Positions 1-33,999 of a DNA stretch of 33,999 nt are shown here, one piece after another (position 1 is the stretch's first letter; every line of letters starts with the position of its first letter). Origin of the DNA: Bacteroidia bacterium (GTDB taxonomy: Bacteria > Bacteroidota > Bacteroidia > J057 > JANWXU01); contig JANWXU010000034.1 in assembly GCA_025057395.1 (NCBI GenBank), forward strand, positions 1 through 33,999, written 5' to 3'. The notes beneath the pieces were generated by a model. That model made no database searches, was not told where the DNA came from, and saw only the letters and a list, made by a program, of their open reading frames with translations. The translations under genes were made by a program, and so were the position numbers.

Positions 1-374
1 ATACCCTTATCTCCTAATGTGATTTTTTTAATATTTAATCTACGGTAAAGGACCAAAAGAATTAAAAAAACACCTATCCCGATTTTAATATAGTCAGTTT
101 TAGTACCTACAAATAAATAACTTCCTAAAATACTACTAGGAATAGCCGTAACCAGAAAAAAAACAATTGGCTTCCACTGTAATTCATTCCTGCCAAAAAA
201 TACTCGAGAAAGATTTCCCCAAAGCTGTGCAATCGTTAAAATAGGAACCGCTGATTTAATGCCTACTAGATAATTTAAGAATGGCAATAAAATCATGGCA
301 CCACCAAAACCTGCAACTCCTGAAATAGTAGCAGCTACAAAAGAAACTATAAACAGAATAAATAATTCAACCAT
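1..374 (-). CDS. TauE/SafE-family membrane permease, 3' end cut by window edge
   Basis: The frame opens at ATG 372-374 and runs off the left edge with no stop, giving about 124 N-terminal residues. They are strongly hydrophobic, with at least three probable membrane helices. The first begins MVELFILFIVSF and is followed by the Gly/Ala-rich segment SGVAGFGGAMILLPFL, which is typical of the TauE/SafE (DUF81) permease family. Family members are inner-membrane transporters linked to export or uptake of sulfite, sulfoacetate or other organic anions; the substrate here cannot be told. The gene lies 57 bases downstream of bioD on the same strand with no visible terminator between them, so co-transcription is possible, although no functional link to biotin is known to me. 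Family assignment is fairly secure; substrate is unknown. Confidence 0.8.
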   Translation of the reverse strand, partial: MVELFILFIVSFVAATISGVAGFGGAMILLPFLNYLVGIKSAVPILTIAQLWGNLSRVFFGRNELQWKPIVFFLVTAIPSSILGSYLFVGTKTDYIKIGIGVFLILLVLYRRLNIKKITLGDKG

Positions 375-431
375 CTTGCACTATAAATAAATTATACTCC
401 CTTACTCGTCAAGCTTACAAAGTGATCATTA

Positions 432-1058
432 TTACGAATCTTTAAGTAGGAAATGATAATCAAAATACTCCCAAAAACAATTTCTTAGGTAAGAAGTTTC
501 AAAACAAGATAGTTGGGGAATATGTCCTAAAATAGGAACCTTGGCATAATGCGCAATAATATCCTTCACGGGTAGGTCTTCATTGCCAGAAAAAACAATT
601 CCTGCAACAGGTAACCTTTGATGCTGAAGTACTTTTACAGTAAGCAGCGTATGATTTATAGTACCAAGGTACATTCCTGCAACTACAATAATAGGCCGCT
701 GAAGTTTTTCAAATAAATCTATCATCAAGTGCTGTTCATTTAAAGGAACTAATAATCCACCGGCGCCTTCAATAATTAAGGGTTCGGTAGTCTGCGGAAA
801 TTGAATTTGTTTTAAGTCTATTAAAGCACCCTCAGCTTGAGCAGCGGAATGAGGAGATTGGGGCAGCAAAAAACAATAACTTTCAGGAAAAACATTTTGT
901 TTACCAATATGGCTAGCAAGAAAATCACTATCTGTGCCTTCTACACTTCCTGTTTGAATAGGTTTCCAGTATTTTGCTTGTAGCCCTAAACATAATATGG
1001 TAGAAACTAGAGTCTTACCTATACCTGTATGGGTACCTGTTACAATCCATTGTTTCAT
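432..1058 (-). CDS. bioD: ATP-dependent dethiobiotin synthetase BioD
   Basis: BioD carries out the penultimate step of biotin synthesis, the ATP- and CO2-dependent ring closure of 7,8-diaminononanoate to dethiobiotin, in the cytoplasm. With the start at 1058 the protein has 208 residues, near the usual 220-240. It has a P-loop GTHTGIGKT at residues 8-16, the KPIQTG motif with the expected active-site lysine at residue 32, and EGAGGLLVPL at 97-106. An in-frame ATG at 1094 would add 12 residues without family similarity. I prefer 1058 because the P-loop then lies at the usual distance from the N-terminus. No other biotin genes are visible. A terminator separates bioD from the giant gene upstream, and the permease gene follows downstream on the same strand. 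Assignment is confident. Confidence 0.93.
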   Translation of the reverse strand: MKQWIVTGTHTGIGKTLVSTILCLGLQAKYWKPIQTGSVEGTDSDFLASHIGKQNVFPESYCFLLPQSPHSAAQAEGALIDLKQIQFPQTTEPLIIEGAGGLLVPLNEQHLMIDLFEKLQRPIIVVAGMYLGTINHTLLTVKVLQHQRLPVAGIVFSGNEDLPVKDIIAHYAKVPILGHIPQLSCFETSYLRNCFWEYFDYHFLLKDS

Positions 1059-1135
1059 TGGTTCTTCATTTGAAATGGAACTAATTTTAATCAAATATTT
1101 TCTAATTCTAATATTCTTTGGAAGGGTAGAAAAAT

Positions 1136-1169
1136 AAAAAAGCGAACTCTCAAAAGAGTTCGCTTTTTT
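1136..1169 (-). terminator. Rho-independent terminator of the giant gene (symmetrical)
   Basis: A perfect 10-bp inverted repeat, AGCGAACTCT (1141-1150) and AGAGTTCGCT (1155-1164), encloses a 4-base loop. It is flanked by an A run on the left and a T run on the right, so it can terminate in both directions. It lies about 20 bases beyond the giant gene's stop codon (1188-1190, minus strand) and upstream of bioD, and should insulate bioD from the 16.7-kb transcript. Confidence 0.9.
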
Positions 1170-1187
1170 ATTCCAAACTAACTAGAA

Positions 1188-1440
1188 TTAATTCACTACA
1201 ATTCGTACATTCTGCTTAGTAGCACCGTCTTGAACTTGCAACAAATACACTCCTGGGCTTGCATTAGATAAATCAATCGGTACAATTAACTTACTACCAG
1301 AAGTGTGATCCACCTCTTGTTCAAATACGAGCTTACCTTGAACATCCCATATATGTAGAAGAACTCGTGGACTCGTAAATTCAGCTGCTTCTACTACAAA
1401 TACCCCATTGTTAGGATTAGGATATACTTGCAGCTCAATT
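1188..1440 (-). other. T9SS type A C-terminal sorting domain of the giant protein
   Basis: The last ~84 residues have the hallmarks of the Por/T9SS type A C-terminal domain: LQVYPNPNNGVFVV at the start, a central IWDVQGKLVFEQEV, the SPGVYLLQV segment, and a terminal basic strand ending KQNVRIVVN. In known T9SS substrates this domain directs passage across the outer membrane and is removed during attachment or release. No T9SS machinery genes are present in the window. Confidence 0.92.
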
Positions 1441-4400
1441 TCAGCTGCTTCTGTACCTTGCTTAGCGGGAAGTGCAAAGTTAACTATATTACTCCACTCG
1501 CTACGTGTGCCACTCGAAGCCGAACAAAGAGCACAATTAGTACGCATAACAACTCCATACTGTGAGCCTGGCATTAGGCCAGTTAGATTCGTAGTAGTAA
1601 CACCAAAGGGTACAAGTATACTGCGCCACGTTGAGGGGTCTTGAGTGGCAGGACCATAACTTAACACATAACATACTCCACTAGTAGTAGGAGCTTGCCA
1701 GCTCACCGTAGCACTTGTAGGAGTAATGTTGGAAACCCTTATAGCAGTAGGCGCTCCACAACTATTCTCCGTACTCGTTTGAATAGTAGTAGGAGTAGAC
1801 CACTGCGAAGTAATGCCTCCACTACAAACTGCTTTTACACTAAACTCGTAATTGGTAGCGGGGCTTAGATTACCAATTGTTACAGGTGAAGTTTGATTGC
1901 CTAGTTCGTTCCAGGTACTAGAACCTACCAACCGATAGCGCAAGTTATAACTTACTGCTCCAGGTATAGCATTCCAGCTTAAAGTCATCGAAGTAGAGGT
2001 AACCGCAGTAGTCGTTATTACAGGGGCAGCCAAAGGAGCAACTTCTACTGTAGTACTGGCTACACACTCTCCTCGTCTTGCCGATATAACATAAGTACCA
2101 GCCGCTAAGCCCCTAAATATACCCGTAGTATTATCAAAGGGTCCATTATTGATCGAATACAAATATTCGCCTTCTGTTCCACCACTTGCAACTACTACAA
2201 TCTCACCACCATTATGCATACAACTAACTGGTGAGTTTCTTTCTACTCCAATTCTAATCGGCGCATTGCAACCACTACTGGTTTGGTGCGTTCTGGGCAT
2301 TGACCAATCAGAAACATTTGATTCACTACATACACTTTGTATTCGAAATTCATAATTCGTACCTGGAGCCAATCCCCTTACTGTAGCCGAATTTAAAGGA
2401 ATACCGCTTATTACCGTCCAATCGGCATTAGAACCTGCCGGCCTATAGCTCAAGTTATAGCCTAGGGCACCTGGAACCGCATCCCAATTCACTGTTACCT
2501 GACTTTGGGAGGTAGCAGGATCCGTACTAAAGCCGGTAATAACAGGAGTACCCAAACTTGCAATACTTATTACTGCAGCTGCAATACAATTACCATCACT
2601 AACTGTAGCTACATATTCACCCGGGGCTAATCCGCTAAAAGTACCCGTTGTATTGGTAATTCCATTTAAGGAGTAACGATAATTACCTGTTCCACCGCTT
2701 GCCCTAAGTGTAACAATAGCATTCCCACCATTGCAACCAATACCACCCAAACGAATAACCTCAAGGCGTAAATCGCCCGTTACTACCACCGTAGCAATAC
2801 CCGAGGTAGAGCCACCTCGACAGCCTGTTGCATCCGTAACCCATAGTAAATTATAGTTCCACGTACCCACGCCTGGAGGTACTACCTCTAAAATATGAGG
2901 AGAAGCAGCAACTCCATTTACTATAATAGGAGTACTATTATTGACTGAATAAGCATAGCTAAATGGTGGAACTCCCTCTAAGGTTACTGTTAAGTTCACT
3001 GGCGAATTTCCACAATTATTAATTGTACCCCCGCTTAATACTGCAGTCGGCGCCTTACCTACTATTACTTTCGTAGAAGCAAACACCGAAGTACAACCAT
3101 TAACAACTGTAGCCACACTATAATCACCTGCAGCACTAGCGGTCACACTTCTTATGGTTGGATTAGGATCAGAAGTAGTAAACCCGTTTGGACCTATCCA
3201 TATGAACTCAATACCCTTCTGTGGATGGGTAGCTGTTAACTTTAAGGAAGCGCCTTCGCAAACCGGACTGCTATTTGCTACTAAAGGTGGCGTAGGACGA
3301 GGTTTTACATTTAGTAAGAAGTTGGCTCCTCGCACTTGGGCACTGCAATTATTAGCATCAATTACCCTATAGGTTTCAAAAAGTAGGCTGCTGTTAGCCT
3401 GTACTAGCGTATCATAAGTGTAGGGTGAAGGCGAATTAGCATCCCCTATTACTCTTGCTACTAGAGTACCATTCACATAATGTGCCCATGTCCATGGTCC
3501 TTTCCCTGTAAAGATGGCACTTAGCCTATAATTTTCACCCTCACAGATAGATGCTTCATTTCCGATAAGGGTAATTGTGGGTCTGGGGTGCACAGTAACC
3601 TCTAGTACTTCATTTATATCCCTACTACACCCTGTTGCGTCGGTAACCTTATCAAATTGATAAGTAGCCGTCTGACGAGGAATCCATGGTAGAGATATAG
3701 TTGCTGGCGAAACAGCATTTTCATCTCCTAGCGTTAGACTCCTTGAAATTCCATTTTCACGGTAAGCTACTTGCCATGGACCTTTACCACTCAATTCAAA
3801 TTCTAGCGGTAAAGATTCACCCTGACAAATACTTTGTGAAACAGTATTCAAAACTGCCTGTGGCAACGGATTTACTCTTACAAAAGCACTTAGTTTAGGA
3901 TCATTTATCGACCAATCACTTGTACAACTATGGTCAGTATTGGTAACCATAATCAGTTGTACAGTAGTACTTACTTGGAGAGGACCCGTATTAATAGTAA
4001 AGGTTCTTTCTCCTATCCCTGTAATTGGCTGCTGAATATTATTCCCTACTTGATAGATTAACTCCCAACGCTCCGTGGGCGAAATATCTTTCACCTTTAC
4101 GGTAAGTTCTGCACTCTTACCAGCACAAACGACCGGCGAACCTGTAATCTCAGCGTCTGGAGTACTATTTACCGTGACAGTAATAGCTCCTCTTGCATCG
4201 CCTTTGCACCCATTTGCGTCAGTTACATCCACCAGTGTATAAACCGTTGTTTCAGTAGGGGCAATAGGTAAGATATAGGGCGATGTATTTATAATCGCTA
4301 CGGAAGGCTGCAGATTTGCTAAGTATCGCACTGCCCAAGGTCCATTTCCTGTTGCTCGTAAGACGAGGAAAGATGAAGTTCCTCGACAAATCGAAAAATT

Positions 4401-7400
4401 AGTACTAACAAAACTAACACTTGGGTTATGCACTACTACGTTTACAGGTACTGCTACAGAAGGACAACCCTCTGCATTAATCGCTCGCACTTCATAAGTT
4501 CCTGCATTATTGGGTGCTGCTACAAAACTTGGATTTGCAACATTAGCAAAGAAGCCATTGGGACCCGTCCACTGGAAGGTGGTTCCTCGAACAGGATGAA
4601 TTGCTAATAATTTTACAGTATCTCCTACACAATAACCTGCAGGAATAGTACCTACACTTGGGGCTGAGGGTTGAGGACGAACACTCACACGAGTATATAT
4701 GGTAGGAGAAGGACAACCTGCTACCTCAATAGTTAAGCTATAAACCCCCGAATCTTGGAAAGTTAAATTAGGACGAAGAGGGTTTTGTTGGGTAGAAGCA
4801 AAGCCGTTAGGTCCTGTCCATAAGTAAGTTGCACCCGGAATAGAAGAGGCTTGCAATTGAAGGGGTGAGCCGAAGCAAGCGGGAGCGCGGAAACCTGCAG
4901 TTGGAGTAATAGGTCTTGGATTTATAACTGCCCTCGTTACCGCAGGTTGTGAGGTACAGCTACCAAGTGTAGCTATTACAGTATAAGTACCACTTTGAAG
5001 AGGACTTGCATTAAACAAGCTAGGATTCTGTTGCGAAGCTGTATAGCCTCCTGGACCAAACCACGTATAACTCGCTCCTTCTACAAAGGTAGCTGTTAAA
5101 TTGAGCGTCTGACCTTCACAGATAGGTCCATTATTACCAGCAAGTATATTTTGAGGCGCACGTGCCACAATAACGTTAGTTGTTGCCGTAGGAGTCACAC
5201 ATGCACCTATAAAAGCTGTCACACTATACGTACCGCTTGCAGAAGTAGTAGCATTTTGAATAAAAGGATTTTGTTCCGTAGAAGAAAATCCGTTAGGACC
5301 TACCCATTGATAAGTAGCCCCTGGAATGGGAGTAGCCGCTAAATTAAGGGTACTTCCTGCACAAACAGGACCATTATTTGTAGCATTTAACACTCCCCTT
5401 ATGGGCGTAATTTGTACTGTAACAGGTACAGCAGAAGCCCTACATTCACCAAAAGCTACAATAACACTATAAGTACCCGCATTCAAAGAAGAAACATTAG
5501 TAATGGTGGGGTTTTGGAGTACTGAGGTGAAGCCTGCTGGTCCACTCCAACTGTAGGTCGCCCCTGGCACGGAAACAGTTAATTGTAGAGTAGCTCCTTC
5601 ACAAAGCGGAGAATTAGAACCTGCTACCACATTCTGCGGCGTTGGATTAACTGTTACTCTCGTTGTAGCAATTGCCGAAGTACAACCATTAGCCACCGCT
5701 GTAACACTGTAAGTACCACTATTCAGGGTTGTAGTATTAGTGATGGTAGGGTTCTGCTCCGTAGAAGTAAACCCAGGACCTGACCAAGAATACGAAGCCC
5801 CTGGTACAAACGTAGTAGTTAAGTTTAATGGCTGACCAGCGCAGAGAGTAATATCACGTCCATTAGTTAGAACTGGTGTACGATTCACTACCACGTTCAC
5901 TGAAGCAACTGGAGTAGTACAACCATTTACTACGGTTATTAAATAGTAAATTCCTGCATCCACAAGACGTATACCTCTTCGTGTTACGGTACTACCTTGT
6001 GCGCTAAACCCATTAGGACCTTGCCATTGATAGGTAGCTCCTGCAATAGGTGTAGCTTGCAAACTCAAGTCTTGACCAGCACACAAAGGACTATTACTAA
6101 GAATTGCTGGCGAATTAGGTACTGGCCTTACAACGATTTCATAAGTAATTGGCGTAAGTAAGCTACAGCCATTCACAATAACATTTAAACTATAAACCCC
6201 CTGGTCTGCAACCGTAATATTATTACGAACCGGATTCTGAAGTGTTGAAGTAAAGTTATTGGGGCCTGTCCAAATGTAGCTCGCTTCACTTACCTCAGTA
6301 GCACTTAAGAGCAAATTTTGTCCACTACAAAGCTCAGGGCCGTTACTAGATACAATAGGTGGCGTAGGAGACGGATTGACAATTACCCTTGTCATCATAG
6401 GTGCGGAAGTACAGCCATTAACTACCGCACGTACACGATAATCGCCGCTCATGTATGTACCTGCCGCTAATTGTGGGTTATGCACTGGAGAAATTACCAC
6501 ATTGCTCTGCGGACCCTCCCATATGTAAGTAGCATTCGGAATTTGGGTAGCTGTAAGGCGTAATTCCGAATTCGCACAAACAGGACTATTACTACCTACT
6601 GATGCGATTACAGGTCGCTGAGTAACCACTACGTTAACTGTTACCGGCGCTGAAACGCAATTTCCTATCGAAACTACTAACGTATAAACCCCTGCATTTC
6701 GACTAGTTGCCGAAGATATTATTGGATTTTGCTCCTGCGAGGTATATCCTCCTGGTCCTCGCCATTGATAGGTAGCACCCGCATAAGTAGGTGCTGACAG
6801 CTGCAATGGGGAGCCTTCACAAACGGGAGAATTAGAGGTAGCTACCACAAAAGTAGGAGCAGGATCTACCGTTACCCTCACAGTACTCGGCTCAGAAGCG
6901 CAGTTACCAAAAGCTGCTACTACACTATAGGTGCCACCATTAGATACACTAACATTAGGAATAACCGGATTTTGCAGGGTAGAGTTAAACGAATTAGGAC
7001 CACTCCACCTGTAAGTAGCTCCGGGAATAAATTCAGCTGTAAGCTGTAATTCTGAACCTGCACAAACTGGAGTATTAGCCCTAGCTCTTGGCGGTTGTGG
7101 TGGAGCAGGATTGACCATCACATCTACTGTAGCTACAGAAGAAGTACATGACCCTATTCTTGCTCTTACACGATACGTACCGGATGCTAGGGTAGTAGCA
7201 TTATAAATAATAGGATTAGGCGAGAAGGCAGTAAAGTTGTTAGGACCCTCCCACATAAAACTTACCCCTGTTTGCAAAGATGCAGCATTTAATTCTAGTT
7301 GCTGCCCCGCGCAAATGGGCTGATTGCTTCCCACAGAAGCAATAATGGGTGTAGGATTAATTACTACATTTAGAGTTGCTTCAGAACTACAAGCTCCATT

Positions 7401-10400
7401 AGTAGCAACTAAGGTATATACACCCTGGTGCGCAGAAATAGTTGCATTAGGAATATCTAGTGTTCTTGGATTACCACTATTACCCGGATGAACTAAATTA
7501 GATGGTGGAACACGCCAGCTATAAGTTACTCCAGGAATAAAGGTACCTGTTAGGCTAAGCGTGTTTCCTTCGCAAATAGGCGCATTAGAAGATATTCGAG
7601 CAGGAGGCGGTGTCTGCTTTACTTCAACTGTTACGTTTGCAACTTCTGAAGTACAGTTCCCGTTTCTAACATAAACCGTGTAATTTCCTGCGTCTGTAGT
7701 TTGTACGTTTACACGCGTCAACTTATTAGCGGATGCAAAAAAGCCTGCAGGACCAGTCCACGTATAAGAACTACCACTGGGGTAATCAAAGGTATTAACT
7801 ATATCCACATTAAAAGATTGCCCTGAACAAGCAGTAACGAAAGAACTTGATAGTACAGGACGTGGAGGCACTGCGCGTATCACTACATTTACTTTTGCTG
7901 GCTCCGATTGACACCCAAACCCATCATTACTGATTGCTCTTACCTCATATTCTCCAGAATTTTCAACTCGGGCATTAGGAATAGAGGGATTTTGCAAGTT
8001 TGAAGTAAAGGGCGCAATGCTATTACTTGTCCATTCATAAGAAACATTTGGAATGGTAGAAGCACTTAAGTTTAGAGTTTGCCCCTCACACAAAGGACCA
8101 TTACTTCCTACTGAGGGTCTAGGCGGAGTTCTACCTATCTGTACCTCTGTTTGTGCCACTGGATAAGTACATCCATTAACTCGAACAGTAAGATAGTAAC
8201 GTCCTGCATTGGCCGTGGTAATATTATGAATTATTGGGTTTTGTAAAGTAGAACTAAAACCATTGGGACCTTCCCATAAATAGCTAGCACCATTAATTAG
8301 CTGAGTTCCTAGCGTTAAACTTTGACCGCTACATGCTTGGTTCGGATTCACATTGATAGTCGGGGGGAAGGGAGCTCCTGGATTAACTACAACTGCTATT
8401 GTACGAGCAGCCGAAGTACAGTTGCCTACAATGGCTTGCAAACTATATATTCCTCCTTCAAAGTCTTGAATTAATGGACGAGAAAAAGTACTTCCTGCGC
8501 CCGAAACACTAAAGCCGTCTGGAGCAGTCCATAGATAAGTAACACCTGGTACGCCTGGTGTAGTAAGAATCAATGTTTGCCCTTGGCAAATAGGGCTATT
8601 AGCTCCCCCCTCGGGCATTTCTGGAATAGGATTAATACGAACAAAAGTAGAAGCTACAGCAGAAGTACAACCATTTACTATGGCTACTGCACTATAAGCA
8701 CCTGCATCAGCAGCGGTTAAACCCAGCCGGATAAATCCTGGTCCTGAGCCTGTTGCCGTGAATCCATTAGGACCCGTCCAGAAGAACGTAGTATTCGGAG
8801 GATAGTTACCTGAAGCAGTTAGATTTAAAGTAGAACCTACACATTTTGGCGAATCATTACCTACTAGGGGAGGATTAGGAATCGGATTAATTACTACCAA
8901 AGAAGTAGTAGGTGGTGAAGTACATCCAGCAACGGTAGCAGTTACGCTATAATTACCTGCTGCTGAGGCTTGAACATTAGAACGTGTGAAAATAGGACCA
9001 CTTCCCTGGGCAATAAATCCATTAGGTCCTACAATACGATAAAAAGCTCCTGGTGCACCTGTTGCGGTGAAGGTAAGAACGTCCCCTATGCACTTGGGAC
9101 TATCATTGAATAGCTGTACGTTCGTCGGAATAGGATTAATAATTACGTTAGTAGTGGCTACTGCCGAGGTACATCCATTTTGTATAGCTTGAAGGCTATA
9201 TGTACCTCCCATATTCTGGGTCACTCCATTACGCCTAAATTCTGGACCCGGACCTTGTACATCAAAACCTAAAGGACCACGCCAACGATAAACAGCGCCT
9301 AGCACACCTGAAGCCGTAAGAGTAAGATTATCGCCTGCACAAATAGGTCCATTATTCTGCGCAAGTGGTAAGGGAGGGGTAGGATTAATCGTTACATCTA
9401 TAGTAAATACCTTAGAGGGACAATCTCCCAGTGTAGCGGTTACACTATATTGGCCCCGATTAGCCATTGTAACATTAGCGATTGTAACTCTTGTGTCTTG
9501 AGTTTGGGCAGCAAAATTATTAGGCCCTACCCATGAATATACTACTCCATTTTGTCCGTTATTAGCAGTAAGTGTTAGAGTTTCACCTACACACTTGGGT
9601 CCATCTTGTCCTAAGTTAATATCTGCAGGAATTGGTTTTACTACAGCAGAAACAAGGGTTCGAGTACTTGCACAGCCCGTAACAGTATTCTGTGCTTCTA
9701 CCCAAAATGCAGTTATTGTATTTACAAGCTGCGGGGAGGTTAATTCATATGGAGCAGTGTTATCACCTGCAAGTGGAACGCCTCCTACCTCTTGTGGATA
9801 CAAGTACATGGCATTCGCTGTATGGGGAGCTGTAGGCACTGCTGTAAAGGTAACCTGCCCTAGGCCACAACGACTCACTTCAGCTACAATAGGAGCACCA
9901 GGGCTAAGATTTACATTAGCAACTCCAGATACCGAAAGCGGACTAGCACATCCCGTTTGAGTATTAAATACATCAAAATAGAAGATAGTAGTAGTAGAAA
10001 CATTTACTGTGAGCCAGTAGGGGCTAGTATTATCTGTTGCAATAGGAGTAGAGCCGGGTACAGCAGTGGAGTATACTCGTATCACGTCTCCAGCAGGGCT
10101 GCCCATCATCACGGTAAAAGTAACTTCACCAGGTCCACAACGACTTACCGTAGCATCAGTTCCTAAAACCCTCGGTAACCCTGGAGAAGGATAAACTGTT
10201 GCAGTCACCAATACTCGATTACTACGGCAAACAGGCGAGGTGTTGGTTTTTACACTCTCTATGTAGTAACTTACTGTTACAGGTACGTTACTTACCGCAA
10301 TAGCAGGAGTAGCAAGTTGACTTGTGCCCGTCACTAAAGGAACTCCTCCTGTTTGGCTAGTATACATTCGAAATTCTGTTCCTGGAATAGTACCCATCGT

Positions 10401-13400
10401 TGCAGTAAATACTACTGGCCCAGAATTACAACGTGTGAGATTAGGTTGTAAGATATTGGGCTCAGAGGGAATATCATTGATAATAGCTGCAACCCCTGTA
10501 CGTGTAGCACTTCGACACCCCGTACTGGAGCTATAGCTTTCGAAATAGTAGGTTTGAGACTGAGACAAATTTTCTGTAGTGTAAGTATAAGGAGGCTGAT
10601 TGATAGTAGCAATCGGTATTCCACCCGTACTAATATCGTAAACATACATAATATCCCCCGCAGGAACACCCGTCAATTGAGCCGATAAGGTAACAACCCC
10701 CGGCCCGCAGCGAGCAACACTTTCGACATTCACAATAGGGGGTGCAGGACTGGGTCGTATAATTGCACGAATAGGGATTCTTTTACTTTTACAGCCTGCA
10801 CTAGTTACTGCTTCTACAAAGAAGGTGGTAGTCGTATTTATGCTAGGTGTACTTAGGATATTATTTACAGCGTCGGCAGTATCTATTGCTGTACCCCCCG
10901 AAGCTTGGGTATACATCAAAAACTGGGTGTTAGCATTAATGCTAAGATTTGAAAAGCTAACTACTCCCGGACCGCATCTTTCAGCTTCAGGGATATTAGG
11001 TTCCGCCGGAACTTCATTAATGATAGCCTGCGCTAGAGCTCTATCGCTACGACAACCCGTTCCAGTGTGTACTGCTTCTACATAGAAGTTGGAAGTAGTT
11101 TCTACGTCTATAGTTAGCTGATAGGGTGCCGTGTTATCTGTTACTAAAATAGGACCTCCACTTGGTTGACTATAAAGCCGCATTTGAGTACCAGCAGGAG
11201 TCTGCATTACAGGCGAGAAACGAATAGTACCTGGGCCACAACGTTCTACATTTTCTACCAGGGGTGTACCTGGTACAGGGAATATAGTTAAAATTACTGG
11301 GGTCCTAGTAGCACTTGTGCATCCCGTAACATTATTCACAGCTTCTATAAAGTAGGTAGAGGTAATTAATACCGGCGTTACTGTTGAGAGCAAATATGGC
11401 TCACTAGTAGCAGGACTGCCTATCAGGTTATTATTAGAATCATATAGTAGTATACTTTGACCTGCGGGTAAGCCCATAGTCGCAGTTATAGTCATTACTG
11501 CACTGCCACAGCGAGATTGGTTAGGTGCACTAGGTGGAGCGGGATTCAAGTTAACCTGCGCAACAGCTGGAAAACGTTCACTAACACAATTATTATCATC
11601 TACTGCCTCAATATAAAAAGTAGTAGGGAAGCCGATGGAAGGAGTGGTCAAATTAGAAGGATTAGTATTTCCTTCAGCAATAGGAGTTCCTCCCGAAGGG
11701 GTAGTATAAAGGCGCAAAACTTTTCCTTGCGGGGTGCCCATGCTAGCTACAAAAGTAACGGTTCCACTACCACATCTTGCAACAGGAGGGGCAAAAGGTG
11801 TGCCAGGTATAGGATTTACAGTTGCCGTAACTTGCAAACATTGACTTGTACATCCGGTAGCTGTATTTACAACCTGTAAGAAGAAGTTGGTAGTAGGATC
11901 ACTCACATTCGCAGAAAGACGATAGGGAGCAGAAACAGTACTATCCACCAGTGTTCCATTACAGTTTCCACTAAACATTCTTATCTTATTACCTTGCGGC
12001 GTTCCCATCGAAGCAAAGAAAGTTACTCTTCCATTTCCACAACGCTGTACATCTTGCGCATTTGGAGCAGCCGGACTTGGATGAATAGTAGCTACTACTT
12101 GGTTCCATTGACTAGCACAGCCTGTAGAGGTATTAAAGCTCTCAATGAAATAGGTAGTAGTAGTAGCAACTGAATTCAAAGTAAGCGTAAAATTAGGAGA
12201 AGTGCCTGTAGCCACAGGGGTAGCTGCGCCCAATTGAGTATATAAGCGTATTTCTGTGCCTGCAGGTGAGCCCATACTTGCTGTAAAGGTAACTATACCC
12301 GCATCACACCGGGACACATTAACAGCATTGGGTACTCCTGGTTCCTGTAGAATAACTGCCCTCGCCTGTACCCGATTAGTATTTACACACTGGGTTACTT
12401 GATTAAATGTCTCTAAAAAGAAAGTAGTAGTTGAATTTATTTGATTGGTAGTAATTGAATAAGGCTGCGGTGCAGGAGTACTTGCAATAATTTGCCCTCC
12501 TGAAGCAGTAGCATATAGCCGTAAAACAATATTTTGTGGGTCGGGGGGCGTACCTTGTAAAATAATACCCGTAAAAGTAACTACTCCTGCGCCGCACCTC
12601 TGAGCCTCGATATTGCCTATGAGATTAGTAGCCGGAGGCGGAATAGGATTATGAGTAGCCACTACTTGCCTACGCGTACTACTTGAGCATCCTGTGCTAG
12701 GATTGAAAGCGTCTATCCAGTAGGTAGTAGTAGAGGTGATAGCAGTTGGAGTCTCCAACTGATAGGGCGAGCTATTATCTACCGCAATAGGAGTATTCGA
12801 ATTGGATGTTTCAAATAAGCGTAACACTGGAGCACTAGGAAAACCCGGCGAAGGTAAAAATGTTACCACTCCATCTCCACACCGAGAAACATCTGAAGCA
12901 ACAGGCGTACCCGGAATAGGATGAATAGTTACTATCACCTGACCACTCACACTAGTACACTGAGTAGCAGTATTTATAGTCCTGGGATAAAAAGTAGTAG
13001 TAGTAGTAACATTGCCCGGCTGCAAGAAGAAGGGCGGATTATTAAATTCAGCAGCTGGGCCAAGGGGAACTCCGCCGCTAGGTAGGGTATACAGTTCTAT
13101 CCTATCTCCTCCCGGAGATCCAAAAGCTACAGTAAAAGTTACCGTGCCCGGTCCGCAGCGTACAGCACCATTGGAAGTAGGGGGAGCAGGTAGAGGATTA
13201 ATAGTAGCTACCACTGAAGTTCTTGGACTTACACAATTCTTTTCAGAAGTTACTTCTAACCAAAACGTAGTGGTTGCCTGAATATTTCCTGTACCTAACC
13301 AATAATCAGGTCCCGTGTTATCACTGCTTATTTCCGTAGTAGCAGCTTGGCTAGCATATAATTTTATCACCTGCCCTGGTGGAGTTCCCATGAAAGCTGT

Positions 13401-16400
13401 GAAAGTAACTGAGCCTGCTCCGCACCTTTGTACGTTTGCTGCTGTAGGACTGCCAGGTACAGGATTCACTACTACCACCCCCTGCGAACGGCTTGCGCTA
13501 GTACAGCTTATAGAAGTAGATTTATCCACTAACTCAAAGAAATAAGTAGTGGTAGTATTAGGAGAGGGAGTAGGAGTAAAATCATAAGGACTGATGTTAT
13601 CTGTAGCAATGGGCACACCACCTGTAGCAGTGTTATATACTAAAACTTCTGCTTGTTGCAAAGTACCTACATTCGCAAAAAAGGTAACGGCATTACCTGC
13701 ACAAATTTCTTTTGTAGACTCCACAAGCGTAGGAGCAGGTGGAAGTGGGAAAATAGTCAATTTTACCTGAGCGCGCGGACTTTCACAGTTAGTGGCGGTG
13801 TTGAAGGAAGATATGTAATAAATAGTAGAAGTAGTTACGTTCGGAACCGTTATCTGATAAGGAGAAGATACCTCTGTAATAAAGTTTCCTCCCGCAGGCG
13901 CACTATATAACCTTACTCTATTTCCTGGATTAGTTCCATTTACATCTGCAGTAAAAGTAATTGGACCGTTGCCACACCTTGCAAGAATTGAATTTGTTGA
14001 AACAGAAGGCAAGTTGGGAGGACTATTTACCGTCACGACTACTGCCGTTCTATTAGAAGCACAACCATTTGAAAAATTAAATGCCTCTAAATAAAAAGTA
14101 GTGGTCACGTTTACAGCCGGTGTTACGAGCTCATAGGGCACACTATTATCCGTAGCAATAGGATTTCCCCCCGAAGAAACACTATAAAGCCGCATCTGAG
14201 ATCCAGGGGGGGCTCCCATTTGGGCAACAATCGTTGCAGCTTGCTCACCACAAACACTAACAGGACTTGCAACAGGCGCTCCCGGATTAGGAAAAACGGT
14301 AAGCACAACTTCAGCTCTTTCACCTACACAACCTCCAGCAACACCCTCTAAATAATAAGTAGTAGTAGTGCTAGGAAGTACAGATGGGGTCAACAAAAAT
14401 GCTCCCGTAGCAGTAGCTAGCGGTGTTCCTCCCGAAGGAACATCATAGAGGCGAATTTCCGAACTTGGTGGTACTCCACTAGAAGCAGTGAAAGTAAGCG
14501 GGGCGATAGAGCTAGCACATCTCGAGATATTCGCAGCGCCCGGTTTCCCCGGAACAGGATTAATCTGAGCAATAATCGGTGTACGACTTGTTGAAGTACA
14601 GTTGGTAGAGGTTTCCACACTTTCAACAAAGTAAGTAGTAGTAGTACTAATTGCGGGAGACGTCCAAGTAGTACCACTAACCGTAGCAATAGGAGTTGCC
14701 GTTGTAGTTACTGTATATATTTGTAGTTGGTTTCCTGAAGGGGAAGCACCTAGAGTAATAGTAAAATCTACAGCGCCAGCCCCACAGCGTTGTGCAGTAG
14801 TAGTCTGGGGTGGGTTAGGGTTAGGGTTAATGGTAACAGGAATAGCAGTTCGAAGCTGACTAGTACAACCCGTCGTAGTATTAACAACTTCTGCGTAAAG
14901 AGTAGAAGAAGTGGCAACATTTGATAAGTTAATGCTGCTTATTCCGGAAGCAATACTAGGAATTGGGGGCGCTGGCGCCGGAGGATTAGAAGCAACTGTG
15001 TATAATAGTACCAAATTCCCGGGTATAGTACCCATGCTAATAGGAGATATTGTAACTGGTCCACTTCCGCACCTAGAAATAGGATTAGGAGGCGCTATTG
15101 GTGCACTAGGATTGGGATTTATTGTAAGCACTACTTGGCTACGAGTAGAACTTGTACATGATGGTGAGGGTGCTGGATTATTTATAACTGTCGCTGCATA
15201 GTAGGTAACAATATTAGGCGAACTTCCTACAGTCAAAGTAGGAGTAGTAAAAGTGTAAGGTGAATTAGTGATAGTCGCAATAGGCACTCCGCCTACAGGA
15301 ACATTATAGAATAGAACCGATAAATTAGGCACTGCCGTGACATTAGCCGTTATTGTGAAACTCCCGTCTCCACACCTGCTTTGATTAGACATAACAGGTG
15401 GCTGCGGTAAACTTAATATTCGAGCAACTACGCCGTGCCTGCCTACTGAAGAGCATTGCGTCGTTGTATTAATTACATCCAGATAGAATGTAGTCGTTGT
15501 GGTTACGGTTGTAGAAAGGGGAGTAGGGGTCGTGGCTATTGCTGTTCCACCGCTAGGCATTGTAAATAAACGAATAGCCTCACCTGGCCCGGGTGTATTC
15601 ACAGTAAAGCTAACAGAATTAACTGAGGCCACACACTGAATAACAGTATCTGGTAGCCATGTAGGGGTAGGATTAGGATTGATAGTTACAGTCACACTAG
15701 GCCGATTATTGTTATCGCTCGTGCAACCACTTGGCGTAACCACTTCTAGGTAGTAAGTGGTAGTAGTATTAGGAGAAGGATTAGGGGTAAAAGTATAGGG
15801 TGGTGCAGAAGCTGTACTTAGGGGTGTACCGCCCGAAGATACAGTATAAAATCGAATTGAACTTCCTGCTGGAAAAGGAGAGCCCGGATTAGCTTGCACG
15901 GTAATACTTTGCCCCTGGCACGCAGTTACCGGGATTCCAGAAGGATTACCAGGAATAGGATTAATTGTTGCCACAACTGCTTTTCTTGTAGCACTTGAGC
16001 ACTGAGTATTCGTATTGTAGTAACCTAGATAAAAAGTAGTGGTTACACTAATAGGGTTAGTAGTGGGGGCAATCTGGCTAGTTACAGAAGTTCCCACATC
16101 TGTAGTAACACTTACCACTGAAGAAGTATAGAGCCTCAGCTCCAATCCTGTTGGCGGAGCCACCGTAGCCGTAAAAGTGATAGTTGCGGGAGAACTTGCA
16201 TTTCCACAGGCCTGCACATCTGGAGCATTAGGCGTTGGCGGGTTAGGATTTATTTTTATGGTGATAGGTGTGTTTGTCGCACTTGAACATCCTGTTACCA
16301 CATTAAAAGTTTGAAGCATAAAGGTTGTAGTGGTATTAACGCTAGGTGTGACTAACTCGTGCGGCCCACCTACCGGAGTAACTGCAATAGGAGCAGGACC

Positions 16401-17873
16401 TGGCGGCGAAGAAAACAGCCTAACTATATTACCGCTTGTTCCTGGCGTAGCAGTAATTGTCGCCGAACCTGGGCCGCACCTTGCAATTGTATCTGGGTTA
16501 ATACCAAATGGAGCAGCTGGCAAAGTAAAAGTAGGAGGAGCAGGTATAGGGTTTACTTTCAAAACAGTATACTTGCGAGATGCGCTTACACAATTCGTAG
16601 GTGCCGCCCCTATAGTTTCCGAAAAATATGTAGTAGTGGTAGTAACATTCGGAAAACTAAAGGTACCACTTGACCCTGTAATAGTAGCAACAGGGGTTCC
16701 ACCCGTAAGTACATCATAGAGAAGTATTTGCGAGCTTCCGCCTTGAGCACTTACTGTAAAAGACATGGGTCCTGGTCCACATCTATATACCGTATCTGGA
16801 GCCAGCGGAGGGTTGGGTAGTGATACAATATTTGCTACCACAGCTGTATGGGGACTTAAACATCCTGCCGAGGGGGCAGCACTTCTTATATAGAAGGTAG
16901 TTGTTTGGGTAACATTAGGCACAGTTAGTAGGTAAGGAGCAGAATTAGCTGAAGCTATGGGAGGATCTGATAGAGTAACTATTTGTTGATCATATAGCCG
17001 AATTTCTGTTCCTGCTTGAGAGCCCATCGAGGCAGTAAAAGTTACGTCACCCGGCCCGCAACGGGTAACAGCTGGCGCCGAAGGAGCATTGGGTATAGCC
17101 CTCAAACTATTAATCCAGGTAGTATTAGCGCCTCCATTAGGCTCACCTGGCGTAGCATTACTCGGATTAGTTTCCTTGGTCCAGTTGCTAGCATTGCTAA
17201 TGCCTGCAGCACTATTGCCCGTGTAATGCACTGAATGGGCATTCGTATTAGGACGGACAGTGGCACCTGTAAAAGAAGCATTGTTGCCTTGGTCCCAATC
17301 ATGAACTATAGTACCACCGTTATTAAATAAAACGGGGTTATATGTTACCACTGTAGTAGAATTATCAAAGTAGGAGTTAGAGCCCCAATTAAACGAGGGC
17401 TCAAATAATGTAGAGTTATTACTTCCCACCACAATTTTATAGTTGCAATCTGTTTTTGAGAGATCATCTGGAACTTGATTAGCTCCATTTCCAAATTCAT
17501 TGCTTTGACAGGAAAAAAGCGCATCAATGTTATAAACTACAATTATAGTACCCGGCGGAATATTATTCCAGAAAGGATCGTTTTTAAACTCCAACAAAAC
17601 AGCACCCCCCGGGCTATCTCTTAGTCGCCACCCTCCTAGGTTAACAGGTCCAGGCCCAACAACTAGTAATTCAATCCATTCCGTAGCTTCTGTTAATGAA
17701 CTACACAATGGTCCTGCCAACGGTACTCCCTGCCCCCATTCATTAATAATTACAGATTGGCTACGAGCAGTATAAAACGAAAAGAACATTAACAAGCTAA
17801 AAAACAGTGCACAAGCTTGCCCCTTTACTTTGACTAAAAGTAGATTTTTCATATTATGTTTCAACTTCTTCAT
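1188..17873 (-). CDS. Giant secreted multi-domain Ig-repeat surface protein with T9SS sorting domain (5561 aa)
   Basis: This is one uninterrupted frame. In order it shows: a basic N-terminus and hydrophobic signal peptide (about 1-39, ending near ARSQS); a lamin-tail-like domain (about 40-255, opening with VIINEWG, later WIELLV and GGWRLRD); 27 'A' repeats (about 262-2752); 21 'B' repeats (about 2753-4481); four 'C' domains (about 4482-4855) with GNGPW/GKGPW and VTDANGC motifs; a 22nd B repeat (Cys 4872); a C-like domain; a SprB-like domain (about 5047-5110); Fn3; a second SprB-like domain; Fn3; Fn3 (to about 5470); and a C-terminal T9SS type A domain. The likely role is as a cell-surface or released adhesin/stalk exported by Sec and then T9SS, which is inference from architecture. 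No enzymatic domain is evident. An alternative start is ATG 17850-17852, seven codons in. Divergent from rpsO. Confidence 0.93.
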   Translation of the reverse strand: MKKLKHNMKNLLLVKVKGQACALFFSLLMFFSFYTARSQSVIINEWGQGVPLAGPLCSSLTEATEWIELLVVGPGPVNLGGWRLRDSPGGAVLLEFKNDPFWNNIPPGTIIVVYNIDALFSCQSNEFGNGANQVPDDLSKTDCNYKIVVGSNNSTLFEPSFNWGSNSYFDNSTTVVTYNPVLFNNGGTIVHDWDQGNNASFTGATVRPNTNAHSVHYTGNSAAGISNASNWTKETNPSNATPGEPNGGANTTWINSLRAIPNAPSAPAVTRCGPGDVTFTASMGSQAGTEIRLYDQQIVTLSDPPIASANSAPYLLTVPNVTQTTTFYIRSAAPSAGCLSPHTAVVANIVSLPNPPLAPDTVYRCGPGPMSFTVSAQGGSSQILLYDVLTGGTPVATITGSSGTFSFPNVTTTTTYFSETIGAAPTNCVSASRKYTVLKVNPIPAPPTFTLPAAPFGINPDTIARCGPGSATITATPGTSGNIVRLFSSPPGPAPIAVTPVGGPHELVTPSVNTTTTFMLQTFNVVTGCSSATNTPITIKINPNPPTPNAPDVQACGNASSPATITFTATVAPPTGLELRLYTSSVVSVTTDVGTSVTSQIAPTTNPISVTTTFYLGYYNTNTQCSSATRKAVVATINPIPGNPSGIPVTACQGQSITVQANPGSPFPAGSSIRFYTVSSGGTPLSTASAPPYTFTPNPSPNTTTTYYLEVVTPSGCTSDNNNRPSVTVTINPNPTPTWLPDTVIQCVASVNSVSFTVNTPGPGEAIRLFTMPSGGTAIATTPTPLSTTVTTTTTFYLDVINTTTQCSSVGRHGVVARILSLPQPPVMSNQSRCGDGSFTITANVTAVPNLSVLFYNVPVGGVPIATITNSPYTFTTPTLTVGSSPNIVTYYAATVINNPAPSPSCTSSTRSQVVLTINPNPSAPIAPPNPISRCGSGPVTISPISMGTIPGNLVLLYTVASNPPAPAPPIPSIASGISSINLSNVATSSTLYAEVVNTTTGCTSQLRTAIPVTINPNPNPPQTTTAQRCGAGAVDFTITLGASPSGNQLQIYTVTTTATPIATVSGTTWTSPAISTTTTYFVESVETSTNCTSTSRTPIIAQINPVPGKPGAANISRCASSIAPLTFTASSGVPPSSEIRLYDVPSGGTPLATATGAFLLTPSVLPSTTTTYYLEGVAGGCVGERAEVVLTVFPNPGAPVASPVSVCGEQAATIVAQMGAPPGSQMRLYSVSSGGNPIATDNSVPYELVTPAVNVTTTFYLEAFNFSNGCASNRTAVVVTVNSPPNLPSVSTNSILARCGNGPITFTADVNGTNPGNRVRLYSAPAGGNFITEVSSPYQITVPNVTTSTIYYISSFNTATNCESPRAQVKLTIFPLPPAPTLVESTKEICAGNAVTFFANVGTLQQAEVLVYNTATGGVPIATDNISPYDFTPTPSPNTTTTYFFELVDKSTSISCTSASRSQGVVVVNPVPGSPTAANVQRCGAGSVTFTAFMGTPPGQVIKLYASQAATTEISSDNTGPDYWLGTGNIQATTTFWLEVTSEKNCVSPRTSVVATINPLPAPPTSNGAVRCGPGTVTFTVAFGSPGGDRIELYTLPSGGVPLGPAAEFNNPPFFLQPGNVTTTTTFYPRTINTATQCTSVSGQVIVTIHPIPGTPVASDVSRCGDGVVTFLPSPGFPSAPVLRLFETSNSNTPIAVDNSSPYQLETPTAITSTTTYWIDAFNPSTGCSSSTRRQVVATHNPIPPPATNLIGNIEAQRCGAGVVTFTGIILQGTPPDPQNIVLRLYATASGGQIIASTPAPQPYSITTNQINSTTTFFLETFNQVTQCVNTNRVQARAVILQEPGVPNAVNVSRCDAGIVTFTASMGSPAGTEIRLYTQLGAATPVATGTSPNFTLTLNSVATTTTYFIESFNTSTGCASQWNQVVATIHPSPAAPNAQDVQRCGNGRVTFFASMGTPQGNKIRMFSGNCNGTLVDSTVSAPYRLSANVSDPTTNFFLQVVNTATGCTSQCLQVTATVNPIPGTPFAPPVARCGSGTVTFVASMGTPQGKVLRLYTTPSGGTPIAEGNTNPSNLTTPSIGFPTTFYIEAVDDNNCVSERFPAVAQVNLNPAPPSAPNQSRCGSAVMTITATMGLPAGQSILLYDSNNNLIGSPATSEPYLLSTVTPVLITSTYFIEAVNNVTGCTSATRTPVILTIFPVPGTPLVENVERCGPGTIRFSPVMQTPAGTQMRLYSQPSGGPILVTDNTAPYQLTIDVETTSNFYVEAVHTGTGCRSDRALAQAIINEVPAEPNIPEAERCGPGVVSFSNLSINANTQFLMYTQASGGTAIDTADAVNNILSTPSINTTTTFFVEAVTSAGCKSKRIPIRAIIRPSPAPPIVNVESVARCGPGVVTLSAQLTGVPAGDIMYVYDISTGGIPIATINQPPYTYTTENLSQSQTYYFESYSSSTGCRSATRTGVAAIINDIPSEPNILQPNLTRCNSGPVVFTATMGTIPGTEFRMYTSQTGGVPLVTGTSQLATPAIAVSNVPVTVSYYIESVKTNTSPVCRSNRVLVTATVYPSPGLPRVLGTDATVSRCGPGEVTFTVMMGSPAGDVIRVYSTAVPGSTPIATDNTSPYWLTVNVSTTTIFYFDVFNTQTGCASPLSVSGVANVNLSPGAPIVAEVSRCGLGQVTFTAVPTAPHTANAMYLYPQEVGGVPLAGDNTAPYELTSPQLVNTITAFWVEAQNTVTGCASTRTLVSAVVKPIPADINLGQDGPKCVGETLTLTANNGQNGVVYSWVGPNNFAAQTQDTRVTIANVTMANRGQYSVTATLGDCPSKVFTIDVTINPTPPLPLAQNNGPICAGDNLTLTASGVLGAVYRWRGPLGFDVQGPGPEFRRNGVTQNMGGTYSLQAIQNGCTSAVATTNVIINPIPTNVQLFNDSPKCIGDVLTFTATGAPGAFYRIVGPNGFIAQGSGPIFTRSNVQASAAGNYSVTATVAGCTSPPTTSLVVINPIPNPPLVGNDSPKCVGSTLNLTASGNYPPNTTFFWTGPNGFTATGSGPGFIRLGLTAADAGAYSAVAIVNGCTSAVASTFVRINPIPEMPEGGANSPICQGQTLILTTPGVPGVTYLWTAPDGFSVSGAGSTFSRPLIQDFEGGIYSLQAIVGNCTSAARTIAVVVNPGAPFPPTINVNPNQACSGQSLTLGTQLINGASYLWEGPNGFSSTLQNPIIHNITTANAGRYYLTVRVNGCTYPVAQTEVQIGRTPPRPSVGSNGPLCEGQTLNLSASTIPNVSYEWTSNSIAPFTSNLQNPSIPNARVENSGEYEVRAISNDGFGCQSEPAKVNVVIRAVPPRPVLSSSFVTACSGQSFNVDIVNTFDYPSGSSYTWTGPAGFFASANKLTRVNVQTTDAGNYTVYVRNGNCTSEVANVTVEVKQTPPPARISSNAPICEGNTLSLTGTFIPGVTYSWRVPPSNLVHPGNSGNPRTLDIPNATISAHQGVYTLVATNGACSSEATLNVVINPTPIIASVGSNQPICAGQQLELNAASLQTGVSFMWEGPNNFTAFSPNPIIYNATTLASGTYRVRARIGSCTSSVATVDVMVNPAPPQPPRARANTPVCAGSELQLTAEFIPGATYRWSGPNSFNSTLQNPVIPNVSVSNGGTYSVVAAFGNCASEPSTVRVTVDPAPTFVVATSNSPVCEGSPLQLSAPTYAGATYQWRGPGGYTSQEQNPIISSATSRNAGVYTLVVSIGNCVSAPVTVNVVVTQRPVIASVGSNSPVCANSELRLTATQIPNATYIWEGPQSNVVISPVHNPQLAAGTYMSGDYRVRAVVNGCTSAPMMTRVIVNPSPTPPIVSSNGPELCSGQNLLLSATEVSEASYIWTGPNNFTSTLQNPVRNNITVADQGVYSLNVIVNGCSLLTPITYEIVVRPVPNSPAILSNSPLCAGQDLSLQATPIAGATYQWQGPNGFSAQGSTVTRRGIRLVDAGIYYLITVVNGCTTPVASVNVVVNRTPVLTNGRDITLCAGQPLNLTTTFVPGASYSWSGPGFTSTEQNPTITNTTTLNSGTYSVTAVANGCTSAIATTRVTVNPTPQNVVAGSNSPLCEGATLQLTVSVPGATYSWSGPAGFTSVLQNPTITNVSSLNAGTYSVIVAFGECRASAVPVTVQITPIRGVLNATNNGPVCAGSTLNLAATPIPGATYQWVGPNGFSSTEQNPFIQNATTSASGTYSVTAFIGACVTPTATTNVIVARAPQNILAGNNGPICEGQTLNLTATFVEGASYTWFGPGGYTASQQNPSLFNASPLQSGTYTVIATLGSCTSQPAVTRAVINPRPITPTAGFRAPACFGSPLQLQASSIPGATYLWTGPNGFASTQQNPLRPNLTFQDSGVYSLTIEVAGCPSPTIYTRVSVRPQPSAPSVGTIPAGYCVGDTVKLLAIHPVRGTTFQWTGPNGFFANVANPSFVAAPNNAGTYEVRAINAEGCPSVAVPVNVVVHNPSVSFVSTNFSICRGTSSFLVLRATGNGPWAVRYLANLQPSVAIINTSPYILPIAPTETTVYTLVDVTDANGCKGDARGAITVTVNSTPDAEITGSPVVCAGKSAELTVKVKDISPTERWELIYQVGNNIQQPITGIGERTFTINTGPLQVSTTVQLIMVTNTDHSCTSDWSINDPKLSAFVRVNPLPQAVLNTVSQSICQGESLPLEFELSGKGPWQVAYRENGISRSLTLGDENAVSPATISLPWIPRQTATYQFDKVTDATGCSRDINEVLEVTVHPRPTITLIGNEASICEGENYRLSAIFTGKGPWTWAHYVNGTLVARVIGDANSPSPYTYDTLVQANSSLLFETYRVIDANNCSAQVRGANFLLNVKPRPTPPLVANSSPVCEGASLKLTATHPQKGIEFIWIGPNGFTTSDPNPTIRSVTASAAGDYSVATVVNGCTSVFASTKVIVGKAPTAVLSGGTINNCGNSPVNLTVTLEGVPPFSYAYSVNNSTPIIVNGVAASPHILEVVPPGVGTWNYNLLWVTDATGCRGGSTSGIATVVVTGDLRLEVIRLGGIGCNGGNAIVTLRASGGTGNYRYSLNGITNTTGTFSGLAPGEYVATVSDGNCIAAAVISIASLGTPVITGFSTDPATSQSQVTVNWDAVPGALGYNLSYRPAGSNADWTVISGIPLNSATVRGLAPGTNYEFRIQSVCSESNVSDWSMPRTHQTSSGCNAPIRIGVERNSPVSCMHNGGEIVVVASGGTEGEYLYSINNGPFDNTTGIFRGLAAGTYVISARRGECVASTTVEVAPLAAPVITTTAVTSTSMTLSWNAIPGAVSYNLRYRLVGSSTWNELGNQTSPVTIGNLSPATNYEFSVKAVCSGGITSQWSTPTTIQTSTENSCGAPTAIRVSNITPTSATVSWQAPTTSGVCYVLSYGPATQDPSTWRSILVPFGVTTTNLTGLMPGSQYGVVMRTNCALCSASSGTRSEWSNIVNFALPAKQGTEAAEIELQVYPNPNNGVFVVEAAEFTSPRVLLHIWDVQGKLVFEQEVDHTSGSKLIVPIDLSNASPGVYLLQVQDGATKQNVRIVVN
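4431..9617 (-). repeat. Array of 21 B-type Ig/PKD-like repeats in the giant protein
   Basis: Twenty-one tandem coding repeats average about 247 bp (82 residues). Each carries an early cysteine in a context like SPxCxGxxLxLTA, then a YxWxGPxGF core, usually QNP, then GxYxV, a late Cys in a GCTS-like motif, and a VNPxP linker. They are diverged rather than identical: the third repeat has YRIVGPNGF without the tryptophan, and the seventh and ninth modify the GPxGF core. A 22nd copy lies apart near 3258, beyond the C domains. The family resembles Ig-like/PKD-like domains common in Bacteroidota exported proteins. Boundaries are by eye. Confidence 0.85.
9618..17090 (-). repeat. Array of 27 A-type Ig-like repeats in the giant protein
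   Basis: Twenty-seven tandem coding repeats average about 277 bp (92 residues). The shared plan is an RCGxGxVTFTA opening, then IRLY, then a GGxPI turn, a TTTTFYxE strand, a GCxS-like motif and a NPxP linker. This resembles the Ig-like domain often found next to CHU_C/T9SS C-terminal domains in Bacteroidota (family recalled, not searched). Repeats 4-6 have the most divergent openings (ACGNASS, ACQGQ, QCVASV). All 27 retain an early and a late cysteine. Boundaries are by eye. Confidence 0.85.
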
Positions 17874-17903
17874 ATTTTCTGCTATTTATGTTAATCTTTA
17901 ATT

Positions 17904-17934
17904 CAAATCTAATCAAATATACTATGCAACAAAA
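17904..17934 (-). promoter_or_regulatory. Candidate promoter of the giant gene
   Basis: On the minus strand TAGATTTG (17904-17911) matches the Bacteroidota -7 consensus TAnnTTTG. It is preceded at an 18-base spacing by TTTTG (17930-17934) as a possible -33 element. A second match, TATATTTG (17914-17921), lies 10 bases upstream but lacks a well-placed -33. Which one is used cannot be decided from sequence. Confidence 0.4.
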
Positions 17935-18126
17935 GAATAATAAAACTATTTATCAATTCTTGGAGGCTTTTCGTTTATAATTGAGAATGATTCAAAAACA
18001 GAGGGAGTTTACTTCCTGAATTTTCAAAGAATAGCTATAGTTAGAAAATTATACATATTTGAAGGTAATTTAAGCAAAATTCTACTAAGTAAATCAAATA
18101 TATTGGAAAATAGTTTGTAAATTACA

Positions 18127-18157
18127 TTGTAGATTAGAGCCAAAAGTGTTATATTTG
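18127..18157 (+). promoter_or_regulatory. Probable rpsO-pnp promoter
   Basis: TATATTTG at 18150-18157 fits the Bacteroidota -7 element TAnnTTTG, and a TTG at 18127-18129 lies 20 bases upstream as the -33 element. Transcription would start near 18164, giving a leader of about 40 bases before the rpsO start codon. Confidence 0.65.
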
Positions 18158-18203
18158 CTTTATAAGTAACGAAGCAAGTTTCAAGTTTTGTAAACTAAAG
18201 ACA

Positions 18204-18479
18204 ATGTACTTAACTAAAGAAAAAAAAGAAGAGATTATCAGCGAGAATACGATTAGTAAAGATCCTAAAGATACGGGATCTCCAGAGGCCCAAATAGCTC
18301 TTTTTACCTATAGGATCAATCATATTAACGAGCATTTACAAAAGCATAGGAAAGACCATTCTACAAAGTTGGGACTACTCAAATTAGTAGGAAAGCGTAG
18401 AAGGTTGTTAAATTATCTAATGAAAACAGATATAGAGCGCTATCGTGCAATTATCAAGAAACTAAACATTCGTAAGTAA
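18204..18479 (+). CDS. rpsO: 30S ribosomal protein S15 (uS15)
   Basis: S15 binds 16S rRNA early in assembly of the 30S platform. The 91-residue product is close to the usual 88-89 residues and has the family's conserved segments: [19 protein letters not shown] in the first half, then [21 protein letters not shown]-like residues ([15 protein letters not shown]) and a C-terminal [14 protein letters not shown] helix. It precedes pnp by 23 bases, the classical rpsO-pnp arrangement. S15 autoregulates its own mRNA in several bacteria. The ~40-base leader here could form only a short AGTTT/AAACT stem next to the start codon, which is weak evidence. Assignment is certain. Confidence 0.98.
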
Positions 18480-18502
18480 TTTGAATAAAATCTAGGCTGG
18501 AA

Positions 18503-20713
18503 ATGGAATATATTGAGCACTCCATAGAACTGCAAGAAGGTCAAATTTTTCATATTGAAACAGGTCGCCTTGCAAGACAGGCAGATGGGGCGGTAGTATT
18601 GAGGGTCAAGGATACCATGCTCCTGGCAACCGTGGTAGCTGAACGAAATATCGACCCGGATATAGACTTTTTGCCCCTTTCTGTAGACTATAAGGAAAAT
18701 TATTCCTCAACAGGTAAAATTCCGGGAGGTTTTTTTAAGAGAGACGGTAAGCTAAATGAGCATGAAATTCTAATTTCACGTATCGTAGATCGCTCTATTC
18801 GCCCTCTTTTTCCGGAAGATTACCACGCAAATATTCAAGTAATTATCTCCCTTATTTCAGCCGATAAGGAGGTACAGCCAGATGCTTTAGCCTGTGTAGC
18901 CGCTTCAGCAGCTATCTGTGTTTCTGACATCCCCTTCCCAGATCCTGTTTCTACAGTAAGAGTTACATACAAAGACGGTAAATACCACATAAATCCTACT
19001 TACACCGAGATGGAAAATGTGTTGTTGGATTTGATGATTGCCGGTACCAACGATTCAATTGTAATGGTAGAAGGGGAAATGAATGAAGTTTCTGAGTCTG
19101 TAATGATGGAGGCCTTCCGCTTTGCCCATGAGTACATAAAAAAGTTAAATGGATTTCAATTAGAGCTAAGGAAATTAGTAAATAAAAAACCAAGAGAATA
19201 TCCACGGATTCCTTTTGACCCGGAGCTGTATGCAAAATTAAAGGAATTAGTAGGCCAACGCGTAGCTAGCGTTTGCGAAGAATTTCTTCCTAAACAACAG
19301 CGGTCTCAAAAGTTCGAAGCCCTTCATCAAGAAGCTCTTAATACGTTTCTTAGTCCCACTGATCCTCCAGAAAGAAGGAAGCAGATTAATGAATATTTTG
19401 AAAAATTAAAGAGCGAAATTATGCGGTCCATGATTCTTGATAAAGGGATTCGGCTAGATGGAAGAAGGACAGATGAAATTCGTGATATATGGTGCGAAGT
19501 GGGTTTTTTACCACGTTCACATGGTTCCGCTATTTTCACTCGGGGCGAAACACAAAGTTTAACTACCGTTACTCTAGGTACTAAGCTAGATGAGCAAACT
19601 ATAGACTACGCTACTATACAAGGTTCTAAAAGGTTTATGCTCCAATATAACTTTCCAGCCTTTTCAACCGGAGAAGTTAAGCCTCTAAGAGCGCCGGGTA
19701 GGCGTGAAATTGGGCATGGTAATCTAGCTGAACGAGCCCTGAAAAACCTAGTGCCCGAAGATAATGAATATACTATTCGAGTAGTTTCAGAAATTTTAGA
19801 ATCAAATGGCTCTAGTTCAATGGCCACTGTATGTGCAGGCACCCTAGCTTTAATGGATGCTGGCATACAAATTAAAAGACCCGCATCGGGTATAGCTATG
19901 GGCTTGATTATAGAAGGCGATCGGTATGCTATTCTCTCAGACATTTTAGGAGACGAAGATCACCTTGGAGATATGGATTTCAAAGTGGCGGGTACTAAAA
20001 ATGGTCTTACTGCTTGTCAAATGGACATAAAGGTAAGAGGCTTATCTTTTGAAATTTTAGCAAAGGCGCTAGAACAGGCCAAAAAGGGTAGGCTCTATAT
20101 TCTAGAAAAAATGTTAGAAACTATTTCTGAACCGCGGCCGGAGCTTTCAGTTTTTGCTCCTCGAATTGTAAAATTTGAAATCCCAGCAGATAGTATTGGA
20201 GCGGTTATTGGGCCAGGCGGCAAAGTCGTACAGGAAATTCAACGACAAACAGGGGCTACTATTGTAATAGAAGAAGTAAATGGAGTAGGAGTAGTAAGTG
20301 TGTCTTCTCCTAATAAAGACTCTTTAGACGCTGCTCGAAATTGGATAAAGGGCATTACAGCAGAACCCGTTATCGGGGATACTTACCTAGCTAAGGTAAA
20401 AAATATTAGAGAGGCAGGTGCATTTTGTGAATTCTTACCTGGCAAAGATGGATGGTTGCATATTTCAGAAATTTCCCATGAAAGGTTGGAATCTATTGAA
20501 GATGTTATTAAAGTGGGTGATACGTTTAATGTAAAATTAGTGGGCTTAGACCCCAAAACTAAGAAGTTTCGCCTTAGCAAAAAAGCCCTAGAGCCTCCCC
20601 TTAAAAATGAAAAGCCCAATAATAAATCAAAAAGCAGCAGCCCCTATTCAAGTGGTAGTAGTACTTCTCACACTAAAAATCAGGGAGGGAACCGACCTCC
20701 AAGTAGAAGGTAA
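18503..20713 (+). CDS. pnp: Polyribonucleotide nucleotidyltransferase (PNPase)
   Basis: PNPase is a phosphorolytic 3'-to-5' exoribonuclease working as a trimer in mRNA turnover. The 736-residue protein shows two RNase PH-type domains, with SVDYKENYSSTGKIPGGFFK in the first and the LGDEDHLGDMDFKVAG metal-site region near residues 480-496 in the second. Next come a KH domain from about 556 (IGAVIGPGGKVVQEIQ) and an S1 domain from about 624 (GAFCEFLPGKDGWLHISEIS). The last ~45 residues are a low-complexity Lys/Asn/Ser-rich tail ending in basic residues, a variable part of the family. Length and order are standard. It is co-transcribed with rpsO and followed by a terminator at 20740. Assignment is certain. 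Confidence 0.98.
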   Translation: MEYIEHSIELQEGQIFHIETGRLARQADGAVVLRVKDTMLLATVVAERNIDPDIDFLPLSVDYKENYSSTGKIPGGFFKRDGKLNEHEILISRIVDRSIRPLFPEDYHANIQVIISLISADKEVQPDALACVAASAAICVSDIPFPDPVSTVRVTYKDGKYHINPTYTEMENVLLDLMIAGTNDSIVMVEGEMNEVSESVMMEAFRFAHEYIKKLNGFQLELRKLVNKKPREYPRIPFDPELYAKLKELVGQRVASVCEEFLPKQQRSQKFEALHQEALNTFLSPTDPPERRKQINEYFEKLKSEIMRSMILDKGIRLDGRRTDEIRDIWCEVGFLPRSHGSAIFTRGETQSLTTVTLGTKLDEQTIDYATIQGSKRFMLQYNFPAFSTGEVKPLRAPGRREIGHGNLAERALKNLVPEDNEYTIRVVSEILESNGSSSMATVCAGTLALMDAGIQIKRPASGIAMGLIIEGDRYAILSDILGDEDHLGDMDFKVAGTKNGLTACQMDIKVRGLSFEILAKALEQAKKGRLYILEKMLETISEPRPELSVFAPRIVKFEIPADSIGAVIGPGGKVVQEIQRQTGATIVIEEVNGVGVVSVSSPNKDSLDAARNWIKGITAEPVIGDTYLAKVKNIREAGAFCEFLPGKDGWLHISEISHERLESIEDVIKVGDTFNVKLVGLDPKTKKFRLSKKALEPPLKNEKPNNKSKSSSPYSSGSSTSHTKNQGGNRPPSRR

Positions 20714-20739
20714 AATAAAAAATTCTACTCCTTATTGAG

Positions 20740-20778
20740 AGCCTGGGAGAAATTATTTCCAAGGCTTTTTTGTTTTTT
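20740..20778 (+). terminator. Rho-independent terminator after pnp
   Basis: AGCCT (20740-20744) pairs with AGGCT (20762-20766). After one mismatch, an inner GGA/TCC pairing extends the stem. A T-rich run, TTTTTTGTTTTTT, follows directly (20766-20778). It ends the rpsO-pnp unit 27 bases past the pnp stop, and its T run overlaps the -33 element of the rimP promoter. Confidence 0.75.
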
Positions 20779-20799
20779 CTATATTTTGCATTAATTTTG
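20769..20799 (+). promoter_or_regulatory. Probable promoter of the rimP-nusA-infB operon
   Basis: TTTG at 20769-20772 and TAATTTTG at 20792-20799 match the Bacteroidota -33 and -7 elements with a 19-base spacer. This is the best-formed promoter I see in the window. Transcription should start near 20806, giving a leader of about 50 bases that contains the inverted repeat at 20814-20833. Confidence 0.7.
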
Positions 20800-20813
20800 T
20801 TAATAAGAAGAAG

Positions 20814-20833
20814 GGTACTAGTACTATAGTACC
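20814..20833. promoter_or_regulatory. Inverted repeat in the rimP leader (possible operator or RNA hairpin)
   Basis: GGTACTA (20814-20820) and TAGTACC (20827-20833) form a perfect 7-bp inverted repeat around a 6-base centre. It lies just downstream of the predicted start point and 23 bases before the rimP start codon. No T run follows, so it is not a typical terminator. It could be a protein-binding site or a leader hairpin; its role is inference. Confidence 0.5.
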
Positions 20834-20856
20834 ACTATTTTCATATTGGTCTATGT

Positions 20857-21354
20857 ATGGAGCCAGATATAGCTCAGGTAGAAAAAAGTATTTTTGAATG
20901 GATAGAACAAAATTTTGAAGATGTCTTTGTTATTGAAGTTAAGTGCCATAAGGGTAAGCAAAATCTATTAAGAGTAACAGTTGACAAAGATAAGGGTATT
21001 AGTATAGGGGATTGTGCTCTAATAAACAGGAAGTTACAGGAATGGCTTTTGTGCTACCCAGTATTTTTAGAAAATTATAGAATAGAGGTATCTTCCCCCG
21101 GTCTTTCTGAGCCGTTTAAGGTTTTTCGTCAGTATACCAAAAACATAGGCAGAGAAGTAATTGTCACCCTACTAAACGGTGAGAAAATCAAGGGAACCCT
21201 AGTAGCAGCACACGCTGAGCAAAACAATATTACACTACAAACACAACCCAATAGTTACAAAAATAAAAACGCAACTAAATCTAATAATACAACTATTACT
21301 ACAACAATTCCATTAAAAGAAATTAAGCATTGTTTCATCGATATCAAGATATAA
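20857..21354 (+). CDS. rimP: Ribosome maturation factor RimP
   Basis: RimP helps late maturation of the 30S subunit. The 165 residues contain an N-terminal alpha/beta domain with the family signature YRIEVSSPGLSEPF (residues 74-87), and a C-terminal SH3-like domain starting around GREVIVTLLNGEKIKGTL (98-115) and ending in IPLKEIKHCFIDIKI. Residues about 129-149 form an Asn/Thr/Lys-rich low-complexity insertion inside the C-terminal domain, which is unusual in composition. The gene heads the conserved rimP-nusA-infB order, 54 bases before nusA. An out-of-frame ATG four bases upstream of the start is ignored. Assignment is confident from both motif and context. Confidence 0.95.
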   Translation: MEPDIAQVEKSIFEWIEQNFEDVFVIEVKCHKGKQNLLRVTVDKDKGISIGDCALINRKLQEWLLCYPVFLENYRIEVSSPGLSEPFKVFRQYTKNIGREVIVTLLNGEKIKGTLVAAHAEQNNITLQTQPNSYKNKNATKSNNTTITTTIPLKEIKHCFIDIKI

Positions 21355-21408
21355 GAAAGCTCTTTTTTATTTAAATTGTTATTATTAAAAAAGTAGTCCC
21401 ACGTACGG

Positions 21409-22671
21409 ATGGCTAAAAAAGTAATAGTAGACCAAAAAAGTGATATCATCGAGAGCCTAAGCGAGTTCTCTCGTTTTAAAAATATAGACCGTGCTGCTCT
21501 AATGAAAGTATTAGAGGAAATCTTTAGGGCAATGATTCGTAAAAAGTACGGCTCTGATGAAAATTTTAATATTATTGTTAATGTAGAGAAGGGTGATCTA
21601 GAGGCTTTTCGGGAGCGCAAAATTGTTAGTGATTTAAACGTGGTGGATGAGTCGCGTCAAATACCTTTAAGTGAAGCTCTCAAATTAGATAAAGATTACA
21701 AAATTGGAGAGGAAGTAGCTGAAAAAATCAATTTCTTAGAGTTCGGGCGTAGGCACATTAGCTCAGCTAAGCAGCTATTATCTCAGAAAATTAGTGAAAT
21801 GGAAAAGCTTCTCGTGTTAAATTATTACAAGGAGCTTATTGGTGAAATTATTGTAGGTGAGGTTTATCAAGTTTGGCGAAATGAAATACTTGTTAAACAT
21901 GAAGATAACGAACTTTACCTACCCAAGTCAGAGCAAATTCCTAAAGATAAATTCAAAAAAGGGGAAATGGTACGAGCTCTTGTTCTAGATGCCTACCTCA
22001 AAAACGGCTCTCCGCGCATTATACTATCTCGTACTTCACCAATTTTTTTAGAAAGACTTTTTGAGAAGGAGGTTCCAGAAATTCTAGACGGTACTGTTGC
22101 TATCCGTAAAATTGTTAGAGAACCGGGCGAAAGAGCAAAAGTAGCGGTCGAAAGCTTTGATGATCGCGTAGACCCTGTAGGGGCGTGTGTGGGAATTCGA
22201 GGCACCCGCATTCATGGCATTATGAAAGAATTACGCAATGAATCAATTGATGTAATTCATTATACGAACATACCCCAGCTCTATATTCAAAGGGCGTTAA
22301 GTCCTGCTAAAATATCAAATATCGAGATTAATGAAAAAAAGAAAGCTGCAATCGTTTATGTTAAACAGGACCAAATTTCCCTGGCAATTGGAAAGGGAGG
22401 GCAAAATGTTAAGCTTGCAAGTAAACTTACAGGTTATGATATAGATGTTTATACCGAAACAGTTTCCGAGGAAGTAGAAGACGACGTAGAGCTCGATGAA
22501 TTTAAAGACGAAATTCAAGAGTCAATTATTGAAGAACTGAAAAAAATAGGGTGCGATACAGCAAGAAGTGTATTACAACTTTCTATTGAGGAAATTGAAA
22601 AACGCACAAATCTAAATCAAGAAACGATACAAAATGTTTTACGTATTTTGAAGCAAGAGTTGGAAGACTAA
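21409..22671 (+). CDS. nusA: Transcription termination/antitermination factor NusA
   Basis: NusA binds RNA polymerase and nascent RNA, modulating pausing, termination and antitermination. The 420-residue protein has the N-terminal polymerase-binding domain (1 to about 125, with the FRAMIRKKYG region), an S1 domain (about 135-200; YLPKSEQIP, GEMVRALVLD), and two KH domains (about 205-345). Motifs there include VAIRKIVREPGERAKVAVES, DPVGACVGIRGTRI and the second KH motif ISLAIGKGGQNVKLASKLTG. An acidic linker and one short helical repeat end the protein (about 350-420). This is shorter than the E. coli protein with its two C-terminal acidic repeats and typical of Bacteroidota. It lies between rimP and infB as in most bacteria. 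Confidence 0.97.
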   Translation: MAKKVIVDQKSDIIESLSEFSRFKNIDRAALMKVLEEIFRAMIRKKYGSDENFNIIVNVEKGDLEAFRERKIVSDLNVVDESRQIPLSEALKLDKDYKIGEEVAEKINFLEFGRRHISSAKQLLSQKISEMEKLLVLNYYKELIGEIIVGEVYQVWRNEILVKHEDNELYLPKSEQIPKDKFKKGEMVRALVLDAYLKNGSPRIILSRTSPIFLERLFEKEVPEILDGTVAIRKIVREPGERAKVAVESFDDRVDPVGACVGIRGTRIHGIMKELRNESIDVIHYTNIPQLYIQRALSPAKISNIEINEKKKAAIVYVKQDQISLAIGKGGQNVKLASKLTGYDIDVYTETVSEEVEDDVELDEFKDEIQESIIEELKKIGCDTARSVLQLSIEEIEKRTNLNQETIQNVLRILKQELED

Positions 22672-22715
22672 CTCTCTACATTACAACTCACTAAAAACTT
22701 TCTTTCTGTTTGCAT

Positions 22716-25700
22716 ATGACCGAAGAAAAAAATAAAACTCATCGCCTTTTCAAAGTCGCTAAAGAACTTAACGTGGGAAGTAGTACGCTTACTGAATTTT
22801 TGAGAAGCAAAGGAATTGAAATAGATGATAAAAATCCTAATGAAAAAATATCTACAGAAGTATATGAACTTCTAAAGTTAGAATACTCAAGTGAAAAAAA
22901 ACTAAAAGCAAAAGATAAATCAGGTAAAAAGACTATTTTTACTAAAGAGTCAAAAATGGCTTTTATTCCCCTTGCAGACCCTACGCCGGCAGAAACTCCA
23001 AGTACTATTGCTACTACTCCCTTAGTTTTCGATCTTGAGGAAGTCTCCGATTCATCCAAGGAGATAGAGCCATCCAATACAAGCGTACCTCCCCTCGAGC
23101 CGTTACCCTTGGTTTTGGAAGAAATTGATTTTTCTAGCGTTCCTGATATTATCACTACACCCAAAACAAAATTAGGTAAAAGTAAAAAAGAAACTAAAGC
23201 AACTAAAAAAGTTTCTGGAGAAATTGCTCCTTCTTCCCCCCTTTCTGAGCCTTCCTCTCCACCACTTTCAACAATTGAGCCCCTTAAAGTTGAAGACACT
23301 ACACTTACACTTGCAAACAAAGGAAGTACCAATACCGCTGAGGAAATAAAAGTGTCATCAGAACCTAAAGTAGAAGAAAACAAAATATTTCATACCCGTG
23401 AAATAGATAATACCTTCGAACTCACCCAAACTATAATAGCCCCTGCTGCTTTTTCTCCAGAAATAGAATCTGTTACAGATACGCCCGAGCAACTCCAATC
23501 AGTAAATCTAGCTCTTACTACCCCAAAATTAGAAAAAACTACCCTAGAGGAGGAGCCTATAGCACCCGAAGCTGATAGTTTTTCTCCAACCTCTAGCCCT
23601 GGTACCAAGCAAGTGCAAACTGTTAGTGCTACAGACCAACCATTCCTAGAAATTAATATTAAGTCTGAGTCTATTTCTAAACAAGCACCAGAAATCCCCT
23701 TTTTGCAAGAAAAAGAGATCGAAACTACTCCACCCATCACACTTTCTACTGATTTATTACCTGCTAGTAGTCAGGAGAAGGCAGAAAGTAATGCGCCAAT
23801 CTCTAACCAAAATACTATTGGCCTTGCCCCTGAAAAAGTCGATCTATTATCTACTACAAACAGCCTATTGTCTCCTACAGTTCAAGCTCCTATAGAAGAA
23901 AAAATTAGCGTACCCTCTTCTTTACCAGATTCTCCCGCTGCCCTAATTAAGGAACAGGAGAAGACAACAGAAGTAAACACTTTAGCGAGAAAACTGGACA
24001 GTGAATTAGAAGATAGTCCAGTTAAGAAAAATGAGTTTTCAGACGTCCTTTCTGTCTCAGAAAAAGTAAAAGAACAAATACAGCCTACAGAATCTATTTT
24101 TACTACCGAAGTAACTACCCTCGAAAAAACTGATACTACTTCTATTCCTATTCAAGAGGAATCTTCTACTAAAGTAGAAGAAAAAAACTCACTTACGAGT
24201 GAAGCCCAAGAAGTAGCCCCGAGTATACAGCAAGATACTTCCTCAACGCCCAAGGATTTTGTTATTCGGGCCAAAGACCATGCTCCTAAATTACAAGGGC
24301 TTACTATTAAGGGCAAAATAGAGCTTCCACCTCCTAAGCCCAAAAAGTCCCATTCCCTTGCTACTAAGGAAAGTACTAAAATCAAAGAAAAAGAAACTAC
24401 CAAAGAGACTGCGAGAGAAAGTATTCAAGGAGCTGCTGCGATAGCGGGAGCAAAAATTACAAGCAAAACTCAAGAAACTACTCCTTCGCAAGAAATACCG
24501 GAAATATCAATAGCGGTAGAAAAAATTGAACTACCAGCCGAATCTTTACCAACTGTAAAAATTGAAGCAACTGAAGTAAGCCCTACTACTGCTTCTGAAG
24601 CATCTGTTGCAGCACCACAAGAAAAAGAATTAGGCGAAAAGAAAAGAAGGCGAAAAAGGAAAAGGAAGAGAAAAAGTAGTAGTGAAACTTCTGCGTTACA
24701 AAATACTCCAAGCTTACAGTCCACTTCAAGCACTAAGGTAGCTCCGGGTACCTCTACCAAAAAACCTGCACTTGGAAAAAATAAATTACAGGGCATTCCG
24801 GCTACTAAACCTAAGGAGGAAATTAGTAGTCGAGAAATTCAAGAAAAGATAAAAAGTACGCTGGCAGAAATGCATAAAACCGCCAGCCGGAAAAGGCAAA
24901 TCACTCGTAAAGAAAAAAGAAATAAAAAGGCTAGTATTCTAGAACAACAAGAACTTGAAAAAATTGCAAGTTCTAATGTGCTAGAAGTTACTGAATTTCT
25001 TACGGCAAATGAGTTAGCTACCCTTATGAATGTTTCTGTAAATGAGGTGATAAAGAAATGCATGGAGCTAGGGCTTTTTGTTTCTATTAATCAGCGAATA
25101 GATGCAGACGTAATCTCACTTATCGCAGAAGAGTTCGGTTATCAAGTTAAGTTCATTTCGATTGAAGAGAGCTTTTATCAAGAGACTAAAACTGTTAATG
25201 AGGCGGAACTCCAAGAAAGGCATCCGATAGTCACGGTGATGGGGCATGTAGACCACGGAAAAACTTCTTTATTAGATTATATTAGAAGAACCAATGTAAT
25301 TGCCGGTGAAGCTGGAGGTATTACCCAGCATATTGGTGCTTATGAAGTAACGCTAGATAATGGCAAAAAAATTACTTTCTTAGATACGCCGGGGCACGAA
25401 GCTTTTACTGCTATGCGGGCTCGTGGTGCTCAAATTACAGATATTGCTATCATTGTTATAGCTGCAGACGACCAAGTAATGCCCCAAACAAAGGAGGCTA
25501 TTCATCATGCTCAGGCCGCAGGTGTACCAATGGTATTTGCTATTAATAAGATTGATAAGCCAGGTGCTAATCCAGAAAAAATTAAAGAGCAATTAGCCCA
25601 AATGAATATCTTAGTAGAAGAGTGGGGAGGAAAATATCAGTGCCAGGAAATCTCTGCTAAATACGGGAAAAACGTAAATGAGTTACTAGAAAAAGTACTT

Positions 25701-26732
25701 TTAGAAGCTGAATTGTTAGAATTAAAAGCTAACCCCAATGCTCCAGGTAGAGGAACAATCTTAGAAGCACAATTAGATAAAGGAAGGGGAGTTGTTGCCA
25801 CCATCTTAGTACAAGATGGAACTTGTAAAGTAGGGGATATCATGCTGGCTAATACTACATATGGTAGAATCAAGGCAATGTTCGATGAAAGGAATCGTAA
25901 GGTTAAGAGCGCAGGGCCCTCCACGCCAGTACAGGTTTTAGGTCTAGACGGTCTTCCGCAGGCAGGAGATAAATTCCAGATCATGGAAAGCGAAAAGGAA
26001 GCAAGAGCCCTAGCGGCTAAAAGGCAACAATTGTTACGCGAACAAAGTTTACGAATGCAAAAACGAGTTACACTTGAGGAAATATCGCGTAGGAGTGCTC
26101 ATGGCGGTAAATTCAAAGAACTTAACCTAATAGTAAAAGGAGATGTGGATGGATCAGTAGAGGCGTTGTCAGACAGCCTTATCAAACTCTCGACGGAAGA
26201 AGTGGCGGTAAAAATCATTATGAAAGGAGTAGGTCAAATTTCAGAAAGCGATGTGCTACTGGCCTCTGCGTCTGATGCTATTATTGTGGGCTTTCAAGTA
26301 CGTCCGAGCCCAGGAGCTAGGAAACTTGCGCAGCAAGAAGCCATTGATATTCGCTTGTATAGCGTTATTTATGATGCTATTAATGAAATCAAGGGTGCAC
26401 TAGAAGGAATGCTTGCTCCTACTATCATAGAGGAGGTTACCGGCGTTGCCGAAGTACGAGAACTCTTCAAAATTTCTAAAATAGGAACCGTAGCAGGATG
26501 CTTGGTATCTGATGGTAAAATTACAAGGGGAGCTTCAGTCCGGCTTATTCGAGAAGGAATTGTAATTTATACAGGCAAAATAGCCTCGTTAAAGCGCTTT
26601 AAGGAAGATGCAAAAGAAGTAACCTCTGGTTTTGAATGTGGCATTAGTATTGAAAATTTTAACGACCTAAAAGTAGGAGATATAATTGAGGCATTTACAC
26701 AAACAGAAGTTAAAAGAAACCTTAGTTCATGA
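22716..26732 (+). CDS. infB: Translation initiation factor IF-2 with unusually long N-terminal region
   Basis: IF-2 is the GTPase that places initiator tRNA and promotes subunit joining. The start is taken at ATG 22716; an in-frame TTG two codons upstream (22710) is less likely. This gives 1338 residues. An N-terminal IF2_N helix-turn unit (1 to about 55) is followed by ~575 residues of Pro/Ser/Thr/Glu/Lys-rich low complexity, a very basic [12 protein letters not shown] block near 641, and a second IF2_N-like unit (about 755-820). The GTPase domain has GHVDHGKT at 843-850, DTPGHEAF at 890 and NKID at 944. Domains II-IV fill the remainder at normal length. About 840 residues precede the G domain, longer than I expect even for this phylum. 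The stop overlaps purS by 4 bases. Confidence 0.97.
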
Positions 26733-26983
26733 GATATTTTGCTCAAATTAATATTCTACCCCGTGCAGAGCTATTAGACCCCAAAGGTAAAACCACCGAA
26801 ATAGCTTTACGTGGCCTAGGATTTTCAAATGTACATAACGTACGAATAGGAAAACATATTACCCTGGAGCTTGAAGCCGTTTCGTTAGAAGAAGCTTCTG
26901 AACAAGTAGAAAAAATGGCACAGCAGCTTCTTGCTAATCTTGTTATTGAAAATTACGAAATTCAACTCAAGCCTAGTTACTAG
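26729..26983 (+). CDS. purS: Phosphoribosylformylglycinamidine synthase subunit PurS
   Basis: PurS is the small subunit that, with PurL and PurQ, makes formylglycinamidine ribonucleotide in purine synthesis. The 84-residue product has the family plan: an N-terminal strand [20 protein letters not shown], then a [16 protein letters not shown] segment and a final [10 protein letters not shown] strand. Its ATG overlaps the infB stop in an ATGA arrangement, suggesting translational coupling. No purL or purQ lies in the window, so this subunit is separated from its partners and tied to the translation operon, which I find unusual. The family assignment rests on motif recognition and typical length. 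Confidence 0.9.
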
Positions 26984-27016
26984 TTAAATCGGATATAGCA
27001 ATATATTAAAAAAGCT

Positions 27017-27718
27017 ATGACAAAAAATAGTCAAATTCGTTGTATTATTATTGATGATGATGAAATTTCAAGAACTATCATTGAAAAATATATTGAAAAA
27101 ACTGAAATTTTAGAGCTCGTAGGTTCTTACGAAAGTGCAGAAGAAGGGCTAGCGCCTATACTCAACCATGAGGCTGACTTAATTTTTCTAGATATTGAGA
27201 TGCCGCAAATGACAGGGATTGAGCTTATAAAAAGTCTAATTGTCAAGCCTTATATCGTACTAATTACTGCTCAAAAAGAATATGCTCTAGAAGCTTTTGA
27301 CCTAGATGTAACCGACTATCTTTTAAAACCTTTTGATTATCCTCGCTTCCTTAAAGCTGTAGGAAAAGTTAAAGAGCTGATAGATATAGAGGCACAAGCA
27401 AAAAATAAAAGTGATATTTTTGTAAAACATCAATCTCGATATATTAAAATTCCTACCCACGAACTTTTATGGATTGAAGCTATTGGAGACTACGTAGAAC
27501 TACATACTGCCCACAAAAAATATATTGTTCACACTACTATGAAAGCTATAGAAAAAAAGCTTCCTGCTAATGAATTCCTACGCGTCCACAGGTCTTACAT
27601 AGTCCGCCTAGATGCAATTTCTGAAATCGAAGATAATACGCTAGTAATAGAAAAAAAATTAATCCCTATAGGAAAGTCCTATCGAAATCAACTAATGAAA
27701 AATTTGAATCTTCTTTAA
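27017..27718 (+). CDS. LytTR-family response regulator
   Basis: The 233-residue protein has a receiver domain (about 7-120) with acidic residues DDD at 13-15, a predicted phosphoacceptor Asp59 in LIFLDIEMP, Thr84 and Lys104 in DYLLKPF. A C-terminal LytTR DNA-binding domain (about 138-233) follows, with ELLWIEAIGDYVELHT and FLRVHRSYIVRLDAI motifs. It is a typical two-component transcription regulator of the AlgR/LytR class. No histidine kinase is encoded nearby, so it is an orphan within this window. It starts 33 bases after purS, and no terminator or clear promoter is seen in the gap, so it may be read from the infB operon. Its target genes are unknown. Confidence 0.93.
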   Translation: MTKNSQIRCIIIDDDEISRTIIEKYIEKTEILELVGSYESAEEGLAPILNHEADLIFLDIEMPQMTGIELIKSLIVKPYIVLITAQKEYALEAFDLDVTDYLLKPFDYPRFLKAVGKVKELIDIEAQAKNKSDIFVKHQSRYIKIPTHELLWIEAIGDYVELHTAHKKYIVHTTMKAIEKKLPANEFLRVHRSYIVRLDAISEIEDNTLVIEKKLIPIGKSYRNQLMKNLNLL

Positions 27719-27774
27719 GTTAGTTTTCAAACGAGATAGAAATAGAACAAAAATAGTAAAAACATTTTAGTAAG

Positions 27775-30225
27775 TTATCTAGGAGCTCTTCCTAGAAGGT
27801 GTACTTCTCTAATAACCTTATTTTTAGGAAGAGTAGGAAAATATAGAGTTTGTAGCTTTCCGGAAGCCCAGTCTTTCACAAAATTATCGTAGTATTTGCT
27901 TGCCGGGTTTCCAGACTGCCCACCTGGGTAAATTCCCCGAGCTTTTATAGGGTACCCCATGTTCACTACCATGCGCCAGGAAGCACCGTGGTCTGTTTTA
28001 GTAGCATTAACTATTCCCTCTCCCCCCCCAATGGAGACAAATTCTATTCCAAAGCCTGGCAACCGAGCCAAGTGAGAAAGACGTGTTTTTTTAACTTTAT
28101 CCCATCTCCATTTATGAGGTTGGGTACTATAGTGTAGCAAAGAATCGTGGGCTAGATAAAAAGACTTTCTCACCAAAGTTGCTAACTTTTCCCTTTCTAC
28201 AGTACGTACATCATCGTACCACCTGCTAGAATCGGTGCTTAAAATTAAACGAGCCGTAACCGAGCGATCTGGATAAATACTAGCACCAAAATCATCTTCC
28301 CAAATACTTTGCTCTAAAAAATTCCACCATACCTCAAAAGCAGCCGCTCCTGCGCTACCTGGATTATTTTCATAATTCCACCGGTGCAATAAGTAATACA
28401 TCTCCACACTAGATGGCTGCAAAAGCTGTTTTTCATTCAGAAAGCTAAGAAGCCTAGGCAGGACTTTTTCTGCTAATAAATTATAATTATCATTTTGCAA
28501 ATTCCGTAAAGAATCTACCGTTATTTTTTGCATAGATGCTAGACGCTGATTAATTCTAGCGCCTCTTTCAAAGCTTTCAAAATTCCAGTCTAGGTAATAT
28601 GGATAGGTGGTATCAGTAGGAGCCTGGTTAGCCGAACTTACAAAACCTCTTTTGGGATTTAAAATATGAGGATTATGTTGCTGGGGTATCCATCCTTTCC
28701 AATCATGCTCAGGGTTACTACCATCTAAAATAAACTTCCCCTGCTCCCGCCATTTCAATGGATAACGCCCATTAGACCAAATTGCTATGTTTTTGTGATC
28801 TATATAAATAAAATTTTGCGCAGGACAGGTATAATATTCAATGGCTTCTATAAAATCTTCATATTCACTAGAACGATTTAATAAGTAAAAAGTAAGTAGC
28901 TCATTCGAAGGAAAATGGGCTGCCCACTTCAATGCACAAGAATAAGGAAATGCCCTAGAGCGAAAGCTACCGAGATTCACTACCGGCCCATGCAAAGTGC
29001 TAACTATTGTATCTAAGCGCAAGCTTCCCCCTTTAATAAAAATAGTATCTATTCTTCGTTCAGCAACAATCCACTTATTATTGTAACGATATTCTTGATA
29101 GGTGCCGTCCCTAAAAGTTATTTTATACCAATCAACCACATCGGCTCCTACGTTGGTAACGCCCCAGGCTATTTTTTCATTAAATCCTATAATAATAGTA
29201 GGTGCACCGGGTATAGTGACGCCGTAAACATTTACTCCTGGAGCTTCCAGGTGCATTTCTAACCAAATGGAAGGAAGCCGCAAGCTTAAGTGGGGGTCGT
29301 TAGCCAAAAGAGGATAGCCATTAGCAGACTTATTCCCGCTCACTGCCCAATTATTGCTGCCATTATTGTTCTGTAAGGCATATTCCCCTTTAGACTGGGC
29401 GCTAAGACAAGAGTAAGAAGATGGCTTTCTAGGTATAACCTCTGACTTAAAATCCCATTTTGTCCCTTCAGGGATAATAGGGTCTGTAAAAGGAAGATAA
29501 TTAGGGAACAATTCATCCACTACAGCCTTACCATACTTTTGTAAAATAGATGTTAGCGGTACTTCTAAGGTCGAAAAAGAAAGATCGTAAGCCATCATTT
29601 TAAGTAATAGGGCGCATTTTAGCTCCGTCCATCTTTGGGGAGCGTAACCCAAAATTTTATACTCAATAGGAAACTGCCTTGGGTTTAATTGGTCAATCCA
29701 CGCGTTTACACCTGCCGTATAAGCAGATAAAACCATACGCGTTCTATGATCTTTTTTCATTTGCTCAAGTGCAGCTTTAGCCGCCTCAACCATTCCTAAG
29801 CGACGCTGTCGCCTATCGTAAGCCAACATATCATTGCCATTAAAAGAGGCTCCTAATACTTCTGAGAGATATCCTCCTGCAGCCCTCACTTGCATTTCCA
29901 TCTGCCATAAACGCAAAGAAGCTGTTACATATCCTTGAGCAAAGTATAAATCATATTCATTTGTTGCCTTAATATGCGGCACTAACCTTTCATCATACTT
30001 CAACTCCACTGCAGCCTTTAAGCCTGGTACTATGATACTTCCAACATCTGGTATATCTTCCTGCCAAGCATTTTGCCAAAAGCCGTGAAAAGGAGAAAAA
30101 AAATCACCTAGCGCCGGAGCCCCTGGCGCCAATATTTCTCTTGTATTTAAAATCCAAATTAGCCCTATTAAGAGTAAAAAAGAAACTCCCAAAATTACAA
30201 TACGCATACCTTTTTTGGTTTCCAA
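27775..30225 (-). CDS. Penicillin acylase family N-terminal nucleophile hydrolase
   Basis: Members of this family (penicillin G/cephalosporin acylases, acyl-homoserine-lactone acylases) cleave amide bonds after autocatalytic splitting into alpha and beta chains. The 816-residue length fits the precursor. Residues 8-27 form a hydrophobic segment (signal peptide or membrane anchor), so the enzyme probably acts in the periplasm. The predicted nucleophile is Ser290 in NNGSNNWAVSG, with downstream family motifs NDPHLSLRLPSIW and GAPTIIIGFNEKIAWGVTNVGADVVDWY; a GGQSGNP-type motif lies near the C-terminus. The substrate cannot be predicted. It lies 108 bases downstream of the TonB-family gene on the same strand and converges with the response regulator gene across a 56-base gap without a clear hairpin. 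Confidence 0.93.
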   Translation of the reverse strand: METKKGMRIVILGVSFLLLIGLIWILNTREILAPGAPALGDFFSPFHGFWQNAWQEDIPDVGSIIVPGLKAAVELKYDERLVPHIKATNEYDLYFAQGYVTASLRLWQMEMQVRAAGGYLSEVLGASFNGNDMLAYDRRQRRLGMVEAAKAALEQMKKDHRTRMVLSAYTAGVNAWIDQLNPRQFPIEYKILGYAPQRWTELKCALLLKMMAYDLSFSTLEVPLTSILQKYGKAVVDELFPNYLPFTDPIIPEGTKWDFKSEVIPRKPSSYSCLSAQSKGEYALQNNNGSNNWAVSGNKSANGYPLLANDPHLSLRLPSIWLEMHLEAPGVNVYGVTIPGAPTIIIGFNEKIAWGVTNVGADVVDWYKITFRDGTYQEYRYNNKWIVAERRIDTIFIKGGSLRLDTIVSTLHGPVVNLGSFRSRAFPYSCALKWAAHFPSNELLTFYLLNRSSEYEDFIEAIEYYTCPAQNFIYIDHKNIAIWSNGRYPLKWREQGKFILDGSNPEHDWKGWIPQQHNPHILNPKRGFVSSANQAPTDTTYPYYLDWNFESFERGARINQRLASMQKITVDSLRNLQNDNYNLLAEKVLPRLLSFLNEKQLLQPSSVEMYYLLHRWNYENNPGSAGAAAFEVWWNFLEQSIWEDDFGASIYPDRSVTARLILSTDSSRWYDDVRTVEREKLATLVRKSFYLAHDSLLHYSTQPHKWRWDKVKKTRLSHLARLPGFGIEFVSIGGGEGIVNATKTDHGASWRMVVNMGYPIKARGIYPGGQSGNPASKYYDNFVKDWASGKLQTLYFPTLPKNKVIREVHLLGRAPR

Positions 30226-30254
30226 AAACCTGCCTCCCTTTTTCTAGTTTGTAC

Positions 30255-30262
30255 CAAAATTA
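30255..30262 (-). promoter_or_regulatory. Candidate -7 element for the penicillin acylase gene
   Basis: On the minus strand TAATTTTG matches TAnnTTTG about 30 bases before the start codon. No -33 element is apparent at the usual distance, so the gene may instead be read from the upstream TonB-family gene. Confidence 0.25.
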
Positions 30263-30280
30263 ATATAAATCTTACCCTGT

Positions 30281-30321
30281 GAATTATGTGAATTATAAAA
30301 AAAGGATAACTTAAAGGATAA
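30281..30321. repeat. Two short tandem direct repeats between the tonB-like and acylase genes
   Basis: GAATTAT occurs twice with a 9-base period (30281-30296), and AAAGGATAA occurs twice with a 12-base period (30301-30309 and 30313-30321). The 108-base gap holds no other structure that I can see. They could be chance in A+T-rich DNA or weak regulator sites. Confidence 0.4.
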
Positions 30322-30333
30322 TTATTGGAGCTT

Positions 30334-31260
30334 CTATTTTAACTGAAATTCAAAAGGTATAGATATCCAAACTTTCACGGGCCTGCCCCCCTGCATGCCA
30401 GGTGTAAAACGTAAGCTATCTATATGACGCAAACACTCCTCTGTTAGCAGAGGGTGGGGAGATTTTTGAACTATTGTTTTTTCTACCCTTCCTTCTTTAT
30501 TGACCAACATTCTTATAAAAACTTTTCCTTGAATACCTGCCTCCTTACAAAGTACAGGATAAACCATACGCTGCTTAATCACATCTAAATTGATAGGAGC
30601 TGGCTTTACTTCTAAAAAAATAAATTTATTAGGATCGGGCTCTTCTTCTGTCACAGTTTTTTCCTTGGGTTGGGGAGAAGAAATAGCAACCTTAGGAGTA
30701 CTATCCACGCCATCTGGCGAACCTGGCACAAATACCACACCCTCTTCTAATAGGCCCATCGTAGGAAGAGCCCTAGGATCTCCTTTCACATTTCTTGTAC
30801 CAATTTCTGCTTTCACAGTATCCAAATATTTAATTTCGGGTACAAATACTTGAGGGTTTGCCTCAGCATGAGGAACCACTTTAGGAATTACAAACATTAC
30901 CTCTGGCATTTTAGGAGTACCCTTAGGAAGCCGTATTGTCAAAGATGGTGGTTCTACTAATCCTCTTTTAATATTCCTTTTACTCCCAACCACTTCCCTA
31001 TCCTCACTTAATTCAGCTGTCACTTCTCTGGAGTAGTAATAAGGTTTGATTTGCTGTTCTTTTACCTCCTCAAGTAGCCAATAATCAGAAAAAGAATATA
31101 TCTCAATAATACTAACTAAAATAGCAGTTCCTAATAAAAAAGAAAGAACCTGAACTCGCAGATAATTTTTTCTTATCTCATATGCTCCATATTCCTTATT
31201 TCTGTTCTTGAATAGGATTTCATCTAAGTTAGCAATAATAACATTTGATCTTTCATCCAT
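30334..31260 (-). CDS. TonB-family energy transducer protein
   Basis: TonB proteins link the inner-membrane ExbB-ExbD motor to outer-membrane receptors for nutrient uptake. The 308 residues begin with a cytoplasmic segment containing NKEYGAYEIRKNY (21-33), a common Bacteroidota TonB start. One membrane helix follows (about 36-56), then a Pro/Glu-rich periplasmic spacer. The TonB C-terminal domain occupies about 225-308: VYPVLCKEAGIQGKVFIRML, then GRVEKTIVQKSP, RFTPGMQGGRPVKVWISIPF. No exbB, exbD or TonB-dependent receptor lies in the window. It precedes the acylase gene on the same strand. Which receptor it serves is unknown; the gene is not named because Bacteroidota carry several paralogues. 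Confidence 0.93.
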   Translation of the reverse strand: MDERSNVIIANLDEILFKNRNKEYGAYEIRKNYLRVQVLSFLLGTAILVSIIEIYSFSDYWLLEEVKEQQIKPYYYSREVTAELSEDREVVGSKRNIKRGLVEPPSLTIRLPKGTPKMPEVMFVIPKVVPHAEANPQVFVPEIKYLDTVKAEIGTRNVKGDPRALPTMGLLEEGVVFVPGSPDGVDSTPKVAISSPQPKEKTVTEEEPDPNKFIFLEVKPAPINLDVIKQRMVYPVLCKEAGIQGKVFIRMLVNKEGRVEKTIVQKSPHPLLTEECLRHIDSLRFTPGMQGGRPVKVWISIPFEFQLK

Positions 31261-31300
31261 TTCATTCGATAATTTAATTAGCAGCCTTTAATAATATTAA

Positions 31301-31308
31301 CAAAGTTA
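31301..31308 (-). promoter_or_regulatory. Candidate -7 element for the tonB-like gene
   Basis: On the minus strand TAACTTTG fits the TAnnTTTG consensus about 40 bases upstream of the start codon. The -33 region is not clearly conserved. Confidence 0.35.
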
Positions 31309-31514
31309 AATTTATAAACTTTGATTATAACATAAAATTTTGGTATTAATCTTTTCTACAATCGGAAAAATGATTTACTATAAAAAGAGCAAAATAAAAC
31401 TTTTATATAAAAAATTGATTCGACTTTAGCATTTTATAACCCTTTACGCTAGTAATAATCAATAATTTACCTAAAATCCAAGAATCTTAGCCATCTCAAT
31501 TAAGTAGAATTTAT

Positions 31515-31522
31515 TACTTTTG
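31515..31522 (+). promoter_or_regulatory. Candidate -7 element for the beta-helix protein gene
   Basis: TACTTTTG fits TAnnTTTG about 65 bases before the start codon. No good TTG element is found 19-21 bases upstream. Confidence 0.3.
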
Positions 31523-31596
31523 CTAGTAACCAATTTTGAGTATTCTCCTATTAAAGTGTTTTTTGAATCTTCAAAATCTCTTTGCATATGCTTCAT

Positions 31597-33999
31597 ATGT
31601 TTAAAAATCTACGTAAACAATATCAATTATGCTTAGTTGCTCTTGGGGCTATGTTTTTTTATCTAGCCTCACTTTCAAATCTCTGTGCTGCTGTTTATTA
31701 TGTAAATACAAATACGGGGTTTGATAGCAACTTGCCGGGCCAAGGAAGTTCGCCTGCTACTCCCTGGAAAACTATTAGCTATGCCATTGCTTTAGCTGCG
31801 GCAGGAGATACTATAGAAGTAGCTGCGGGTACTTATATCGAAAATTTGGTATTCAATAAAAACCTCGTTCTGTTCGGACCCAACCGTAACATCTCTCCTA
31901 ATGGAGGAGCAAGAGTAGCAGAAGCTATTTTACAACCCCCTGCGCCTTTTATTCCTCCTGTAAGCATCGGTATAGAAAATGCTGATGCCCACATTGAGAT
32001 AACGGGCTTCACATTAGTAGGTACTGGCGACTACTTGCTTTGGGCTAACGGAAGTACCCCTAACTCTCCTAGTGGCAGCGTTAAGTTTAGCAAAAATATT
32101 GTAACAGGTACAGGAAGAATAAACGATGGTATTCTCTACTGTAATAATATTTTAGAAGTCAATGTTCAGGATAATCGATTTGCTAATCTAGTTGCAAGTG
32201 GAACTTCTCATGCTCTACAAATAATTGCAGCGAAAATACTTTCTGTAAAAAGTAATACTTTTAATAATACTAACTATGCTGCTATCTACGCCATCAATGT
32301 AGATAGTGCCATAATAGAAAGAAACGTAATTAGCACTACCACTGCTGCAGGAATTATTATCCTACATGGCAATGATGTCCAGGACCAATATACCCTCTTT
32401 ATCCGCGAAAATACCATTACTAATGCTGGTTCTATGGTACATGGAGGCATTAGTTTAACTATAGGCAACGGAACTAAACAAGTTACTATATCTCACAATC
32501 GCATTCAAAATTGCTTTTATGGAGTACATATTCAAAATGGTTCTCAAGATATTACAAATAAAGTAGCAGTTACTTATAATTGGTTCAGTGCCAATAGCGG
32601 TGCCGCTATCAACCATGCGGGCATAGGAGTATTGGAAGCAGCAGCCAATTGGTATGGCAGCCCTAATGGCCCTACTTCACCCTTCAATTTTGGAGTTAGT
32701 GGTACTCAGCGCATTCTTACAAGTAATCAAGACACCCTAGCTCGGTTTGCCCCTTGGCTTGGTACGGGAACTGATGCTGACCCTATTACACCAGGATTTC
32801 AAATACCAACAAGTGCAACTCTTATAATTCGTTCCAGTTGGCCTCAAAGCGGTAGCGGATTATTGCAAAGGAGCAATACTTTTGCTCGATCTGGAGATGT
32901 TCTAGAATTCCGAGATTCGGTCTATATAAACGAAGATTTGCACATTGATAAGTCTCTTAGCCTTAAAGCAGGAGGTAATTTTACCCCACGTTGGAGAAAT
33001 CTTAGCGTAGGAGGAATTAATAATATTCCTGAAGTAAGTTTATTAAGTGATTTTCAAGTAAATAACGTAAATTTAATCCAAGGGCAGGGTGGAAAGATTA
33101 ATACTAACGCTTACACCTTAAGGGTACGCCAAAATTACGCAGAAGCCCCTACGGAAGGTAAAGCTGTTTTTGGAACTACGGTTACTAGCCGCACAGTAAA
33201 CGCATTTGAAAATAATTTTGGTAATATCAGTATAACTTTTTTGGAAACCAATACCCCTACTACAAGCAACATCCAAGTTACTCGCTTTTCTGGTACCAAT
33301 GCAGTAGTAGTGATTAACGGACAAAATAGTATTGCTCAACGCTGGCGCCTAGAAGGCAATATACCGCAAGGACGTTCTATACGCCTGAGCTGGCCAGCTA
33401 TTAATGATAATGGCGTGGATCTTAACTCTGCCCGCCTCTGGTTTCGTGCTTTAGGTTCAAATACCTGGCAACCTCTAGGACGTTTGATTACAGACACTAT
33501 TGGTAACCCTAGAACTTTACAAATTACGCTCACACAAGCAGGAGAATTTACCGTGGCGCCCTTTCGTTGTAGACTTACAGTCGATTTAGGACCTGATAGC
33601 CGAGTTTGTACCAATAATCCTTATACTCTAAAACCTTCAATTACAGGGGGAACCCCTCCTTACAATTTTCAATGGAGCCCGGCAGCTAATTTGAACAGTG
33701 CTACTATTGAGCAGCCTATCTTTCAAAGCAACTCTTTAGGATCTCGTACGCTTGGAGTTACGGTTACTGATGCTATTGGATGTCAAGCAACTGATACCAT
33801 CCGCCTTACTCTAATACAGAGCCCAACGGCCTTTGCAGGACGAGATACGATGATTTGTCGAGGTCAAATACTTCGCCTAAATGCAAGAGCATCAGGAGGG
33901 GGAGCCGCTTCCTTCAATGACTATCGTTTTACCTGGCGTTCAGATACTATCCTTATTGCTTTTAATAATCCTACTCCTTCGATTTCGCAAAATAGAAGC
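31597..33999 (+). CDS. Large exported beta-helix plus Ig/PKD-like repeat protein, 3' end cut by window edge
   Basis: An open frame of about 800 codons runs off the right edge without a stop. With the ATG at 31597 it begins MFKNLRKQYQ, followed by a hydrophobic signal peptide ending near LCAA; an in-frame ATG at 31588 would add three residues. The mature N-terminus (YYVNTNTGFDS, then GDTIEVAAGTYIENL) and the repeated short strands rich in N, I and V (such as ITGFTLVGTG, VQDNRF, IERNVIS, ISHNRIQNC) match right-handed parallel beta-helix proteins. ANWYGSPNGPTSP closes that region. A second domain (about 480-660) follows, then Ig/PKD-like modules starting VDLGPDSRVC and AGRDTMICRG. A T9SS sorting domain may lie beyond the edge. 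Surface or secreted location is likely; binding or enzymatic function is unknown. Confidence 0.85.
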   Translation, partial: MFKNLRKQYQLCLVALGAMFFYLASLSNLCAAVYYVNTNTGFDSNLPGQGSSPATPWKTISYAIALAAAGDTIEVAAGTYIENLVFNKNLVLFGPNRNISPNGGARVAEAILQPPAPFIPPVSIGIENADAHIEITGFTLVGTGDYLLWANGSTPNSPSGSVKFSKNIVTGTGRINDGILYCNNILEVNVQDNRFANLVASGTSHALQIIAAKILSVKSNTFNNTNYAAIYAINVDSAIIERNVISTTTAAGIIILHGNDVQDQYTLFIRENTITNAGSMVHGGISLTIGNGTKQVTISHNRIQNCFYGVHIQNGSQDITNKVAVTYNWFSANSGAAINHAGIGVLEAAANWYGSPNGPTSPFNFGVSGTQRILTSNQDTLARFAPWLGTGTDADPITPGFQIPTSATLIIRSSWPQSGSGLLQRSNTFARSGDVLEFRDSVYINEDLHIDKSLSLKAGGNFTPRWRNLSVGGINNIPEVSLLSDFQVNNVNLIQGQGGKINTNAYTLRVRQNYAEAPTEGKAVFGTTVTSRTVNAFENNFGNISITFLETNTPTTSNIQVTRFSGTNAVVVINGQNSIAQRWRLEGNIPQGRSIRLSWPAINDNGVDLNSARLWFRALGSNTWQPLGRLITDTIGNPRTLQITLTQAGEFTVAPFRCRLTVDLGPDSRVCTNNPYTLKPSITGGTPPYNFQWSPAANLNSATIEQPIFQSNSLGSRTLGVTVTDAIGCQATDTIRLTLIQSPTAFAGRDTMICRGQILRLNARASGGGAASFNDYRFTWRSDTILIAFNNPTPSISQNRS

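Follow-up and report, generated by a model that had tools for sequence, protein, structure and literature searches.

Taken singly, the giant exported protein described here belongs to a broad class that is already known, the giant Ig-array proteins of the T9SS. What is new, and more interesting than the single protein, is the large repertoire to which it belongs, in which heads are swapped over stalks built of two blocks of Ig-like repeats, A and B. One genome, that of a Bacteroidia bacterium, devotes about 18% of its DNA to such proteins, which comprise some 2,000 divergent Ig domains. The stretch of this genome that we analyzed (33,999 nucleotides, here called the window) is coextensive with its contig, C172. 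For the protein encoded in it, we consider it probable that it is a head-on-stalk surface protein, secreted by the T9SS, whose Ig stalk presents an LTD-like head for contact or adhesion.

Gene and flanking signals

The gene is a single unbroken frame on the minus strand (1188..17873), which encodes 5,561 residues, leads from ATG to stop (1188–1190) without an internal stop codon and has an even GC content by codon position over its entire length. This bears out the intact 16.7-kb frame described in an earlier note on this DNA. Residues 1 to about 38 (17760..17873) read as a signal peptide, with a basic start, a hydrophobic core and an ARSQS end, and from this reading we infer the cleavage site. 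About 30 nt upstream of the ATG, on the same strand, lies a promoter-like TTTG-N18-TAGATTTG (17904..17933) of the Bacteroidetes type, which is a pattern match and not proof of a promoter. Directly past the stop codon, a hairpin with a T-rich tract (1134..1171, minus strand; fold −25.4 kcal/mol, z −6.7) is a probable intrinsic terminator; a scan for the terminator consensus did not list it. With a promoter-like site and a terminator of its own, the gene would seem to form a single-gene unit. Its neighbors are bioD on one side and, on the other, the housekeeping run rpsO-pnp-rimP-nusA-infB (names assigned by eye). At 80 loci anchored on PNPase in other Bacteroidota, we found no A/B protein near pnp where the flank was present.

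A second large T9SS-type protein starts within the window (31582..33999, plus strand), its gene being cut by the contig end. By eye, it has a β-helix-like N-terminus, resembling the β-helix heads of loci L094–L100, followed by Ig-like domains.

Domain architecture

All domains of the giant protein are given here with their positions on the minus strand. The head (residues 39–260, 17094..17759) had been described as lamin-tail-like, a reading that stands in weakened form: PF00932 does match, with an E-value of 1.6e-5, but the 25.7 bits fall below the gathering cut-off of 34.3, and the head can be called LTD-like at most. It is followed by the A array with 27 Ig_7-type repeats (residues 261–2749, 9627..17093) and the B array with 21 Ig-like repeats (residues 2750–4485, 4419..9626). 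Repeat segmentation returned the same counts as the earlier note, giving 48 repeats that are all whole and tile without gaps, and located the clean switch between the families, previously placed near 9618, between 9627 and 9626. The A repeats have a mean length of 92 residues and a mean pairwise identity of 35%, the B repeats 83 residues and 37%. In Pfam searches, the A repeats proved to be Ig_7 domains (PF19081), with E-values down to 1e-134 and scores above the cut-off (246 and 438 bits, over 10 and 17 stretches), and the B repeats matched the Ig_2, Ig_7 and PKD models. AF2 models of one repeat pair from each array (A18-A19, pLDDT 96.9; B16-B17, pLDDT 93.2) were confident and matched Ig/Fn3-type folds, with GhpA filament fragments as top matches for the B pair. 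If each bead spans about 4 nm, as in known Ig folds, the contour of all 48 beads would reach up to about 190 nm; this is pure arithmetic, as is the rod of roughly 200 nm proposed in the earlier note.

Beyond the arrays lie C-type Ig-like repeats (residues 4486–4860, 3294..4418) with weak Ig-like Pfam matches, and among these C-type modules stands a lone additional B-type repeat (residues 4861–4942, 3048..3293), which the B profile detects with 80 bits. The claim that the A and B families never interleave therefore holds inside the two arrays, but not for this repeat. A C-like repeat, two SprB-like repeats and three Fn3 domains follow (residues 4943–5482, 1428..3047): the fn3 model scored 110 bits over three stretches, whereas the SprB repeat model (PF13573) reached 27.4 bits, at a cut-off of 28, over two stretches that are both weak. 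The protein ends in a type A T9SS sorting domain (Por_Secre_tail; residues 5483–5561, 1191..1427), which scored above the cut-off with PF18962 (44.3 bits, cut-off 27) and TIGR04183 (39 bits, cut-off 23). The type B domain (TIGR04131/PF13585) was absent, type A alone matching at E-values up to 0.1. The C-terminal modules had been read correctly from the sequence, as had the general character of the protein, a T9SS substrate for export whose Ig-like domains stand in two separate arrays. As its C-terminus is a sorting domain, a polymorphic toxin with a C-terminal toxin is ruled out.

Secretion

Type A substrates of the T9SS are processed by PorU and then attached to A-LPS or released, and type B substrates, for example SprB, depend on SprF (PMC10202324). 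The genome encodes SprA (SprA_N, 421 bits) and the PorU sortase (T9SS_sortase, 1225 bits), together with at least 150 type A sorting domains. Genes of the PorP/SprF family are found on contigs C170, C111, C174, C189 and C123, and none was found on C172, the contig of the giant gene; a GldJ-like frame is also present in the genome, with a GldJ match below the cut-off. Judged by its signal peptide (read by eye), its sorting domain and the presence of SprA and PorU, the giant protein appears to be a type A substrate. Since such substrates can also go into the medium, it may, but need not, be retained at the surface.

Divergence of the repeats

Within the giant gene, no two repeats are more than 54% identical, neighboring repeats are not more similar to each other than to those far apart, and no long tandem repeats were found in the DNA of the window. 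A collapse of the repeats during short-read assembly is therefore unlikely; the low identity of the repeats and the absence of long DNA repeats led us to reject assembly collapse and recent tandem expansion alike. Across the genome, with one region that was present twice in the set left out of the identities, identity did not exceed 63% between any two of 902 A repeats or 75% between any two of 869 B repeats, and in each family two cysteines are 99–100% conserved. The nearest neighbor of a repeat was located in the same protein in 8% (A) and 11% (B) of cases, only somewhat above the 3% expected, and the best matches of the giant protein's repeats were scattered across many paralogs; on these grounds we reject a recent whole-gene duplication among the giants. 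Judged from these comparisons, the A and B arrays are old and diverged, not fresh copies. For titin and fibronectin, the idea has been that adjacent beads must differ in order to avoid misfolding, and the absence of near-identical repeats here fits this idea.

A repertoire of A/B proteins

The Ig_7 model PF19081 matched dozens of frames in the same genome. Scoring with profiles built from the giant protein's own A and B repeats, and counting frames with at least three repeats, we obtained about 75 open frames that together comprise about 250,000 residues (219,147 + 32,385, minus a small overlap of loci L111 and L112) and about 750 kb of the 4.08-Mb assembly. There are fewer genes than frames, as several frames reach contig ends. 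Loci L162, L163 and L167 are entire small contigs of A-only (or A and B) repeats; since the assembly is broken within genes of this kind, it is uncertain how many of the giants are complete.

An A block that runs straight into a B block, each with four or more repeats, occurs in at least 22 frames, and the opposite order, B before A, in about five. Outside this genome, the A-then-B order recurs in another genome of the same order, in a smaller protein with 18 A and then 7 B repeats (L158). The earlier note knew of no protein with this layout, which these frames and the homology of the B array to GhpA (see below) contradict; searches of the literature on giant T9SS Ig proteins, which covered few subscription papers, turned up no account of it. 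Ig_7 itself was present in 281 of the 295 genomes sampled in the class.

The heads of the paralogs comprise subtilase, trypsin-like with a propeller, DUF7948 with an SBBP propeller, IgGFc-binding, DUF2341, ALK/LTK-type glycine-rich and LTD-like types, a family of six β-helix-like heads of ~990 residues, one head with a weak matrixin match, and several without any family. Four paralogous LTD-like heads occur in the genome, with 37–49% identity; such a head is found on a 1,484-residue frame with 9 A repeats (C176) and on a 729-residue frame with 4 A repeats (C60). In relatives, 60 of which were drawn, all from outside the genus and family, this head type occurs mostly in frames of about 410–460 residues. 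Since the same head is found on stalks of 9 A, of 4 A and of 27 A plus 21 B repeats, and other heads are found on the same kinds of stalk, heads and stalks are separate modules. With different heads on the same stalk, the role of such giants becomes testable.

Three further loci deserve mention. At L115 (C88:1-16000; 3956-5737 and 5683-15999), taken together with L173, at least 24 B repeats precede 26 A repeats, and the A array carries on in another frame, possibly through a frameshift, an assembly error or a broken gene. On the same contig, L113 and L114 (C88:18300-43000) contain a 7,635-residue frame of GGTFSGPGV-like repeats without A/B matches. Locus L100 (C111:65000-80300) encodes a giant of 5,024 residues with 39 A repeats, which follows immediately downstream of a PorP/SprF-family gene and a GldJ-like frame (C111:62457-64764) although its own sorting domain is of type A.

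Relationship to GhpA

GhpA, the grappling hook protein A of Aureispira, forms heptameric, T9SS-secreted hooks that grip prey flagella ahead of T6SS killing (PMC11205867). Cryo-EM structures are available for GhpA of Aureispira sp. CCB-QB1 (PDB 9flp, 9fls, 9flu, 9flv, 9flw, 9flx, 9fly, 9g8b; Lien et al. 2024), and GhpA fragments took the first eight places among the PDB matches of the B-pair model, with 32–40% identity. At the sequence level, the B array matched with 1402 bits across GhpA residues 1105–5049. The C-terminal part scored 486 bits, its best stretch being the C-type repeats with the lone B-type repeat after them. By these scores, homology between the B array and the GhpA filament region is clear, and the B stalks of the repertoire can be modeled on the solved GhpA structures. 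The A array yielded nothing against GhpA with phmmer and weak matches by profile only, and is a remote relative.

Residues 1–353 of the giant protein had no match in the GhpA chains, and two N-terminal fragments of GhpA had none in the giant frames of the genome. Further, the subtilase-headed paralog L103 matched GhpA with 1425 bits, no worse than the giant protein. The likeness to GhpA is thus common to the paralogs and does not amount to orthology, which the equal score of L103 and the unmatched N-terminal region rule out. The stalk belongs to the GhpA filament kind, which does not make the protein itself a GhpA.

Proposed function

As a head-on-stalk surface protein, the giant would be exported by Sec, carried across the outer membrane by the type IX translocon SprA, and processed by PorU, which would remove the type A sorting domain and either link the protein to surface lipopolysaccharide or release it. 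The 48 disulfide-capable Ig-like beads would thereafter make up a long stalk and keep the LTD-like head at a good distance from the cell, where it might bind another surface, be it of a cell, a polymer or prey. The genome builds many such proteins, in which the A and B stalks are interchangeable and carry various heads. Binding might also take place at the array itself, with the head playing only an incidental part. Of the roles proposed in the earlier note, which were adhesion, gliding and cell-cell contact, surface contact is the most plausible; gliding is disfavored by the type A domain and the lack of a PorP/SprF gene on the contig.

That the B array is an oligomeric filament and the protein a grappling hook of the GhpA kind, used for prey capture in ixotrophic predation, seems rather unlikely to us. 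The scores of the B array and the C-terminal part against GhpA, the eight top matches of the B model and the precedent of T9SS-secreted heptamers that attach to prey flagella (PMC11205867) all point this way, but the score of the subtilase-headed paralog shows the GhpA match to be common to B arrays as a family, the N-terminal 353 residues are unmatched, and the 27-repeat A array resembles GhpA weakly and by profile only. The T6SS model PF17541 (TssC) had no match in this genome, and the control genomes were silent as well. We give somewhat more weight, while still regarding it as doubtful, to a broader proposal in which dozens of GhpA-related arms, with swappable enzymatic or binding heads on A/B Ig stalks of varying length, form a modular repertoire and jointly seize or process prey or partner cells from a distance; if true, the known grappling hook would have a many-headed counterpart here.

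Improbable in our view is an SprB-like gliding-motility adhesin that is moved over the cell by the gliding machinery. The length is near that of SprB, which has 6,497 residues (PMC9870892), and there are SprB-like repeats; the genome carries SprA, PorP/SprF-family genes and the GldJ-like frame, and RemA is a precedent for a type A substrate acting as a gliding adhesin. Against this, the sorting domain is of type A and not of type B, C172 is without a PorP/SprF gene, the GldJ match lies below the cut-off, and the SprB repeats are two weak matches. We likewise see little likelihood in a structural coat or matrix, formed by many giant Ig proteins as an S-layer-like or filament mat without specific head function: the sheer number of paralogs, which fill about 18% of the assembly, and the T9SS-secreted S-layers of Tannerella speak for it, yet both the divergence of the repeats (A pairs ≤63%, B pairs ≤75% identity) and the distinct enzymatic and binding heads are ill-suited to a uniform lattice. 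We therefore retain the head-on-stalk surface protein as the probable reading.

Comparison with the closest known systems

Like SprB of Flavobacterium johnsoniae, the protein is a giant exported T9SS surface protein, by our reading, and it has SprB-like repeats near its C-terminus. It differs from SprB in its sorting domain, which is of type A where that of SprB is of type B, and in having Ig_7/GhpA-type arrays and no adjoining sprF; the type A domain and the lack of an sprF neighbor rule out orthology.

The A repeats belong to the same family as the Ig_7 proteins of Bacteroidota (PF19081, 'Ig-like domain CHU_C associated'), but the copy number of Ig_7 is far higher in this genome than elsewhere, with 1,825 first-look candidates in a loose count, compared to at most 321 in any of the other 294 genomes of the class.

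GhpA, with 5,898 residues, is likewise a T9SS giant, and its solved filament fragments are long B-type Ig arrays. In contrast to GhpA, the giant protein shows no detectable counterpart of the first 1,100 residues at the N-terminus, adds a 27-repeat A array and an LTD-like head, and comes from a genome that holds a large set of its paralogs.
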